Source: an uncultured Geobacter sp.
Lineage (GTDB): Bacteria; Desulfobacterota; Desulfuromonadia; Geobacterales; Geobacteraceae
Direction: 5' to 3'
Assembly: GCA_903915655.1 (NCBI GenBank)
Contig: CAIWTU010000051.1
Span: 1 to 64,000, forward strand
DNA length: 64,000 nt
Shown: one piece after another, positions 1 through 64,000 of the stretch
Layout: every line of letters begins with the position of its first letter
Numbering within the stretch: position 1 is the stretch's first letter
Notes under the pieces: model-generated
The model's database searches: none
Told to the model about the DNA's origin: nothing
What the model saw: only the letters and a program-made list of their open reading frames with translations
Program-made: the position numbers and the translations under genes

Positions 1-1
1 G

Positions 2-1840
2 ATGTGCTGGGCTGTTCCTATCCTCTGCACCGCCCTGGATGGAGCAGAGGCATATGAGGGGATCTCTGAAGGCTTCAATAAACAGCCCACTTTTCAGACC
101 CTGATTATCGATGCCCTGGCTGATGCCGCTGTCGCCGTAACTTTCAGGGATACGGATGCCCTTAAGGATTTGGGGGTGCAGGCCGCTGAATGCCTGCTAA
201 CGGCGCGTTTTGCCATCTTTATGGGCTGGTTGGGGGGGCAGATTGGATCTGCCTCAATGTTTAATGCGTTTCCGATCGTCGGTCAGGTCGCCGAGGCTAT
301 CGGGGCAGCTGCCGATGCGGCCTCTATTGCGGAGTCTATCTACGACACCGCCAACGCGCCGATGATTTATCAGACCAATCTGGTGGTATCCCATACCATC
401 AACCTGACCATCACCCACGATCCGGACGACAGCTCCGGCTTCCCGGCAACAAGCGCCTATTACATCGCCACGGTACACATCTCAAACGCCACTCCGGTTT
501 ATTCCGACAGGGTTCCTGTCACCAATCTGCATCAGCCTTCAATCAGCCAAATCTTCAACACAATTCCGGTCGGCGGCACGGTAACCATTGCGGTCGCCTT
601 CTATGGCGATGACGGTTGTCAGGTCGGACAGGGGGCGATAACCGCCGACAACTCGTCAGCAAACGATCTTTCGCTCACCATCCAGCTTAAAGAGTTGCTG
701 CATCCGTTAACCCCCCAGACGCACTATATTCACCGGGAAAAGATCATTCTTGATGCCGGTGGAAACCATGTCTGGCATACCACCAGCACACCACCGACGC
801 TTTCGGCGGCAGACTGTACCAACGGTCCGGGCAAGGTATGCCAGTACGGAGGGATGACGGTCAGCAACAACTACGCCGGAATCGGCTATGTCTGGCGAGG
901 TTACAAGACGGCGCAGCAGTGGCAGTTTGCCAATATGTCAGTTGGGGACAACGGAAATCCGCAATCAGGCTATATTGTCTCGCCGCCATCAGCCGCAAAG
1001 ATACCGATGGCCTACAGTCTGCTGGGCGACGGGAATATGAATTTTTATGTTGACGCAAACGGTTATCTTCGGCAGGTAAGGCTGCAACTGAACGGTCAAT
1101 CCCAGTTTGATAGTCCAACCTCGAACCTTTCCTGGGGTAGACTGCAATTCAGCTCTGATGATCTGCTGCTGCACCCGGAAGGAAAGCTTATCAGCATCAG
1201 CACTGATTACAGCAAGCTGGAGATAGTTACCCTGCCCTCGAGTCCGGTGGCAGATGCCAGCGCACAGTGGTCAAGCGCATATGGAGGACAAGGGCAGCGG
1301 CCGGGCCTGCTGGATGCTCCGACCCTCTGCGCCTTGAGCCCGAAGGGAGAACTGCTGATTCTTGAGGTAGGCCAGAACAGGGTCTCATCCTACGATTCCA
1401 ACGCAAACCCCGTCCCCACCTTCGGCGCCGGTATCTACTCATTCAAGCTTGCCAGCACCGGAGCATTATATCTTGACATGGCAGTGGAACATGCAGGTTA
1501 TATCTATGTCCTGTACAACAAGAGTGGTGTCATCTTTCTTGATATATATGACCCGACAGGACATTTTGTCAGCACAACCAGTGGCATTAATGCGGCCAAC
1601 ATCTGTGTGACCCTCTGGCGCGAGGTTTATACGATGAATTATGAGGTTCAGAAGCTGCCTAACGATACCTACCCGGCGCTGTCTGAGCCAAGCATCAGTC
1701 ACTGGATACCGTTTGGCGGCTGCGGACAGAGCTCCGTCACGGCAGCTTCCGCCGGGCAGCAGTCCTGCGGATCAGGTAGTCCGACCTTGCGGGCCAGGCT
1801 GCGGGATATCGTTGAAGCCGTTGCTGCGCGTTTGGGCTAA
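2..1840 (+). CDS. Large secreted or surface beta-propeller-like protein, probably 5'-truncated by the window edge
   Basis: I do not recognise a named family. The frame is open from the window edge, so the ATG at position 2 may be internal. Residues ~75-120 are hydrophobic and Ala/Gly-rich. Residues ~130-230 are rich in Thr, Val and Ser, as in an Ig-like or beta-sandwich domain. Residues ~370-570 contain repeated short strands with motifs such as LCALSPKGELLILEVG and VEHAGYIYVLYN, which resemble NHL/YVTN-type propeller blades. The C-terminus has paired cysteines (GGCGQSS, QQSCGSGS) and a short Arg-rich helix. The composition fits an exported protein, but no signal peptide is visible because the start is missing. 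No gene neighbour on its left can be seen. The product is hypothetical, although the length and lack of stops make the reading frame itself convincing. Confidence 0.75.
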   Translation: MCWAVPILCTALDGAEAYEGISEGFNKQPTFQTLIIDALADAAVAVTFRDTDALKDLGVQAAECLLTARFAIFMGWLGGQIGSASMFNAFPIVGQVAEAIGAAADAASIAESIYDTANAPMIYQTNLVVSHTINLTITHDPDDSSGFPATSAYYIATVHISNATPVYSDRVPVTNLHQPSISQIFNTIPVGGTVTIAVAFYGDDGCQVGQGAITADNSSANDLSLTIQLKELLHPLTPQTHYIHREKIILDAGGNHVWHTTSTPPTLSAADCTNGPGKVCQYGGMTVSNNYAGIGYVWRGYKTAQQWQFANMSVGDNGNPQSGYIVSPPSAAKIPMAYSLLGDGNMNFYVDANGYLRQVRLQLNGQSQFDSPTSNLSWGRLQFSSDDLLLHPEGKLISISTDYSKLEIVTLPSSPVADASAQWSSAYGGQGQRPGLLDAPTLCALSPKGELLILEVGQNRVSSYDSNANPVPTFGAGIYSFKLASTGALYLDMAVEHAGYIYVLYNKSGVIFLDIYDPTGHFVSTTSGINAANICVTLWREVYTMNYEVQKLPNDTYPALSEPSISHWIPFGGCGQSSVTAASAGQQSCGSGSPTLRARLRDIVEAVAARLG

Positions 1841-2241
1841 GAACAGATTATTCAGCTACAGAATAGCCGTTACAGCTACTAAGACGAAAGCTGTCTCTAC
1901 CGTAGATGCCTCCTTCCGGACGCCTCCAAGTTGGGCAGACAGTAAAAGCGGAGCAGTACAAAATCAGATCTTTTTCAGCTTTGGCGACAAGATTTTCTTA
2001 GCTGCTTAAATGGATGAACTTGTTCTTGCTCTAACATGTGAAATAAAAATTAGCACCAACTATCTGTTATTCAGAGATAAACTTCTAACCCTACTTGTTA
2101 TAAGTTCAGAGGCCAACTTAATTCCAGGATTATTCCAATGTGTGTCATCAGCAAAATATATTCGATTCCCCGCCAGAAAAGATGATCTGGAGTATGTACA
2201 TAGGGGACCGCCACTCATTTAAAATGTTTTATTGACAGTGA
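1841..2241. other. Intergenic stretch, no gene supported
   Basis: This is AT-rich sequence between the propeller-like gene and the converging acetoacetate decarboxylase. A 70-codon frame at 2010-2222 has no ribosome binding site and a protein unlike any family I know, so I do not call it. No convincing terminator hairpin or RNA gene was seen. Confidence 0.5.
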
Positions 2242-2994
2242 TTACTTTAAATAATCAAAAACAACCTCCCCTTTTGAAATGGTTAAGTTGCTTTTGAAAT
2301 GCAAACCGCTAACGATCCTTTTTACAGGCAAATCCGCCACTGGAGCTAAGGCATGGGAAAACAATTGAAGTCCAACCGGCCCAGTCCACGCTTCTTTTAC
2401 GGAGGTATTTATCAGATTATATTTCACTAACTGACAAATTATTGGCGACCCATCAACGTCGGGAATAACTTTCATCAAAAAATTATCCTGTCCCAATGAT
2501 TCCTGTACAGGTTTGGTATCAAGCTGTTCATATTTATATCCCATCGTCGCCCTTGCGACTTCCAATTCTCCATACTTCAAGATACCGATAAGACAGTCTT
2601 TGTTAATTTTATCGACTCTGAACTGCGGTTGGGCATACTTTTTTGGAAAGCCCCATATTTCTCTCCCTCCAACGATCGGGGCAATATCATCCAAAAACAT
2701 CAAATGAACATAACTTCCTTTTTTTTTGTTAAATAGTACCGGTATCACCTGTCCCGATTCACAATATGACCCAAAACCGTCAGAATCGGGCATGTTAATA
2801 AATTCATATTTTACAATCGGGCCATCTGTTAAATCCAATTCCAACGGCTCCGGTACAACTCTTTTCAAAGCTTCCAAATCAGTTTCATAATTGATAATCA
2901 AATATTCCCGGTCTCTAAATTGATAAGGGCCTTTTGAAAAAGATGGACTATGTATCGGCATTGCAAAACTTTTTTTAACTTCTTCAATTTTCAT
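2242..2994 (-). CDS. adc: Acetoacetate decarboxylase
   Basis: It converts acetoacetate to acetone and CO2 through a Schiff base on an active-site lysine. The 250-residue length and near full-length similarity to the clostridial enzyme are recognisable: SFSKGPYQFRDREYL near the N-terminus, VVPEPLELD at ~46-54, ESGQVIPV at ~79-86, REIWGFPKK at ~111-119 and EAWTGPVGLQLF in the C-terminal third. In Clostridium acetobutylicum the reactive lysine is the first of the paired Lys in YPKK, so here it is K118. The ATG at 2994 is preceded by AGAGGTG at good spacing. The gene is markedly more AT-rich than most of the window and stands alone, with no CoA-transferase or thiolase beside it. That suggests acquisition by transfer, and the physiological substrate could be a related beta-keto acid. 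Confidence 0.93.
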   Translation of the reverse strand: MKIEEVKKSFAMPIHSPSFSKGPYQFRDREYLIINYETDLEALKRVVPEPLELDLTDGPIVKYEFINMPDSDGFGSYCESGQVIPVLFNKKKGSYVHLMFLDDIAPIVGGREIWGFPKKYAQPQFRVDKINKDCLIGILKYGELEVARATMGYKYEQLDTKPVQESLGQDNFLMKVIPDVDGSPIICQLVKYNLINTSVKEAWTGPVGLQLFSHALAPVADLPVKRIVSGLHFKSNLTISKGEVVFDYLK

Positions 2995-3309
2995 TTTAAT
3001 ACACCTCTTTTCAAAAAGATCACCAATCTTGACGGCTTTGATGTCGATGTCGCTTTCTAGATGTATGGATAGGAATTTGCTTTTTCAGCAGGGAAATGGT
3101 AGCATCCAAAACAAACCACCGTCAACACTTTTTCAGGATATATTATCGGAACCGGAACACAATCGAGAACCAACCGAGGAGTTTTTGACCTTCCGCCAAC
3201 ATGATTTCAAACTGTCATCTATACCAACACCAACTGACCCGCAAAACAGCACATTTTTACCATTTTCAACACAAACCATTCCTGCTGTAACGCCTCATGT
3301 TATCTGGCT

Positions 3310-4122
3310 TCACAAGAACAGCGCCGCGCCAGGACTGTCTTGCAGCCATGCGCCCACCTGCCTGAGTTGTTGCTCGTCGAAACCGACCGAGTCCGGATCG
3401 TGCCAAACCCAACGCATCCCCCGCGCGAGCATCGACCAACGTGCGCGGGCAATCTGTCGCCATTGCGGGAGCGCGTCGCGTCCCGATGAGAGAAATACCA
3501 AGCGCAGGGCGTTGAGAGTCACCGAAAAATCGAGCGCCGGGTTCAGATGTCTCAGGTGCTCGCCGATAACCGACCGGCCGGCAGCGTCGCTGGTCCGCAG
3601 GGCATCGAGATCCAGCCGATGGAGCGGCCAAGCCTCTCGCAAACCGGCCTTGCGAAGCAGCGGCCCGGTCTGCTCCCACGACAGGCCAATCGAGTTCAAC
3701 CCGTACAAACTGTCACGCCAGGGGAAACCGCGATAATCGTGGTTTCCTACGATTGCCAGCGTAGGCGCTTCGAGCGGACCGAGCATTTTCACCAATCGCT
3801 CAACGTTGCTGGGACTGCCGTGCGCGCCGCCGGCGAGCCGCCGACCGGGGTGGACATGATCGACCAGGTCGCCACCCAGTACAACCAAATCGCGCTCCCC
3901 GCGGGCGACAAGATCGTTGGCCTCTTCGATAAAACATTCCAGCAATCGATGCGGACGAATCAGTTGCTCTGCGGCCTCTGGAAAATGCCGATCGACGGCC
4001 GCGCCGATCACGTCCCACAATCGGGCCACATGCAGATCGCTGGCAAAGGCCAATTTCAGGCAATTCGTGGCCCGCTGGAAGAATGCCACCGAGCGTGACC
4101 GGCAGACGTCGCCGTTGGCCAC
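3310..4122 (-). pseudogene. Truncated calcineurin-type metallophosphoesterase
   Basis: The protein starts like a normal metallophosphoesterase: LKLAFASDLHVARL supplies the D-x-H motif, LVVLGGDLVDHV the GDxxD motif and LAIVGNHDYRGFP the GNHD motif. The chain stops after PGAALFL, where these enzymes normally continue with a strand ending in His-His and then the GHxH metal-binding motif. Those last metal ligands are therefore missing. The best start is a GTG at 4122. The frame is open further upstream to 4365, but that N-terminal extension is unlike the family. No good ribosome binding site is visible. The segment is clearly GC-richer than both flanking genes, so it looks like a fragment of foreign origin. 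It is probably non-functional, though a truncated expressed product cannot be excluded. Confidence 0.7.
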
Positions 4123-4203
4123 GAAGAGAACAAAATTACCCTGATCAAATATTGACACGGTATAGTCATATGATAAACTCCAACAAGCTCTATTGTATCT
4201 GGA

Positions 4204-4232
4204 TTGAAATGGTGTTCGACGCGGTCTATTTA
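4204..4232 (+). promoter_or_regulatory. Candidate sigma-70 promoter for the lipoprotein gene at 4274
   Basis: TTGAAA at 4204-4209 and TATTTA at 4227-4232 are separated by 17 bases and lie about 40 bases before the start codon. This is sequence match only. Confidence 0.4.
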
Positions 4233-4273
4233 GAACAGCACCCCTGTACCTTGACAGGGAGAAGGAGGCAGAC

Positions 4274-5302
4274 ATGAAACAGAAATTGTTTCGAATGACA
4301 ACAGTAGCTTCGGTTTGTTTGGCAGGGGCACTCCTTTCGGCATGTGGCGGAGACAGTAGCAGCACCGGCTCCGGTCTCTATTCAGGAAAAACCACTCAGG
4401 CAGCTGTCAGCGACGTCAGTGTAATAGCGCTACTGGCCGGCATCACAGACATCCTCCCTTCCTGTAATAGTACGGTTGGTGATCTAACCTCAACCGCTTC
4501 AGCAGTTAAAACGGTTCGACAAGTGCTGTCTGCAATTACTCAGAAAACTGTTGGAAAATCTGTCGCCTCTCCTGACAAGTCTATTATTCCTCCATCTCCT
4601 CCATCTCCACAAACCGGGACCTGTGGCGGAACTCTAACGTTCCCGACCTATTCCCATAGCAGCGGGACGACAACCATTTCTATCAAATGGGATAATTACT
4701 GCATTACGAATACGAGAGGGAACCAAGTAACCTACAATGGTACTCTTAACGCTGTTGATGCCGGCACTCCAGGTGCTTTTGGCCCGGTCACCACAAAATT
4801 GAGTGCTAATATTCCAAGACTTTCAATAGTGGAAAAAACGCCGCCGGTTCCAGGACCAGTAGTAGTCGTATCGAATAAAACCATCGCTCTCAGCGGTTTT
4901 GTGTATGTTCCTACACCTGGTGAAATCGCGACCACCTCCCCATTGTATCTGCCGGGGACGACGACCATTACGTCGTTCGAGGCCAAGGATTATAAAGGTG
5001 ACAAGCAGTACAAACTTGGAAACATGAATATAGTTACAACAATGCTAACAGGTGGAGAGATCCAAATTACAATGACTGGCCGGGTTTACGAAGGTTCAAC
5101 GGGGTATACAGTGATGACCACCGTCACCCCGCTTCTTATGGACGACTCTCAAAATTTTATATCAGGCGAAATGCTCTTTACCGGTTCAGCGAGTACCTAT
5201 GCAACTTGTACCGCGCTCAATGAGCCAGGCCAGGATTTCACTGTTTCTGTCAATGGAACACCGTTGTCCGGACAGATGAGTTGCTACGCGCCATATCTGT
5301 AA
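4274..5302 (+). CDS. Secreted lipoprotein of unknown function
   Basis: The 342-residue product starts with a lipoprotein signal: basic MKQKLFR, a hydrophobic core and the lipobox LLSAC at ~20-24, followed by GGDSSS, a flexible linker. It should be lipid-anchored in the envelope. The rest is rich in Thr, Gly, Ser and Val with alternating strand-like patterns and few charged residues, which suggests a beta-rich exported domain. I do not recognise a family. The ATG is preceded by a strong GGAGAAGGAGG at 4258-4268. The gene is followed within 55 bases by a 24-residue lipoprotein gene, then a terminator, then an ABC permease/ATPase pair on the same strand. The association with an exporter of the MacB/LolCDE type hints that the lipoprotein might be its cargo or partner, but that is inference from position. 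Confidence 0.85.
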   Translation: MKQKLFRMTTVASVCLAGALLSACGGDSSSTGSGLYSGKTTQAAVSDVSVIALLAGITDILPSCNSTVGDLTSTASAVKTVRQVLSAITQKTVGKSVASPDKSIIPPSPPSPQTGTCGGTLTFPTYSHSSGTTTISIKWDNYCITNTRGNQVTYNGTLNAVDAGTPGAFGPVTTKLSANIPRLSIVEKTPPVPGPVVVVSNKTIALSGFVYVPTPGEIATTSPLYLPGTTTITSFEAKDYKGDKQYKLGNMNIVTTMLTGGEIQITMTGRVYEGSTGYTVMTTVTPLLMDDSQNFISGEMLFTGSASTYATCTALNEPGQDFTVSVNGTPLSGQMSCYAPYL

Positions 5303-5354
5303 CAGAAAACGCGCTCTGTCAGTTCATCACACACATTTTATAAAGGAGAGAAAC

Positions 5355-5429
5355 ATGAACACTTTTAAATTGATGCTTTTCGGGATCTTCGCTGTTGCAC
5401 TGTTATGTCTGAGCGCCTGCGCAATCTGA
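5355..5429 (+). CDS. 24-residue lipoprotein peptide
   Basis: This very short gene encodes a peptide that is almost entirely a lipoprotein signal: MNTFKLMLFGIFAVALL followed by CLSACAI. The cysteine of LSAC would become the lipidated N-terminus, leaving only Cys-Ala-Ile after processing. A textbook AAAGGAG (5342-5348) lies 6 bases before the ATG, and a strong terminator follows 38 bases after the stop, so the gene has the marks of a real expressed unit. Such peptides resemble entericidin-like or lysis-type lipopeptides in size, but this one has no longer mature region, so no family is claimed. It may be co-transcribed with the larger lipoprotein at 4274. The alternative is that it is a decayed 5' end of a longer lipoprotein gene. 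Confidence 0.6.
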   Translation: MNTFKLMLFGIFAVALLCLSACAI

Positions 5430-5466
5430 ACAAGACATGTCAACGTTTTTGTTATACCTTCTCTAT

Positions 5467-5501
5467 TCTGGCAGGCATTATGTGCCTGCCAGATTTTTTT
5501 A
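5467..5501 (+). terminator. Strong intrinsic terminator
   Basis: A perfect 11-bp stem (5467-5477 with 5483-5493) and a 5-base loop are followed directly by a run of eight T/A bases, mostly T. It ends the lipoprotein transcription unit and separates it from the ABC transporter genes. Confidence 0.9.
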
Positions 5502-5596
5502 CCTTTTAATCGTTTGATTTAGCGGCTGCAGGCACACCTGGTTTTTATATATTTTTTTACACGTGCACGACTGAATCGTACGCTTTCAGTTACGAA

Positions 5597-6700
5597 ATGG
5601 AGTCCATATTGATCTTTATCCGCAATATCCTTCGACACAAACTCCGTAGTATCATGACAATCCTGGGGGCTGCCGTTGGTATCGCAATCTATGTGGCTGT
5701 TGTTGCCATCACCAACAACCTGGAAAAAGAAACCAAACAGGTAATTGATGACTATAATGCCGATATAACAGTGCAAGGCAAAGGCGCCCCCTCTCCACTT
5801 CACTCCCGTATAAAATCGGAGGATATTGACGCTCTCAAAGCCATGTTGGGCAATCAGGTCGATCCCCTGGTGGTGGGCGCCCTTCGTGAAAACTGGAATT
5901 CGTACGTTATGCTCCTGGGAGTACCTCTATCCTTGCTCCCTCGTTTTGGACTTCTTGAAGGTTCTGCTCCGCTTCCGGGGGGGCGCGATGTAATGATAGG
6001 GACCATCTTGGCGCAAGAATTAGGCCTCAAGGCAGGGGGTTCGATACCTTTGGGAGGTGGTTCAGCAATTGTTACGGGGATCTACAGTATGGGTAACAGA
6101 CTCGTTGACGGGGGTGTGGTAGCCGATATTGCAGAAGCCCAGAGACTCCTCGGCAAGGAGGGGCAGATCAATATTGCGCTGGTACGCATTCGGAACAAGG
6201 GCGAAGTTAAAAACTTGATCAGGGATATCAATCGTCGCTTTCCTCGCTTGAACGCTCTTCCGACCGCAGATTTTGTCGGGAATATCCGACTCTTCAGAAC
6301 TATCGGGACATTTACCAAATCCGTTGCAATCATCTGTTTTTTCGGCTCCTGTCTTGTCGTTACAAATACACTTCTTATGGCTCTCTCCGAACGAACCAGA
6401 GAGGTCGGAATTCTGATGGCCGTTGGCTGGAGGCCATGGCTTGTTATCAGAATGCTTCTTGCCGAGAGCGTGACTCTCTGCTTATGTGGCGCAGTAGCAG
6501 GCAATGGCATGGCAATACTGATTTTGAAATTTCTCAACAACAGTAAAGCCGTTGGTTTCGGCTGGATACCGGTCACAATTTCTCCCGCAACATTTCTGGG
6601 ATCGCTCGGAGTTACCATTTTACTGGCTTTGATAGCACTTATCTGGCCTGCAACTATTGTGTACAAGCTCTCTCCGGTTGAAGCGCTGCGACACGAGTGA
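5597..6700 (+). CDS. ABC transporter permease, MacB/FtsX type
   Basis: This is the membrane subunit of a MacB/LolCDE-like ABC system. Such proteins move lipoproteins, peptides or small molecules from the inner membrane using ATP hydrolysed by a cytoplasmic partner. The layout is typical: one N-terminal membrane segment at ~15-42 (LRSIMTILGAAVGIAIYVAVV), a periplasmic domain at ~45-235, then three C-terminal segments at ~240-260, ~280-310 and ~330-355, ending PVEALRHE as in many FtsX-family proteins. The start is uncertain. The ATG at 5597 lacks a good ribosome binding site, whereas an in-frame TTG at 5609 sits 6 bases after GGAG. The ATPase gene follows 13 bases after the stop. No periplasmic adaptor gene of the MacA type is adjacent, so the cargo is unknown. 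Confidence 0.9.
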   Translation: MESILIFIRNILRHKLRSIMTILGAAVGIAIYVAVVAITNNLEKETKQVIDDYNADITVQGKGAPSPLHSRIKSEDIDALKAMLGNQVDPLVVGALRENWNSYVMLLGVPLSLLPRFGLLEGSAPLPGGRDVMIGTILAQELGLKAGGSIPLGGGSAIVTGIYSMGNRLVDGGVVADIAEAQRLLGKEGQINIALVRIRNKGEVKNLIRDINRRFPRLNALPTADFVGNIRLFRTIGTFTKSVAIICFFGSCLVVTNTLLMALSERTREVGILMAVGWRPWLVIRMLLAESVTLCLCGAVAGNGMAILILKFLNNSKAVGFGWIPVTISPATFLGSLGVTILLALIALIWPATIVYKLSPVEALRHE

Positions 6701-6713
6701 GGAGACTCGTTTT

Positions 6714-7379
6714 ATGCCATTCCTGATTGTTGACCAATTAAGCAAGAAATATCCGAATGACAACACTAACGCTCTGAAAGGTATATCTTTTTCCATGCTT
6801 AAAGGAGAAATTGTTGCCGTTGTGGGACCTTCCGGTTGCGGCAAGAGCACTTTGCTCAACTTGATAGAATATCTTGACCTCCCAACTTCAGGAAAAATTC
6901 TTGTTAACGGCAAACCTGTTGGGGATTATGGCCCTGCTCACACATTTCGATCAAAGATGGTCGGTTTCGTCTTTCAGTATCATCACATGGTGTCAGGAAT
7001 GACATTGGCCGAGAATGTGGCAGCACCGCTTATTGCCCAAGGTGTTGGAAAGCTCGAGAGGAGACGACGAGCCCTGGAGCATCTCGAAAATGTCGGTCTT
7101 GGACATCGGGCTCATTTCCTTCCCAACCTAGTCTCAGGGGGTGAACGTCAACGGGCGGCGGTAGCCAGAGCCCTGATCACATCGCCAAGCATCATCCTCG
7201 CCGATGAACCGACCGGCAACCTTGATTCCAGCGCCGGTGAGGCAGTATTCAAGCTAATGCTTGCTCAGTCGCGGCTCAACGGCAGTACGGTAATAATCGC
7301 TACCCACAATCTTGCTATTGCCGCCATGGCTGACAGAATAATCCAGATGAGGGACGGAGAGCTGATTTCTCCGGTGTGA
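6714..7379 (+). CDS. ABC transporter ATP-binding protein, MacB/LolD type
   Basis: This 221-residue ATPase would power the permease encoded just upstream. It has all the core motifs: Walker A GPSGCGKST, a Q-loop in FVFQYHH, signature LVSGGERQRAAVARAL, Walker B IILADEPTGNLD and the H-loop histidine in IIATHN. The LDEPTG-type Walker B followed by NLDSSAGE is characteristic of the LolD/MacB/FtsE group. The ATG at 6714 is chosen because TGAGGAG lies 8 bases upstream. A longer frame from 6657 would overlap the permease and lacks a site. The gene pair is expected to be translationally linked. No other exporter subunit is encoded nearby. Confidence 0.95.
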   Translation: MPFLIVDQLSKKYPNDNTNALKGISFSMLKGEIVAVVGPSGCGKSTLLNLIEYLDLPTSGKILVNGKPVGDYGPAHTFRSKMVGFVFQYHHMVSGMTLAENVAAPLIAQGVGKLERRRRALEHLENVGLGHRAHFLPNLVSGGERQRAAVARALITSPSIILADEPTGNLDSSAGEAVFKLMLAQSRLNGSTVIIATHNLAIAAMADRIIQMRDGELISPV

Positions 7380-7607
7380 AAGTTATTCCTTTCTGAATCC
7401 AAAAGGGGGCTATGGAGTCGTGGCTATCGATCTCTGCTTTCAGTGTGTCGTTTTCCAGCCGCACTTTGATCCCATCGCTGTGTCAACTTGGATACCCCAT
7501 AGTCCGCTGACCCCATAGTCCGTGCTACCTGCTACGCTGATTGCGTGCGCGACGAACCGTGATAAACTATATGCAGATTTTATTCAGATCAAACGAGAGG
7601 TGCTGCC
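7380..7607. repeat. Intergenic region with a tandem 13-bp repeat
   Basis: The bases ACCCCATAGTCCG occur at 7494-7506 and again at 7510-7522, separated by three bases. A possible promoter for the next gene has TTGCGT at 7541-7546 and TAAACT at 7563-7568. No gene is supported here. Confidence 0.45.
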
Positions 7608-8336
7608 ATGACGAACCATACTTCCCTGCTCAGACCACTGTTACATTCCTTGCTTGCTCTCTTCCTTTTTTCGTGCGCTTCGGGATGCGCGGGGGGTGCG
7701 GCCAAGAAGGCAACCGGAGAGATAGAGGTCCGTGGCCGGACGGCACAGGGCGTACAGCCTGTTTCACCGCCGCGGACAGTTTATATCCTTGACTTTGATC
7801 TGGGATCCGAAGCTGTACCCTCTGATGGAGGGGTTCTCCACCGACCGGTAATCGCACGGACGCTCCCACGCCTGGCGCAGTCTGACGATCCGGCGCAGAA
7901 GAGCGCTAAACTGGTCGAGTTGATCTCCTCGTCAATGGTGGAGAAATTTGCCGGGAAGGGTGTCGAGGCGCGAAGGGTTGTAACGACCGTTCCGCTGCCT
8001 GGAGAGGGGTGGTTGATCCGGGGCATTTTTACCGAGATTGACAGCGGAAACCGGATCAAGAGGGCGACGATCGGGTTCGGCAGCGGGGCGACAAAGATGG
8101 AGGTATACGTTACCGTCAGCGATCTTTCAAAGAATGCCGATGCTCCGTTTCTCGTCTTCGGCACGGAAAAGGATCCGGGCAAGATGCCAGGTGCGGTAGT
8201 CACGATGAATCCATACGTGGCGGCTGCAAAATTTGTCATGGAGAAGAACGCTTCGGAAAAGGACGTAAAAAAGACGGCTGCGCAGATCGTTGACGAGATC
8301 GTGAAGTACATGAAGCAGGGTGGCGAAGCAAAATGA
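7608..8336 (+). CDS. DUF4410-type lipoprotein
   Basis: The 242-residue product has an N-terminal export signal with two candidate lipobox cysteines (LFSC at 20-23 and ASGC at 24-27). A short linker precedes a domain that looks like DUF4410: TVYILDFDLGSE, then KLVELISSSMVEKFAGKGVEARRV, then WLIRGIFTEIDSGNRIKRATIGFGSGATKMEVYV, then a C-terminal helix IVDEIVKYMKQ. Members of that family are envelope lipoproteins of unknown function. The GAGAGGTG at 7597-7604 is close to the ATG. The next gene is convergent, so this is a single-gene unit. Assignment to DUF4410 is from recollection of its sequence pattern rather than a search. Confidence 0.8.
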   Translation: MTNHTSLLRPLLHSLLALFLFSCASGCAGGAAKKATGEIEVRGRTAQGVQPVSPPRTVYILDFDLGSEAVPSDGGVLHRPVIARTLPRLAQSDDPAQKSAKLVELISSSMVEKFAGKGVEARRVVTTVPLPGEGWLIRGIFTEIDSGNRIKRATIGFGSGATKMEVYVTVSDLSKNADAPFLVFGTEKDPGKMPGAVVTMNPYVAAAKFVMEKNASEKDVKKTAAQIVDEIVKYMKQGGEAK

Positions 8337-8403
8337 CTTTACCTGGAACGCTTTGAAGCGAAACTGTCCCGCCATGGGCCTGGACGATATGTCTGACGAT
8401 GGC

Positions 8404-9084
8404 TCACTGCTCCTCCAACTTGTAGCCGAACCCTCTTACCGTTTTGATTAAATTGGCAGAGTGGCCAAGTTTAGTGCGTAGCCTCGTGATATGGGTATCA
8501 ACCGTGCGAGTGTCGCCGATGTAATTGTAGCCCCAGACATTTTTCAGTAGAACATCCCGGCTTTGCAGTCTTCCAGGGCGTTCAGCAAGGTTGAGCAGGA
8601 GCTTGAACTCGGTCGTGGTCAGGACGATCTCATCTCCCTCGGAGGTAACCAGGTGCCGTGCGGGATCGATGACGATGGCGCCGATTCGGAGGATCTTCTC
8701 CGGTGGAGTTCCCGGTGTCGTGCGCAGTAAGATGGCCTTGATACGGAGCAGAAGCTCCCTGATGGAGAACGGTTTGACTATGTAATCGTCAGCACCGACT
8801 TCGAAACCGACCACCCGGTCGATTTCTTCCCCCTTTGCCGTTAGAATGATAACAGGAGTTCTAACCGTTTTTTCATTTTTTTTCAGGATCTTGCAGATCT
8901 CTATGCCGTTAATTCCAGGGAGCATAAGATCTAGAATAATCAGATCGGGGGTCTGGCTGCGTGCCGCTTCAAGACCTGCGGTCCCATCCGTGGCAGTTAA
9001 CACCCGGTATCCTTCTTTCTCCAGATTAAAGGAAATCAGTTTCACCAGGTCTTTTTCGTCTTCAATGACAAGGATTGTCTTCAC
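8404..9084 (-). CDS. OmpR/PhoB-family response regulator
   Basis: This is a two-domain transcription regulator of 226 residues. The receiver domain (1-120) has the acidic pair E8/D9, the phosphorylated aspartate D52 in LIILDLMLPG, the switch threonine in VIILTAKG and the lysine in YIVKPFS. A linker leads to a winged helix-turn-helix at ~130-225 with TTTEFKLLLNLAERPG and GDTRTVDTHITRLRTKLG, typical of OmpR/PhoB proteins. It would bind DNA as a phosphorylated dimer. The ATG at 9084 follows GGGAGGGGGG. No histidine kinase is adjacent, so the partner is elsewhere and the regulated genes are unknown. The PhoB-like sequence does not prove a role in phosphate control. Confidence 0.95.
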   Translation of the reverse strand: MKTILVIEDEKDLVKLISFNLEKEGYRVLTATDGTAGLEAARSQTPDLIILDLMLPGINGIEICKILKKNEKTVRTPVIILTAKGEEIDRVVGFEVGADDYIVKPFSIRELLLRIKAILLRTTPGTPPEKILRIGAIVIDPARHLVTSEGDEIVLTTTEFKLLLNLAERPGRLQSRDVLLKNVWGYNYIGDTRTVDTHITRLRTKLGHSANLIKTVRGFGYKLEEQ

Positions 9085-9626
9085 GGCGCCCCCCTCCCAT
9101 TTTTGTTTCAGGGTATTCTAGCTCCCTTTTGTTACAGCTTTGTTGCAGGTTCGTGAAAAAATAACAAATTCAACCTGTTCCGGATGATTCAACAATAACT
9201 GTGGAAAGCCTTGTGGATAATATTGTGAATGATAGCCAAAACGGCCATAAAGAGAGCCTTGATAGCCATATGAACAAAAATTGGGCAGAGAACAATACCT
9301 TTGCCGTTTCGATGGGATTACAGGGAGATGACCCGCATCCGGCGATTTTTCATTCCCGGTATGGCAGTTGTGCTTATCGAATGTAACATAATTGAAATGG
9401 GGCATACTAAAATAAATTTATTTTCCGGGGCTTGTAGCAAAGTTTCTTGTTCTGCTGTCTGTTTTTGAGGTTATTAGAGAGATCATCAAATATTGCTCAA
9501 AAACGGGTTTAAATTCTTGACTTGTTCACGACGCTGTGTTACTCAATAAAATTTCTGTTAAATCAACAAGTTAAAATTGTTGTTGCTATGATACGGTCAT
9601 CAAGAAAGTTTCAGGAGGTTCATTTA
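9085..9626. other. Intergenic region between divergent regulator and acyl-CoA synthetase
   Basis: About 540 bases with no supported gene. Short frames on both strands lack ribosome binding sites. It contains TTGTGGATAA at 9211-9220, which matches the DnaA-box consensus, but only one good copy is present, so an origin is not proposed. Confidence 0.5.
9517..9545 (+). promoter_or_regulatory. Candidate sigma-70 promoter for the acyl-CoA synthetase gene
   Basis: TTGACT at 9517-9522 and TACTCA at 9540-9545 are spaced by 17 bases, about 80 bases before the ATG at 9627. The -10 match is weak. Confidence 0.3.
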
Positions 9627-11285
9627 ATGGCACATCAGCTTGATTTTACTGTAGGCGGGCTACTGGCCCATATGGCTGGTCGTTTCCCCGAAAATGATGC
9701 GCTCGTCTCTGTGGAGCGGGGAGTGAGCTATACTTATCGGGAGCTTGATGAAGTTTGTCGGGGTGTCGCCAAGGGGCTTTTGCGCATGGGTGTCAAAAAA
9801 GGAGACCATGTCTCCATCTGGGCGAATAATGTTCCGGAGTGGGTTATACTGCAGTTTGCTACGGCAAAGATCGGTGCGGTTCTGGTAACCATCAACACCA
9901 GCTATAAATCGTCTGAACTGGAATACATCCTCGAGCAGTCCGATTCCAGCACCCTGTTCCTGGTCAACTCCTTCAAGGGAGCCGATTATCCTGAGATACT
10001 CTATTCTGTTTCCCCCGAGTTAAGGAGTGCCGTTCCAGGAAGACTGCAGAGTGAAAAACTCCCCTGTCTCAAAAACGTGGTTTTTATCGGGAAAGAGACA
10101 CCTGCCGGTATGTTTAATTTTTCCGTACTAGCGGAAATGGGCGCTGAAGTCCCCGATAGCGACCTGGGTGCAGTTGAGGCGGAGCTGAACTGCCATGATA
10201 CCATCAACATGCAGTATACCTCCGGCACCACCGGGTTTCCCAAGGGGGTGATGCTGACCCACTATAATATTATAAACAACGGCTTTGCGATCGGCGAGTG
10301 CATGAAGTTCACGGAGAAGGATCGCCTCTGCATCCCGGTCCCCTTCTTTCACTGTTTTGGCTCTGTGTTGGGGGTCATGGCCTCTGTTACTCATGGCTCG
10401 ACGATGGTGCCGGTGGAGACCTTCGATCCCCTGAAGGTTCTGCAGATCTTGGAAAGGGAGCGTTGCACCGCAGTTCACGGTGTCCCTACCATGTTCATTG
10501 CCGAACTGGAGCATCCGGAGTTCAGCAGGTTCGACCTGACCAGCATGCGGACCGGGATCATGGCTGGTTCGGTCTGCCCGATCGAGGTGATGAAGCGTGC
10601 GGTAAAAGATATGCATGTCACCGAAATCACCAGCGTCTACGGCCAGACCGAGTCCTCGCCCGGCATCACCCAGACCCGCACCGAGGATTCGATCGAACTG
10701 CGGGTTGCCACAGTTGGCCGGGCGCTCCCAGGAGCCGAGGTAAAGATTATTGATATTGAAACCGGCGCCACACTGCCGCCGGGCAAACAGGGTGAACTTT
10801 GTGCCCGCGGCTATATGGTGATGAAGGGGTACTACAAGATGCCGGAGGAGACCGCCAAGGTGATCGATGCTGACGGCTGGCTGCACACCGGCGACCTGGC
10901 GGTGATGGACGAGAATGGCTACTGCAAGATCACTGGTCGGATCAAGCAGATGATCATTCGGGGAGGTGAGAATATCTACCCTCGGGAAATCGAAGAGTTT
11001 CTCTACACTCATCCGAAAATCTCCGATGTCCAGGTGTATGGTGTTCCCGACCGCAAATATGGCGAGCAGGTCATGGCAGCGATTGTCCTGAAAAAGAATC
11101 TCGAGCTGACGGTGGACGAGGTCAGGGATTTCTGCCGCGGCAGAATTGCCAGCTATAAGGTTCCCAAGTATGTAAAGTTCGTAGATTCTTATCCCATGAC
11201 TGCTTCCGGCAAGATTCAGAAGTTCAAGCTTCGTGAGATGGCGATCCTTGAGTTGCAGCTGGAAGCCGAGATTGTATCGGAATAA
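9627..11285 (+). CDS. Acyl-CoA synthetase (AMP-forming), fatty-acid type
   Basis: It activates a carboxylic acid to an acyl-adenylate and then to the CoA thioester, probably for fatty-acid breakdown. Motifs of the ANL superfamily are all present: P-loop MQYTSGTTGFPKGV, the A5-type motif VYGQTESSP, the motif GWLHTGDLAVMDENGY, the hinge GRIKQMIIRGGENIYP and the catalytic C-terminal lysine in MTASGKIQKFKL. The length of 552 residues and the ending match medium- or long-chain fatty acyl-CoA ligases more than acetyl-CoA synthetase. The start is the ATG at 9627, which has TCAGGAGG 7 bases upstream. An upstream extension to 9522 is possible but lacks a site. The exact chain length cannot be read from sequence. 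An M24 peptidase gene follows on the same strand. Confidence 0.93.
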   Translation: MAHQLDFTVGGLLAHMAGRFPENDALVSVERGVSYTYRELDEVCRGVAKGLLRMGVKKGDHVSIWANNVPEWVILQFATAKIGAVLVTINTSYKSSELEYILEQSDSSTLFLVNSFKGADYPEILYSVSPELRSAVPGRLQSEKLPCLKNVVFIGKETPAGMFNFSVLAEMGAEVPDSDLGAVEAELNCHDTINMQYTSGTTGFPKGVMLTHYNIINNGFAIGECMKFTEKDRLCIPVPFFHCFGSVLGVMASVTHGSTMVPVETFDPLKVLQILERERCTAVHGVPTMFIAELEHPEFSRFDLTSMRTGIMAGSVCPIEVMKRAVKDMHVTEITSVYGQTESSPGITQTRTEDSIELRVATVGRALPGAEVKIIDIETGATLPPGKQGELCARGYMVMKGYYKMPEETAKVIDADGWLHTGDLAVMDENGYCKITGRIKQMIIRGGENIYPREIEEFLYTHPKISDVQVYGVPDRKYGEQVMAAIVLKKNLELTVDEVRDFCRGRIASYKVPKYVKFVDSYPMTASGKIQKFKLREMAILELQLEAEIVSE

Positions 11286-11365
11286 GATGCGTTTACGCGC
11301 CCGCAGGGTGCTTTATTTCCATGACCGATAACCGATGCCGTCTTTAGATGGAGGAAGAGGTTCGC

Positions 11366-12556
11366 ATGAAGATTACACCGAAGTCGGAACTTGACTCACG
11401 CTGCTCCAGGCTTCAGAAGCTGATGTCCGGGGAGGGGCTTGACGCGGTTATTATACTGCAGAACGCCGATCTCTTTTACTTTACCGGGACAATCCAGTCC
11501 GGGAACCTCTACGTTCCGGCTACGGGCGACCCCATTTACATGGTGCGCAGGGATTTCCAGCGCGCCAGGCGCGAATCTTCACTCGCAGAGATAGTTCCTT
11601 TTGCCTCGATGCGGGATCTCCCCGGTATTCTCTCCGGGTATGGCTGTCGGGAACCGAAGCGGATTGGACTGGAACTTGATGTGCTTCCGGTAAATCTTTT
11701 TGAACGTTACAAAAAGATCTACCCGCAAGCGGAATTGATCGATGCCACACCCCTTATCCGCAGGGTCAGGATGATCAAGTCCCCTTACGAGATTGAAATA
11801 ATGAAAAGAGCTGCCCGTCAAGTTGATACGGTCTACCGTCGTGTCAGCGCTCTTCTCAGGGAGGGGATGACGGACCTTGAGCTTGCCGCCGGGCTGGAGT
11901 ATGTGGCCAGGCGTGAAGGGCACCTGGGCCACATCCGGATGCGTGTTTTCAACGGTGAGATGATCTTCGGGCACACCTTTTCCGGCAAGGACAGTGCTCT
12001 CCCCGCCTATACCGACACTCCGCTCGGTGGCATGGGCCTTGGCCCATCCTTCGGCCAGGGTGCGGGCAACAAGCCGATTGGCTGCAATGAGCCGATCATC
12101 ATTGACTTTGCGGGGAGTATCGACGGCTACCTTGTCGACCAGACCAGGATGTTTGCCCTGGGTGGAATCCCTGACACTCTTCGTGCCGCATACGACGATA
12201 TGCTCAGGGTCCAGGATAAGATGAAAACGTTGGTGAAGCCGGGGGCAGCGTGGGGGGGGGTCTACGATGGGTGCCTCTCCATGGCGGAGGAGCTCGGTTA
12301 TGCAGACCACTTCATGGGATATAAAGGGGCTCAGGTTTCCTTCATCGGTCACGGGGTCGGCATCGAGATCGATGAGTATCCCTTTCTTGCCAGGGGCTTT
12401 TCGGAGATGTTCCTGGAAGCTGGAATGGTTTTCGCGTTTGAGCCAAAGCTTGTATATCCTGGCATCGGGGCTGTCGGTATAGAAAATACCTTCCATCTGT
12501 CCGAAGGGGGCCTTGAGCAGATGACTTTTTCCTCTGAGGAGTTCGTGATTGTCTAG
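11366..12556 (+). CDS. M24-family peptidase (Xaa-Pro aminopeptidase/dipeptidase-like)
   Basis: It has the creatinase-type N-terminal domain at ~1-135 and a pita-bread metallopeptidase domain at ~140-396. The five metal ligands are visible: D in IIIDFAGSIDGY, D in YLVDQTRMF, H in GHGVGIEIDEYP, E in FAFEPKLVYPG and E in VGIENTFHL. These normally hold two divalent ions and cleave peptides with proline at the second position. Some relatives act on other substrates. The ATG at 11366 is preferred because a purine-rich GGAGGAAGAGG precedes it. An in-frame ATG at 11348 would leave that site inside the gene. It lies 80 bases after the acyl-CoA synthetase gene and may share its transcript. Confidence 0.93.
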   Translation: MKITPKSELDSRCSRLQKLMSGEGLDAVIILQNADLFYFTGTIQSGNLYVPATGDPIYMVRRDFQRARRESSLAEIVPFASMRDLPGILSGYGCREPKRIGLELDVLPVNLFERYKKIYPQAELIDATPLIRRVRMIKSPYEIEIMKRAARQVDTVYRRVSALLREGMTDLELAAGLEYVARREGHLGHIRMRVFNGEMIFGHTFSGKDSALPAYTDTPLGGMGLGPSFGQGAGNKPIGCNEPIIIDFAGSIDGYLVDQTRMFALGGIPDTLRAAYDDMLRVQDKMKTLVKPGAAWGGVYDGCLSMAEELGYADHFMGYKGAQVSFIGHGVGIEIDEYPFLARGFSEMFLEAGMVFAFEPKLVYPGIGAVGIENTFHLSEGGLEQMTFSSEEFVIV

Positions 12557-12650
12557 GTCCATCCGAAAACTCCGGACGGAAACGATCTAAAACAGCTGGT
12601 ATTTTATTACAGGCCCCTTGCGGCAAAACGGATTGACCAGCAGCATAACT

Positions 12651-13199
12651 CTATTTATCCCGAATAATTTGAGCGCTGAAAATGTGAATATCGGCATCCT
12701 CTTTCCATGCGTCTTTGTCCAGACCCGCCTTCAGGCAGGTCTGTGACAGGAAAGTATCTCTGTCCCATCCATACTCTCTGGCTACCTGTGGGAGGAGGAC
12801 GCCGCGATAGGAGTTTTTTACGATATAGAGGCCATGGACGCCGACTTCGATCTCATTGATCGACTCTACCCTTTTAAGGGGTGAAAGTATGGATATCTCT
12901 AGGTCAAAATCGTGCAGATCCTTGACTGTCATCGGGTGAAATCTCGGGTCGTGTCTGGCAGCTGCAATAGCCATCTCCTGGACCAGTTGATAGAGCGGCT
13001 TGTCTGAGGTGAATTGACCAATACATCCACGCAGAGTTCCTTTATGCTTTATAGTTACAAAGCAGCCCCGCATAGTCAGGAGTTCCTGGCTTGAGATATC
13101 AAGTACCGGTTTGCCTTCCTTCGTTATGTGGTCAATGATCGATTCCCTGGCTATTTTCAGGAGCAGATTTTTCTCCGTGGCTGATAATTGGTTGTCCAC
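12651..13199 (-). CDS. AMMECR1-domain protein
   Basis: The 182-residue product covers the AMMECR1 domain: GCFVTIKHKGTLRGCIGQF at ~48-66 with the conserved LRGCIG core, AAARHDPRFHPMTVKDL, LEISILSPLKRVESINEIEVG and PQVAREYGWDRDTFLSQTC. The biochemical role of the family is not settled. In many bacteria and archaea it occurs next to a MEMO-like protein and a radical SAM protein, but neither is adjacent here. I choose GTG at 13199 because GGGGAT lies upstream and the domain begins right after it. An ATG at 13436 would add 79 residues that look like intergenic translation. Confidence 0.88.
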   Translation of the reverse strand: MDNQLSATEKNLLLKIARESIIDHITKEGKPVLDISSQELLTMRGCFVTIKHKGTLRGCIGQFTSDKPLYQLVQEMAIAAARHDPRFHPMTVKDLHDFDLEISILSPLKRVESINEIEVGVHGLYIVKNSYRGVLLPQVAREYGWDRDTFLSQTCLKAGLDKDAWKEDADIHIFSAQIIRDK

Positions 13200-13457
13200 T
13201 TTTATCCCCGTGTAATTATTGGTAGTAGTTGAGGCTCGGTTCCATTTAGTTTCCAGATGGAAACTATTTAAATACCATATGATTTGCCCTGTCAAGGAGA
13301 TATGGACCTTCTTGCCGGTTTTTGGTATTGGAAAACCTTTAAACGGATAAATTGGGGCCGTTTGACGATTAACAATAGCCCTGGTGCCGCCACATTTTTC
13401 TGTTGACGCTTTCCCCTGCGATCTGGAATGAGTCAATCTTGATGCACGAGCAAAAAG

Positions 13458-13573
13458 TCATTCCCCTTGACGGGAGGGGGTCAGGGGGTTGGTGGCGCTG
13501 CAACTTGGCGTTTTAATGGCAACGTCCCCCCACCTTAGCCCTCCCCCGCCAGAGGGGAGGGGACTTTTTATGA
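13458..13573. repeat. GC-rich imperfect inverted repeat
   Basis: Two polypurine/polypyrimidine arms (around 13458-13490 and 13533-13565) are roughly reverse complements, with CCCCTTGACGGGAGGGGG on one side and GCCCTCCCCCGCCAGAGGGG on the other. It resembles the short intergenic palindromes found in many copies in bacterial genomes. No second copy was seen in this window. Confidence 0.5.
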
Positions 13574-13668
13574 GAATTTGCGAGAGCATCATAATTGTTG
13601 CTACCCGTTTTCTTGCTGTAGCTGTGGGTAAGATTATGACCAAATAAATAAAACCGGGTAAAAAAATC

Positions 13669-13696
13669 TTGACATTTAAATTAATGCTAGTATATT
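13669..13696 (+). promoter_or_regulatory. Strong sigma-70 promoter for the small lipoprotein
   Basis: A consensus TTGACA at 13669-13674 and TATATT at 13691-13696 are separated by 16 bases, about 80 bases before the ATG at 13777. The surrounding DNA is AT-rich. Confidence 0.7.
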
Positions 13697-13776
13697 CGCG
13701 TTTTGTTTGATGTGAAAAAAAACCACGCGCCTTGCGCGAATCTGGTAATCGAAAAAGAAAAGAGGTGATACCGTCA

Positions 13777-13965
13777 ATGAAAAAACTTCTCTCATTAGTT
13801 TTGTGCCTCATTATTGCTCTGGCTTTCGCCGCTGGTTGTAAGAAAAAGGAAGAAGCTACTCCTGCTCCTGCTCCTGAGGCAGCAGCTCCTGCTCAGGCTC
13901 CGATCTCTTCAGCTAAAGCTGCACCTGCTGCTGCACCTGCTGCTGCTCCTGCTGCTAAGAAGTAA
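13777..13965 (+). CDS. Small Ala/Pro-rich lipoprotein
   Basis: The 62-residue precursor begins with a clear lipoprotein signal (MKKLLSLVLCLIIALAFAAGC, 21 residues given here only as a pattern: basic start, hydrophobic core, lipobox AAGC at 18-21). The mature part is KKKEEATPAPAPEAAAPAQ followed by Ala/Pro-rich repeats ending in AAKK. This looks like an extended, flexible, envelope-anchored peptide. AGAGGTG lies 9 bases before the ATG. It has its own strong promoter and terminator, so it is an independent and probably highly expressed unit. The 15-codon extension upstream to 13732 has no site. The function is unknown. Similar short repetitive lipoproteins may act as spacers or peptidoglycan-contacting pieces, but nothing here shows that. 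Confidence 0.85.
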   Translation: MKKLLSLVLCLIIALAFAAGCKKKEEATPAPAPEAAAPAQAPISSAKAAPAAAPAAAPAAKK

Positions 13966-13995
13966 TTGGCAAGAAGACTGCCTTTAACAAGGTAG

Positions 13996-14029
13996 AAAAG
14001 CCTACAGATCACTCTGTAGGCTTTTTTTT
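13996..14029 (+). terminator. Intrinsic terminator after the small lipoprotein
   Basis: A 12-bp stem (13996-14007 with 14014-14025) and six-base loop run into a series of T residues ending at 14029. It is a strong Rho-independent terminator. Confidence 0.9.
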
Positions 14030-14039
14030 GTAAATCAGC

Positions 14040-14068
14040 TTGACAAGAAATTTCCTGAATGCTACAAA
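14040..14068 (+). promoter_or_regulatory. Candidate sigma-70 promoter for ndk
   Basis: TTGACA at 14040-14045 and TACAAA at 14063-14068 are spaced by exactly 17 bases and lie about 43 bases before the GTG start of ndk, directly after the preceding terminator. Confidence 0.6.
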
Positions 14069-14110
14069 AAACAATAATTTACAGATTTAATGGAGTGGTT
14101 GGAGGAAATA

Positions 14111-14524
14111 GTGGAAAGAACTTTCGCAATTATCAAGCCTGACGCGGTAGAAAGAAATCTCATCGGTAAGATTCTGGATAAAACAGAATCGGCAGGTTTC
14201 GTGGTTGCCGGGATGAAGAAAATCCACCTTTCGGTAGAGGAAGCGGAGGGTTTTTATTACGTACACAAGGATCGACCTTTTTTCAATGACCTCTGTTCCT
14301 ACATGTCAAGGGGTCCGATAGTCGTTCTGGTGTTGCGAAAAAATGACGCTATACTTGCTTGGCGTACCCTTATGGGGGGAACTAACCCCGCTGATGCCGA
14401 GGCTGGAACCATTCGGAAAGAGTTCGGTCTGAGCATCGGGGAAAATAGCGTGCATGGTTCTGATAGTCCGGAATCGGCGTCTTTTGAAATACCGTATTTT
14501 TTCAGCCAATTGGAGTTGGTATAA
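14111..14524 (+). CDS. ndk: Nucleoside diphosphate kinase
   Basis: It transfers the terminal phosphate between nucleoside tri- and diphosphates through a phosphohistidine. The 137-residue product matches the family from end to end: [14 protein letters not shown] at the start, a Kpn-loop region [28 protein letters not shown] and the catalytic histidine H115 in [12 protein letters not shown]. The GTG at 14111 is chosen because GGAGG lies at 14101-14105. An ATG at 14090 would place that site inside the gene and add seven residues not seen in relatives. It is followed by a terminator only 20 bases after the stop, and then by rlmN. Confidence 0.96.
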
Positions 14525-14544
14525 CCCGAAATGAGGCAAAAGGC

Positions 14545-14569
14545 AGCCCTTCTAAAGAAGGGCTTTTTT
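14545..14569 (+). terminator. Intrinsic terminator between ndk and rlmN
   Basis: An 8-bp stem (14545-14552 with 14557-14564), a TAAA loop and a T tract up to 14569. It ends just 11 bases before the rlmN start codon. Confidence 0.85.
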
Positions 14570-14580
14570 ATATTCAGACA

Positions 14581-15663
14581 ATGAAAAATGTAGATATCAA
14601 AAATTTTACCATTGAGGAGCTCGAGGGCTTTCTTCAGGGACTCGGCAAGGAAACCTATCGCGCGAAACAGATTTTTAAATGGATCTATCAGAAAGATGTC
14701 AACTCTTTCGAGGAAATGACCAATCTTTCCAGGGATTTCAGAGAAGATCTGGCTGCCCGGACCTGGATAAGCACTCTCGCTCCGGAGGTTGTTGAGGTTT
14801 CTGCAGATGGTACTCGTAAATTTCTCTTCCGCCTAGCCGATGGGTCCGCAATCGAATCAGTCCTGATTCCCGATGAAGGGCGCAATACACTTTGCGTTTC
14901 CAGTCAGGTCGGCTGTGCCATGGGGTGCGGGTTTTGTCTTACCGGCAGCTTCGGGTTGCAGCGCAACCTCTCCTGTGCAGAGATTGTTAATCAGGTCTGT
15001 GCAGTCAGGCAAACGGCAGAGATAAGGAATATAGTATTTATGGGGATGGGAGAGCCGCTGGCGAATCTGGAAAATGTTATAAGGGCAGTCAAAATTCTGA
15101 TCTGTCCTGATGGCCTCCAGTTTTCCAACCGCAGGGTGACTGTATCAACTGCGGGGCTGCTCCCTGAAATGGCTTTGATGGGAAAGAGGGTTACGGTAAA
15201 CCTTGCTGTCTCACTTAATGCTACGACCGATGCGCAACGAGACCAGCTCATGCCAATTAACAGGAAATATCCGCTTAAGGCGCTCATGGATGCCTGCAGG
15301 ACGTTTCCGTTGCCTTCACGTCGAATGATAACTTTTGAATACGTTCTGATAAAGGATGTCAATGATTCGCTGGATGATGCAAAAAGATTTGTCAAGCTGA
15401 TCCATGAAATACCGTCCAAGGTGAACCTGATCCCCTTTAACGAATATGAAGGATGCTCTTTCAAGGGTCCAGGTCAGGATTCAATTGACCGGTTCCACAG
15501 CTATCTTTTAGGCAAACATATCACCGTGATTACCCGTTCCAGCAGGGGCGCCGATATTTCAGCTGCCTGCGGACAGCTGAGAGGAAAAATAGAAGGCCAG
15601 AAGAGGGCCTCACGGGAATCCCTTGACACGGATCTCCCCATTGACCACAATTTATTACGATGA
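14581..15663 (+). CDS. rlmN: Dual-specificity 23S rRNA/tRNA adenine C2-methyltransferase
   Basis: RlmN is a radical SAM enzyme that methylates A2503 of 23S rRNA and, in many bacteria, A37 of some tRNAs. The 360-residue chain has the N-terminal accessory domain ([15 protein letters not shown]), the iron-sulfur motif C112-x3-C116-x2-C119 in [11 protein letters not shown], the downstream [17 protein letters not shown] and the C-terminal cysteine in [11 protein letters not shown], which carries the methyl-group intermediate. It starts at the ATG at 14581, but no good ribosome binding site precedes it and a terminator ends only 11 bases upstream. Its expression probably depends on read-through from ndk or on a promoter inside that region. 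The next gene, mtnP, begins about 130 bases downstream. Confidence 0.96.
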
Positions 15664-15742
15664 GCGTTCAAGCTGAGATCTTTCCATCCCTGGCTCCCCC
15701 TGAGACAGGATGTGGGATTTTAAGCCTGGTTATGGCGCTATT

Positions 15743-15772
15743 TTGACTGTAACCTGGGGAACTGGATAGAAC
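15743..15772 (+). promoter_or_regulatory. Possible promoter for mtnP
   Basis: TTGACT at 15743-15748 and TAGAAC at 15767-15772 are spaced by 18 bases, 20 bases before the ATG. The -10 is poor, so this is tentative. Confidence 0.25.
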
Positions 15773-15792
15773 CCGGATTTTTTGGAGGAACG

Positions 15793-16659
15793 ATGAATGG
15801 ACCTGTTGTCGGCATAATCGGAGGAAGCGGCCTTTACGAGTTGGAAGGCCTGACCGGAATAAAAACCGTTGCGCTGGATACACCTTTCGGCTTGCCGTCA
15901 GATGAATTCATTACGGGTGAGCTGGACGGCGTTTCGATGGTCTTCCTGCCCCGTCACGGCAGAGGGCACCGGCTGTTGCCATCAGAGATCAACTACCGGG
16001 CTAATCTGTATGGAATGAAGCAACTCGGGGTAACGCACCTGATTGCAGTTTCCGCAGTCGGGAGCATGAAGGAAACGATAGCTCCGGGGGATATCGTGAT
16101 TCCCGATCAGTTCATAGATCGGACCAACGGGACGAGAATTAATACATTCTTTGGTAATGGTGTTGTAGCGCATGTTCAATTTGCAGACCCGGTCTGCAGC
16201 GATCTGAGTGTTCTTCTCCATGCTGCCGCAATACAGGCCGGAGCTGCGGCCCATCTTGGCGGCGTCTATCTCTGTATGGAGGGCCCGGCTTTCTCTACCC
16301 GTGCGGAATCGAACATGTACCGTTCCTTTGGGGTTTCCGTGATCGGTATGACCAATATTCCCGAGGCAAAGCTGGCCAGAGAGGCAGAGATCTGTTATGG
16401 TGTAATTGCGCTGGCTACCGATTACGATTGCTGGCATGATTCCCATGTTGATGTTTCTATCGAGGCGATCCTGGCAATTATGCGCCAGAATGTAGCTACT
16501 GCCAAAACCATTATCGGGCATGCCGTACGGAAAGTGGCTGCTGAGCGGAGATGCGGTTGTGCCTCCGCGATGCAGTATGCCATTATTACCGACAAGTCTG
16601 CGATTTCTGAGAAGGCGCTGAGCGATCTCGATATATTTATCGGGAAGTATTTGGGATAG
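15793..16659 (+). CDS. mtnP: 5'-methylthioadenosine phosphorylase (MTAP/PNP family)
   Basis: It cleaves methylthioadenosine, a by-product of polyamine and other SAM-dependent reactions, to adenine and methylthioribose 1-phosphate. The 288-residue protein shows the family 2 phosphorylase pattern: GIIGGSGLYELEGL with the phosphate loop, VFLPRHGRGHRLLPSEINYRAN, VSAVGSMKETIAPGD, CMEGPAFSTRAES and the C-terminal IGMTNIPEAKLARE with ALATDYDCW. The DYDCW pattern with an aspartate is shared by true MTA phosphorylases and by bacterial enzymes that prefer hypoxanthine or guanine nucleosides, so substrate choice is not certain. TTGGAGGA precedes the ATG. A PfkB-family kinase gene follows 22 bases later and is probably co-transcribed. 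Confidence 0.9.
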   Translation: MNGPVVGIIGGSGLYELEGLTGIKTVALDTPFGLPSDEFITGELDGVSMVFLPRHGRGHRLLPSEINYRANLYGMKQLGVTHLIAVSAVGSMKETIAPGDIVIPDQFIDRTNGTRINTFFGNGVVAHVQFADPVCSDLSVLLHAAAIQAGAAAHLGGVYLCMEGPAFSTRAESNMYRSFGVSVIGMTNIPEAKLAREAEICYGVIALATDYDCWHDSHVDVSIEAILAIMRQNVATAKTIIGHAVRKVAAERRCGCASAMQYAIITDKSAISEKALSDLDIFIGKYLG

Positions 16660-16681
16660 ATTTTTTTGGGGAGATAATGAG

Positions 16682-17611
16682 ATGAGTATTCTTGTGGTTG
16701 GTTCGGTAGCTTTTGATTCCATTGAAACTCCGTTCGGCAGGGTGGAGAATGTGCTGGGTGGTTCAGCAACCTATTTCTCAACCGCTGCAAGTTTTTTTGC
16801 CGACGTTAATCTGGTGGCGGTGGTCGGGGATGATTTTCCTCAGCAACATCTCGATTTTCTTCGGTCGAGGGAGATAGATCTGCGTGGACTGACAAGGAGT
16901 TCAGGGAAGACCTTTCACTGGAAGGGAAAGTATGGTTACGATCTCAATGAGGCCCAGACCTTGGAGACCCACCTCAACGTATTCGAGACTTTCAAGCCTC
17001 AAATCCCCTCAGCCTATGCCGACTCAGACTATCTGTTCCTCGCGAACATTGATCCCGATCTTCAGATGGATGTCATGCGCCAGGTCAAAAGTCCGAAAAT
17101 CATCGCTAGCGATACCATGAACTACTGGATATCTTCCAAGCCGGACTCTTTGAAGAAGGTTATCGGGGAGGTGGATATTCTAATCATTAACGACGCTGAG
17201 GTGCGACAGCTTTCCCAGGAGCCGAATCTGGTGAAGGGTGCGAAGAAGATTCTGGAAACCGGATTGAAAAACCTGATTGTGAAACGTGGCGAATATGGGG
17301 TCCTGATGTTTACCAAAACCTCGATCTTTGCTGCACCGGCATACCCGCTGGAAGAGGTATTCGATCCTACCGGGGCAGGTGACACTTTTGCAGGGGGATT
17401 CATGGGATATCTTGCAAATACCGGGGATACTTCCGAGGCAGGGATCAGGCAGGCAATTATTTTCGGCAGTGTAATGGCTTCGTTCAATGTGGAAGACTTC
17501 AGCCTGGATCGTCTGAAAAGGCTCAGCTACGGGGAAATAGAAGAGCGTTACCGTAGTTTGAAGGCAATGACTCATTTTGAGGGCCTTCCGGCAATGGAGA
17601 GTCCCCTGTAG
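16682..17611 (+). CDS. PfkB-family sugar or nucleoside kinase
   Basis: It belongs to the ribokinase/PfkB fold: an N-terminal di-glycine motif in ENVLGGSATYFSTAAS, a substrate-binding stretch VVGDDFPQQHLDFL and the ATP/anion-hole motif DPTGAGDTFAGGFMGYL near residue 230, whose aspartate is the catalytic base. At 309 residues it has the usual length. It sits 22 bases after mtnP, with GGGGAGATAATGAG providing the ribosome site. This suggests a role in salvage of a nucleoside or a sugar released by phosphorolysis, though a pure sugar kinase cannot be excluded. Gene order alone does not fix the substrate. A TPR lipoprotein gene follows after 55 bases. Confidence 0.9.
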   Translation: MSILVVGSVAFDSIETPFGRVENVLGGSATYFSTAASFFADVNLVAVVGDDFPQQHLDFLRSREIDLRGLTRSSGKTFHWKGKYGYDLNEAQTLETHLNVFETFKPQIPSAYADSDYLFLANIDPDLQMDVMRQVKSPKIIASDTMNYWISSKPDSLKKVIGEVDILIINDAEVRQLSQEPNLVKGAKKILETGLKNLIVKRGEYGVLMFTKTSIFAAPAYPLEEVFDPTGAGDTFAGGFMGYLANTGDTSEAGIRQAIIFGSVMASFNVEDFSLDRLKRLSYGEIEERYRSLKAMTHFEGLPAMESPL

Positions 17612-17666
17612 TACCCATCAGGATAGTTTACCGACAGTTCCTTGCGAAGTACAAAAAGGTTATAAT

Positions 17667-18410
17667 ATGAAGTATTTTCTCCTGATTTCTTTCCTGGCAG
17701 CGGCTCTGATTTCAGCTTGCGCCACGGTCGAAACCGATAGCAAGCAGGCCTCCTATCACTATCAGATGGGCCTTTCTTATCTCGGTGAGCAGAATATTAC
17801 CAGCGCGCTTATTGAGCTTACCGAAGCGGAAAAGAGGATGCCCGACGATCCTCTCCTTTTGAATTCCCTTGGTCTGGCATATTACAAGAAGGGCAAATAC
17901 GACCTGGCAGAACAGAAATTTCTGAAAGCGATATCTTTGAAACAGAATTTTTCGGAAGCCAAGAACAACCTCGGTCTTGACTATATGGCGATGAAACGAT
18001 GGGATGATGCCTTTCTCCTCTTTAAGCAGGTAAGTGAAGACATCTTCTACCCGGACCAGGAGACCGCCACAATAAACATGGCGCGAGCCTTATACTACAA
18101 GGGTGATCTCGATAAGGCGCTGACGATCCTCCGTACAGTCGTAGCGGGGAGTCCGCGGAATCCTGTTGCCAGGCTGGATCTCGGCCGGGTTTATTTTGCC
18201 GCCGGGAAAACAGATCTGGCCGTTGAGCAATATAAAAAGTCGATAGCGCTGCAGGCAAACTACGCGGTTGCTTATTATCACCTCGGTCTGGCTTATATGA
18301 AGAGCAAAGATACCGCTGCGGCGGCATCGGCCTTTAAAGAAGTGCTCCGGATCGTTCCGGATTCGGAGATTGGCCAGCTTTCCAGGGAACATCTGGAAAT
18401 GCTGAAATGA
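17667..18410 (+). CDS. TPR-repeat lipoprotein, PilF/PilW-like
   Basis: The 247-residue protein has a lipoprotein signal (lipobox LISAC at ~15-19) followed by consecutive tetratricopeptide repeats: YHYQMGLSYLGEQN, PLLLNSLGLAYYKKGKYD, SEAKNNLGLDYMAMKRWD, TINMARALYYKGDLDKA, PVARLDLGRVYFAAGKTD and AVAYYHLGLAYMKSKDTA. This is the layout of PilF/PilW, an outer-membrane lipoprotein that helps PilQ secretins assemble in type IV pili. No other pilus gene is adjacent, so a general scaffold role is possible. The ATG at 17667 has AAAAAGGTTATAAT upstream. It precedes a RodZ-like gene by 9 bases, an arrangement also known from pilF-rodZ pairs in gammaproteobacteria. Confidence 0.9.
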   Translation: MKYFLLISFLAAALISACATVETDSKQASYHYQMGLSYLGEQNITSALIELTEAEKRMPDDPLLLNSLGLAYYKKGKYDLAEQKFLKAISLKQNFSEAKNNLGLDYMAMKRWDDAFLLFKQVSEDIFYPDQETATINMARALYYKGDLDKALTILRTVVAGSPRNPVARLDLGRVYFAAGKTDLAVEQYKKSIALQANYAVAYYHLGLAYMKSKDTAAAASAFKEVLRIVPDSEIGQLSREHLEMLK

Positions 18411-18419
18411 GAGAGTAAA

Positions 18420-19262
18420 TTGACTTTGCTATCAACGGTCAGTGCAGAAGAGAAATCGGTCGGGGCTGTATTAAGGGAGGCGCGGGAGGTTCGGGGCTTA
18501 TCCCTTGCGGACGTCGCCAGAATAACGCGGATTGGTGAGAGGTATCTTCTGGCCCTGGAGGAAGAGCTGTTTGACAAGCTCCCGAGCAGAGCGTATGTCA
18601 GGGGATTTCTTCGCCTCTACGCCAATTGTCTCAGCCTCTCCGAGAAGGATATAATTGCTCTCTATGAGAAAACAGAGGCCGGAACTGATTGCCAAACAGA
18701 AGACCACTCACCTGACCCTGATCCTCTGAAGAGGGGGAGGTCAAACTCCAGAACTGGCAGAAAAAACTGGTATCTGCTGGCGTTCCTTCTATTCGCCGCC
18801 GTTTCGGTCTACAGTATTATGCAGGAGTCGCCCGACAGAGATATCCGGCCTGTGGTTCGGGCTATCTCTCTCCCCGGTACCACAAAGAGTGCCGCACCCA
18901 TATCTCCCTCTCCACGCTCCGCGCTGCCTCAGTTGAATGTAACAAAGCAAGAAATCCCGGAATCTCTGCCGGAGACGAAAGTTCCGGGAAAGATGGATTC
19001 CGGTTTTCAATCACAAAAAGGGATAGTGTTGAAAATAAGGGTTGTTGAAGATGGCTTGCTTGATATTGCGATCGACGATGCCGTTACCCATCACTACGAA
19101 TTAAAATCCGGGGACCAGATTGAGTGGAAAGGGGAAAAGGTTTTTATCCTGGATATCAGCAATGCAGCCGGAATTGAGGTTGAATTCAACGGAAAGGGAC
19201 TGAAACCTTTCGGCACTGCAGGCAAAGCTGCACATGTTGTATTAAAGGCTGAGGAGAACTGA
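18420..19262 (+). CDS. RodZ-like membrane helix-turn-helix protein
   Basis: The layout is that of RodZ, which links the actin-like MreB to the cell-wall machinery. A Cro/C1-type helix-turn-helix occupies ~15-80 (LREAREVRGLSLADVARIT, then SRAYVRGFLRLYANCL). A Gly/Ser/Lys-rich cytoplasmic linker comes next, then one membrane helix at ~120-136 (WYLLAFLLFAAVSVYSIM), a Pro/Ser-rich region and a C-terminal DUF4115-like domain at ~200-275 (LKIRVVEDGLLDIAIDDAV). It begins with TTG at 18420, with GAGAG a few bases before it. It lies 9 bases after the TPR lipoprotein gene and is almost certainly co-transcribed. mreB is not in this window. The name rodZ is withheld because only the domain layout was compared. 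Confidence 0.88.
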   Translation: MTLLSTVSAEEKSVGAVLREAREVRGLSLADVARITRIGERYLLALEEELFDKLPSRAYVRGFLRLYANCLSLSEKDIIALYEKTEAGTDCQTEDHSPDPDPLKRGRSNSRTGRKNWYLLAFLLFAAVSVYSIMQESPDRDIRPVVRAISLPGTTKSAAPISPSPRSALPQLNVTKQEIPESLPETKVPGKMDSGFQSQKGIVLKIRVVEDGLLDIAIDDAVTHHYELKSGDQIEWKGEKVFILDISNAAGIEVEFNGKGLKPFGTAGKAAHVVLKAEEN

Positions 19263-19358
19263 TCAGATTTATTTCGGCTCGAATCGCCGTCCTGCCTTGA
19301 CAGGGGGTATCCTCGTGCTACACTGAAGACGATTTCTTGTCTTACACGGGGATAACCA

Positions 19359-19739
19359 TTGAATAAGAACACAACGAAAATATTGATTGTGGATGATGAG
19401 GAAAATGCTCGGGTGGCCTTATCCCGATTGTTGATGAAGGAAGGTTTTCAGGTCGACAATGTTGCAAACGGTTATGATGCCCTGAATTTCCTGAGACAAC
19501 AATCGGTGCATGTAATAGTTACCGACATTAATATGCCTGAAATGGATGGCATCGCTTTTATGAGGGAATTAAGCAAGAGTCACCCCAGCGTGAATGTCAT
19601 CATGCTCACCGCCTATGGAGGGGTCGAGTCATACCTTGAAGCAATGAGCCTGGGGGCTTTTGAGTATATCAATAAACCGGTAAAGATTGACGAATTGAAG
19701 TTGATACTGAAAAAAATAATGAACGAGACGAGCCATTAA
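19359..19739 (+). CDS. Single-domain response regulator
   Basis: The 126-residue protein is a receiver domain and nothing else: acidic residues D12/D13, phosphorylated aspartate D56 in VIVTDINMPEMDG, the threonine in VIMLTAYGG and the lysine in YINKPVKIDEL. It has no output domain, so it would signal by binding another protein or by taking part in a phosphorelay. It starts with TTG at 19359, preceded by GGGGAT. The next genes are a universal stress protein and a receiver-histidine kinase, which could be its partner. Its position is the only hint of a pathway. Confidence 0.92.
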   Translation: MNKNTTKILIVDDEENARVALSRLLMKEGFQVDNVANGYDALNFLRQQSVHVIVTDINMPEMDGIAFMRELSKSHPSVNVIMLTAYGGVESYLEAMSLGAFEYINKPVKIDELKLILKKIMNETSH

Positions 19740-19892
19740 CAGCATCTTGAAAAACGTGACGTGGAAGGGTGGGTGCAAATCAGACCGATAACAGCCGGTG
19801 ATTGGAGATGCAGCCTGCAATGAAGCGGGAGTACCCGTCAGAGCGTCTTTTCAAACCTCTGTTGACCTGATTGAGTCTCAAGGGGGGCAGTT

Positions 19893-20348
19893 ATGAAGAA
19901 CTTCAACAAGATACTTTACGCTACCGACTTTTCCGAAATATCCGAGCATGCTTTTGATTACGCCCTGACTTTAGCCGATAAATTCAGTGCTAGCCTCATT
20001 ATCATGCATGTAATAAATGAGCCGGTAGACCTGCGTGGCTTCTACGTGCCAAATATATCATTTGAAACGATGGAAAATGAAATTGCTCTCGGTGCGGAAA
20101 AGATGATGGAAAGGTTTTGCAGCAAAAAACTGGAAAATGTTGCCCATTACGAAAAATACACCGTTCTGGGTGTCCCTTATGATGAAATATTGAAAAAGGC
20201 CGTTGAGGAAAAAGTCGATCTTATCGTCATCGGGACTCACGGCCGAGCCGGGATTGACCATTTTCTGTTCGGAAGTACTGCTGAGAGAGTTGTCAGAAAA
20301 GCCGCCTGTCCCGTGATGACTGTGAGGCCACCTTCCACCGGTCAGTAA
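19893..20348 (+). CDS. Universal stress protein, UspA family
   Basis: This 151-residue UspA-domain protein starts with NKILYATDFSEISEHAFDYAL, which holds the conserved aspartate of the nucleotide pocket. It ends with the ATP-binding motif GTHGRAGIDHFLFGSTAERVV followed by ACPVMTVRP. Members of this family bind ATP or other nucleotides and protect cells during starvation and stress. The ATG at 19893 follows AAGGGGGGCAG. It lies 150 bases after the receiver-only gene, in a stretch where no other frame is supported. Transcription probably stops after the small element located downstream. Confidence 0.94.
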   Translation: MKNFNKILYATDFSEISEHAFDYALTLADKFSASLIIMHVINEPVDLRGFYVPNISFETMENEIALGAEKMMERFCSKKLENVAHYEKYTVLGVPYDEILKKAVEEKVDLIVIGTHGRAGIDHFLFGSTAERVVRKAACPVMTVRPPSTGQ

Positions 20349-20480
20349 TAGTTGGCCTCAACGAATCCAGGTTGCGGAATGACAGCAGGTTCCTTCGTGA
20401 GTAAAGGTGTTGAGGTCGTTGCGCCTGCTTCTTCGGTTCAATCCTGAACGGTACCGCGACAAGATGCTGTTTCTGGGTAA

Positions 20481-20621
20481 CTGCCGAGGCTCTTGCAAAA
20501 TGATTCTCCTCCCCGAAGGCCTCTATCGGGGATCCAGTCTTTTCAGTCAGTTAAAATCTAGATTCCGGCTAGAAGCCTGCCGAAATGACAATTATTCCGA
20601 CTTTTGCAAGAGGCTCTGCCG
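20481..20621. mobile_element. Small non-coding element with terminal inverted repeats, copy 1
   Basis: The element spans 20487-20615. Its ends, AGGCTCTTGCAAAA and TTTTGCAAGAGGCT, are inverted repeats with one mismatch, and the six bases CTGCCG stand on both sides (20481-20486 and 20616-20621) as a target duplication. Internal hairpins are visible, for example around 20523-20541 and near the end. The second copy at 37226-37355 is in reverse orientation and differs at six of 129 aligned positions by hand count. It carries no protein-coding gene. A stretch that reads YRGSSLFSQLKS in one frame occurs in both copies only because the DNA is duplicated. It is best described as a MITE-like or REP-derived element. 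Confidence 0.85.
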
Positions 20622-20663
20622 TCTATTTGGCAGACAATTCATGCAAACAGAAAGAGTTACACG

Positions 20664-20690
20664 GAAGGGCAGCTTTGGCTGCCCTTCTTT
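20664..20690 (+). terminator. Intrinsic terminator
   Basis: A perfect 10-bp stem (20664-20673 with 20678-20687), TTTG loop and short T tail. It lies between the element and the kinase gene at 20758, and could end the universal stress protein transcript. Confidence 0.75.
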
Positions 20691-20757
20691 CATATTGAAG
20701 AGAAAGAATGATTGTTGTATCGTCAGCAGATAGGCATCGTTTCTGAGAGGGTTTATC

Positions 20758-21948
20758 ATGGACAATTCGCTGGAGAAAAGCACCATACTTATCGTCGATG
20801 ATGAAAAGATAAATCTTGACCTTATCTCCATTCTCTTGAGCAACCGGGGCTTCGGGACTCTGATTGCCTCCAGCGCAGAGGAAGGACTTGCCCTGATAGA
20901 AAGAGAGAAACCTGAACTTGCGATTATTGATTACATGATGCCGGGGATGGATGGGTTTGTCGCCCTTAAAGAGGTCAGGCGCCGGTTTCCGGATACCTAC
21001 GTGATAATGTTTACCGGGAAGGGGAGCGAAGAGATAGCGGTAGAGTTGATGAAGGCCGGAGCCTCTGACTATATTCTCAAGCCGTTTGTCAATAAAGATC
21101 TACTTGACAGGGTGCGGAAGGTTCTGACGATAAGAAAAGTGGAACTTGAAAACCGAGACCTGCTTCAGGAGCGGGAAAACCTTTTGCGGGAAATTGCGCT
21201 TTGGAACCGTGAGCTGGATAGAAGGGTCAAGGAAAAGTCAGAGGAGCTGAAAAGGGCGCAGGCAGAGATCATCCAGTCGGAAAAATTGTCATCCCTTGCT
21301 TTCTTTTCGGCAGGGATGGCCCATGAGATCAGAAACCCCCTGAATTCCATTTCCTTGTTTGTCCAACTCATCGAGAGTGGACTGGAAGACCCTGAGAAAA
21401 TAGAATATTCCGAGAAAATTTTCAAGGAGATTGCCCGGATAGACAGGATTCTCCGTAATCTGCTGGATTCAGTAAAGCGTCCCAGGTTTGAACTAAAAGA
21501 GGTCCGGATCGATCAGGTGATCAACAATACGCTGGACTTCCTGAAATCCCTTATAGAGATGCATAAGGTCGAAGTCAAGCGCGACTTCCGCCGGATCCCT
21601 CCTGCCATCCAGGCCGATCCCCTGGAAGTGGAGCAACTCTTCAGTAATCTTTTTGTGAACGCTATAGACGAAATGCATAATGGCGGAACCTTAAAGGTTT
21701 TTCTCGATCATGACAACAAGAATATCCAGATAAATATTTCTGATACTGGCAAGGGAATCCCTTTGGAAAATCTTGACAAAATTTTCGACCCCTTCTTTAC
21801 GACGAAAAAAATAGGGACCGGGCTCGGACTTTCAGTCGTCTTCCGGATCATCAAAACTTACAACGGGAATATAAAGGTCAGTAATGAGCATGGGAAAGGG
21901 GCTCTTTTTTGTGTCTCGTTGCCGTTATCCGATTCGAATCCTTTGTAG
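20758..21948 (+). CDS. Receiver-histidine kinase (receiver domain at the N-terminus)
   Basis: The 396-residue cytoplasmic protein begins with a receiver domain (1-125) with the phosphorylated aspartate D58 in LAIIDYMMPGMDG and the lysine in YILKPFV. A coiled coil at ~127-175 joins it to a kinase core: HisKA with H189 in GMAHEIRNPL, the N-box LFVNAIDEM, G1 box ISDTGKGIP, F box FDPFFTTK and G2 box GTGLGLSVV. There is no membrane segment, so it senses a signal through its receiver or through partners. The placing of the receiver before the kinase is the reverse of the usual hybrid kinase. The genes around it (a lone receiver upstream, another downstream, a stress protein) suggest a multistep phosphorelay. 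Confidence 0.95.
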   Translation: MDNSLEKSTILIVDDEKINLDLISILLSNRGFGTLIASSAEEGLALIEREKPELAIIDYMMPGMDGFVALKEVRRRFPDTYVIMFTGKGSEEIAVELMKAGASDYILKPFVNKDLLDRVRKVLTIRKVELENRDLLQERENLLREIALWNRELDRRVKEKSEELKRAQAEIIQSEKLSSLAFFSAGMAHEIRNPLNSISLFVQLIESGLEDPEKIEYSEKIFKEIARIDRILRNLLDSVKRPRFELKEVRIDQVINNTLDFLKSLIEMHKVEVKRDFRRIPPAIQADPLEVEQLFSNLFVNAIDEMHNGGTLKVFLDHDNKNIQINISDTGKGIPLENLDKIFDPFFTTKKIGTGLGLSVVFRIIKTYNGNIKVSNEHGKGALFCVSLPLSDSNPL

Positions 21949-22111
21949 TCCCCTTTATCCTTTTCTTTTCTGACATAGTATTGTACTATTTCCAAGTTCC
22001 AGGGCTTGGACCCAGGAGCTTGTCGGACCAGGGAACTGTTCTGTTGCGAGGAGCCTAAATCGGCCAGGATTTTTTATTTTCTCACAACGATTCCCTGACC
22101 CCGACACCCTC

Positions 22112-22567
22112 TTGGAGGTGTTTATCGAAACCTGCCGCGAAAAAATTCTCATTATTGACGACGACCCATTTTTTCGGAACCTGCTGTCAAGTACATTTCA
22201 GGAAAATGGCTTTAAGACAGCTACTGCCAATGACGGCATCGCAGGTATAAAGGCTTATCTTCATCATCAGCCCGATGTCGTTATTTCCGACCTGATCATG
22301 CCGAACTTGGGAGGTGTGAGTACCTGTATGGAGATATCTCGACTTGCGGGGGGGAGTCAGCCGATCATTATTATGATGACTTCAATGTTTAACGGCTCGC
22401 CCCATGAACACGTGGAGCCGGAAATGGGTGCCAGAATTCATATCCCTAAGACGACCAACCCTCTGGATGTCGTGATAATAGTTGAGCAACTGCTATACCG
22501 GAAACAGTTTCGTCAGAATTTATCTGAAACCGAACAGAGTAATACCTCAGATGACCCACAAAAATAA
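22112..22567 (+). CDS. Single-domain response regulator
   Basis: A receiver domain of ~140 residues: D16-D18 acidic cluster in ILIIDDDPFF, aspartate D60 in VVISDLIMPNLGG, a threonine in IIMMTSMF and the lysine in HIPKTTNPLD. It ends in a polar tail SETEQSNTSDDPQK. The start is unclear. TTG at 22112 and GTG at 22118 both overlap the GGAGG at 22114-22118, so neither is well placed relative to it. An ATC at 22124 is correctly spaced but is a rare start codon. The gene follows the receiver-histidine kinase by 163 bases and may belong to the same pathway, with the phosphate passed from kinase to receiver. Confidence 0.88.
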   Translation: MEVFIETCREKILIIDDDPFFRNLLSSTFQENGFKTATANDGIAGIKAYLHHQPDVVISDLIMPNLGGVSTCMEISRLAGGSQPIIIMMTSMFNGSPHEHVEPEMGARIHIPKTTNPLDVVIIVEQLLYRKQFRQNLSETEQSNTSDDPQK

Positions 22568-22615
22568 AACCTGAAATCGGATAGTTGAGTCCGGCCAGCG
22601 ACTCGTCTGGTTGAG

Positions 22616-24286
22616 ATGACTGTATGGAAAAAAGCACCCTTTCCGGACGGAAACTATAGTTTGAAGGTCCAAAAGGTTTTCCCCGTGCCGATACTGTTAC
22701 GAAACTTCGTTCTGGATTTCCGTGAAAGTGAAGATGCCGTCATGGAAAATGTGCGGCGTCATTTTTCCCTTAAAGGCGATGAAATCAAGGATTTTCGTAT
22801 TATCCGGAAAGCACTGGATGCGAGAAAGAAATCGTCGATCAAATTTGTCTATACCATCGAATTTGTTCTGGATGATGAAAAAGCTTTTCTGGAGAGATTT
22901 GCCACTGATCCTGACCTGCAATTGGTCCCTGCCCGCCCCAAACCGTCATTCCCTCGTTTTGCCAGCGACAGGAAAATTATTATTGCCGGCATGGGGCCGG
23001 CCGGGCTTTTTGCAGCGATAAGACTGTCCGAGTACGGGCTGACGGCTACTCTTGTTGAGCGGGGCAAACCCGTTGAAGAACGGTTGAAAGATGTTCAGTC
23101 GTTCTGGCGCGGTGGGACGCTTGATACCGAAAGCAATGTCCAGTTTGGCGAAGGGGGCGCCGGAACCTTTTCTGACGGAAAGCTTACAGCCAGAACGAAA
23201 GACAGGAACCTCGGCTATGTCCTGGAGAAACTTGTTCAGTTCGGTGCGCCACGGGAAATCCTTTATCTTTCAAAACCTCATATCGGGACCGACAGACTCC
23301 GGCGCGTCGTGCAGGAGATCCGGAAAAATCTCGAGACGCTCGGATTCGAGATTTGTTTCAGGCGCAAACTTACCGATCTTCTCTGCCGGGACGAAAGGCT
23401 TGCCGAAGTCGTGCTGAATGGGTGCGAAGTGCGTCCCTGTGATTTCCTCGTCCTGGCGCCGGGTCACAGTGCCCGCGATACATACGAGATGCTGCTCCGC
23501 CGCATGGTGCGGATGGAGCAGAAACCCTTCGCCGTAGGGCTTCGCGTTGAGCATCCCCAGGGGCTGATCGACCGGATCCAGTATGGGGTTTCCGACCGAC
23601 AACAGCTCCCATCTGCGGAATATGCCCTCGCATATTCCTGCCCGGGGACAAACCGCTCCGTCTATTCATTTTGCATGTGCCCGGGCGGGGTAGTTGTTGC
23701 AGGGGCTTCGGAACCCGGCATGCTTGTAACCAATGGAATGAGCAATTTTTTGCGGGATTCGTCATACGCAAACAGTGCACTGGTGGTTCCTGTCGGGGGG
23801 AAGGACTTCACGGGAGAATCCCCGCTCGCAGGCATGGAATTCCAGCGGATATGGGAAAGGAGGGCCTTTCTGGCGGGTGGCGGCGATTATTATGCGCCTG
23901 TCCAGAAACTGACTGCTTTTCTTGGGATACGCGGCACAAATGGAATCTCCGCAACTTACCGTCCAGGTGTCCGTGAAGCAATCCTTGATGAAGTCCTGCC
24001 GGATTACGTTCTGGAAACTATCCGGGACGGAATCCATCAATTTAACAGGAAGATGCGGGGTTTCATAACAGAAGAGGCAACTTTGACCGGTATCGAGACC
24101 AGAACTTCGGCTCCGGTCCGGATTGTTCGCGGTGAAGACCTGCAATCGGTAAACATGAGGGGCCTTTATCCCGCAGGAGAGGGGGCGGGATATGCCGGCG
24201 GCATCATGAGCGCCGCCCTGGATGGCATACGCGTGGCGGACGGAATAGCGATGCGGATAATGGAAGGCAAAAGGAGTATATTTTGA
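22616..24286 (+). CDS. FAD-dependent dehydrogenase (COG2509 type)
   Basis: The 556-residue protein has an N-terminal region of ~120 residues followed by a Rossmann dinucleotide-binding fold, GMGPAGLFAAIRLSEYG at ~125-141. Further motifs of this family are TESNVQFGEGGAGTFSDGKL, LAPGHSARDTYEML, a CPGTNRSVYSFCMCPGGVVV segment with paired cysteines and, near the end, GLYPAGEGAGYAGGIMSAALDG, the second FAD-binding stretch. It is a conserved uncharacterised oxidoreductase related to glucose-inhibited division protein and thiazole-type flavoproteins. The N-terminal extension may help bind substrate or partner. Its start is ATG at 22616 after TGGTTGAG, a weak site. It overlaps the next gene by four bases. 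Confidence 0.9.
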   Translation: MTVWKKAPFPDGNYSLKVQKVFPVPILLRNFVLDFRESEDAVMENVRRHFSLKGDEIKDFRIIRKALDARKKSSIKFVYTIEFVLDDEKAFLERFATDPDLQLVPARPKPSFPRFASDRKIIIAGMGPAGLFAAIRLSEYGLTATLVERGKPVEERLKDVQSFWRGGTLDTESNVQFGEGGAGTFSDGKLTARTKDRNLGYVLEKLVQFGAPREILYLSKPHIGTDRLRRVVQEIRKNLETLGFEICFRRKLTDLLCRDERLAEVVLNGCEVRPCDFLVLAPGHSARDTYEMLLRRMVRMEQKPFAVGLRVEHPQGLIDRIQYGVSDRQQLPSAEYALAYSCPGTNRSVYSFCMCPGGVVVAGASEPGMLVTNGMSNFLRDSSYANSALVVPVGGKDFTGESPLAGMEFQRIWERRAFLAGGGDYYAPVQKLTAFLGIRGTNGISATYRPGVREAILDEVLPDYVLETIRDGIHQFNRKMRGFITEEATLTGIETRTSAPVRIVRGEDLQSVNMRGLYPAGEGAGYAGGIMSAALDGIRVADGIAMRIMEGKRSIF

Positions 24287-25383
24287 GCAAGGTATTTGTC
24301 AGCAATATCAAAGATCGGGAGCAGGTCAATACGGTTTTTCTGGTTAAGGAAAAAATCATGGCCATGGCAAAAAACGGAAAGCCCTATATGACTCTCCATC
24401 TGATGGATAAAAGTGGCGATATTGAGGGGAGAATATGGGACAATGTCGATCTTATTTCCGGACAGTTTGAAAAGGATGATTTTGTTGCAATCCGCTCAAA
24501 GGCTTCAGTCTATTTGGGTAAAATGCAGCTTATCATTAACGACCTTGCCAAGGTGGCCGATGCCGACGTCCGCCTTACCGATTTCCTTCCAGAAGCAGAC
24601 CGGGATATGGAGGGGATGCTGTCAGAATTAGCTTTACTGGTGGCATCATGTTCAGACGAAAATCTTGCAAAGCTTCTTTCCGCTTTTTTTGATGACCCTT
24701 CTTTCATGTCGTTGTATCGAAACGCTCCGGCGGCCAAGGGTATGCACCATGTCTACCTTGGCGGGCTTCTCGAGCATTCCCTGGCGGTTGCACGGCTGAC
24801 GGAGCATATTGCCTTGCAGTATCCGGGGGTCAATAGGGATATCCTTGTAACAGGCGCCCTGCTCCATGATGTGGGAAAAGTCCGCGAGATGTCTTATCTC
24901 CGCTCTTTTGATTATACTGATGAGGGGAAACTCCTTGGACATATTACCATCGGTGTCGAGATGATACAGGAAAGAATTGCCGGAATTGCCGGGTTTCCTA
25001 ATGAATTGGCCATGCTCCTTAAGCATATGATTCTTTCCCATCATGGCCAATATGAATTCGGATCACCCAAACGCCCTAAAACAGTGGAGGCAACGATTCT
25101 GAATTATCTGGACGACCTGGATTCGAAGATCAACGGTATACGGACGCATATCAGAAAGGAGCCGGCTAATCATACCCGCTGGACGGCGTATCATCGGTTA
25201 TATGACCGCTACTTCTATAAGGAGACCTATCTCCCGGAAGAGGAGCGACAGGATACGGACGCCGATTACGTAACGGCAAGTCAGGAGCGGGAAGACCTCC
25301 CATCAGTCAAGGAGGCGGAGCGGAAGGGTTTTCATAACAGTCCCTTTGACAAGTTGCAGAACAAAAATCTGGATCTGTTCTAG
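24283..25383 (+). CDS. OB-fold/HD-domain phosphohydrolase (YhaM-like)
   Basis: Residues ~10-95 look like an OB-fold nucleic-acid-binding domain (GKPYMTLHLMDKSGDIEGRIWD). Residues ~150-290 hold an HD domain with metal ligands in LEHSLAVARLTEHIA, LLHDVGKV and the HH pair in MILSHHGQYEFG. This layout is that of YhaM, a 3'-5' exoribonuclease from Gram-positive bacteria, but the function of the deltaproteobacterial relatives is not proven. The TTG at 24283 is chosen because AAGGAGTAT precedes it. The start overlaps the stop codon of the upstream dehydrogenase, so the two genes are probably translationally coupled. Confidence 0.88.
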   Translation: MSKVFVSNIKDREQVNTVFLVKEKIMAMAKNGKPYMTLHLMDKSGDIEGRIWDNVDLISGQFEKDDFVAIRSKASVYLGKMQLIINDLAKVADADVRLTDFLPEADRDMEGMLSELALLVASCSDENLAKLLSAFFDDPSFMSLYRNAPAAKGMHHVYLGGLLEHSLAVARLTEHIALQYPGVNRDILVTGALLHDVGKVREMSYLRSFDYTDEGKLLGHITIGVEMIQERIAGIAGFPNELAMLLKHMILSHHGQYEFGSPKRPKTVEATILNYLDDLDSKINGIRTHIRKEPANHTRWTAYHRLYDRYFYKETYLPEEERQDTDADYVTASQEREDLPSVKEAERKGFHNSPFDKLQNKNLDLF

Positions 25384-25429
25384 TGCGCTTCTGCAGGCTA
25401 ATTACAGGGCTACAAGGAAAGGGTTGCAT

Positions 25430-26056
25430 ATGATTTTTGAAACCGTTGTAGTAGGTCCGCTGGCCGTCAATTGTTACCTTTTGGGCTGCGAAAAGACAAG
25501 GGAAGGGGTTCTGATCGATCCGGGCGCCGATACTGATAAACTTACAGCTCTCCTTTCCCGTCACCAACTCAAGATCATTCATGTAATAAATACGCACGGT
25601 CATTTCGACCATGTGGGCGGCAATCGGAAAATAGTTGAGGAGACCGGTGCGGACCTTTTGCTTCATGAAGCCGATGTTCCGCTATTAGCACGAGCTGCTG
25701 CAACAGCTGCCGCCTATGGCCTCCCCTGTGTCGATTCTCCGCCGCCTGATAATTATTTGCTGGATGGGATGACCATCAACTTTGGAACTTATCAACTCAA
25801 GGTCCTGCATACCCCCGGGCATACCCCGGGAGGGTGTTGTCTCAGCCTGGACGGGATAGTTATAACCGGTGATACCCTGTTTGCCGAGTCCGTGGGACGT
25901 ACCGATCTCCCCGGCGGTTCTCTTGAACTCTTGATGGAGAGTATTCGCGGCAAGCTGCTGACCCTCCCTGATGATACCGTTGCCTACCCAGGGCATGGTC
26001 CTTCCACGAATATCGGCAGGGAAAAGAGGATCAATCCTTATCTGCAGGGTCGATGA
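25430..26056 (+). CDS. Metallo-beta-lactamase-fold hydrolase (glyoxalase II-like)
   Basis: The 208-residue protein has the complete metal motif H-x-H-x-D-H in INTHGHFDHVGG near residue 60, then a histidine in LHTPGHTPGGCCL, the aspartate in ITGDTLF and the C-terminal histidine in VAYPGHGP. These bind two metal ions. The compact size and sequence agree with the hydroxyacylglutathione hydrolase-like subfamily, which also includes bacillithiol- or thiol-dependent hydrolases, so the thioester substrate is unsure. ATG at 25430 follows AAGGAAAGGGTT. It lies 46 bases after the HD protein and upstream of coaBC. Confidence 0.93.
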   Translation: MIFETVVVGPLAVNCYLLGCEKTREGVLIDPGADTDKLTALLSRHQLKIIHVINTHGHFDHVGGNRKIVEETGADLLLHEADVPLLARAAATAAAYGLPCVDSPPPDNYLLDGMTINFGTYQLKVLHTPGHTPGGCCLSLDGIVITGDTLFAESVGRTDLPGGSLELLMESIRGKLLTLPDDTVAYPGHGPSTNIGREKRINPYLQGR

Positions 26057-26164
26057 TCTTTTTACCGGGAGACTCTTGTCCTAAAAGGTCAGAAGGCAGA
26101 GGTTATTGACTGAAAATCAACCTGACCCACTTTGCAGGTGAAGGGGGCTCTCGAGGTCTGCTGC

Positions 26165-27394
26165 ATGCTGAAAGGAAAAGAAATAGTTCTGGGAGTCACC
26201 GGCGGCATCGCTGCCTATAAGGCGGTGGAATTGCTTCGCCTTCTTACCAGGGGAGGGGCCAATGTCCATGTGGTTATGACGCGGGCTGCGATGGAGTTTG
26301 TTGCCCCCCTCACCTTTCAGACCCTCTCAATGAACCAGGTGCACACGGATCTTTTTAAGCTGATTTCGGAACGGGAGATTGGTCACATTGCCCTGGCGGA
26401 CCGGGCAGATCTTCTCGTTATTGCCCCGGCTACCGCCAATTGCATAGGAAAGCTTGCTTCTGGAATTGCAGATGACCTCCTCACTACGACAGTAATGGCG
26501 ACTAAAGCCCCAGTTCTTATTGCGCCGGCCATGAATGTCAATATGTACGAAAATGCACTGTTCGGGGAAAATGTCGGGAAGCTGAGGCAACACGGATTTA
26601 TTTTTGTCGAGCCGGTCAAGGGGATGCTGGCATGTGGTTGGGAAGGGGAGGGGAAGCTTCAGGAACCGCAGATTATTTTTGAGGAGGTTGTGGCGGCCCT
26701 TGCAGTCAAGGATCTAGCCGGCGAAAAAGTTCTGATAACCGCAGGGCCTACTCGCGAAGAACTTGACCCGGTACGTTACCTGAGCAATCACTCCTCTGGT
26801 AAGATGGGTTATGCCATTGCAAGGGCGGCGTATCGACGCGGAGCGAAAGTAACCCTTGTGACCGGTCCCACCTCTCTGAAGGAACCTTACGGGGTCGAGA
26901 CGATCAAGGCCGTGTCAGCGGCCGAAATGCATGAAAAAGTGCTCAGCTGCTTCACAGAGAGCAGCGTTATTATAAAGGCGGCCGCAGTGGCGGATTACCG
27001 TCCCCGGCTTCGTGCCGACAAAAAAATAAAAAAGTCCGATAAAACTGTGACTCTTGATCTGCTGAAGAATCCGGATATCCTGGCTGAATTGGGCCGACGG
27101 AAAGAAGCGAGGCTTCTGGTCGGATTTGCTGCCGAAACCGGTGACCTGGAAAAGAATGCCGGTAAAAAGCTGGTGGAAAAGAATCTGGATATGGTTGTTG
27201 CCAACGATATCTGTCAGGCCGGCGCCGGATTCAATGTTGATACCAACTGCGTGACGCTCCTTTTTCGAGACGGCAGAGTGGAAAATCTGCCGCTGATGCA
27301 AAAGGATGCGCTGGCTGATGTTATCCTTGACCGGGTGGTAGCTCTCCTCAGGGGGAAAGCCGGACAAGGACTGCTCCCCGGAACAGTGACGTAG
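26165..27394 (+). CDS. coaBC: Bifunctional phosphopantothenoylcysteine decarboxylase/synthetase
   Basis: It makes phosphopantetheine for coenzyme A in two steps: CoaB joins cysteine to 4'-phosphopantothenate and CoaC decarboxylates the product. The N-terminal flavoprotein CoaC domain (1-185) shows GVTGGIAAYKAVELLR, the active-site His in EIGHIALADRAD, PATANCIGKLASGIADDLL and the flexible flap cysteine in MLACGWEGEGKL. The CoaB domain (~190-405) has ITAGPTREELDPVRYLSN, SSGKMGYAIARAAYRRGA and AAAVADYRP. The start at 26165 (ATG) fits the family length of about 400 residues. GAGGTCTGCTGC just upstream is only a moderate ribosome site. It runs toward the phospholipase-like gene. Confidence 0.95.
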   Translation: MLKGKEIVLGVTGGIAAYKAVELLRLLTRGGANVHVVMTRAAMEFVAPLTFQTLSMNQVHTDLFKLISEREIGHIALADRADLLVIAPATANCIGKLASGIADDLLTTTVMATKAPVLIAPAMNVNMYENALFGENVGKLRQHGFIFVEPVKGMLACGWEGEGKLQEPQIIFEEVVAALAVKDLAGEKVLITAGPTREELDPVRYLSNHSSGKMGYAIARAAYRRGAKVTLVTGPTSLKEPYGVETIKAVSAAEMHEKVLSCFTESSVIIKAAAVADYRPRLRADKKIKKSDKTVTLDLLKNPDILAELGRRKEARLLVGFAAETGDLEKNAGKKLVEKNLDMVVANDICQAGAGFNVDTNCVTLLFRDGRVENLPLMQKDALADVILDRVVALLRGKAGQGLLPGTVT

Positions 27395-27406
27395 CGACCT
27401 TCCGGT

Positions 27407-28315
27407 TCAATTATTGCTGAGGATATCCTGCAGGAGCTCAGGATTGCAGATTGCGAGGCGCAGTTTTTTTTTGATTTCTTCCAGTTCTGCCATAGCTTCG
27501 GGTTTGGCAATTTTGCCGCTCTTATATAGAATACGAAGATTTTTCCGGACTTTGGCGGCAGTCAAGATGGCCCGTTCCCCGGTGGGGTCCGCTTTAATGA
27601 TCTGCGATCCGGCCTGATTGTTCAGAAAATCCAACGCCGCTTCCTCCGCCAGTGCAGCATATTCATTGCGGTCCTCAATTTCCAGGAGATGGCGCGATGA
27701 GCCCGCATATGTTTTGATCACTTTCTGCCATCTTTCCAGACGGCTCACCAGCAGGATTGAATTAAAGATGCGCTTGTTTGTATTGAAAGAGAAGAGGGTC
27801 TTCGAAACCACATCTCGCAACATGGCATCGTTATCCTTGTAATGTTCTGTTGATACCTTTCTGCCGATTTCCCACAGCTCCTTCTCGACAAAGCTGTCAA
27901 AACGCATTTCCCAGTAGGTGTGTTTCATGGTGAGCGTGGGGAAACTCCGCATCACTTTATAAGGTACGAAGTAGTTGTGGGCGATGGTGTCGGCCGCCAG
28001 GTGGGTAAGATATCCGTAGGCACATGCTTTCTGAGGTCTGCTTTTGGACTGTTCAAGGAGTTTCATTCCAGTTGACCATCTGTGGCAATGCTGCAGATAA
28101 TGGGTAAATTTTTTAGCGAGAGTAATGTCGGCAGCTATGCAGCCATACAGAAAGTCGTTGGGATATTCCGACAGGATCGTGGCAATGACCGGACTGATTG
28201 CCTGAAGGTTTCTCAGAACCGATATGCCGAGTTGCAGGTGAAATCCGGCGCCCCATGCATAGGCTTCCTCCGGAATAAGCAGGGCAAGTATAAGAACTGC
28301 CATAAAAACTAACAT
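27407..28315 (-). CDS. Zinc-dependent phospholipase C-like protein
   Basis: This 302-residue protein starts with a signal-like segment (MLVFMAVLILALLIPEEAYA) and then the zinc-dependent phospholipase C/S1-P1 nuclease fold: WGAGFHLQLGISVLR with the N-terminal Trp and His, YPNDFLYGCIAAD, then YGYLTHLAADTIAHNYFVP with the metal-binding histidines and Asp. The rest is mostly helical, with an Arg/Lys-rich tail. Exported relatives include secreted phospholipases C, but in Gram-negatives many have no known substrate. The start codon at 28315 lies only 15 bases from the start of the divergent glycosylase gene. Without a longer spacer, the promoters must lie inside the neighbouring genes. Confidence 0.85.
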   Translation of the reverse strand: MLVFMAVLILALLIPEEAYAWGAGFHLQLGISVLRNLQAISPVIATILSEYPNDFLYGCIAADITLAKKFTHYLQHCHRWSTGMKLLEQSKSRPQKACAYGYLTHLAADTIAHNYFVPYKVMRSFPTLTMKHTYWEMRFDSFVEKELWEIGRKVSTEHYKDNDAMLRDVVSKTLFSFNTNKRIFNSILLVSRLERWQKVIKTYAGSSRHLLEIEDRNEYAALAEEAALDFLNNQAGSQIIKADPTGERAILTAAKVRKNLRILYKSGKIAKPEAMAELEEIKKKLRLAICNPELLQDILSNN

Positions 28316-28329
28316 AGAGTTGAAGAATA

Positions 28330-29187
28330 ATGAATAATCGGAAAATAGTAAAGGGGTTTGATATCGGCACGCCGGATGATCTGCGTCAGGCACTGCAATC
28401 TTTGCGGGGATATCTTCAGGATCTGCTGGAAACAGGGGTTGATACCCTTCCCTTGTTGCCTGCCGGGGAAACAGGACGGTTTCATACTGCTGCAATTGAA
28501 GAGTTTCCGGTTTCTGCGGCCGGACAGCTGTGCGGGATTGTTGCAGAAACTTCAAAGGCTGATTACCCCGGGGGGGGCTCCCGCGCAAATGTGAATGGTG
28601 GCGGGTATCCGGAAGCTATTTCCGATATCGCGAAGGAGGTGGAGAGATGCCGCCGCTGTTCGCTCTGGGAATCACGAACAAAGCCTGTTTTCGGGACCGG
28701 TAACCACAAAGCTCGCCTGATCTTTGTCGGGGAAGCCCCGGGAAGGGACGAGGATCTTCAGGGGGTCCCGTTTGTCGGGAGGGCGGGTGAACTTCTAACC
28801 AGTATGACAGGGCGGATGGGCTTGAGTCGCGATGACGTGTATATCTGCAATGTCCTGAAGTGCAGGCCGCCCAATAACAGAAATCCCCTGCCGGACGAAA
28901 TCGAAAGCTGCACTTCTTATCTGCTGCGCCAACTGGAGGTTATCAGGCCTGAAGCGATTATTGCCCTTGGTACCTTTGCCTCGCAGACGTTATTGGCAAC
29001 AAAAGAGCCGATCTCGAGGTTGCGAGGCAGGTTCCATGAATACCAGGGAATTCCTCTCATGCCTACCTTCCACCCCTCATTTCTGTTGCGAAACGGTCCC
29101 GGGATGAGGTGGCTGGTCTGGGAAGATATGGTAAAGGTGATGGAGCTCCTCGGGATGGCGGTGCCGGAGATAAAGAAGAAACGTTGA
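28330..29187 (+). CDS. Uracil-DNA glycosylase, family 4 (iron-sulfur type)
   Basis: It removes uracil from DNA after cytosine deamination. The N-terminal ~90 residues are variable. The catalytic core has CRRCSLWESRTKPVFGTGN with two iron-sulfur cysteines, then the motif GEAPGRDEDLQGVPFVGRAG, then CNVLKCRPPNNRNPLPDEIESC, with the other two cysteines 15 residues apart, and the C-terminal HPSFLL motif. These are the marks of the family 4 enzymes, which carry a [4Fe-4S] cluster. The ATG at 28330 has no clear ribosome site. The short N-terminal extension is common in relatives. It converges with the NtrC-type gene downstream, with just two bases between their ends. Confidence 0.93.
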   Translation: MNNRKIVKGFDIGTPDDLRQALQSLRGYLQDLLETGVDTLPLLPAGETGRFHTAAIEEFPVSAAGQLCGIVAETSKADYPGGGSRANVNGGGYPEAISDIAKEVERCRRCSLWESRTKPVFGTGNHKARLIFVGEAPGRDEDLQGVPFVGRAGELLTSMTGRMGLSRDDVYICNVLKCRPPNNRNPLPDEIESCTSYLLRQLEVIRPEAIIALGTFASQTLLATKEPISRLRGRFHEYQGIPLMPTFHPSFLLRNGPGMRWLVWEDMVKVMELLGMAVPEIKKKR

Positions 29188-29189
29188 GC

Positions 29190-30557
29190 TTAACCCGGGT
29201 TCTCGATTCCGAGTCGGCGCATCTTCTCCACCAGTGTAGTCCTGTTCAGCTTCAGCATTGACGCTGCTTGTGCTTTAACCCCTTTGGCTAGCAGCAGCGC
29301 CTCGATAATCATCTGCTTTTCTATCTCGCTGACGGTCTTTGCCAGATCTATACCGCGTTCGGTTACCCTGGTCATGACCTGTTCCCTTATATTGGTGGGT
29401 ACGTCCTGCTCTGTAATGGTGCTGCCATCCGTGAGGGTGACCATACGTTCGATGGCATTTTCCAGTTCACGGACATTCCCTGGCCAATGGTAAAGCTCCA
29501 GTATTTCAATGGCCTCTTTCTGAATTGTCATGACAGGCTGTTTCATTTCCAGGCAGTTTTTTTCGATGAAGTGCATTGAGAGGGGGAGAATATCTTCAGT
29601 TCTCTCCCTTAGTGGTGGTATCGTTACCGGGATAACATTGAGACGGTAATAGAGATCTTCCCTGAATTTTACTCTTTTTACTTCCTCTTCCAGGTTGACA
29701 TTGGTGGCGGATATGATCCTGACATCCAGTTTTATCGGTTTTGTGGAGCCGACCCGTTCTACTTCCTGTTCCTGAAGCACTCGCAGGAGCTTGGTTTGCA
29801 GATGCATCGGCATGATTCCGATCTCGTCGAGGAAAACGGTGCCAAAATTTGCAGCCTCAAACTTTCCGATTTTATCACGGATTGCCCCGGTAAAGGCCCC
29901 TTTTACATGTCCGAAAAGCTCGCTTTCCAGCAAGGTCTCCGGGATGGCGGCACAATTTACTGCGATGAAGGGCTTTTCTCTCCGTAGCCCATTAAAATGG
30001 AGGGCCTTTGCCACCAGTTCCTTGCCGGTTCCGGATTCGCCGAGAATGAGAACCGTTGAGTCGGTATTGGCAACCCGTTTCATGCGGGAAAAGACCTTTT
30101 GCATCGCAGCGGAGTTACCGATGATATTGGAAAATCCGAATTTGTCCCGCAGCTGTTTTTTCAGATAGACATTTTCGTTGAGGATTTGGCGCTTTTCTAC
30201 GGCTTTGGTGATGATAATCTGGAGTTCTTCGAAGTTAAGCGGTTTGGTGATGTAGTCGAAGGCCCCTTCCTTCATCGCCTTTACCGCAGTTTCTGCCGAG
30301 GCGTGGCCGGTTATGAGAATTACCTCGGTCAGCGGGGAGCGCTCTTTTACCTTTTTAAGTATGTCTATGCCGTTTACATCAGGGAGAAACAGATCCGTTA
30401 CGATGATGTCGAACTGCTCCAGGGCCAGCAGTTGAAACGCCTTCTCGCCCGATTCGACTCCAATTACCGCATAGCCTGCAGCTTTAAGGAGTTTTGTAAG
30501 GGGTTCCCTGCTCAATTCTTCGTCTTCGATTAGGAGAATTTTGGCCTGTTCTGTCAT
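29190..30557 (-). CDS. NtrC-family sigma-54-dependent response regulator
   Basis: This is a complete activator of 455 residues. Receiver domain (1-125): D55 in IIVTDLFLPDVNG and lysine in YITKPLN. AAA+ domain (~145-380): Walker A GESGTGKE at 173-180, the sigma-54 contact loop GAFTGA at 220-225, Walker B in VFLDEIG and the arginine-finger region REDLYYRLNV. A Fis-type helix-turn-helix ends the chain (QAASMLKLNRTTLVEKMRRLG). Phosphorylation should trigger hexamer formation and open sigma-54 promoters, but no target is evident. No histidine kinase is adjacent. It is followed on the same strand, across a short gap, by the parvulin gene, which is unlikely to be co-transcribed. Confidence 0.96.
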   Translation of the reverse strand: MTEQAKILLIEDEELSREPLTKLLKAAGYAVIGVESGEKAFQLLALEQFDIIVTDLFLPDVNGIDILKKVKERSPLTEVILITGHASAETAVKAMKEGAFDYITKPLNFEELQIIITKAVEKRQILNENVYLKKQLRDKFGFSNIIGNSAAMQKVFSRMKRVANTDSTVLILGESGTGKELVAKALHFNGLRREKPFIAVNCAAIPETLLESELFGHVKGAFTGAIRDKIGKFEAANFGTVFLDEIGIMPMHLQTKLLRVLQEQEVERVGSTKPIKLDVRIISATNVNLEEEVKRVKFREDLYYRLNVIPVTIPPLRERTEDILPLSMHFIEKNCLEMKQPVMTIQKEAIEILELYHWPGNVRELENAIERMVTLTDGSTITEQDVPTNIREQVMTRVTERGIDLAKTVSEIEKQMIIEALLLAKGVKAQAASMLKLNRTTLVEKMRRLGIENPG

Positions 30558-30789
30558 CTCTACCCCATGGAGTTCGCGGTAAAAATAACACTTTATTAAT
30601 AAACTGGCAAGGGCTCATTTTCCGCAGCTATCCAGTTGCGATACTTTTCATCCGGAGACGGGCTTTCCCGCCCTGGCGTTGGAACTGGCTCCCTGCCGCC
30701 TGGTTTTCTACAGAGATTGGCCGGGATCGCAACCGGATAAAAATTACAGTGCCCATCTTCAGGGTGTCGATAGGCCTCCGGGTATATTT

Positions 30790-30828
30790 AATGATAAAAC
30801 CCCTCCCCAATCGATATCGGGGAGGGGT
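30790..30828 (-). terminator. Intrinsic terminator for the parvulin gene
   Basis: A perfect 10-bp GC-rich stem (30819-30828 with 30799-30808, loop of 10 bases) reads on the minus strand directly into TTTTATCAT. It lies 35 bases after the parvulin stop. Confidence 0.8.
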
Positions 30829-30863
30829 CTGATGATTTGATCCACTGCGCAGGAAGAGTAGCC

Positions 30864-31889
30864 TTAACTTTTTAGGATCTCAATTTTGGCATCTTTTCGC
30901 AGTTTATCCAGATACTCGGTTACTCCTTTCTGGATTTTCAGCGATTTCAGGTACTCTTCGATATTTTTTTTCGCCTCTTCAAACGAGCGTGTGCCGGCGG
31001 CCTTTTTTTCCTGAACCTTTATGATGTGGTAGCCGAACTTTGTTTCCACGACTTCGCTGATATCTCCAGGTTTCAGGGCAAAAGCCACTTTATCGAATTC
31101 CGGGACCATCTGTCCCTTGGTGAAAAAGCCAAGATCTCCACCCTGGGCGGAACTGGGGCAGGTTGACTCTTTCTTTGCTATGGCGGCAAAATCCTCACCG
31201 GCCAAAATCCTTTTGCGGATTGCCTCTGCCTTTTCCCGGGCCTTTTTCTTGTCGGCGTCGGTAGCTTTTGCATCTACACCGATGAGGATATGACTGGCTT
31301 TTACACTTTCATCGTTTTTGAATTTGTCCTTGTTCTCCTCGTAGAATTTCTTGACCTCTGCGTCCGTTACGCTGACTTTAGAAACGACCTCTTTTTCCAG
31401 CAAATTATTGATGACAACCTCTTTACGCATGAGTAATGTCATCTCTTTTTCGGTCAGATTGTTTTCCTTCAGGACCTTTTCGTACTCGGCCGTGGATGGA
31501 AACTGTGCCTTTCTCTGTGACATCTGTTTCTCTACCTGCCTGTCCAGCTCTTTAATGTCCGATTGCTTGAGGCCTGCCTGATAAAGAAGTTCGGAAGAAA
31601 TCAGCTGGTTCGTTGCAGCAGTTTCAGCCTTCTTCATGACCTCACCAGAGACCGGTTGCTGCATCTTGCTCTGGGCAAGCAAAATCTTGACGGCTCGATC
31701 TACATCGGTCTGGGTGATGGCCACACCGTTTACCTTTGCAACAATGTCTTTTGAAATGGTTGCCGCAGGCTGAGCCTTGACCGGTTTGGCGGCCTTTTTG
31801 TCTGCGCCTGAAGCCGCGCCTGTGAGTGCAATCAGCAGGGCCGTCGTCGTGCATGCAGAGCGATACAAAAACTTTTTGTTGATATTCAT
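30864..31889 (-). CDS. Periplasmic peptidyl-prolyl isomerase, parvulin/SurA type
   Basis: It speeds proline isomerisation and helps fold exported proteins. The 341-residue chain has a signal peptide (basic MNINKKFLYRSA, hydrophobic ALLIALTGAASGA), a helical SurA-N-like chaperone domain at ~45-180 (VAKVNGVAITQTDVDRAV and a Lys/Glu-rich helix) and a parvulin domain at ~185-285 with SHILIGVDAK, STCPSSAQGGDLGFFTKGQMV and the GYHIIKVQEKK ending. A C-terminal helix follows. AGGAG precedes the ATG at 31889. A farther ATG at 31934 would add residues without signal-peptide character. Its own terminator is present. Confidence 0.93.
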   Translation of the reverse strand: MNINKKFLYRSACTTTALLIALTGAASGADKKAAKPVKAQPAATISKDIVAKVNGVAITQTDVDRAVKILLAQSKMQQPVSGEVMKKAETAATNQLISSELLYQAGLKQSDIKELDRQVEKQMSQRKAQFPSTAEYEKVLKENNLTEKEMTLLMRKEVVINNLLEKEVVSKVSVTDAEVKKFYEENKDKFKNDESVKASHILIGVDAKATDADKKKAREKAEAIRKRILAGEDFAAIAKKESTCPSSAQGGDLGFFTKGQMVPEFDKVAFALKPGDISEVVETKFGYHIIKVQEKKAAGTRSFEEAKKNIEEYLKSLKIQKGVTEYLDKLRKDAKIEILKS

Positions 31890-32272
31890 GCAGGATCTCC
31901 TTTGTGGATTTATTAAACCTTTGCAGTCTAACATGTCAGCAAAATTATGAAAAGTAAATATTTAGCGACAGCTTTGAGAACCTTCGGCTCGCTCCCCTGG
32001 CGAATCTCCAGTCCTGCCTGGTCAAGGACTCTTCCGAGCTTCAGCGGGGTGGATGAATTATTGCGGTGTATTGCGCCTCCCTGGGCGGGGAGAGCTCAAG
32101 AGATTGTCCGGAATTATAGAGTTGACTTTGTTTTTTGAATCTGGTTTTATACGGGACAATGATAACTGTAACTATCTGTAAAAATACTAATTTTCTAATG
32201 TTCGCTGCTTCTCGCTGATGGGGGCAGGATTTCCATGTACCACTATTTTATTTAACCCAGGAGACCTGTAGA
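31890..32272 (+). promoter_or_regulatory. Intergenic region with candidate pyc promoter
   Basis: The best match to a sigma-70 promoter is TTGACT at 32122-32127 and TTTTAT at 32145-32150 (17 bases apart), 120 bases upstream of the pyc start. The rest of the 383 bases has no supported gene. A small GC hairpin near 32080-32095 is of unknown meaning. Confidence 0.45.
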
Positions 32273-35200
32273 GTGAAAAGAAAGTTCAAAAAAGTAATGG
32301 CTGCGAACCGGGGCGAGATAGCCATCCGTATCTTCCGGGCATGCGCCGAACTTGGCATCAGTACGGTAGCCATCTATTCTCTGGAAGACAAGCTCTCTTT
32401 GTACCGATATAAGGCCGATGAAGCCTATCTCATCGGCAAGGGGAAAGGCCCGGTAGAGGCGTATCTTGGTATTGATGAGATCATTGCCCTGGCAAAGAAG
32501 ATAAATGTGGATGCTATTCATCCCGGGTATGGCTTCCTCTCCGAAAATCAGGAGTTTGCCGAGAAATGTGAAGCTTCCGGAATTGTTTTCATCGGCCCGA
32601 CCGCAGAGATGCAGCGTAAGCTGGGTGATAAGATCGCTGCCCGCCGTGTCGCCATTGATGCCGGAGTTCCGGTAATCCCGGGTACCCTTGACGCTATAGA
32701 GCAGGAAGAAGATGCGCTCGAATTTGCAAGAAATTACGGCTACCCAATCATTGTAAAGGCGGCAGCCGGTGGCGGTGGGCGTGGCATGCGTATTGCCCGG
32801 AATCGCAAGGAATTGATCGAAGGGCTTGACAGCGCCCGGAGCGAGGCCAAGGCTGCGTTCGGAAATGCAGCAGTATTTCTGGAAAGGTGCATTGAAAACC
32901 CGAAACATATAGAGGTGCAGGTTCTTGGTGACAACTACGGCAACCTTGTGCACTTCTTCGAACGGGACTGTTCCATCCAGCGTCGCCATCAGAAGGTGGT
33001 CGAATTTGCCCCGTCACTCAGCATTACCCCGGAGAGGCGCGAAGAACTTTGCGCTGCTGCTCTCAAGATAGCAAAACAGGTAAATTATCGTAACGCCGGA
33101 ACCGTTGAGTTCCTCCTTGATCAGGAGGGGAATTACTTCTTCATAGAGATGAACCCTCGGATTCAGGTTGAGCATACCGTTACGGAGATGATAACCGGCA
33201 GGAATCTGGTGCAGGCTCAGATACTTGTTGCCCAGGGGCTTAAATTGTCTGATCCGGAGATCGGCATTCCGAGCCAACAGGCTATCGATATGCGTGGTTA
33301 TGCGATTCAGTGCCGCATCACTACCGAGGATCCGGTCAATAACTTCGCTCCTGATTTCGGAACACTGAAGGCGTATCGTTCGCCAGGCGGTTACGGCGTT
33401 CGCCTCGATGCCGGAAATGCGTTTACCGGGGCGCACATCACCCCTTATTACGATTCCCTGCTGGTCAAGATCAGCACCTGGGGGCTCACCCTGAAAGAAG
33501 CGGCATGTGTTATGGACCGTTCCCTCCGGGAATTCCGCATTCGTGGTGTGAACACAAACATAATGTTCCTGGAGAACGTCGTCACCCACCCGACTTTCCT
33601 GAACGGCAGCTGTGACACCTCCTTTATCGACAAGCACCCAGAACTGATGAAGATGCGCGAGAAAAAGGACCGGGCGACAAAGGTACTCAATTTTATCGGC
33701 GATGTCATAGTCAATGGCCTACCTGGAATACCCCGCCTCCCCAAATCTCCGGCCATGCTTGAGCCGACGGTTCCCGAGATAGCCTTGACTGTGAAGCGTC
33801 CCTACGGAACCCGGGACAGGTTGAAGGAGGTTGGCGCGGAAGGGGTTGTGAAGTGGATATTGGAGCAGAAAAAGCTCCTGATAACCGATACCACTATGCG
33901 TGATGCTCATCAGTCCCTTCTCGCCACGAGGGTCAGGAGCTACGATTTGCTTAGAATTGCCGAACCGACATCATATCTGGGGGCGGAACTTTTTTCCCTG
34001 GAAATGTGGGGTGGCGCCACCTTCGACGTTGCCATGCGTTTTCTCAAGGAATGCCCATGGGACCGGCTGCACAAATTGACCGAAGCTATCCCCAATGTTC
34101 TCTTCCAGATGTTGCTGCGCGGTTCCAACGCCGTTGGCTATACCAATTACCCTGATAATGTCGTGCAGCGGTTTGTGGCGGAGGCAGCAAGCTCCGGGAT
34201 AGATATATTCAGGGTTTTTGACTCCCTTAACTGGACCAGGGGGATGACGGTAGCGATGGATGCCGTACTGAAAACCGGCAAGATTTGCGAGGCGTCAATC
34301 TGTTATACCGGTGACATCAGCGATCCCAGACGGGACAAATATCCGCTTGAATATTATGTCTCTCTTGCCAGGGAACTCGAGCGGATGGGAGCCCATATTC
34401 TGGCCATCAAGGATATGGCAGGTCTCCTCAAACCGTTTGCCGCGCAGAAGCTGGTAAGAGCCTTGAAGGAAGAGATCGGCATTCCGATTCATCTCCATAC
34501 CCATGATACGTCGGGTAACGGCGCAGCGACGATACTGATGGCATGCCAGGCGGGGGTCGATATCGTGGACGCAGGCCTTTCATCTATTTCAGGACTGACC
34601 TCACAGCCGAATCTCAACGCCATCGTCGCTGCACTGAAAGGGACTGAATGGGATCCGCAGCTCAATGAGGCCGGTCTGCAAAAACTGGCCAATTACTGGG
34701 AAACCGTGCGCGATTACTACACCCCTTTCGAGTCAGGCCTGAAGAGCGGCACTGCTGAAGTTTATCGCCATGAAATTCCCGGAGGACAGTACTCCAACTA
34801 CAAGCCGCAGGTTGCCGGCCTCGGTCTTTTGGACCGATGGGAAGAGTGCAAGGAGATGTACCACAAGGTCAACACCCTTTTTGGCGATATAATAAAAGTT
34901 ACCCCTTCCTCCAAGGTTGTCGGCGATATGGCGGTCTTTCTGGTCAAGAATAATATTTCCGTGGAGGATGTTTTCACAAAGGGTGATGAGTTGACCTTTC
35001 CCGAATCTGTGGTCGGATTCTTCAAAGGGATGATCGGTCAGCCGTACGGGGGGTTCCCTGAAGAGCTGCAGAAAATCATTCTCAAGGGGGAGTCGCCGGT
35101 TACCTGCCGGCCCGGGGAGTTGCTGCCGCCGGTAGATTTTGAGAAAGAGCGGAATAATGTCAAAATCAAGTTCGGCTGGTCGATTGACGACAAGGACCTT

Positions 35201-35716
35201 CTTTCATTTCTGCTCTACCCTAACGTTTATCCGGATTTTCATAAACACCAGATCACCTATTCGGATACCTCGCTGATTCCAACCCCGATCTTTTTCTACG
35301 GGCTTGAACCGGGAGAGGAAACCTCGGTAGAGATCGATCCGGGCAAGACTCTTATCATAAAGCTGAATGCCATCGGCAGCATTCATCCAGACGGGACCAG
35401 GCATGTCTACTTTGAACTTAATGGCCTGGCGCGCCAGGTTACGGTACGCGACATCTCCGTGGTGTCAGAGGTGGCGGAACATGTCAAGGCTGACAAATTC
35501 AACCATCACCACATAGGCGCACCGATGCCGGGCAGGGTGCTGAAGGTCGGGGTAAAGGTGGGTGCAGAGGTAACTGCAGGCGATATTCTGATAGTTACCG
35601 AGGCGATGAAGATGGAGACCAACATCAAGGCCAGGGAAGACGGCAGGATTGCTGAAGTGAGGTTCGAAGAGGGCGACAAAATTGAGAAGGATGATCTGCT
35701 GATAGTAATGGAATGA
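32273..35716 (+). CDS. pyc: Pyruvate carboxylase, single chain
   Basis: It carboxylates pyruvate to oxaloacetate with ATP, bicarbonate and biotin, filling the TCA cycle. All three parts are in one 1147-residue chain. Biotin carboxylase (~1-455): KKVMAANRGEIAIRIFRAC, the glycine-rich loop AAAGGGGRGMRIARN and EMNPRIQVEHTVTEMI. Carboxyltransferase (~530-820): ITDTTMRDAHQSLLATRVRS with metal-binding Asp/His, MWGGATFDVAMRFL and IHLHTHDTSGN. The biotin carrier domain at the end has the biotinylated lysine K1113 in EAMKMET. The start is GTG at 32273, preceded by AGGAG at 32259-32263. Upstream relatives start at the same place (KRKFKKVM). The gene stands alone; an NlpC/P60 gene converges on it. Confidence 0.97.
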   Translation: MKRKFKKVMAANRGEIAIRIFRACAELGISTVAIYSLEDKLSLYRYKADEAYLIGKGKGPVEAYLGIDEIIALAKKINVDAIHPGYGFLSENQEFAEKCEASGIVFIGPTAEMQRKLGDKIAARRVAIDAGVPVIPGTLDAIEQEEDALEFARNYGYPIIVKAAAGGGGRGMRIARNRKELIEGLDSARSEAKAAFGNAAVFLERCIENPKHIEVQVLGDNYGNLVHFFERDCSIQRRHQKVVEFAPSLSITPERREELCAAALKIAKQVNYRNAGTVEFLLDQEGNYFFIEMNPRIQVEHTVTEMITGRNLVQAQILVAQGLKLSDPEIGIPSQQAIDMRGYAIQCRITTEDPVNNFAPDFGTLKAYRSPGGYGVRLDAGNAFTGAHITPYYDSLLVKISTWGLTLKEAACVMDRSLREFRIRGVNTNIMFLENVVTHPTFLNGSCDTSFIDKHPELMKMREKKDRATKVLNFIGDVIVNGLPGIPRLPKSPAMLEPTVPEIALTVKRPYGTRDRLKEVGAEGVVKWILEQKKLLITDTTMRDAHQSLLATRVRSYDLLRIAEPTSYLGAELFSLEMWGGATFDVAMRFLKECPWDRLHKLTEAIPNVLFQMLLRGSNAVGYTNYPDNVVQRFVAEAASSGIDIFRVFDSLNWTRGMTVAMDAVLKTGKICEASICYTGDISDPRRDKYPLEYYVSLARELERMGAHILAIKDMAGLLKPFAAQKLVRALKEEIGIPIHLHTHDTSGNGAATILMACQAGVDIVDAGLSSISGLTSQPNLNAIVAALKGTEWDPQLNEAGLQKLANYWETVRDYYTPFESGLKSGTAEVYRHEIPGGQYSNYKPQVAGLGLLDRWEECKEMYHKVNTLFGDIIKVTPSSKVVGDMAVFLVKNNISVEDVFTKGDELTFPESVVGFFKGMIGQPYGGFPEELQKIILKGESPVTCRPGELLPPVDFEKERNNVKIKFGWSIDDKDLLSFLLYPNVYPDFHKHQITYSDTSLIPTPIFFYGLEPGEETSVEIDPGKTLIIKLNAIGSIHPDGTRHVYFELNGLARQVTVRDISVVSEVAEHVKADKFNHHHIGAPMPGRVLKVGVKVGAEVTAGDILIVTEAMKMETNIKAREDGRIAEVRFEEGDKIEKDDLLIVME

Positions 35717-35746
35717 AATGCTGTTTCTGATTCCGCTCAGGGGGGT

Positions 35747-36676
35747 CTAATGGGCCCCTTCCCGAGAATCATGCCACCTCCTGATGACAAACCCTTTCCC
35801 CCCTTTCGCTGAGGCGTCATCAAGGGAATCAACTGGAATCCTCTCCTGCAGGAGTTCTTTGAGTGCTGCAGAGAGAGGACGTATCCGTACACCCCCGTTA
35901 TTACCTCTGCAACCGAGACGGCTTTCGATCAACCTTTCCTTGTCAAGTACGATCATTACATGCCCTTGCCGGACAATAAGGTCCAGTGGTTCCAGGCTGC
36001 GGATAATATGCTCCATATCCGCATTTGCTATTGAAACCGGGGTGCCGTATTTGACAAGCGCGCTTGTATTCCTTGGGGTATACCCGTTGGTCGCCTCATA
36101 CAAAAGCCCCGAACAGTCTACCCCCTGCAGCTGCCGGTGAGCGGCAGCTCCGGATGAAAGCTTATGGCCCGGCGGAACAGGGTAAAGGGCGAGCAGCTGC
36201 GGGATCCCCTTTCGGAAATTTCCACCCCAGACATAGTTGATCCCCCTGGCTGCAACCAGGTTTTCGATCACTTCTTTCCGCGATGGCAGGCGCCGCGGGC
36301 GCGCGGTGGGGTTCTGGTCGGTAACCTTCACGAAACGGCTCTCTATGAAATATCCCTTGTCGGTTGGATAGGGGTATTCATCCGTGGTTACTCTGTAGAT
36401 GAGGAGCCTGCCCGAAGAGATCGTTTCCTCAATATGAAAAACCGTACCGGGGAAAGCAACAAATTCGAGCTCCCGCATCTGGCCGCAACTGTCCAGACGG
36501 AGGGTCTTTCCGGTGTTTCCGCCAAAGAGATCGGCGATACCGGGGGTGTGAAATACCGGAGTGGGGAGTATTGCCACTGCAGAGGAGGTGATGGTTCCTG
36601 CTGTCACTGATCCACCCCGGCAGAGCGAAAAGAGGATTGTGACAAGCCAAATGACTGTTCTCCGATTCAAAACCAT
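35747..36676 (-). CDS. NlpC/P60 cell-wall hydrolase with SH3-like region
   Basis: It probably cuts peptide stems in peptidoglycan. The 309-residue protein begins with an export signal (MVLNRRTVIWLVTILFSLC), followed by an SH3-like beta region (~60-150) that would bind cell wall. The C-terminal NlpC/P60 domain has NYVWGGNFRKG, the catalytic cysteine in GVDCSGLLYEAT and the histidine in RQGHVMIVLDKE. The polar third residue was not located with certainty. The ATG at 36676 is used because GGAGGG precedes it. The frame runs open to 36787, but that part looks like leader translation. A membrane protein gene lies 35 bases upstream on the same strand, so they may form an operon. Confidence 0.9.
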   Translation of the reverse strand: MVLNRRTVIWLVTILFSLCRGGSVTAGTITSSAVAILPTPVFHTPGIADLFGGNTGKTLRLDSCGQMRELEFVAFPGTVFHIEETISSGRLLIYRVTTDEYPYPTDKGYFIESRFVKVTDQNPTARPRRLPSRKEVIENLVAARGINYVWGGNFRKGIPQLLALYPVPPGHKLSSGAAAHRQLQGVDCSGLLYEATNGYTPRNTSALVKYGTPVSIANADMEHIIRSLEPLDLIVRQGHVMIVLDKERLIESRLGCRGNNGGVRIRPLSAALKELLQERIPVDSLDDASAKGGKGFVIRRWHDSREGAH

Positions 36677-36711
36677 TCTGTTACCCTCCGAACCGAATCC
36701 AGAAAAATAGG

Positions 36712-37113
36712 TCAATCGACTACCCGGCCATGGAGAAAAGACCAGTACCGGAGTGACTTCGGCATATGGCTCCCGATGCAACCGCACGCCAGGACTGCCG
36801 TAAGAACCGGGATCATAAGGTCCTGCCTGTAATGGATAATCCCGAGCAGGCCGACGTGTGTCAGGGCCATTACCCCCCGCCCCTGATAAAGCCAGTGCCG
36901 GCAGTGGTAAACCTCGGAGATTATCAGGGCAGACCCTGTGGCGATTGCCAGCTCATGCCAGACAAAGAGTTTCGTGAAGGGAACCTCGTAAACAACTCCA
37001 CCAAATAATATGCCGGTTACCCCGATGTGGCAGCTGCGCAGGAAGATGTCTACTGCCCGAAACCAGACGGGCCGACGTTTTTTTTCTGTAAAAATTTTGG
37101 TGTCGGTGTTCAT
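36712..37113 (-). CDS. Small histidine-rich membrane protein of unknown function
   Basis: A 133-residue protein with about four hydrophobic stretches at ~28-43, ~50-68, ~81-95 and ~100-115. I do not recognise a named family. Its membrane segments hold several histidines (H29, H53, H70, H73, H86, H95, H116), and the first, third and fourth segments carry some inside the bilayer. This is the sort of pattern seen in b-type cytochrome subunits, but there is no established motif for heme here. GAGGAATAC before the ATG at 37113 is a fair ribosome site. It sits just upstream of the NlpC/P60 gene and just downstream of the element copy at 37226-37355. Confidence 0.75.
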   Translation of the reverse strand: MNTDTKIFTEKKRRPVWFRAVDIFLRSCHIGVTGILFGGVVYEVPFTKLFVWHELAIATGSALIISEVYHCRHWLYQGRGVMALTHVGLLGIIHYRQDLMIPVLTAVLACGCIGSHMPKSLRYWSFLHGRVVD

Positions 37114-37163
37114 AAATGATTGTATTCCTCGATGTACCGATCTTCCCCAAAGGTCTGGCCACC

Positions 37164-37228
37164 CTTAGTAAGTTAAAAGTTGTTTTCTGCGATTTCCAGA
37201 CAGAAAATAACTTCGTAAACTTACTGAG
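37164..37228. repeat. Long imperfect palindrome next to the element
   Basis: CTTAGTAAGTT at 37164-37174 matches, in reverse complement, AACTTACTGAG at 37218-37228 with one mismatch. Inside this, AAGTTGTTTTCTG and CAGAAAATAACTT form a second inverted pair around 37178-37213. The right arm overlaps the target duplication of the element copy, so insertion probably occurred at the palindrome. Confidence 0.6.
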
Positions 37229-37361
37229 CCTCTTGCTAAAGTCGGAATAATTGTCATTCCGGCAGGCTTCTAGCCGGAATCCAGATTTTAACTGACTGAA
37301 AAGACTGGATCCCCGATAGAGGCATTCGGGGATGACAATCATTTTGCAAGAGCCTCTTACT
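37220..37361. mobile_element. Small non-coding element with terminal inverted repeats, copy 2
   Basis: This is the reverse-oriented twin of the element at 20487-20615, spanning 37226-37355 and flanked by CTTACT on both sides (37220-37225 and 37356-37361). Its termini match those of copy 1 (AGCCTCTTGC at one end, GCAAGAGCCT at the other). Having different target duplications at the two sites shows both copies arrived by transposition-like insertion. There is no transposase in the copy, so it must have depended on one elsewhere. Confidence 0.88.
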
Positions 37362-37471
37362 TATCCCGTTTATCGGGGTTAGGGAAGCTCAGGGGAAACG
37401 GACTGTCTGAAAAGGGGGCAATAACGAGGCGCCCTGAGAGAGAAACTCCTGCTTCTGACAGCATACTCTTG

Positions 37472-38440
37472 TTATGGCGGACAGCAGGCGCAGACGGACC
37501 TGAAGAGGGTTGTGCTCAGGTAGCGGTCCCCCCGGTCCGGCAGTATGGTAACGATAACGCCGGAAGTCATTTCCCTGGCCAACTGTAGCGCGCAGGCTAT
37601 TGCCGCGCCTCCTGACATTCCGACAAACAGACCTTCGCGGATTGCCAGAATCCTGGCTGTTTCAAAGGCGTCCTCATCGTCAATTACTATTTTTTCGTCC
37701 AGTTTGTCAGGCTGGTAGATAGGTGGAACGATCGCCTCCTTCATATTTTTGAGTCCCTGGATCTTGTGTCCCATCTTCGGTTCGACCCCGATAATTCTGA
37801 TACGACGGTCTTTCTCTTTGAGGTATTTCCCGACCCCCATCAAGGTCCCGGTAGTTCCCATTCCTGCAACAAAAATGTCGATATTCCCTCCGGTCTGGGC
37901 AAAAATCTCCGGACCGGTTGTCTCGTAGTGCGCCAGCACATTGTTTTCATTGGCGTACTGATTGGGCATGTAATAGGTTTCCGGATTTTCACTGAGTATC
38001 TTGTGGGCGAGCATGATGGCGCCATCTGTGCCTAGTTCGGGCGGCGACAGGACAACTTCCGCGCCGTATGCCTCCAGAATACGACGTCTTTCCGTGCTTA
38101 CACAGGCTGGCATCGCAAGCTTCACGCGATAGTTACGAGCAGCCCCGATCATTGCAAGGGCAATCCCCGTATTGCCGGAGGTGGCCTCCAGGATGGTTTT
38201 CCCGCGTGTAAGCTCGCCAGATTCTTCCGCTTTTGCGATCATGTAGCAGGCGGGACGATCTTTTATCGAGCCCCCAGGATTGTTACCCTCGAGTTTCGCC
38301 AATATCCGCACATTCGGATTTTCATTGAGATTCCCTAGCCTGACCAGCGGTGTTTTGCCGATTGCATCGATCAGACTCCCTTTTCCATCATTCAGTACCG
38401 ATTCGAGATCCTTTTCCCGTAAGCATTGAAGAGATTTCAT
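37472..38440 (-). CDS. cysM: Cysteine synthase-like PLP enzyme (O-acetylserine sulfhydrylase B type)
   Basis: It makes cysteine from O-acetylserine and sulfide or thiosulfate using pyridoxal phosphate. The 322-residue product has the full fold II signature: KTPLVRLGNLNENPNV, the PLP lysine K60 in NPGGSIKDRPA, the substrate loop TSGNTGIALA (~88-97), the phosphate-binding loop GMGTTGTLMGVGKYL and GMSGGAAIACAL near the end. The sequence resembles CysM more than CysK because it lacks the CysK-type C-terminal extension, but I would not exclude a cystathionine beta-synthase-like role. It is divergent from the sulfite reductase-like gene, and this position supports a role in sulfur assimilation. The minus-strand ATG at 38440 follows AAGGGGAACGGG. 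Confidence 0.88.
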   Translation of the reverse strand: MKSLQCLREKDLESVLNDGKGSLIDAIGKTPLVRLGNLNENPNVRILAKLEGNNPGGSIKDRPACYMIAKAEESGELTRGKTILEATSGNTGIALAMIGAARNYRVKLAMPACVSTERRRILEAYGAEVVLSPPELGTDGAIMLAHKILSENPETYYMPNQYANENNVLAHYETTGPEIFAQTGGNIDIFVAGMGTTGTLMGVGKYLKEKDRRIRIIGVEPKMGHKIQGLKNMKEAIVPPIYQPDKLDEKIVIDDEDAFETARILAIREGLFVGMSGGAAIACALQLAREMTSGVIVTILPDRGDRYLSTTLFRSVCACCPP

Positions 38441-38760
38441 CCCGTTCCCCTTAAGAGCTTTGATACAGTCGGCAGCTTAATCCTCTGCAGAGAGCCATCC
38501 CGACCGGACCGTTTGTTTTTAGGCATCTGCACAATAATGAAAATAGCATGTAGGGAAATAATTTTCAAGCGGCAGTAACAGACGCAGTAAACCCCGAGAT
38601 TCTACCTGTCAGCAAAGAACGCTTTCCGGAGAGATGATAAATAGTGTATTATTCTCCTCTCAAGAGGAGTGGTTTAACCGGCCACGGGAGATCCTTACTG
38701 CCTTGGGGCGTCTATTGTTCAAGATTGAAAATATTGATAAACGGGAGGGAAATTCTGCTT
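38441..38760. promoter_or_regulatory. Divergent regulatory region between cysM and the sulfite reductase
   Basis: About 320 bases without a gene. It should hold both promoters. A CTCCTCTCAAGAGGAG hairpin lies at ~38657-38672. No known riboswitch (such as the SAM type) was recognised. Confidence 0.4.
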
Positions 38761-39420
38761 ATGAAAAAAGACATGAAGGAAAAAGGGGCGGTCCTGCAGA
38801 GGGATATGCAGACATACGCCGTAAAAGTGCACGTTCCCGGCGGTTTTGTTGAACCGGAAACATTGCGCAGGATTGCCAATCTTGCCGAGCGTTATGAGGT
38901 TCAGGCCGTCAAGTTGACAAGCGCGCAGCGTATTGCTTTGATTGGCCTGCCAGAGGAGAAGGTTGACGAAGTGATAGCTGCTCTTGGCGATTGCGGGGGA
39001 GCGGCTGCAGGTCTCTGCGTCCGCTATGTGAAAATCTGTCCGGGGAAGATGTACTGCAAGCGGGGGCAGCAGGACTCGGTCGAGGCGGGACTGGAAATGG
39101 ACAGAAACTACTACGGCCTCTCTGTGCCATGGAAGTTCAAGATGGGCGTTTCCGGCTGTCCCAACGACTGTAGCGAGGTTTGCATCAAGGATCTGGGGCT
39201 CGTCGGGAAACCGGGTGGGTGGGATGTTTTCGTGGGAGGAAATGGCGGTTCCAGGCCTCGTCTGGCTTTGAAGCTGATAGAAAATGTTCCGTCTCGCGAA
39301 GAAGCCCTGGCGGTTGCGGACCGGGTTATAGCCTGGTTCCGGTCCACCGAACGCTCTTGCCGGATCGGGAAGGTCATCGGCGAAATGGGGCTTGAACGGT
39401 TCAGGGGGGAGGTCCTGTGA
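38761..39420 (+). CDS. Compact assimilatory-type sulfite reductase (siroheme and [4Fe-4S])
   Basis: The 219-residue protein is a minimal sulfite/nitrite reductase module: a ferredoxin-like half (QTYAVKVHVPGGFVEPETL) and a siroheme-iron-sulfur half. The four cysteines of the bridging motif are present: C93 and C99 in ICPGKMYC, C133 and C137 in GCPNDC. The size is close to the 218-residue low-molecular-weight sulfite reductase of Desulfovibrio vulgaris, a monomeric enzyme with one siroheme and one cluster. It should reduce sulfite or nitrite by six electrons from a partner that is not encoded here. GGGAGGG precedes the ATG at 38761. A radical SAM protein gene follows by 118 bases. Confidence 0.88.
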   Translation: MKKDMKEKGAVLQRDMQTYAVKVHVPGGFVEPETLRRIANLAERYEVQAVKLTSAQRIALIGLPEEKVDEVIAALGDCGGAAAGLCVRYVKICPGKMYCKRGQQDSVEAGLEMDRNYYGLSVPWKFKMGVSGCPNDCSEVCIKDLGLVGKPGGWDVFVGGNGGSRPRLALKLIENVPSREEALAVADRVIAWFRSTERSCRIGKVIGEMGLERFRGEVL

Positions 39421-39538
39421 CAATCTCTCTCTTCCGCTAAAGAAAGAACTGTCCCTTCCGACAGAAATCATCTGGAGGAGCAGCTGAAAACGAGGCATTA
39501 CGCCGGGTTCAGCTGCTCCCTGAGCCCTTGGAGGAGTC

Positions 39539-41017
39539 ATGAATAAAGGAACCGAATCCTGCGTCAACCCCTTTCCCTGGGAGTCGGACCTGTTTCGCCA
39601 TCCGGTTGACAGGGGTGGCATCCCCACTCGATCTACCCGAGAGAACCTCGCCACGACCCCCGCTCTTCAAAATCACCCCTCAAGGCTTTTCGTTGAACTG
39701 ACCACGCGCTGCAATCTTGCCTGTCAGATGTGTGTGAAGCAGTCCGGGGGAAGCGATATCCGTCAAGGTGACATCTCCAGGGAGAACTTTCTTGCCCTGG
39801 TCCCGGCATTTCCCCATATCGAGGCCTTGATTCTCAACGGAACAGGGGAATCGCTCCTTCATCCGGATCTGGACGATTTTATCCGGATCGCCAAGGAGGT
39901 TATGCCATCGGATAGCTGGGTCGGGTTTCAGTCCAACGGTCTCCTTCTCGACAAAAAACGCGCACTCTCTCTTGTTGAGGCCGGCCTGGACAGGATCTGT
40001 CTCTCTCTGGATGCCATCTGTCCGGATATGTTCCGCAAAATCCGGGAAGGGGGAGAGGTTGACGATCTCAAACAGGCTTTTGACGCATTGAGAAACGCCA
40101 GGGAAACGTATCCCTCTTCCCGACTTCAGGTGGGGGTCGAGTTCGTACTGATGCGCGACAATCTTTATCAGTTGCCGGATGTTCTGCTTTGGTCCGCTTC
40201 ACAGGGAGCGGACTTTGCGATAGTGACACATCTTTTGCCGTACGAACTCGAGCAGGTATCCCAGTCCGTATTTGATCCGAATACGGACCGTGCAGTAGAA
40301 TTGTACCACGCCTGGAAGAAACGGGCCGAATCGGAAGGTATCGACATCAGCCAGTACTTTTTTATTAATTTTTACAAATTTTTCAGAACGCCGGAAGAAC
40401 AGAGAGTCGTCGACTTTGTCCGGGAGATGGTGGCAGATGCCCGCTCGCAGGATATCTTCCTGCATGTCAGAAACCTTTTTGCGAGAGATGAATCACTGGC
40501 TGAAGAAGTGGCAGTCGTCTTCGACAGGGCGAAAGAGGTTGCCCAGAGGAGAGGTCTGGAACTGCGTCTGCCCGGGGTGAGTCCCAGGAGAGAACGGCGC
40601 TGCGAATTTATAGAAGGGGGGAGCGCCATGGTCTCGTGGGATGGCGCAGTCCATCCCTGTTACTTCCTCTGGCACCGGTTTCAGTGTTATTTTCCCTACT
40701 GGAGAAAATATGTGCCTGGCCTGGAGTCGCCATGGGGAAGCAGCACCGCCCTGCATTTTACCAACTGGAGAAAATACGTGACCCCGAGGGTTTTCGGGGT
40801 GCTGGACGAGAGGGGAATTATAGAGATATGGAATGACGCTCAGTTCCGGTCTTTTCGCGAAGAAGTCCTCCGCAATGAATATCCATACTGTTCGAACTGC
40901 AACCTGGTCCCCTGTGATTACCTGGCAGTGGAGGAGTTCGAGAAGGACTGCTTTGATACCAGGGTGCCATGTGGGGACTGTTTCTGGGGGTTGGGGATAT
41001 TCAACTGTCTGCAGTAG
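39539..41017 (+). CDS. Radical SAM/SPASM-type protein, putative metalloenzyme maturase
   Basis: The 492-residue protein has a radical SAM motif C58-x3-C62-x2-C65 in TTRCNLACQMCVKQ, then the TIM-barrel core with LILNGTGESLLHPDL (GGE-like motif) and LDRICLSLDAICPDM. Near the C-terminus it has more cysteines: SWDGAVHPCYFLWH, then CSNCNLVPCDYL and CGDCFWG, consistent with a SPASM-type domain binding one or two additional iron-sulfur clusters. It resembles the radical SAM proteins associated with modifying tungsten cofactor oxidoreductases, but no such oxidoreductase is adjacent. GGAGGAG gives a strong start at 39539. Its neighbour, the compact sulfite reductase, is a possible substrate or partner, though this is inference. 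Confidence 0.88.
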   Translation: MNKGTESCVNPFPWESDLFRHPVDRGGIPTRSTRENLATTPALQNHPSRLFVELTTRCNLACQMCVKQSGGSDIRQGDISRENFLALVPAFPHIEALILNGTGESLLHPDLDDFIRIAKEVMPSDSWVGFQSNGLLLDKKRALSLVEAGLDRICLSLDAICPDMFRKIREGGEVDDLKQAFDALRNARETYPSSRLQVGVEFVLMRDNLYQLPDVLLWSASQGADFAIVTHLLPYELEQVSQSVFDPNTDRAVELYHAWKKRAESEGIDISQYFFINFYKFFRTPEEQRVVDFVREMVADARSQDIFLHVRNLFARDESLAEEVAVVFDRAKEVAQRRGLELRLPGVSPRRERRCEFIEGGSAMVSWDGAVHPCYFLWHRFQCYFPYWRKYVPGLESPWGSSTALHFTNWRKYVTPRVFGVLDERGIIEIWNDAQFRSFREEVLRNEYPYCSNCNLVPCDYLAVEEFEKDCFDTRVPCGDCFWGLGIFNCLQ

Positions 41018-41070
41018 CTGATCGGCGCATGAGAGAGGAGCGTTCCCCCCCCCTCGACAATCGATCGAAA

Positions 41071-42075
41071 TCAGATTTTACCGGTAAATATCAGTGCGAC
41101 AAAGAGGAGATAAAACAGTCCTCCGACAAGGAGTGTATACGGGGTCAGTTCCTTTTTTCTGCAGATCTGCCAGTAAACCAGCGCGGTGGAAGAGATGGTG
41201 AGAAGAGCGGTGAGAAAGGCTGCCTGGCTCAATCTCCATTCCGTCATCAGGATTCCGATTGCGGTGATCAGGGAACTCTGAAAAACCATGGCGCCGGTGA
41301 TGTTTCCTATGGCCAGGGTATCCTTTCCTTTGCGGATCCAGATGACGCTGTTGAATTTTTCAGGAAGTTCCGTGGCAATCGGTGCGATGATCAGGGAAAG
41401 GATAAAGGGTGAGATCCCGAGATTGATGGATACGACCTGAATCTTTTCGACAAAAATATACGCTCCCCAGACAATCAGAAAGAGAGAGAATGTAACCTGT
41501 GCGAGGATAATTGCAAAGTGCGGGTCATGGGATTTAGGGGCAAAATAGCAGGGGTCGAGGTCACTTTCCGATATCCCTTCCTGGCCGCTCCCTTTCAATG
41601 TCCTGAATACGTAAAGGGCGTATGCCAGCGCCAGTCCGACGGCAATGAACAGTTTCAGGATCGGATGGCTCAGGTAAGAACTTGTTATCGCGATGATATA
41701 GACGATAAGAAAAAATTCGAGATCACGCCTTATGACAGTGGAATCAACCCGCATTACCGGGAAATCTGGTCGTTTCTTGCGATTTAGCACGACGGCGACC
41801 CCGGCGATGAAGAAAGCCAGGGTTCCAAGCATGAAAGGCGCACCGATAATAGCGCCGATCCCTATGTCGTGACCGGCTGTCTTCGACCCGAAGATGATGG
41901 CCACAATAGGAACAAGTGTCTCCGGAAGGGCTGTGCCGACGGCGGCAAAAATACTCCCTACAGCACCGTCTGACAGATTCAGCTTTTTGCCGAACCATTC
42001 CAGTCCATTGGTGAACACGGCAGCTCCCATCAGAATTATTCCGAGGGTCAACAACAACATCAGATAGTCAGTCAT
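41071..42075 (-). CDS. Cation/calcium exchanger, CaCA superfamily
   Basis: A polytopic membrane protein of 334 residues. Two related alpha-repeat regions are visible: FAAVGTALPETLVPI with GIGAIIGAPFMLG near residue 45-85, and IAPIATELPEKFNSVIWIR with AIGNITGAMVFQ near residue 230-265. These carry the acidic residues (E in ALPET and ELPEK) that bind the transported cation. Such proteins use a sodium or proton gradient to expel calcium or other cations. Helix count is about ten. The stop is near the end of the convergent radical SAM gene. The ATG at 42075 follows AAGGAGTATGA. The cation specificity is not fixed by sequence. Confidence 0.9.
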   Translation of the reverse strand: MTDYLMLLLTLGIILMGAAVFTNGLEWFGKKLNLSDGAVGSIFAAVGTALPETLVPIVAIIFGSKTAGHDIGIGAIIGAPFMLGTLAFFIAGVAVVLNRKKRPDFPVMRVDSTVIRRDLEFFLIVYIIAITSSYLSHPILKLFIAVGLALAYALYVFRTLKGSGQEGISESDLDPCYFAPKSHDPHFAIILAQVTFSLFLIVWGAYIFVEKIQVVSINLGISPFILSLIIAPIATELPEKFNSVIWIRKGKDTLAIGNITGAMVFQSSLITAIGILMTEWRLSQAAFLTALLTISSTALVYWQICRKKELTPYTLLVGGLFYLLFVALIFTGKI

Positions 42076-42124
42076 TCATACTCCTTATCTGTACCGTTTC
42101 TCTGGTCAGCTGCTGGCTCACCCC

Positions 42125-43312
42125 TCAGAGTCCAACCTCTTTTGCCAGCTTGCTCCAGGCCGGAAGGCTCTTCTCGATCAGTCTGCTGTCGACACAATAG
42201 GCGATCCTGAAGAACCCGGGCGCGCCAAAACCGGCGCCCGGCACCACCAGCAGGTGATGCTTCAGGGCAATTCTGACAAATTCTATGTCGTCGGTCAGCG
42301 GTGATTTCGGGAAGAGATAAAAAGCCCCCTGCGGTTTTACCATGCTGAACCCGAGTTCAGTGAGATTGTCGTAGAGAAGGTCCCTTTTTCTCTGGTATTC
42401 GTTGATATCAACCGATGAATGCTGCAGCCTTGCCACCAGTCGCTGCATGAGGGCAGGGGCATTGACGAAACCGAGTATCCGGTTGGCAAATACCGCACCT
42501 TCGATAAACTGTCCGGCATCTTTCATTCGTGGGTTCGCTGCCAGGTAGCCGATCCGCTCTCCGGGGAGGGCGAGATCTTTGCTGTGCGAAGTAATGATGA
42601 CCGAGTTGTCCACGTAGCGGAAGATGTTTGGGACATCTTCCCCATCATAGGAGATGCGCGCATAGGGTTCGTCGGAGATAAGATAGATCTCCCGGTCGAG
42701 TTCCTTCTCCTTGCGGCGCAAAAGCTCTCCGAGCTTCGCCAGGGTTTTTGCCGGATAGATAACGCCGGTGGGATTGTTGGGGGAGCAGATGATGATTGCC
42801 CGGGTATTTCCGCTTATAGCTGCTTCGACAGCCGCCAGATCGAGCTGAAAAGTTTCCCGGTCGGTCCAGACTTCGCGTGGGACCCCTCCGTGATTGTCTA
42901 TATAGAATTTGTACTCGACGAAATAGGGGGTGAGAATTATAACTTCTTCACCGGGGTTGAGAATCGTTTTCAGCGTCACGTTCAGCGCCCCGCTGGCGCC
43001 GCAGGTCATGATCACCTGCTCTGCGGTAACCGGCAGTCCGGACCGTTCGACCAGGAGCGCTGCTACGGCTCTCCTGGTTTCCTCGTAGCCGGCGTTGCTC
43101 ATGTAGCGGTGCATTCCGGGGACCGGATGCTCAGCCAGCCGGCTGAATTCCTCGTCAAATCCCTTTGGAGGTTCAACGTTGGGATTGCCGAGGGTAAAGT
43201 CGTAGACCTTGTCCGCCCCGTGAATCTTTCGCAACCTTTCCCCCTCCTCAAACATCTTTCGAATCCAGGAAGCCTTTTCGATGAAGGTGGATATTTTGGT
43301 TGCTATGGCCAT
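42125..43312 (-). CDS. PLP-dependent aminotransferase, class I/II
   Basis: A 395-residue fold I aminotransferase. The key residues are visible: the Tyr/Gly region MTCGASGALNVTLK, ICSPNNPTGVIYP with the conserved Asn, LISDEPYARISY with the PLP-binding Asp and Tyr, and SHSKDLALPGERIGYLA with the PLP lysine. The C-terminal FFRIAYC holds the arginine that binds the substrate carboxylate. The family includes aspartate, alanine and aromatic aminotransferases, and I cannot tell the amino acid used. It starts at the ATG at 43312, after AAAGGAGG. The gene is divergent from yebC. The cation exchanger gene follows on the same strand 50 bases later. Confidence 0.93.
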   Translation of the reverse strand: MAIATKISTFIEKASWIRKMFEEGERLRKIHGADKVYDFTLGNPNVEPPKGFDEEFSRLAEHPVPGMHRYMSNAGYEETRRAVAALLVERSGLPVTAEQVIMTCGASGALNVTLKTILNPGEEVIILTPYFVEYKFYIDNHGGVPREVWTDRETFQLDLAAVEAAISGNTRAIIICSPNNPTGVIYPAKTLAKLGELLRRKEKELDREIYLISDEPYARISYDGEDVPNIFRYVDNSVIITSHSKDLALPGERIGYLAANPRMKDAGQFIEGAVFANRILGFVNAPALMQRLVARLQHSSVDINEYQRKRDLLYDNLTELGFSMVKPQGAFYLFPKSPLTDDIEFVRIALKHHLLVVPGAGFGAPGFFRIAYCVDSRLIEKSLPAWSKLAKEVGL

Positions 43313-43530
43313 TTGACTGCCTCCTTTTGCCTGAAGTAGAGGCATATTCTTATCATGTTTCCCGGAATAAAGGCAAGCGAAGGATTAGGTCCCGTGATGT
43401 TGGGGGATAAGGGTGGAGAAGTCGTGCCAGTGGGAATTTTCTTCCTTTACAAGCCGGATTTTACCGTGCTAGTATTCAAAAGTTTTCCTATTAAGATATG
43501 AGCGCTTCGCGTTGCAAAGGAGATCCGTGG

Positions 43531-44274
43531 ATGTCGGGACATAATAAGTGGAGTACTATCAAGCATAAAAAAGGGGCAGCTGACGCCAAGCGTGGCAAGG
43601 TGTTCACCAAGTTGATCAAGGAGATCACCGTTGCCGCAAAGATGGGCGGAGCAGACCCCCTTGGCAACCCGCGGTTGCGGACTGCCGTCGATAAGGCCAA
43701 GGCCGAAAATATGCCGAAAGATAATATCGAACGGGCTATCAAGAAGGGGGCCGGTGATATGGATGGGGTCACCTATGAGGAGACGACCTATGAAGGGTAC
43801 GGTCCGGGCGGCGCGGCGGTTCTGGTGGAAGTGATGACGGATAACCGGAACCGGACGGTTTCAGATGTCCGGAGTATTTTCACCAAGTGCAACGGTAACA
43901 TGGGGGAGGCGGGCTGTGTCTCTTGGATGTTTGCGAAAAAAGGTCTGATAGTCTTCTCGAAACAGAGCGATTTTGACAAGCTCTTTGAAGCCGCGCTTGA
44001 GGCAGGAGCGGACGATGTTGTAGATGAGGATGAGCAGATAGAGGTACTGACCGATCCTTCCAGTTTTATCGAGGTCCGTGAGGCCTTGGAGCGGGCCGGT
44101 TTTAAATATGAGTCTGCAGAGGTGACCATGATTCCGCAAACCATGGCCAAGCTGGAGGGGAAGCAGGCAGAAACCATGCTGAAACTTATGGACCGGCTCG
44201 AAGATAACGATGATGTACAGAACGTATATGCCAACTTCGATATCTCCGAGGAAGAGATGGAGCGGTTGATGTAG
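43531..44274 (+). CDS. yebC: YebC/PmpR-family protein
   Basis: The 247-residue protein begins [22 protein letters not shown], the hallmark of the YebC family, and continues [21 protein letters not shown] and [23 protein letters not shown]. Family members have long been listed as DNA-binding transcriptional regulators. More recent work links them to translation of proline-rich stretches. The start is ATG at 43531 after AAAGGAG. A longer frame from 43498 has no site. It is placed directly before ruvC with a 77-base gap, the common arrangement in many bacteria. Confidence 0.97.
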
Positions 44275-44351
44275 CGAATCGTGGCGATTGGCCGACCATC
44301 CCCCGCAGATAAATTTACCGCTAAAACTGGAATCAACGTGAGCAGACGAAA

Positions 44352-44846
44352 ATGAGAGTTCTAGGAATCGACCCCGGCTCAAGGATCACCGGTTACGGCA
44401 TTATCGATTCAGTTGGAAACAGGCTGATCCATCTCGATAACGGCGCCATCTTTACCGATACGAAAGGTGATTTTCCGTCCAGACTGTATACGATTTACCG
44501 CGAATTGACAGGCATAATTGAGCGCTATCAACCGGAGGCAATGGCAGTGGAAAATATTTTTTTCGGCAAAAGTGTTCAGAGCGCGCTGAAGCTTGGCCAG
44601 GCGCGAGGCGCCGCCATCGTGGCCGGGGTAAATGCCGGTCTGCCGGTCTTTGAGTACTCCGCCCTCCAGGTCAAGCAGGCGGTTGTCGGTCACGGGAAAT
44701 CTGCCAAGGTGCAGGTACAGCAGATGCTGAAGGCGCTTCTGAACCTCCCGGAAATTGCCCAGGAAGACGCTTCTGATGCGCTGGCCGTTGCCGTCTGCCA
44801 TGCCCATTCCCGTGGTATGAACGAGTTGCGGAGCAGGGTCGTATGA
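44352..44846 (+). CDS. ruvC: Holliday junction endonuclease RuvC
   Basis: RuvC cuts four-way DNA junctions during recombination and repair. The 164-residue protein starts [16 protein letters not shown] with catalytic aspartate D7, has E67 in [11 protein letters not shown] and ends with the pair of aspartates in [15 protein letters not shown]. The family length is about 160-175. The ATG at 44352 has a weak upstream site (AGACGAAA). The stop overlaps the ruvA start by four bases, so it is translationally coupled. Confidence 0.98.
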
Positions 44847-45442
44847 TTGCGCTGCTGACCGGTAAGGTAGCCAGTAAGTCCCCTGATTTTATCATTCTCG
44901 ACGTAAACGGTGTCGGCTACCGGGTTCAGATCCCGTTTTCCACATATTATGAACTCCCTGAAGAAGGGGGGGAGGTCTCCTTGCAGATCTACACCCATGT
45001 CAAGGAGGACCTGATCGCCCTCTATGGATTTAGAACCGTTGCCGAAAAGAATTTTTTCCAGCTTCTTATCTCGGTTTCGGGGATCGGACCCAAGCTCGGC
45101 AAGGATATCCTTTCCAACTGCCAGGTCGGGGACCTCTCCAATGCCATCCTGCAGGGGAACCTTAGCCGGCTCTGCGCTATTCCCGGTATCGGCAAGAAGG
45201 GGGCCGAAAGGATGATTCTAGAGCTGAGAGATAAGGTGCAGAAGCTGGAACTCTCAGTTCCGATGCAGGGAGGGGCCCGTCAGTCAGAGCCTTCCGGCAT
45301 CCGGGAAGATGTTGCCTCGGCGCTGGTTAATCTGGGCTACAGAGATCTGGTGGTGAAGAATGCACTGGCGGATATCCAGATTCCGGCAGAGGCTTCGATG
45401 GAAACAGTCTTGAAGCAGGCGTTGAAGTCGCTAATGAAGTAA
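44843..45442 (+). CDS. ruvA: Holliday junction DNA-binding subunit RuvA
   Basis: RuvA binds four-way junctions and guides the RuvB motor. The 199-residue protein has the OB-fold N-terminal domain ([43 protein letters not shown]), the two helix-hairpin-helix motifs in [13 protein letters not shown] and [16 protein letters not shown], and the C-terminal domain ([18 protein letters not shown]) that touches RuvB. ATG at 44843 overlaps the ruvC stop (ATGA). The ruvB gene follows after 76 bases. Confidence 0.98.
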
Positions 45443-45518
45443 ATCCTGATAGTTCGACCCTTGCCCCGGTTAATAACCCTGGGGCACCCCTTCTACGATT
45501 ACCGGTGACGGAACTCTA

Positions 45519-46535
45519 ATGACCAGAATCATTGCTCCACAGACAAACGAAGACGATTTTGTTTTTGAATCGACGCTCCGCCCCAAGACTCTTGTCGATT
45601 ATATCGGCCAGGAAAAGGCAAAGGGGAACCTGGCGCTCTTTATCGACGCAGCCAGAAAGAGGAGCGAGGCTCTGGACCATGTGCTCCTGTACGGCCCTCC
45701 GGGGCTCGGCAAGACAACCCTGGCCATTATTATCGCCGCTGAGATGGGGGTCAACATCAAGTCCACCTCCGGACCGGTTATCGAAAGGCCCGGTGACCTG
45801 GCGGCTATATTGACCAATCTCGAGCCGGGTGATGTGCTCTTCATCGACGAAATTCACCGACTCTCCCACGTGGTCGAGGAGATCCTTTATCCTGCGATGG
45901 AGGATTTTCAGCTTGATATCATTATCGGACAGGGGCCGAGTGCCCGCACCATCAAGCTCGATCTCCCCAAATTCACCCTGGTGGGGGCGACGACCCGGGC
46001 AGGTCTCCTCTCCTCGCCGCTGCGTGACCGCTTTGGCGTTATATCACGTCTTGAATTTTATACGGAGGCGGAGCTGTCAGTTATTGTCACCCGTTCTGCC
46101 CGTATCCTGGGGATCGCAATCGATCCGGACGGAGCGCTGGAAATGGCCCGCAGGAGCAGGGGAACCCCACGCATCTCCAACCGTCTCCTCCGCAGGGTCC
46201 GTGATTTTGCACAGGTCCGAGCTGATGGCGTCATAACCCGGCAGGTGGCGCAGGATGCGCTGGCGCTCCTGGAAATAGACGAGATGGGTTTTGACCCAAT
46301 GGACAGGCTGATCATGCTGACCATTATTGACAAGTTCTCTGGTGGTCCGGTAGGTCTTGATACTCTGGCAGCGGCCATTTGTGAAGAGAGTGACACTATT
46401 GAGGATGTCTACGAACCATACCTGATTCAGAACGGTTTCCTGAACCGGACTCCCCGGGGCCGGGTCGCGACCAGGACGGCTTATCTCCATTTTTCGAGGC
46501 TTTTTCCCGAGCCTCCGCAGGGGAACCTGTTTTGA
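45519..46535 (+). CDS. ruvB: Holliday junction branch migration ATPase RuvB
   Basis: RuvB forms hexameric rings that pump DNA through the RuvA-junction complex. The 338-residue protein has Walker [10 protein letters not shown], Walker [10 protein letters not shown], sensor 1 VGATTRAG, the arginine finger in PLRDRFGV and the C-terminal winged helix with GLDTLAAAI and TPRGRVAT. The ATG at 45519 has CGGAACTCTA upstream, a modest site. ruvA, ruvC and yebC precede it. A small DnaA-like ATPase gene comes 71 bases later. Confidence 0.98.
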
Positions 46536-46606
46536 TTGAACCCGTTTGATCTTATTGACTGATCCGGGCCACCAAAACCAATTAAAATGTTTTCCAAGAG
46601 TCCATT

Positions 46607-47365
46607 ATGCAACAGGTATTTGAATTCCCCATAAATCCGAAATTTTCCTTTGCCAATTTTGTCGTCTGCGACGGTAACCGTACGGCATTCCAGTTTGCCC
46701 GGAGACTGGTTGACGGCAACGGCGTGGAAAACCTTCTCTATATTTACGGCCCGCCCGGTTCAGGTAAGACTCATCTCCTGATGGCTCTCGGGGGGGCTTT
46801 TGCCAGTTTCGGCCGGGACCGCGGGCCCTTGTTGCCCGCTTCTGTCCCTTGTGTCTCCTTCAAGGATATCGACGAGCTTTATTGCGGCGAGTATCCGGCT
46901 GAAGCGGCTTCAAAGCTGGCAGAGCGTTTTCTGGATGCTCCGGCACTTTTGCTGGATGATATCCACCTGATTCCTGATAATGTAAATGTCAGGGTAGAGC
47001 TGTGGCAGCTCTTTAACGACTTTTACCAGGCTGGCAAGAAAATAGTGGTTACCGGGCTCTACCCGCCCAAAGAACTTCCACACCTGGATGCCCACCTTAA
47101 TTCGCGGCTTTTGTGGGGACTTGTGGCCAATATAGACGTTTCCGACGACACCTCCCGCCGTATGATAATGAAAAAACTTGCTGAGGACCGGCAGGTGAGC
47201 CTCCCTGACGACGTTGTTGAATACCTGCTCAGGCATGTCCGTAGAGATACTCCTTCACTCATCCTTGCGCTCGAGGCGACCAGCCGCTTTGCCCTGGCCG
47301 TCAAGCGGAAGATAACCGTTCGCCTGGCAAAGGAAGCGCTGGGGTTCCAGTCAGAAATCCGCTAA
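46607..47365 (+). CDS. DnaA-like ATPase (Hda-like)
   Basis: The 252-residue protein is the AAA+ core of DnaA without the N-terminal and DNA-binding domains. It has SFANFVVCDGNRTAFQFA (compare DnaA FxNFVVGxxN), Walker A YIYGPPGSGKTHLL, Walker B ALLLDDIHLI, a sensor-1 stretch IVVTGLYPPKEL, the arginine region HLNSRLLWGLVANI and a short lid domain. It lacks the DNA-binding helix-turn-helix of DnaA domain IV. Such short homologues include Hda, which with the sliding clamp makes DnaA-ATP hydrolyse its nucleotide. A canonical clamp-binding motif at the N-terminus is suggested by MQQVFEFP. It follows ruvB by 71 bases. Confidence 0.88.
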   Translation: MQQVFEFPINPKFSFANFVVCDGNRTAFQFARRLVDGNGVENLLYIYGPPGSGKTHLLMALGGAFASFGRDRGPLLPASVPCVSFKDIDELYCGEYPAEAASKLAERFLDAPALLLDDIHLIPDNVNVRVELWQLFNDFYQAGKKIVVTGLYPPKELPHLDAHLNSRLLWGLVANIDVSDDTSRRMIMKKLAEDRQVSLPDDVVEYLLRHVRRDTPSLILALEATSRFALAVKRKITVRLAKEALGFQSEIR

Positions 47366-47442
47366 GTCCGGGGGTGATCAGGATGATCGCACCTTCGTTA
47401 CGACAACGCTTTTTTCCGGTTTGATCCCGGGGAGTATTAAAC

Positions 47443-49167
47443 ATGGACTCTAAACCGAACAACCTTCTGTACGAGGTCAATGAAAACCCGCCATTCTTGC
47501 TGGCGCTGGCTATGGGGATACAGCACATCTTGCTGGTCTATGGCGAGATCACGCTCTTACCCGTTATTATCGGGAAAAAGGCTGGCGCCCCGATGGAACA
47601 TATCATGTTCGCTGCCGCCGCTGCCGGTCTCGCCGCCGGTCTTGCCACCCTGCTGCAGGTGCTGCGTGTGGGGCGGGTCGGCGCCGGCTATACTCTCTTT
47701 ATGGGGAGTTCTGCGGCTTATCTGACCGGGAGTCTGGGAATTATAAAGGCCGGAGGGTTTCCCCTTCTGGCTACCCTGAGCATACTGGTAGTCCCCGTTG
47801 AGCTGGCAATGGGGTATTTCCTGCGTTTTCTGCGCCATATCATCACCCCTGCCGTAGGTGGTGTAATCCTGCTGCTGGTGGTCATGAGTCTGGTGCCGCT
47901 GAGTGTTTTCGAGTGGGTCGGCGAACCGGGCCATCCGTTGCACGCATCATGGGAAAACTTCTTAACCGGTCTGGTTACCATTGGTGTTCTCCTTGCAGCC
48001 AGTCTCTTCGGAGGGCGAAAGCTCAGGCTCTGGTGCCCCTTTATCGGCATGGCCGCAGGTCTTCTTGCCTCGTGGGCCCTGGGATTGTTGCCCTCCTGTA
48101 GTTTCAGCGCCTATCCCTGGTATGGGTGGTTCAGGGGGTCCTGGCCCGGGCTCGCCACCGACCTTAAATTAGAACACCTCAGCCTCTTTGCCACAATGGC
48201 CGTCCTCACGCTGATAAATGGGGTCCAGGCCATCGGCAACAGTATGGCGGTTCAGCAGGTATCGCATCGCGAACCCCGGCAGGTCAGCTACCAGGTGGTC
48301 CAGGGGACAATTTACGGTGACGCGTTCGGCAACATCTTCAGCGGTCTGCTCGGAACCGTCCCCAACGAAACATATGCAGAGAATATCTGCGTACTGAAAG
48401 CTACCGGGGTTACCAGCCGTCTGGTGGGGATCTTCGGAGCATTAATGCTCATGGCGTTACCCTTCTCGCCAAAGCTTAGCATGGCGTTGGTGCAGCTTCC
48501 TACACCGGTGTTTGGAGGGTTCCTGATGGGGATGGCCGCCATGATGTTTCCTTCGGGCCTGGAACTCGTATTTTCCCACGGCATCAACCACCGGTCCGGT
48601 CTCCTTGTGGGAATCTCCCTCTGCATCGGGATGGTAGCCGAATCCGGACTATTCTTCCCCGACCTTTTTATCCCTTCTATCGCCGTTTTTCTCAATAACG
48701 GAGTCGCCGCAGGTGGCCTGACCGCTGTAATTCTAAGCCTCCTCTTTCGGATTACCGAAAAACAGGTCTATGCGACCGAGCTGGGAGCATCACTGGAGAA
48801 TCTCCCAGTTTTGATGGAGCGGATTCAGCAGGCGGGAGAATACCTCGATATCCCGAACGAGCAGGTTCTGAAGCTGCAACTCGTGTGCGAGGAAATACTG
48901 CTCCACATATCGGACCCAGCCGATTCCGGCGATCGGCAGTGCCTCATGGGTATAAAAATAGTTGATAACGAGGATGAACTCACCGTGGAGATCTCCTGCG
49001 GTCAACAGATCTCCGACCTGAAGAGGATCCATGTCCCGCAGGATCTGCCGATTGCCAGCGCTGCGGAACTCGACCGGCTCGGGCTTGCCCTGTTCAGGCA
49101 TCTGATCACGGACTTCCGTCAGGCATCGCTCTCGGGGGTCAGCTATATCTGGTTCACTTTGAAATAG
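47443..49167 (+). CDS. NCS2-family nucleobase permease fused to a C-terminal RsbW-like ATPase domain
   Basis: Residues ~15-440 form an NCS2 (xanthine/uracil) transporter with about twelve to fourteen hydrophobic segments, including AMGIQHILLVYGE near the N-terminus and GTVPNETYAENICVLKATGV, the family signature region. Normal NCS2 proteins end near this point. Here about 130 extra residues follow: LQLVCEEILLHISDPADSG and LGLALFRHLITDFRQASLSG resemble the N-box and G2 region of HATPase_c_2/RsbW-type anti-sigma kinases, but the usual catalytic Asn after EExxxN is replaced (EEILLHI) and the G1 motif is not clear. The domain may only bind or sense something. The ATG at 47443 is preceded by GGGGAG. 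The fusion is my reading of the sequence. Confidence 0.82.
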   Translation: MDSKPNNLLYEVNENPPFLLALAMGIQHILLVYGEITLLPVIIGKKAGAPMEHIMFAAAAAGLAAGLATLLQVLRVGRVGAGYTLFMGSSAAYLTGSLGIIKAGGFPLLATLSILVVPVELAMGYFLRFLRHIITPAVGGVILLLVVMSLVPLSVFEWVGEPGHPLHASWENFLTGLVTIGVLLAASLFGGRKLRLWCPFIGMAAGLLASWALGLLPSCSFSAYPWYGWFRGSWPGLATDLKLEHLSLFATMAVLTLINGVQAIGNSMAVQQVSHREPRQVSYQVVQGTIYGDAFGNIFSGLLGTVPNETYAENICVLKATGVTSRLVGIFGALMLMALPFSPKLSMALVQLPTPVFGGFLMGMAAMMFPSGLELVFSHGINHRSGLLVGISLCIGMVAESGLFFPDLFIPSIAVFLNNGVAAGGLTAVILSLLFRITEKQVYATELGASLENLPVLMERIQQAGEYLDIPNEQVLKLQLVCEEILLHISDPADSGDRQCLMGIKIVDNEDELTVEISCGQQISDLKRIHVPQDLPIASAAELDRLGLALFRHLITDFRQASLSGVSYIWFTLK

Positions 49168-49552
49168 CAGGTAGAACGGCATCGTTTTCCTCTAGGCGCC
49201 TCTTCCGTTTCGTTGGAATAAATTCGGACTGGAGCTTGAGGGATATCTGTTATTGAGTTTCCATCCGGAAACGTTGCAGCATATAGACGAAGCGTGGTAC
49301 CATTCTTCACAAATATTCACCGAAAAGGCACAGCATGGGCAACCGTGTGTCGCAATGCTACCATCCCTATGGGATAGAGGGGCTGTCGAAGTGGGTCATT
49401 TGAAGGCAATACCGTACAACGCCAAAAGGGGTGGGGGGGAGAGTTCAAACCCGGACGATCGGAAGGGGCGTCCCTGCAATAGGCCCACGCCGTTTTTTTG
49501 CTCAGTAATTAAGGCCTGGGGAGTTGGACTGAGTAGATCCAGGTCAGTCGTT
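49168..49552. other. Intergenic stretch with an uncertain 5' extension of the thermonuclease frame
   Basis: About 385 bases. The thermonuclease frame stays open back to 49253, but its translation there is rich in Gly, Pro and charged residues and has no signal or domain, so I treat it as non-coding. Poly-G and poly-T stretches near 49430 and 49490 are visible. No RNA gene was recognised. Confidence 0.4.
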
Positions 49553-50092
49553 TTGACAATAATCATTTTATGGGCAATATCTCCTGCCTGCCACGCCAAA
49601 GAACCGATTCGCACCATAGAGGGGATCGATACCAAAGTCTCTGACGGAGATACTATTAATGTGCGGGATAGTCTGGGAACTCTGGTCAAAGTCCGGCTAT
49701 ACGGTATAGATGCCCCTGAAACCGGGAAAGCAAACAAAAATACCGGACAGGTCAGCAAGCCAGGTCAACCCTATGGAGAAGAAGCGTTTCAAGCTCTTCA
49801 AATGAAGATATTGAGAAGGAGCGTTAAAGTCGACATCCTGGCTGTTGACCTCTACAAACGATCCGTAGGGATCGTATACCTCAATGGCAAGAACATTAAC
49901 CTGGAAATGGTGGCTGAAGGACATGCCTGGGCCTACAGACAGTATCTCCACAGGCCTCATGCATCTGAATACCTGCAGGCAGAGGAGGAGGCCAGAGGTA
50001 AAAGACTCGGAATATGGCAGCAGAGCAACCCGCAAGCTCCCTGGGAGTTCAGGCGTTCTCTGAAGAAAATCAATTATCTCGGACAATACTGA
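49553..50092 (+). CDS. Exported thermonuclease (SNase-like)
   Basis: It should be a secreted or periplasmic nuclease of the staphylococcal nuclease family. A signal-like segment (LTIIILWAISPACHA) leads into the SNase fold: VSDGDTINVRDSLG, then VRLYGIDAPETGK with the catalytic Arg, Asp and Glu, then VDLYKRSVGIVYL with the second arginine. The end reads ARGKRLGIWQQS, also a family feature. I start it at a TTG at 49553, just before the signal peptide, but no strong ribosome site is visible. The frame extends to 49253 without a stop. Coordinates for the 5' end are therefore uncertain. It lies next to repeats and transposase remnants. Confidence 0.78.
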   Translation: MTIIILWAISPACHAKEPIRTIEGIDTKVSDGDTINVRDSLGTLVKVRLYGIDAPETGKANKNTGQVSKPGQPYGEEAFQALQMKILRRSVKVDILAVDLYKRSVGIVYLNGKNINLEMVAEGHAWAYRQYLHRPHASEYLQAEEEARGKRLGIWQQSNPQAPWEFRRSLKKINYLGQY

Positions 50093-50135
50093 ACATCCTG
50101 CTGGCAACTTATGTTCCTACCGTGTGGTCATCCCT

Positions 50136-50193
50136 ACCCTGGGGTCAAACCGGTTTTGCCACCCTCTTCAAGGAGCAACCCTGGGGTCAAACC
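50136..50193. repeat. Direct repeat of 16 bp
   Basis: ACCCTGGGGTCAAACC occurs at 50136-50151 and 50178-50193, 42 bases apart. It lies between the thermonuclease gene and the IS110 remnant and could be scar sequence. Confidence 0.7.
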
Positions 50194-50340
50194 TACACTC
50201 TTGACAATACACCCAGAGTGACGGTAGCTGGTGCCGTTACCGGGAAAATCAAAGTAGCGATGCATCGGCACTACTCCTAGCGCTGTTTCAGATATTCAAT
50301 CCCCACTCTTATTGCAAAACGATCAAAGAGCGCATTCTAC

Positions 50341-50520
50341 TATATCTTGCTGGATATTCACAAGAAGGTAATAGCCTATTGTATCAAAGCCCTGGATGGC
50401 CGCCTAACAGTGGAGGGAAAGATTGATGCTAACAGGGAGTCGGTTGGCGAATGGGTGCAGGGCCATCTCCTGGAATGTTATCTCTGCTGCTTGATCTCTG
50501 AAGGAATCAGGGTAAAATGA
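50341..50520 (+). pseudogene. Remnant of an IS110-family transposase N-terminus
   Basis: The 59 codons read YILLDIHKKVIAYCIKALDG and then RLTVEGKIDANRESVGEWVQ, which resembles the DEDD-transposase start of IS110 elements (typically ...GlDvHkk...v.d..G.....g.i..tr..l..w). The first catalytic aspartate is present in LLDIHKK. The rest of the protein is absent: the frame drifts after VQGHLLECYLCC and stops at 50518. No start codon with a ribosome site and no downstream transposase domain exist here. The element is dead. It lies immediately upstream of the split gene at 50671. Confidence 0.65.
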
Positions 50521-50670
50521 GGGCAGATGGTGCCATTGTCGTCCGGGGATGCAGCCTTGATAGAATAGTGTCAACCGCATCTCCCGATGGGAAACCTGCT
50601 TAACCTTTTTGATGTTTGTCTTTGTCATGGCTTCATAGTTGCGTCTGATGGTAAATGGGAGGAGATCAAA

Positions 50671-51330
50671 ATGGGATACTTTGTAGTTGTCAGGATATGG
50701 GAGTCGATCCCGCCAGCGAGCAGAATCAGCCGCTACGTTGCTCCCCTTTCCGCTGCCCTGATATCACACCGGTTGGGTGATGTGGTCGGCTAGAGCACCC
50801 GGATGAGTGCAGAACTGGAGATCGAATCGGTCGAGTTCGACCTCGATCTTGTCAATCTCGATGAGGGAGTCAATATTGCAAAGCTTCTGCTGGAGGAAGC
50901 GGGCGCGCCGGCCGGATCGGAGCTGAGGATCGAGCAGCGGGGGGAAGAAAAGATTATTCCTTTTGGCAAAAAAGAGGGTCTGGCTATCTATCTGGATGGT
51001 ATAAACCTCCCAGATTCGGTGTACGAGAGATGTACCTGCGACTCTCTGGCGTTTCAGATCAACGGCGCCCTGACTTCAGTCGAAGGAGAGATACGAGGTT
51101 CATGGGTTGGCCGCAACGAGACAGCTATCTACATCTACGGGCCTAATGCCGAAATCATGTTTTTTGCCATAGAACCTTTTCTGACCTCCTACCCCCTCTG
51201 CCAGAATTCGCGGATCGTGATACGGCACGGGAACCCGGAGCTGAACAGCCGGACCGTAAGACTTCCTTTTCATGAGGGTGGTGAGGAAGTGCAACAGGTT
51301 TTCTGGGGCGGGCAGTCAGGGTCGGGGTAA
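50671..51330 (+). pseudogene. Unknown conserved-looking gene split by an in-frame TAG
   Basis: A strong ribosome site GGGAGGAG lies just before the ATG at 50671. This opens a frame of 40 codons (MGYFVVVRIWESIPPASRIS and RYVAPLSAALISHRLGDVVG) that ends at TAG (50791-50793). The same frame continues without another stop to 51330, with a product of 175 residues from an ATG at 50803 (MSAELEIESVEFDLDLVNLD). That second ATG has no ribosome site of its own. Acidic, beta-rich sequence and the GlyGly/Pro pattern continue smoothly across the stop. The simplest reading is one ~219-residue gene with a nonsense mutation. Alternatives are TAG read-through or a coupled pair. I know no named family. Confidence 0.6.
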
Positions 51331-51429
51331 CTTTGGGGTCAGTACAGGAATATCGGGAGTCTCATCCATGCGGAGACTCCCCTCTGCCATCGGTTCCCTC
51401 TTTTGTCTGCAATATCAAGGGGAGGTTAT

Positions 51430-52128
51430 TCAAGGCTTGACGCAATTTGTGCCGTTGTGTCCCCTGCAGAGCATATAGCGGAAACGTTGAGCCCAGTATT
51501 CGAGGGCAGCGTTGGCGTTGTGCCAGGTATCAAAGACACCCTTGAAGTCCTTCCCCCCTACACGCCTGTCCAGCGCCGCTCCGAGCAGTTCGCCGGTCAT
51601 GGCATCGGTTGCCTTGAACTCTCCGGTTATCTCACCCACACCGGATGTTTTACCGGAGGCGCCGTATTTTGCCACGGAGAGCCCTACGCCGATCGGCGTG
51701 ACGCTCGACATGATATTGCGGACCGTTTTCGAGCTGTCTGCGTCGATGATCGCTATCTGGATCCTCATGGTCCACGGTTCCGGACTCTGCACGATGCGGT
51801 AATCCTGCCCCAGCTCCCTTGTCAGATAGATAAACGCGTTGTTCGCAAGTTTCTGGTAGTTTTCCCTCTCTTCCGTGTCGAGTTCTGCCTCTTTCCCGAT
51901 CAGGACCGGATCGATCATGATCTTGGAGTAACGCAAGAAGTCCGCCTTCGGATTGATGTAGCGGTAGAGGGCCTGGTCGCCGGTACCTTTCTCAAGGACG
52001 GAAGGATTGACCAGCAACGATTCCTTCACCTCCAGGTTCCGCGCCTGCATGCTCGCCCCACACCCCCCCAGCAGAAAGGTGAGAAGAAAGATCGACAATA
52101 ATCTACAAGCTGTTGCAATAGTTTTCAT
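51430..52128 (-). CDS. DUF3313-type lipoprotein
   Basis: The 232-residue product starts with a lipoprotein signal, with lipobox LLGGC at ~20-24 (preceded by RLLSIFLLTFLLGG). The mature region resembles DUF3313: YRYINPKADFLRYSKIMIDPV near 60, then EERENYQKLANNAFIYLTREL, YRIVQSPEPWTMRIQIAIIDA and the Gly-rich GEITGEFKATDAMTGELLGAALDR. Family members are envelope proteins of unknown function. CAGGAGTC lies before the ATG at 52128. A start at 52221 would lie upstream of a site. It is a separate single-gene unit. The next gene, on the same strand, begins upstream at 52555. Confidence 0.85.
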   Translation of the reverse strand: MKTIATACRLLSIFLLTFLLGGCGASMQARNLEVKESLLVNPSVLEKGTGDQALYRYINPKADFLRYSKIMIDPVLIGKEAELDTEERENYQKLANNAFIYLTRELGQDYRIVQSPEPWTMRIQIAIIDADSSKTVRNIMSSVTPIGVGLSVAKYGASGKTSGVGEITGEFKATDAMTGELLGAALDRRVGGKDFKGVFDTWHNANAALEYWAQRFRYMLCRGHNGTNCVKP

Positions 52129-52222
52129 GACATTGACTCCTGTACCGTTCTGGGATTTTACCAACGGCGATTCAGCCAGCCGTATCAAACTGACAGATGA
52201 ATTTCTAATTGTTGCCGACAAC

Positions 52223-52555
52223 TCACCGCTTGGTGTTTCGTACAGCCTCGATCAGCTCCATCCCCCTTATGGCCGAGACCTCCAGGAAGCTGATTTCCGG
52301 CTTTTCCCGGGAGAGCTCCATTGCCGCCAGGACCCTGGTATATAGATCGGATCGAACGTGTTGGAGGAGGTCTTCCTTAGAACGCCACTGTTCCATATAG
52401 AAGATTAACCTTTCGTCCCCTTCTTCTTCGCAGATGCTGCAGGCCAGACAAGCGTGAATCGCTTGGGTAGGTCCCTTGATAGAGAGGAGAATGTCGAGTA
52501 TTTCCCTCCGCTTCCCGTGTATCGGCGCAATTTTGACTATGGAGAATATCCTCAT
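52223..52555 (-). CDS. ABM-domain protein (antibiotic biosynthesis monooxygenase-like)
   Basis: A 110-residue ferredoxin-like alpha/beta fold protein: MRIFSIVKIAPIHGKRREIL at the start, GPTQAIHACLACSICEEE in the middle, then LIFYMEQWRSKEDLLQHVRS, a typical ABM motif with Trp followed by a His in the last helix. Relatives include quinol monooxygenases such as YgiN and heme-degrading enzymes, but many members have no known activity. Two closely spaced cysteines (CLAC) are uncommon in the family. No ribosome site was judged strong. It is followed on the same strand by the DUF3313 lipoprotein gene at 51430-52128, 94 bases further down. The pairing may be incidental. Confidence 0.82.
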   Translation of the reverse strand: MRIFSIVKIAPIHGKRREILDILLSIKGPTQAIHACLACSICEEEGDERLIFYMEQWRSKEDLLQHVRSDLYTRVLAAMELSREKPEISFLEVSAIRGMELIEAVRNTKR

Positions 52556-52685
52556 GGTAAAATATTTATCCGAGATTCATGCCAATCGGAAATAAAATTT
52601 GAATGCTTTGTAACTTATTGTAATGGATAGTGTTTGCGACCAGAAAGATGTGGTGAGCAGTCTGTTGGCGGACGAAATGCCGGCT

Positions 52686-54818
52686 TCAGGATGATATTCC
52701 GCCCTTTTCGTTACGAAGGTTTATGCCGAGTTTCTGAATCCTTGAGTAAAGGGTCGACGGATTCAGACCGAGCATCCGGGCTGCGCCTGAAATTCCCTTT
52801 ATACGCCCGCCGGTCTGTCTCAGAACATCATTGATGTGCTGGTATTCGATCTCTTCAAGTGTCTTTGCGGAGAGAAGTCCCTTCCGGGGATCGTCCGGCA
52901 CTTGCGCCTGCAGGGTGTCTCCGCTGCTGACGATGACGGCGCGCTCGATTACATTACGCAATTCCCGTATGTTCCCCGGCCAGGAATAACGCTGAAGAGC
53001 CTCCATATCACGCTTTGTGACCTTGTTGATCTTCTTCCCCATCTTGTCGACGAATTCGTTGAGAAATGCCCAGACCAGCATGAGGATATCGTCCGCTCTC
53101 TCCCTGAGCGGAGGTACCGTAATCGGAAAGACATTCAGTCGATAGTAAAGATCTTCCCTGAAATTCCCCTTTTTTACCTCTTCTTCGAGACAGCGGTTTG
53201 TCGCGGAGATTACGCGGACCTGGACATGGATGGTCCTGGGAGAGCCGAGCCGCTCAAACTCACCATCCTGCAGGACCCGCAGCAGTTTTGCCTGCAGCTC
53301 CGGGGAGAGCTCGGCAATCTCGTCCAGGAAAATAGTCGACTCGTGGGCCATCTCGAACCGTCCGATCTGCCGCGTCAGTGCGCCGGTGTAGGCGCCTTTT
53401 TCCCTGCCGAAAAGTTCGCTTTCAATCAGTGCCGCCGGCAGTGAGGCGCAGTTGACTTTCACCATTACCTTATCATTGTGCCGACTCACGCCGTGGATCG
53501 CCCGGGCTATAAGTTCCTTGCCGGTGCCAGTTTCGCCGCAGATAAGCACGGTCGAATCGGTCGGCGCGACCTGTTTGACAAGTTCCATGACCTCAAGGAG
53601 CGCATCGCTCTGGCCGATTATTTTTTCATGGGACCGGTAAAGTTTGACCTCGGGTCGGAAGAGCTCGGCATTTACAGCTATTCTTTCCTTCATCGCCCTG
53701 ATCTCATCGCACGATATCCTCAGTTTTTCTCTCGAATCTTCACGTGTCAGAACATTTACGACAATTTCCCCGAGCAGGCGCAACCGCTTGATAGCTTTAT
53801 CCGGCCAGAAGCGCTCGCAGCTCATGTTCTGTAAAACTATAAGATGACACCCCTTTCCTCCCCTGAAAATCGGGATAACAACTGTTGAACGGACGCCAAT
53901 GGCGACCCAGGAGTGACGATCCCTCTCCGCCTCAGGAGGGAGTTCCGCCAGACTGGAAAAAGTGATCACTTCTCCATGCGTGACATGTTTTCCGTAGGAC
54001 CATGGGAAAAGAGGTGCCAGGTTGGTTCCGTCCGTAATCCGACCGCTATCACTGGCGTTCCACGCATGGGTTACTGCGGCAAACTTCCTGTCTCCCTGCA
54101 GCTCCACTATTCCACAATGCTCTCCAAGAAATAATTCCGCAATCTGCTTCAACGACCTTTCGATCTCCCGGTCGATTTCTCCTGACGCCAGCATAGCGAA
54201 TCGGGCTGAAAGTTCCGTGAGCAGGTTCTCGTACCGGACTATTTCAGCCAGTTCAAGTTTCCTTCTTTTTCGCTCCACTGCACATCTGAAGAGATCGGCT
54301 ACAATCATAAGCTTTTGGACCAGCTTGTCTGTCCAGGTTATTCCCGAGCTAAAGCTTTCCATGACCATGGCGCCGATCAGATTACCGTCAATTTTCATCG
54401 GGAGTGAAAGTTGTGATTTCATCCCTGACCCTGCTAAATATTTCTTATCCTTCGCTGCTTCTTCCGGTAAATCCTCCAGAGTGGAAAAGGCGAACTCCTC
54501 TCCGCGTAGAATCTTCTTCCGTACCCATGCGGCAGATGAATATATGGAAGAGGGCGATACCAGATTGCACCCTGGCCTCTCCCAGTAATGAGTCTGAATC
54601 ATATAGGTTCCATCGGATGATAATTGGAAGAGGAGACCCCGGTCAAGGCCAAGTGATTCAACAATTCTCCGGATGCTTACCCGGATCTCCGAGTCGACCT
54701 GTTCTGCTGAAATTTTAACAAACCGGGTCAGAAGTTCGGCGATCAACGGGTCGACCCCCATGGCTCCAGCGGGGTTGCAATCTTCTCCTGATCTGGTCAG
54801 ACCGTCATATTTCTGCAT
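52686..54818 (-). CDS. Sigma-54-dependent activator with two GAF domains
   Basis: The 710-residue regulator has two related GAF-like sensor domains (~25-185 and ~195-360), each with a motif of the form F.F.TLEDLPEEA and F.S.LAELPPEAE. The AAA+ core at ~395-625 has Walker A GETGTGKE at 428-435, the sigma-54 contact loop written GAYTGA at 475-480 (usual F replaced by Y), Walker B in IFLDEIAEL and LYYRLNVFPI. A Fis-type helix-turn-helix ends it (GAARMLGLNPSTLYSRI). There is no receiver domain, so it probably responds to a small ligand bound by the GAF domains. It diverges from the RND efflux genes and is a good candidate for their regulator. The ATG at 54818 follows AAAAGGAC. Confidence 0.95.
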   Translation of the reverse strand: MQKYDGLTRSGEDCNPAGAMGVDPLIAELLTRFVKISAEQVDSEIRVSIRRIVESLGLDRGLLFQLSSDGTYMIQTHYWERPGCNLVSPSSIYSSAAWVRKKILRGEEFAFSTLEDLPEEAAKDKKYLAGSGMKSQLSLPMKIDGNLIGAMVMESFSSGITWTDKLVQKLMIVADLFRCAVERKRRKLELAEIVRYENLLTELSARFAMLASGEIDREIERSLKQIAELFLGEHCGIVELQGDRKFAAVTHAWNASDSGRITDGTNLAPLFPWSYGKHVTHGEVITFSSLAELPPEAERDRHSWVAIGVRSTVVIPIFRGGKGCHLIVLQNMSCERFWPDKAIKRLRLLGEIVVNVLTREDSREKLRISCDEIRAMKERIAVNAELFRPEVKLYRSHEKIIGQSDALLEVMELVKQVAPTDSTVLICGETGTGKELIARAIHGVSRHNDKVMVKVNCASLPAALIESELFGREKGAYTGALTRQIGRFEMAHESTIFLDEIAELSPELQAKLLRVLQDGEFERLGSPRTIHVQVRVISATNRCLEEEVKKGNFREDLYYRLNVFPITVPPLRERADDILMLVWAFLNEFVDKMGKKINKVTKRDMEALQRYSWPGNIRELRNVIERAVIVSSGDTLQAQVPDDPRKGLLSAKTLEEIEYQHINDVLRQTGGRIKGISGAARMLGLNPSTLYSRIQKLGINLRNEKGGISS

Positions 54819-55251
54819 ATGTCCTTTTCTTTTACCCGAATCTGATCAGGTGGCCGTTTGATTAATTACCCATCGGATCCGCAGATGGTGAGCTTCCAGG
54901 ATATCCGGACTTTCCGCCGCATTCCACTCTTTCCAGATCATCTTTTAGCCTCCTCACCATTCTATCAAGCAATTTCTCAACTACAAGACGATATAATATA
55001 CTGAAGGCGATATATCGTCTCATATTCTCCGCCATCAAAACAGATCAAACCTCAGCTCAACCAAATGTCCCAATATATACGGCGAGTTATTGCCCTGTTG
55101 ATTTCTTTTGATTATTTGGCACAAATCTGGAAGTACCTTTTCCTGACCATACCGAAACAGCCGCTACAGGGCTCTACAGATTGTCCCACCCTGGCTGCGG
55201 ATTTACTTTAACGGGCGTCTTTACAGAAACGGTCAGAACGAAGGAGGTTTT
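54819..55251. promoter_or_regulatory. Divergent regulatory region with a 10-bp inverted repeat
   Basis: About 430 bases between the activator and the glycine-zipper/RND genes. AGACGATATA at 54986-54995 and TATATCGTCT at 55011-55020 are perfect inverted copies 15 bases apart, a possible operator. A sigma-54-like TTGGCAC at 55116-55122 lacks a correctly spaced TTGC. No gene is seen. Confidence 0.5.
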
Positions 55252-55698
55252 ATGCGAAAAGAAATGTCAATTCTTGTCCTTGCGGTTTTTGCTGTGACTG
55301 CGAGCAGTGCTTTCGGCCAGGGTGAGCCGATCGTCTATCCGAACAAGGGGCAGAATCAGAAACAGATCGAGAAGGACAGGTTCGAGTGCTACGGCTGGGC
55401 AAAACAGCGGACAGGGTTCGATCCGATAAAACCGCCGCCGACACAGGTGCAACAGGGGGGTGGAAGCGGAGGCGCTGCGAGGGGAGCGGCAACAGGCGCA
55501 GCGGTTGGCGCAATAAGCGGTGATGCGGGCAAGGGAGCGGCAACCGGCGCCGTGATCGGAGGCATAAGGGGCCGGGCGAAGGCCAAGCAGGCTGCTATGG
55601 TCCAACAACAGCAGGCTGCGGCTGTTGACGCTAAAAAGGGAGAATACAACCGGGCGTACGCCGCATGTCTTGAAGGACGCAATTACACGGTAAAATAG
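55252..55698 (+). CDS. Exported glycine-zipper protein
   Basis: The 148-residue protein has a signal peptide (MRKEMSILVLAVFAVTASSA) ending near AFGQ, a conserved tyrosine-rich part (KDRFECYGWAKQRTGFDP) and a glycine zipper at ~75-105 (AARGAATGAAVGAISGDAG then GAATGAVIGGIRGRAK), a membrane-inserting pattern. The end is QQQQAAAVDAKKGEYNRAYAACLEGR. Similar proteins sit in the outer membrane of many proteobacteria. The function is not known. AAGGAGG precedes the ATG at 55252. It is 66 bases upstream of the RND adaptor, so the two may be expressed together. Confidence 0.88.
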   Translation: MRKEMSILVLAVFAVTASSAFGQGEPIVYPNKGQNQKQIEKDRFECYGWAKQRTGFDPIKPPPTQVQQGGGSGGAARGAATGAAVGAISGDAGKGAATGAVIGGIRGRAKAKQAAMVQQQQAAAVDAKKGEYNRAYAACLEGRNYTVK

Positions 55699-55764
55699 AA
55701 GATATATTTTTGGAGTTTTGCGAGGAGCTGATATGGAACCGGATATTTTATCGGGAGGTTGATA

Positions 55765-57024
55765 ATGCAAAAGGTGCTTTCTTTCGGTTCCGGAACTTTC
55801 TGGAACCGGGGTTGCGAGGGGCGGTGGCTCATTTTCGCAGCCCTTCTCTCTGCAGGCATACTGCTGACGGACCTGACCGGCTGCAAGAAGCGCGAAGATG
55901 TAAAACCGGGAATACGCCCTACAGAGGTCGCAGCGGTGACCGTCATCCCCCGTGATCTTCCGGTAAGTTTCGAATACGTTGCACAGACGCAGAGTTCGCA
56001 CCAGATGAGCATCCATGCGCGGGTCAATGGCTTCCTTGAAAAGCGGGTCTATGTCGAAGGCTCGATGGTGAAGGCCGGTCAAGTCATGTTTCTTATGGAT
56101 AAAAAACCGTTCCAGGTCCAGGTGGACGCTGCAGCTGCTGCGCTCGCAAGGCAAAATGCCGCCATGAAAACGGCACGGCTGAACCTGGATCGAACCGTGC
56201 CGCTTGCCGCTCTGAATGCGTTGTCCCACAAGGATCTGGATGATGCCACCGGCTCATTCGAGTCATCCGCCGCTGCGGTAGAACAGGCCAAAGCCCAGTT
56301 GGAGACGGCTCGACTAAACCTCTCATACTGTACCATCGCCTCTCCCGTTGCCGGTATCACCGGCGCCGCACTGCAACAGGACGGTACATACATCAACCAG
56401 CAGAACAGTCAACTCACAACCGTGGCGGTCCTCTCTCCCATTTGGGTTAATTTCAGTCTCTCGGAAAACGAGGTCCAAAAATACCGTGACCAAGTTGCCA
56501 GGAAGCTGCTGATAGCGCCTGCAAAAGGGGACTACGAGGTCGATATCATAATGGTCGATGGCTCCCTCTTCCCCTACAAGGGGCGGATAACCTTTGCCGC
56601 TCCCTCCTACAACGAGCAAACCGGAACCTTCCTCCTCCGGGCAAACGTAGATAACCCGGGCGGGATCCTCCGCCCGAACCAGTATGTCCGCGCCCGCTTG
56701 AAAGGGGCCATCCGTCCGAATGCGGTAGTTGTGCCGCAGCGTGCGGTGCAGCAGGGGGGGAAGGGTCACTATGTCTGGGTGGTAGGCAAAGACGGCAGGA
56801 GCGAGTACCGGCCGGTAACGGTCGGCGAATGGTACGGCAACGACTGGTTTATCAACGAAGGGCTCAGGGCCGATGACAAGGTGATTGTCGACGGGGGGGT
56901 GGCGATGCAGCCGGGCACACCGGTCATTGTCAAGGCGCTTTCCCCCATGACTGCGTCTACAAAGTCGGGTGAAGGGTCGCGGAGCGCGACACGTAAAGAC
57001 GCTCCGGCGAAGAAGGGAAACTGA
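55765..57024 (+). CDS. RND efflux periplasmic adaptor (AcrA/MexA type)
   Basis: This lipoprotein-like adaptor (signal region WLIFAALLSAGILLTDLTGC, lipobox cysteine ~40) joins an inner-membrane pump to an outer-membrane channel. The 420-residue product has the split lipoyl domain (IHARVNGFLEKRVYVEGSMV near 80-100 and SYCTIASPVAGITGAALQQD), an alpha-helical hairpin between them (AAAAALARQNAAMKTARLNL), a beta-barrel domain (YKGRITFAAPSYNEQTGTF) and a membrane-proximal domain. The ATG at 55765 follows CGGGAGG. An in-frame TTG at 55759 is less good. The pump gene starts 14 bases later. Confidence 0.95.
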   Translation: MQKVLSFGSGTFWNRGCEGRWLIFAALLSAGILLTDLTGCKKREDVKPGIRPTEVAAVTVIPRDLPVSFEYVAQTQSSHQMSIHARVNGFLEKRVYVEGSMVKAGQVMFLMDKKPFQVQVDAAAAALARQNAAMKTARLNLDRTVPLAALNALSHKDLDDATGSFESSAAAVEQAKAQLETARLNLSYCTIASPVAGITGAALQQDGTYINQQNSQLTTVAVLSPIWVNFSLSENEVQKYRDQVARKLLIAPAKGDYEVDIIMVDGSLFPYKGRITFAAPSYNEQTGTFLLRANVDNPGGILRPNQYVRARLKGAIRPNAVVVPQRAVQQGGKGHYVWVVGKDGRSEYRPVTVGEWYGNDWFINEGLRADDKVIVDGGVAMQPGTPVIVKALSPMTASTKSGEGSRSATRKDAPAKKGN

Positions 57025-57038
57025 CCGGGAGGGGCTCC

Positions 57039-60000
57039 ATGTTCTCAAAGTTCTTCATCGAAAGACCTATCTTTGCGACGGTGATCTCGCTTATCATCGT
57101 CATTGCCGGCCTGGTGTCGATGAAGCTCCTGCCGGTCTCACAGTATCCGACCATCACGCCGGTGCAGATCCAGGTGACCGCCACCTATCCGGGGGCCGAC
57201 GCGAAGACCGTTGCCGACTCGGTCGCAGCGCCGATAGAGGCTCAGATCAACGGGGTCGACAACATGCTCTACATGACGTCGACAAGTTCCAGCACCGGCA
57301 AGATGACCATTACGGCCTATTTCAGCCTCGATACGGACCCGGACATTGCGCAGGTGCAGGTGCAAAACCGGGTGAGCCTTGCCATGCCCCAGCTCCCCGA
57401 AGCGGTTGCGCAGTACGGTGTTCCCGTACAGAAAAAGTCTTCCAGTACCCTGATGATCATTGCGGTGACGAACAAAGATGGTCGTTACACCCCGGACTAC
57501 GTCACCAACTATGCGAACGTATACGTTCTTGATGCGATCAAACGGGTAAACGGCGCTGGTCAGGCGCAGATCTTCGGTGTACCGGATCAGGCCATGCGCA
57601 TCTGGATGAACCCTGACCGTATGGCCTCCCTCGGGATCACCACAACCGACATTCAGAGTGCGGTCGCTAAACAGAACGCCCTGTTCGGGGCCGGACAGGT
57701 GGGGCAGCAGCCTGGTGACGACCAGGTGCAACTGACATTTCCGGTATTGACTCAGGCCCCGTTCATCAAGCCTTCCCAGTACGAGGAGATAATCCTTCGC
57801 GCAAGCAAGGCGGGGAGCGCCATCGTCCGTGTCAAAGACGTGGCCCGCGCTGAAGTCGGACGCCGACAGTATGTGGACGACAACAGGTTGAACGGCTCTC
57901 CGGCTACCCCCATCGCCATCTACCAGCAGGCCGGCGCCAACGGTCTTGAAGTGTCGAAGGCCGTACGCAAGACAATGGCGGAACTGAAACGGACAATGCC
58001 GGACGGCATCGATTACGTTATCGCCCTGGACACAACCGACTTCGTGCGGATATCGATCGAAGAGGTTATTTATACGCTATTCGAGGCGATCCTACTGGTG
58101 ATGATGGTCGTCTACCTCTTTCTGCAGAGTTTCCGTGCTACAATCATCTGCACGGTTGCAATCTTTGTGGCGCTGATCGGTACCTTCACCGGCATGCTTG
58201 CCCTCGGCTTCTCTATCAACCTCTTAACTCTGTTCGGCATTGTCCTTGCCATCGGCATGGTGGTCGACGATGCTATTGTGGTGGTAGAAAACGTGGAACG
58301 GAACATGGCTAAGTTCCACCTGGCACCCCGCGAAGCCACCATCAAGGCGATGGGTGAAATTAGCGCCTCGCTGGTTGCGGTCGTACTGGTGATGGCTTCG
58401 GTCTTCATCCCTGCGGCATTCCTCCCCGGCACCACCGGCCAGCTCTACAAGCAGTTCGCCATAACTATCGTCATTTCTGTTGCGCTTTCAGGTTTTGTAG
58501 CGCTTACCCTGACGCCGGCCATGTGTGCTGCTCTCCTCAAGCATAGAGCGCCTCCCCAGCGTGGCTTCTTTGCCTGGTTCAACCGCCAGTTTGACCGCCT
58601 GACCCTGGCCTTTGGCGATGCCGTCGTCCTTATGATCAAGCGGATGTCGGTTGCCTTTGTACTCCTTGCCGTGATGATCTCGGGGCTCGTATTTCTCTTC
58701 CGGACGATACCGACCAGCTTCGTCCCTAACGAGGACCAGGGGTATCTGCTGGCGCAACTCGTAATGCCCGACGCTGCCAGTCTGACCCGCACAGCGCGGA
58801 CATCCGCCCGTGTCGACGAGCTTTTTGCACGGAATCCGGCCGTGGCGACAAGAACGACCATCAACGGCTACAGCCTCTTGGACGGTCAATTCAAATCTAA
58901 TGCTGCGACCTTCTTTGTAACGCTCAAAGAGTTCAAAGAGCGCTACTCGACGATAGCGCGGGCTCGGAAGGAAAATGCAAAAGCCGTCCTCCTGGGCGTT
59001 GCCGGTGAAGCGCGGGGTATCCGGGAGGGGAGACTTCTGCCGATAGCGCCACCTGCAATCCCTGGAATCGGCGCCACCGGCGGCTTCGAGTTCTGGGTCC
59101 AGGACAAGGGTAGCGGAGACCCGGCGCGTCTGTACGAAGTTACCTCCGCATTCCTGGAGAAGGCCCGCCAACGCCCCGAGCTTGCAAGCCTGAACAGCAC
59201 CTTTCGCGCTTCATCGCAACAGTTGCAGACCGAAGTCGACCGTTCCAAGGCGGTGCTCCTCGGCGTTCCGGTAGATGATGTTTACAGCGCGCTGCAGGCC
59301 CAATTCGGTTCTATCCAGGTCAGCCAGTACAACCAGTACAGCCGGGTCTGGAATGTTGTCCTTCAGTCCGAGGCTCCCTACCGCCGCAGCCCCGCAGATA
59401 TCACCCGGCTTTACACGAGAGGTGGAAATGGCGAGATGACGCCGCTGTCGGCCGTAGTGACGACCCATTACGTTTCAGGTCCCGACCTTATGTCGCATTT
59501 CAACGGTTTCCCTGCTGCCCAGGTTACCGGCAGCGCAGCAGAAGGTTACAGCTCGGGCGATGCGATCAAAGCCATGGAGGAGGTGGCGTACAAGGTGCTG
59601 CCCCAGGGTTATGACTTCGCCTGGTCAGGTATGGCCTACGAGGAAAAAAAATCCGGGGGTACTTCGACGATTGCCTTTGTGTTCGGCCTTATCATCGTTT
59701 TCCTGATCCTGTCGGCCCAGTTCGAGTCGTGGACCCTGCCGGGGGCAGTCATGACGGCGGTCCCGTTCGGCATACTCGGCGCACTTGCCTTCAACTGGCT
59801 GCGCGGTCTACAGAATGATGTCTATTTCCAGATCGGCTTACTGGTCCTGATCGGTCTGGGAGCGAAAAACGCGGTTCTCAGGATCACCTTCGCGGTTGAA
59901 CTGCGCAAGCAGGGATTGTCCCTCATGGACGCAACACTCCGTGCAGGTGAGGAGCGGTTGCGACCAATCATCATGACATCCCTGGCATTTATCTTCGGAG

Positions 60001-60251
60001 TACTGCCGCTGGCGCTTGCCACCGGCGCCGGCGCCAACGCCCGCCACTCCATAGGAACCGGTATAATGGGAGGAATGATCGGCGAGGCCACCCTGGCGAT
60101 GCTTTATGTCCCGCTCTTCTTCTACCTTTTCGACCGGTTTGCCGAACGGGGGAGGAAGGAAGTTCGCCCCCCGGAAGAGCTCCCGACAGATTCGCTGAGT
60201 GGCGTCACTCCACCCGATTCCCCGGCGCATACTGATAAGAGAGGGGAGTGA
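57039..60251 (+). CDS. RND efflux pump, AcrB/HAE1 family
   Basis: The inner-membrane drug-proton antiporter of 1070 residues. It starts FSKFFIERPIFATVISLIIV, a family hallmark, and contains the periplasmic porter and docking domains and twelve membrane segments. The proton-relay aspartates are in MVVDDAIVVVENVERNM, near residue 405-410. Further features are FLPGTTGQLYKQFAITI and the second membrane half with IGLGAKNAVLRITFAVEL. The transport substrates, such as drugs, detergents or metabolites, cannot be told from the sequence. The start is ATG at 57039 with GGGAGGGG 8 bases upstream. The outer-membrane gene starts two bases after its stop, so the three genes form a tight operon. Confidence 0.97.
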   Translation: MFSKFFIERPIFATVISLIIVIAGLVSMKLLPVSQYPTITPVQIQVTATYPGADAKTVADSVAAPIEAQINGVDNMLYMTSTSSSTGKMTITAYFSLDTDPDIAQVQVQNRVSLAMPQLPEAVAQYGVPVQKKSSSTLMIIAVTNKDGRYTPDYVTNYANVYVLDAIKRVNGAGQAQIFGVPDQAMRIWMNPDRMASLGITTTDIQSAVAKQNALFGAGQVGQQPGDDQVQLTFPVLTQAPFIKPSQYEEIILRASKAGSAIVRVKDVARAEVGRRQYVDDNRLNGSPATPIAIYQQAGANGLEVSKAVRKTMAELKRTMPDGIDYVIALDTTDFVRISIEEVIYTLFEAILLVMMVVYLFLQSFRATIICTVAIFVALIGTFTGMLALGFSINLLTLFGIVLAIGMVVDDAIVVVENVERNMAKFHLAPREATIKAMGEISASLVAVVLVMASVFIPAAFLPGTTGQLYKQFAITIVISVALSGFVALTLTPAMCAALLKHRAPPQRGFFAWFNRQFDRLTLAFGDAVVLMIKRMSVAFVLLAVMISGLVFLFRTIPTSFVPNEDQGYLLAQLVMPDAASLTRTARTSARVDELFARNPAVATRTTINGYSLLDGQFKSNAATFFVTLKEFKERYSTIARARKENAKAVLLGVAGEARGIREGRLLPIAPPAIPGIGATGGFEFWVQDKGSGDPARLYEVTSAFLEKARQRPELASLNSTFRASSQQLQTEVDRSKAVLLGVPVDDVYSALQAQFGSIQVSQYNQYSRVWNVVLQSEAPYRRSPADITRLYTRGGNGEMTPLSAVVTTHYVSGPDLMSHFNGFPAAQVTGSAAEGYSSGDAIKAMEEVAYKVLPQGYDFAWSGMAYEEKKSGGTSTIAFVFGLIIVFLILSAQFESWTLPGAVMTAVPFGILGALAFNWLRGLQNDVYFQIGLLVLIGLGAKNAVLRITFAVELRKQGLSLMDATLRAGEERLRPIIMTSLAFIFGVLPLALATGAGANARHSIGTGIMGGMIGEATLAMLYVPLFFYLFDRFAERGRKEVRPPEELPTDSLSGVTPPDSPAHTDKRGE

Positions 60252-60252
60252 C

Positions 60253-61668
60253 ATGCTGAGATTCTTTATCCTTATAATCGCCACTTCTCTAGCTGGCTGC
60301 ATGCTTGGTCCCGATTATCAACGTCCCGTGGTCGATATGATGAAGTCGTATAACTACGAGGTCAAGGAGGCCCAAAAAACCGCGAATACCGACTGGTGGC
60401 GGCAGTTCCGGGACCCGGTCCTGGATGACCTTATTACAAGAGCGCTGGCTGGAAACAAAAACGTCAGGATCGCCGCCGCCAATATCGAACAGGCCGCCGG
60501 CCTGCTTACCCAGGTCCGTTCGCAGCTTTTCCCGCAGGTCAACTACGGTGCAAACGCCGCCCGCCAGCGGCTCAGCGAAAAGAACGCGACCCCGGTCCCT
60601 TCTACCGTTTCCAACCCCCAGGAATCTTTCCAGCTTTTTGCCGGCGCCAGTTGGGAGATCGATCTTTGGGGGCGTGTCCGCAGGCTCTCCGAGGCTGCGA
60701 GGGCGAACATGTTGGCCTCGGTGGAGGCGCGCCGTGGGATAATACTATCCCTGGTCGCCTCGGTCGCAAGCAGCTATCTCCAGCTTCGCGGCTTTGACGA
60801 GCAGCTCGCCATCGCCAGGCGTAATCTGGCCAGCTATCAGGATTCGGTCAGGCTTTTCGAGCTTCAGTTTAAATACGGGCAGATTTCCCAGATGAACGTT
60901 GAGCAGGCCCGCACTCAGTACGAGACCGCTGCCGCAGCAATCCCGCAGCTTGAAAACCAGATCGTACAGACGGAGAACGCCATTTTGATACTACTGGGGT
61001 GCAACCCCGGACCTGTGCCACGGGGGAAGTCGATCTACGAGCTTGCCATTCCCGCCGTACCGGCCGGGGTTCCCTCGGAGGTACTGGAAAGCCGCCCTGA
61101 TATCTTGCAGGCCGAGCAGAACCTCATCTCCGCCAATGCGCAGATCGGCGCTGCCCGGGCACTTTATTTCCCTACCATCTCCCTTACCGGCAACTATGGC
61201 GTTTCTAGTTCGGCACTACGCAGCCTTTTTAAGGGGCCGGCCGAGACCTGGAGCTATGCAGGGTCGATTATAGGCCCGATCTTCACCGCCGGTGCAGTCA
61301 GCGGGCAGGTGAAACAGACCGAGGCGGCCCGGCAGGCCGCTCTCCTCGGTTACCAGGCATCCATCCAGAGCGCCTTTGCTGATGTGGAGAACGCACTTGT
61401 CGCGAGGCAGAAACTGGGCGATCAGCTCGATGCCCAGAGACGGCTGGTAAACGCCTCAAAGGAATACGAACGTCTGGCGCGACTGCAATACGATGGCGGT
61501 TATACGCCATATTTCACCGTACTGCAGGCACAACAGCAACTCTTTCCGGCCGAATTGAACTGGGCGCAGACGCGCGCCTCCTTCTTCGTTTCGCTGGTCA
61601 ACATTTACAAGGCGCTCGGTGGCGGATGGGTGAACGAGGCGGATAAATTGACCGGAGGCAAGGAGTGA
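60253..61668 (+). CDS. RND efflux outer-membrane lipoprotein channel (NodT/OprM type)
   Basis: The 471-residue TolC-type channel has a lipoprotein signal (lipobox SLAGC at ~13-17, then MLGPDYQRPVV, a typical start for this family). Two internal repeats of the OEP domain follow, each with long helices (for example NVRIAAANIEQAAGLLTQVR and EQNLISANAQIGAARALYFP) and the sequence NYGANAARQRLSE. The end reads LVNIYKALGGGW, also usual. It completes a tripartite efflux system with the two genes before it. The ATG at 60253 has GAGGGGAG a few bases upstream and is one base past the pump stop. No terminator with a T tract was found after it. Confidence 0.94.
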   Translation: MLRFFILIIATSLAGCMLGPDYQRPVVDMMKSYNYEVKEAQKTANTDWWRQFRDPVLDDLITRALAGNKNVRIAAANIEQAAGLLTQVRSQLFPQVNYGANAARQRLSEKNATPVPSTVSNPQESFQLFAGASWEIDLWGRVRRLSEAARANMLASVEARRGIILSLVASVASSYLQLRGFDEQLAIARRNLASYQDSVRLFELQFKYGQISQMNVEQARTQYETAAAAIPQLENQIVQTENAILILLGCNPGPVPRGKSIYELAIPAVPAGVPSEVLESRPDILQAEQNLISANAQIGAARALYFPTISLTGNYGVSSSALRSLFKGPAETWSYAGSIIGPIFTAGAVSGQVKQTEAARQAALLGYQASIQSAFADVENALVARQKLGDQLDAQRRLVNASKEYERLARLQYDGGYTPYFTVLQAQQQLFPAELNWAQTRASFFVSLVNIYKALGGGWVNEADKLTGGKE

Positions 61669-62094
61669 CAGGTGGGGTCTTGACCCCTTCCCACGAATTC
61701 GCCAGTAGATACCGACTTGTTAATGGTAATTATCCATGGTAGAGTTGAAAGTGTCGATCCATGATAACCCCTGTGCGCAGGTTTCCCACCCCCCCCCGCA
61801 GATCATCAGTCGATAGATTCCAGAGGGGAGACCAGGCTGCAGGGTGGGGGGATGTCATCCTGCCTGGATGATAAGCCTTGAACCGCTAATATGCCTGCAC
61901 AAAAGGCCCGATATGGCACTCAGCTTGCTCAGTCAGTAGCTTCCCTCCCGGTCCCATTTCGCTCTTTGGCGGGGGTGCGGTATCCGATAAAATGAAATGG
62001 CGCTGCGGGTTTTCCTCGGCGCCGTTTTATTCTCTTCCTCTGCGATAACGTTAAGGAGATAGTGGCTCAGGATCAATAAAGAAGGAGGCGCAGA
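61669..62094. other. Intergenic region, partial hairpins
   Basis: About 425 bases with no gene. GC-rich runs near 61782-61851 are roughly inverted (CCCACCCCCCCCCGCAG and CTGCAGGGTGGGGGG). TCATCC TGCCT GGATGA near 61855 forms a hairpin. The efflux operon probably terminates here, but no T-run was seen. Confidence 0.4.
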
Positions 62095-64000
62095 ATGACC
62101 AAAAGGGATGACCGAACCGGACAGGGATCCGAACTCCGCCGGCGAGCCGAAGAGGTTGTACTGGAGAATGCTGCCCGGTCGCCGGGAAAGCAAGCACCCC
62201 TTTTGCCCGAAGAGATGCGGGAGGCCCTCCACGATCTACAGGTCCATCAAATCGAACTGAAGATGCAGAATCTGGAACTGCTCCGAAGTCATGTAGAGCT
62301 GGATGCCGCACGGGCGCGCTATTTTGATTTATACGACCTCGCCCCGGTCGGGTATCTCACCCTCAGCGAAGAGGGGGTGATACTGGAGGCAAACCATGCA
62401 GCAGCTACTCTCTTGGGGGTGGCAAGGGGGACGCTGGTCTGGCAGCTGTTCAACCGGTTTGTTTTCAAAGAGGACCAGGACAGCTACTACCTGTACGGCA
62501 AGCAGCACTTCAAGAGTGATACAGAGCTTCGGGAGGAGCCTGTAGAGGGGGGCGCCACGTTTCGCCAGAGCTCCGGCGGGGAGTCAGCTCAACTACCGGG
62601 GTGCGAACTGCGGATGGTGAAAAAAGATGGTACGCCCTTCTGGGTGCATCTAGCGGCCACCGCTACGCAGGGCAAGGATGGGACGCCCGAGTACCGCGTT
62701 GTGTTGACCGATATCAACAAGCGCAAGGAAGAGGATGTTGAGTCTCTGCGGGAAAACGAAGCCCGTTTCAACCAGCTGGCCGATCAGAGCGGCATCTTCA
62801 TCTGGGAGGTGGATGCTAGGGGGCTCTTCACATATGTCAGCCCTACCTCCGAAGCCGTTCTGGGCTACCGCCCGGACGAACTGATAGGTCGCCCCTTCCA
62901 CGACCTGCATCCCGAATCGGGACGAGAGGCGCTCAAACAAGCTGCTTTCTTTAACATCAAACTGGGCGAACCGTTTCAAAATTACAGAAACAGCGCAGTT
63001 TCCAAAGATGGCCGACTCGTATGGCTGTCCACCAATGGCCTTCCGCTCCTGGATGCTGACGGAACCGTGACAGGCTACAGAGGGAGCGACACAGACATAA
63101 CGGTACTTAAGCGGGCCGAGGAGGCTAAGGCCGCCCTCGAAGCGCAGTTACTGCAGGCACAGAAGATGGAATCGGTAGGCCATTTGGCTGGCGGGGTGGC
63201 CCACGACTTCAACAACATGCTTAGTGTAATCACAAATTACGCAGCGTTGGCCGTCATGAAGTTGGAAGTAGGCGATTCAGCGCCGTCTATCGTTAGCTGT
63301 CTTACGGAAATCCGCCAGGCGGCCGAGCACTCCGGTGACATCACACGGCAGCTGCTCGCCTTTGCCCGCAAGCAGATTGTCACCCCCGTACTGCTTGATC
63401 TGGGTGATGCTGTCGGGGGGATGCTCAAGATGCTGCAACGGCTCATCGGCGAGGAGATAGACATCAGCTGGCAGACGGAGGGGGGGCTCTGGACAGTCAA
63501 GGTTGATCCAGGCCAGATCGACCAGATCGTTGACAACCTCTGCGTCAACGCGCGGGACGCTATTTCCGTAGTCGGCAGGATTACTATAGAAACGGGGAAC
63601 ATTGTCCTGGAAGAGGTCTACTGTGCCGCTCACGTTGGGGCTGTTCCCGGGGAGTACGTGCGGCTCGCAGTGAGCGACACCGGCTGTGGCATGGAGAAAG
63701 AAATCCTGAGGCAAATCTTCGAACCGTTCTTCACGACCAAAGGTATCGGCAGGGGAACCGGCCTCGGTCTCGCCACGGTCTACGGCATCGTCAAACAGAA
63801 CAACGGCTTTTTAGAGGTCCGGAGCGAGCCGGGTCAGGGGACGACGTTCACTATCTATTTCCCCCGGCATGCGGTCGAAACCGGGGAAAAGCGGCATGAA
63901 GTTCGCGACTTGCCCGTACGTGGGCATGAAACCATCCTGTTGGTGGAGGACGAGCCGGCGATCCTGAAAAGCACTGCGATAATACTCGAAATGCAGGGGT
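62095..64000 (+). CDS. PAS-containing hybrid histidine kinase, 3' end outside the window
   Basis: The reading frame from ATG at 62095 (site GAAGGAGG) runs off the right edge; 635 codons are visible. Order: a charged N-terminal coil (~20-75), PAS domain at ~75-220 ([18 protein letters not shown] then [14 protein letters not shown]), a second PAS at ~225-345 ([20 protein letters not shown]), then HisKA with H370 in [15 protein letters not shown], and the ATPase with N-box [12 protein letters not shown]1 [11 protein letters not shown] box [11 protein letters not shown] and G2 [14 protein letters not shown] receiver domain begins near codon 615 ([12 protein letters not shown]) but is cut off. No membrane segment is seen, so it likely senses a cytoplasmic or redox signal. 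Confidence 0.93.

Follow-up and report, generated by a model that had tools for sequence, protein, structure and literature searches.

A MITE family with a shell probably moved by an IS1182-type transposase and a seemingly separable dimer of CGTC-like REP palindromes, also found in IS1595-type shells

Described MITEs closest to the present locus include an IS1182-derived one with 4-bp direct repeats (DR 4) and an IS1595-derived one with DR 8 (PMC3852290). Another relevant group are the CGTC REPs (Di Nocera 2013), which, according to that account (PMC3733652), include the Neisseria dRS3 and, in Halothiobacillus, the CGTC-1 dimers sitting within a 41-bp palindrome, and are reported there without a dedicated transposase. 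Here we describe an element family with two copies in the window, that is, the whole 64,000-nucleotide stretch of DNA from an uncultured Geobacter sp. that was analysed. Each copy is a MITE, in which an outer shell, probably moved by an IS1182-type transposase, encloses a dimer of CGTC-like REP palindromes; this dimer would be separable from the shell and has close relatives in IS1595-type shells.

A sequence-only reading of the window had pointed to two near-identical copies of a mobile element. We confirmed that both copies are 131 bp long and align without gaps, with six differing positions, the same number as counted by hand; the bounds then given (20487-20615 and 37226-37355) fell on real elements and have been refined to those in the table. 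The claim of inverted-repeat ends with one mismatch was borne out as well: the family terminus (TIR1, GAGNCTCTTGCAAAA) is 15 bp long, its inverted ends differ by one internal mismatch (GAGGCTCTTGCAAAA vs. GAGCCTCTTGCAAAA), and copy 2 has one more (GAGCCTCTTGCTAAA). The flanking duplications do differ between the copies, as had been noted, but not with the 6-bp length assigned to them (CTGCCG and CTTACT). As the element is bounded by GAG...CTC, those repeats include its terminal G or C, and the actual duplications are TGCC (4 bp) and TTACT (5 bp). Copy 1 has a universal stress protein gene on one side and a response-regulator/histidine-kinase gene on the other, and copy 2 is located some 115 bp past the stop codon of a minus-strand PALP-family gene. 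Neither copy has an ORF of its own, the listed ORFs that overlap them running into flanking DNA. Elsewhere in the window there is a c-di-GMP-I riboswitch (49317-49390, plus strand; RF01051, 40.6 bits).

Table. Positions (in the window) of the two MITE copies and their parts
Feature	Position	Strand	Basis
MITE copy 1 (shell 1, core A), 131 bp	20486..20616	+	96.2% to family consensus; direct reading
Copy 1 left target-site duplication TGCC	20482..20485	.	direct reading; duplication counts
Copy 1 left TIR1 GAGGCTCTTGCAAAA	20486..20500	+	direct reading; TIR pattern search
Copy 1 REP unit 1 (TGTCAT-stem/loop-ATCCAG; tag partly mutated)	20505..20537	+	family consensus position; pair counts, 18 members
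Copy 1 REP unit 2, inverted partner (CTGGAT-stem/loop-ATGACA)	20558..20590	-	family consensus position; pair counts
Copy 1 right TIR1 GAGCCTCTTGCAAAA (as read on - strand)	20602..20616	-	direct reading; TIR pattern search
Copy 1 right target-site duplication TGCC	20617..20620	.	direct reading; duplication counts
MITE copy 2 (shell 1, core A), 131 bp	37226..37356	-	99.2% to family consensus
Copy 2 target-site duplication TTACT	37221..37225	.	direct reading
Copy 2 TIR1 GAGCCTCTTGCTAAA, 1 mismatch to TIR pattern	37226..37240	+	direct reading; TIR pattern search
Copy 2 REP unit 2 (GTCATTCCGGCAGGCTTCTAGCCGGAATCCA)	37252..37284	+	pattern match C51:37253-37283
Copy 2 REP unit 1 (GTCATCCCCGAATGCCTCTATCGGGGATCCA)	37305..37337	-	pattern match C51:37306-37336
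Copy 2 TIR1 GAGGCTCTTGCAAAA on - strand	37342..37356	-	direct reading; TIR pattern search
Copy 2 target-site duplication TTACT	37357..37361	.	direct reading

The two copies are members of a real MITE family. A BLAST search of the window's own genome gave 43 matches to the element, and since a few of these are palindromic self-matches, the element occupies about 40 full or partial places; the TIR, allowing at most one mismatch, matched at 69 positions as compared with 2 for a reversed-pattern control. These two results show that the element and its ends are not due to chance. Among the 27 complete copies in this genome, nine have an exact 4-bp duplication and one a 5-bp duplication (shuffle expectation ∼0.6 and ∼0.04, respectively). 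In other genomes, an exact 4-bp duplication abuts TIR1 in 73 of 114 copies and a 5-bp duplication in 6 (∼2 and ∼0.4 expected from shuffling). Of the 148 copies combining shell 1 with core A, 81 show a duplication of 4 bp, 7 one of 5 bp and 6 one of 3 bp; of the TIR-like site pairs lacking a recognised core, 1 in 40 showed one. The composition of the target site is WWWY-NNNN-RWWW. The sequence-only view of a MITE-like mobile family moved by an enzyme in trans is well supported by some 40 places, varied short duplications, precise empty sites in related genomes (see below) and the lack of an own ORF. The contrary scenario, with two copies only and a shared older duplication, fails. Overall, the family has TIRs, target duplications of fixed length that vary from site to site, precise insertion, and a short, multicopy and noncoding body.

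The family is present across several phyla. A collection scan for TIR1 followed by GTCATNCC returned 116 stretches, with MAGs labelled Nitrospirae, Nitrospiria, Deltaproteobacteria, Thermodesulfobacteriota and Proteobacteria among the matches listed. A contig classed as viral (IMGVR_UViG_3300018033_000059), a possible vehicle between hosts, contains a TIR1 element flanked by duplicated AGGA and equipped with REP-like units (L483:3501-3648). There is also a possible third group of TIR1 elements, with an interior starting with CTCCAAAAATGTCA or similar (G000 contigs C45, C11 and C39; loci L039, L082, L081 and L075), both ends being seen in L039 only.

To look for empty sites, the flanks of an element were fused around a single duplication copy, and the resulting sequence was compared with the fetched loci. 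The best of them, L172, matched the L152 element site (AACA) over 100 of 100 bp, and L119 fits the same empty site over 99 bp. An unoccupied counterpart of L163 (CTAT) was found in L205 (∼93% match), those of L131 (ATTAA) in L171 and L112, and that of L181 (CAAA) in L120; the empty-site matches for L109 and L205:5075 were weaker and imprecise. None of the empty sites recovered belongs to the window's own genome. At the copy 1 locus of a same-genus genome (G001) both neighbour genes are kept and the element is absent, the intergenic DNA being too diverged for a base-precise junction, and no base-precise empty site was obtained for either window copy. A flanking repeat, of which L172:2017-2116 is the empty form, exists in two copies whose AACA site is taken by different element subtypes (L119:4821-4951 and L152:1181-1310), which means either that the site was used twice or that the elements were exchanged.

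In the interior of the element, two CGTC-like REP palindromes form an inverted dimer (core A), a feature missed by the sequence-only reading. One half consists of TGTCAT-stem-loop-stem-ATCCAG, and the second half is inverted. In 18 diverse members, 92% of the stem cells are paired, as compared with 31-47% with the partners slid; nine pairs are altered on both sides (compensatory changes), and one stem position is C-G in 12 members and G-C in 6. The z-scores of folding were -3.4 (copy 1, as DNA) and -5.2 (copy 2, as RNA). The tag and stem (TGTC followed by ATCCCCGA or ATTCCGGC) conform to those of CGTC REPs, but the loops of ∼9 nt do not conform to the 4-5 nt given in PMC3733652 (where exceptions to this length are also noted), hence the name CGTC-like. 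When the REP pattern is matched exactly against the window's own genome, nearly all hits fall within TIR1 elements or their remnants; REP units without an intact shell do exist (e.g. L451 and L452). Element sizes cluster at 130/131, 150/151 and 170/171 bp (L105, L141, L148, L175 and others) due to palindromic segments of ∼20 bp added inside the first REP unit (the 150- and 170-bp forms come from other genomes), with the middle of such forms sometimes inverted (TATCGGGGATA vs. TATCCCCGATA); this growth looks like a hairpin-templated process.

A closely similar dimer occurs inside different ends, TIR2 (CCTGATTAGYACTRATCTNCCGC, shell 2), in genomes G043, G031, G035 and G042. Close relatives from shell 2 in the same orientation share 87-91% core identity with the own-genome consensus over 86-87 bp (lower values in the cross-shell comparison include reverse-aligned and more distant copies), as opposed to 40-45% for their 5' shell, which does not exceed 48% in the comparison. 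The duplication accompanying shell 2 with core A is of 8 bp in 9 out of 15 copies, and of 4 bp in none. An autonomous partner with matching TIRs was found for shell 2, unlike shell 1: a complete 1057-bp IS1595 element (L411:447-1503), bounded by TIR2, flanked by an 8-bp duplication and encoding an IS1595 transposase (PF12762, E 2.8e-38). Its position is next to an IS1182 transposase frame, whose 3' end it slightly overlaps. A different palindrome dimer, core B (TTCGACAAGCTCA...), replaces core A inside shell 1 in at least four elements of the window's own genome, and two of these show 4-bp duplications; a single copy of core B inside TIR2 (L228) lies at a contig edge, with the duplication unreadable. 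The core B string was not found in open papers, and a search limited to open papers and a few queries turned up no account of a single core shared by two unrelated shells.

The suggestion that shell 1 is moved by an enzyme encoded elsewhere in the same genome was not supported, as no transposase with matching ends was found in the assembly. The two DDE_Tnp_1 proteins, the only ones found there, are not associated with TIR1 ends, and there was no match to the PF13751 model or to an IS1182 protein query; with the assembly in 171 contigs, this does not prove the absence of an IS1182/PF13751 transposase. Neither this genome nor any other locus examined yielded an autonomous element whose ends are exactly GAGNCTCTTGCAAAA. 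A candidate with exact TIR1 on both sides did not come up in the parent searches with DDE_Tnp_1 and PF13751, with the IS1182 protein query over 277 genomes of the class, or for any transposase element in viral contigs queried by TIR pattern and by protein; plasmids gave no similar element at the sensitivity used, and among the 20 titles listed of 28 open papers containing one of two TIR1 core strings, none appeared pertinent. On the other hand, IS1182-type elements (proteins scoring with NF033551, carrying PF13751 or matching an IS1182 protein, sampled from MAGs carrying the MITE and from genomes of the same class) have similar ends. Those identified by PF13751/NF033551 end in GAGNCTGTCGAAAAA, GAGNCTGTAGAAAAA or GAGNCTGTCGGACTT, often with 4-bp duplications, and the ends in the sample include GAGACTGTCGAAAAA, GAGCCTGTCGGACTT, CGGGCTGTTGCCCAAA and GAGGCTGTAGAAAAA, several elements showing exact 4-bp duplications, often CTAG. 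TIR1 matches the GAGNCTGTAGAAAAA-type ends in 11-12 of 15 positions and is not identical to them, and the 4-bp duplication agrees in length with that of an IS1182-derived MITE. Because no autonomous element with exact TIR1 was found, the link to IS1182 rests on similar ends and duplication length; these, together with the published IS1182-derived MITE, make it likely that shell 1 is driven by an IS1182-type transposase.

The mobilising enzyme might instead belong to another family with similar ends, such as the IS5 group. Ends resembling CTGTTGCAAA are known from several DDE families, which counts in favour of such a source, as does the finding, in a MAG that bears the MITE (L399), of an IS5_4-type element that ends in CAGGCTGTTGAAAAA and is flanked by duplicated CTAG. 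We nevertheless regard another family as rather unlikely, since GAG-initial ends together with 4-bp duplications are seen in IS1182-scoring elements, and PF13701 (IS1380) gave no match above the cut-off in any of 12 genomes.

With regard to the core, the simplest alternative is an ordinary MITE, i.e. a deleted insertion sequence whose hairpin-forming interior has no independent meaning. Every MITE hallmark is indeed present, and hairpin folding is frequent in bacterial MITEs (background in PMC3733652), but much the same dimer lies inside the unrelated TIR2 with its other duplication length. The compensatory changes in the stems, the agreement of the units with CGTC REPs, as published, in tag and stem arrangement, and their shell-free occurrence also argue against it, and we disfavour it as improbable. 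We give even less credence to the idea that the core, as a REPIN, is mobilised by a RAYT (Y1, HUH) transposase and that the TIRs are merely a preferred landing site. In its favour, REPINs take the form of inverted REP dimers (PMC3116915), and the window's own genome, like 10 out of 10 other genomes searched, contains Y1_Tnp genes; however, both the 4-bp duplication and the empty site are located beyond the TIRs, showing that the whole element inserts. Moreover, a simple scan of 12 Y1_Tnp loci revealed no CGTC-like REP beside the gene, i.e. no linked RAYT gene flanked by the same REP, in agreement with PMC3733652, and an unsystematic look recognised no empty TIR1 shell. The RAYT-like Y1_Tnp genes observed include those on G000 contigs C89, C158 and C83 (L224, L235 and L245), one of them with an internal stop; the simple scan showed no CGTC-like REPs close to these genes. 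Given such transposases in these genomes, some independent movement of the REPs may still occur.

Overall, we consider it probable that the family combines a MITE shell moved by an IS1182-type transposase with a separable CGTC-like REP dimer that is shared with IS1595 shells. Each copy would be a non-autonomous DDE-type transposon, with TIR1 cut and inserted in trans through a staggered 4-bp (in a minority 5-bp) cut at AT-rich WWWY-NNNN-RWWW sites. The inverted REP dimer would be a passenger separable from this shell, a near-same dimer riding IS1595-type shells (TIR2, 8-bp duplication) in other genomes. A comparison of cores and shells suggests that the core has moved between them, possibly by recombination or template switching between hairpins, or by the REP's own mobility. 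For the broader proposition, that REP-like dimers exchange as separable passengers between IS1182-like TIR1 and IS1595-like TIR2 shells and so spread within genomes and across phyla by riding in unrelated MITEs, we see the chances as evenly balanced. The presence of CGTC-like dimers in two unrelated shells that differ in duplication length, with empty sites known for shell 1, makes this a testable model of REP spread, and a testable answer to the lack of a dedicated transposase for CGTC REPs reported in PMC3733652. If true, it would give supposedly orphan CGTC-like REPs a means of dispersal both inside a genome and from phylum to phylum. The same finding suggests a modular make-up for at least some MITE interiors, so that MITE families defined solely by their interior sequence may mix elements moved by different enzymes.

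Among known systems, the IS1182-derived ISMac2-related MITE of Methanosarcina acetivorans (PMC3852290) is alike in being a multicopy, noncoding, DDE-type element (160 bp) with 4-bp repeats. Its IR is of 26 bp as compared with 15 bp for TIR1 (a comparison of lengths, not sequences), and the interior here, unlike that element, is a REP-like dimer common to other shells. Shell 2, which occurs outside the window in other genomes, resembles the IS1595-derived ISHwa6-related MITE of Haloquadratum (8-bp direct repeats, TIRs of ∼25 bp; PMC3852290) and differs from it in carrying core A. CGTC REPs, as covered by the available part of PMC3733652, share the TGTC/CGTC tag, the AT-initial stem of 8-9 bp, the inverted heterodimers and the CCA tail (present in the copies of the window's own genome); apart from the loop length, the difference from the elements described there is that the present dimers lie inside transposon TIRs with target duplications. 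A precedent for a REP inside a MITE is QMITE2 of Coxiella burnetii (PMC5896051), which has TIRs and direct repeats of 7-11 bp and whose truncated copies resemble bare REPs, but its REP is of the GTAG type and is known in one shell. Finally, REPINs (PMC3116915) likewise have an inverted REP dimer as their core; they are attributed to RAYTs, whereas the elements described here are enclosed by DDE-type TIRs and target duplications.
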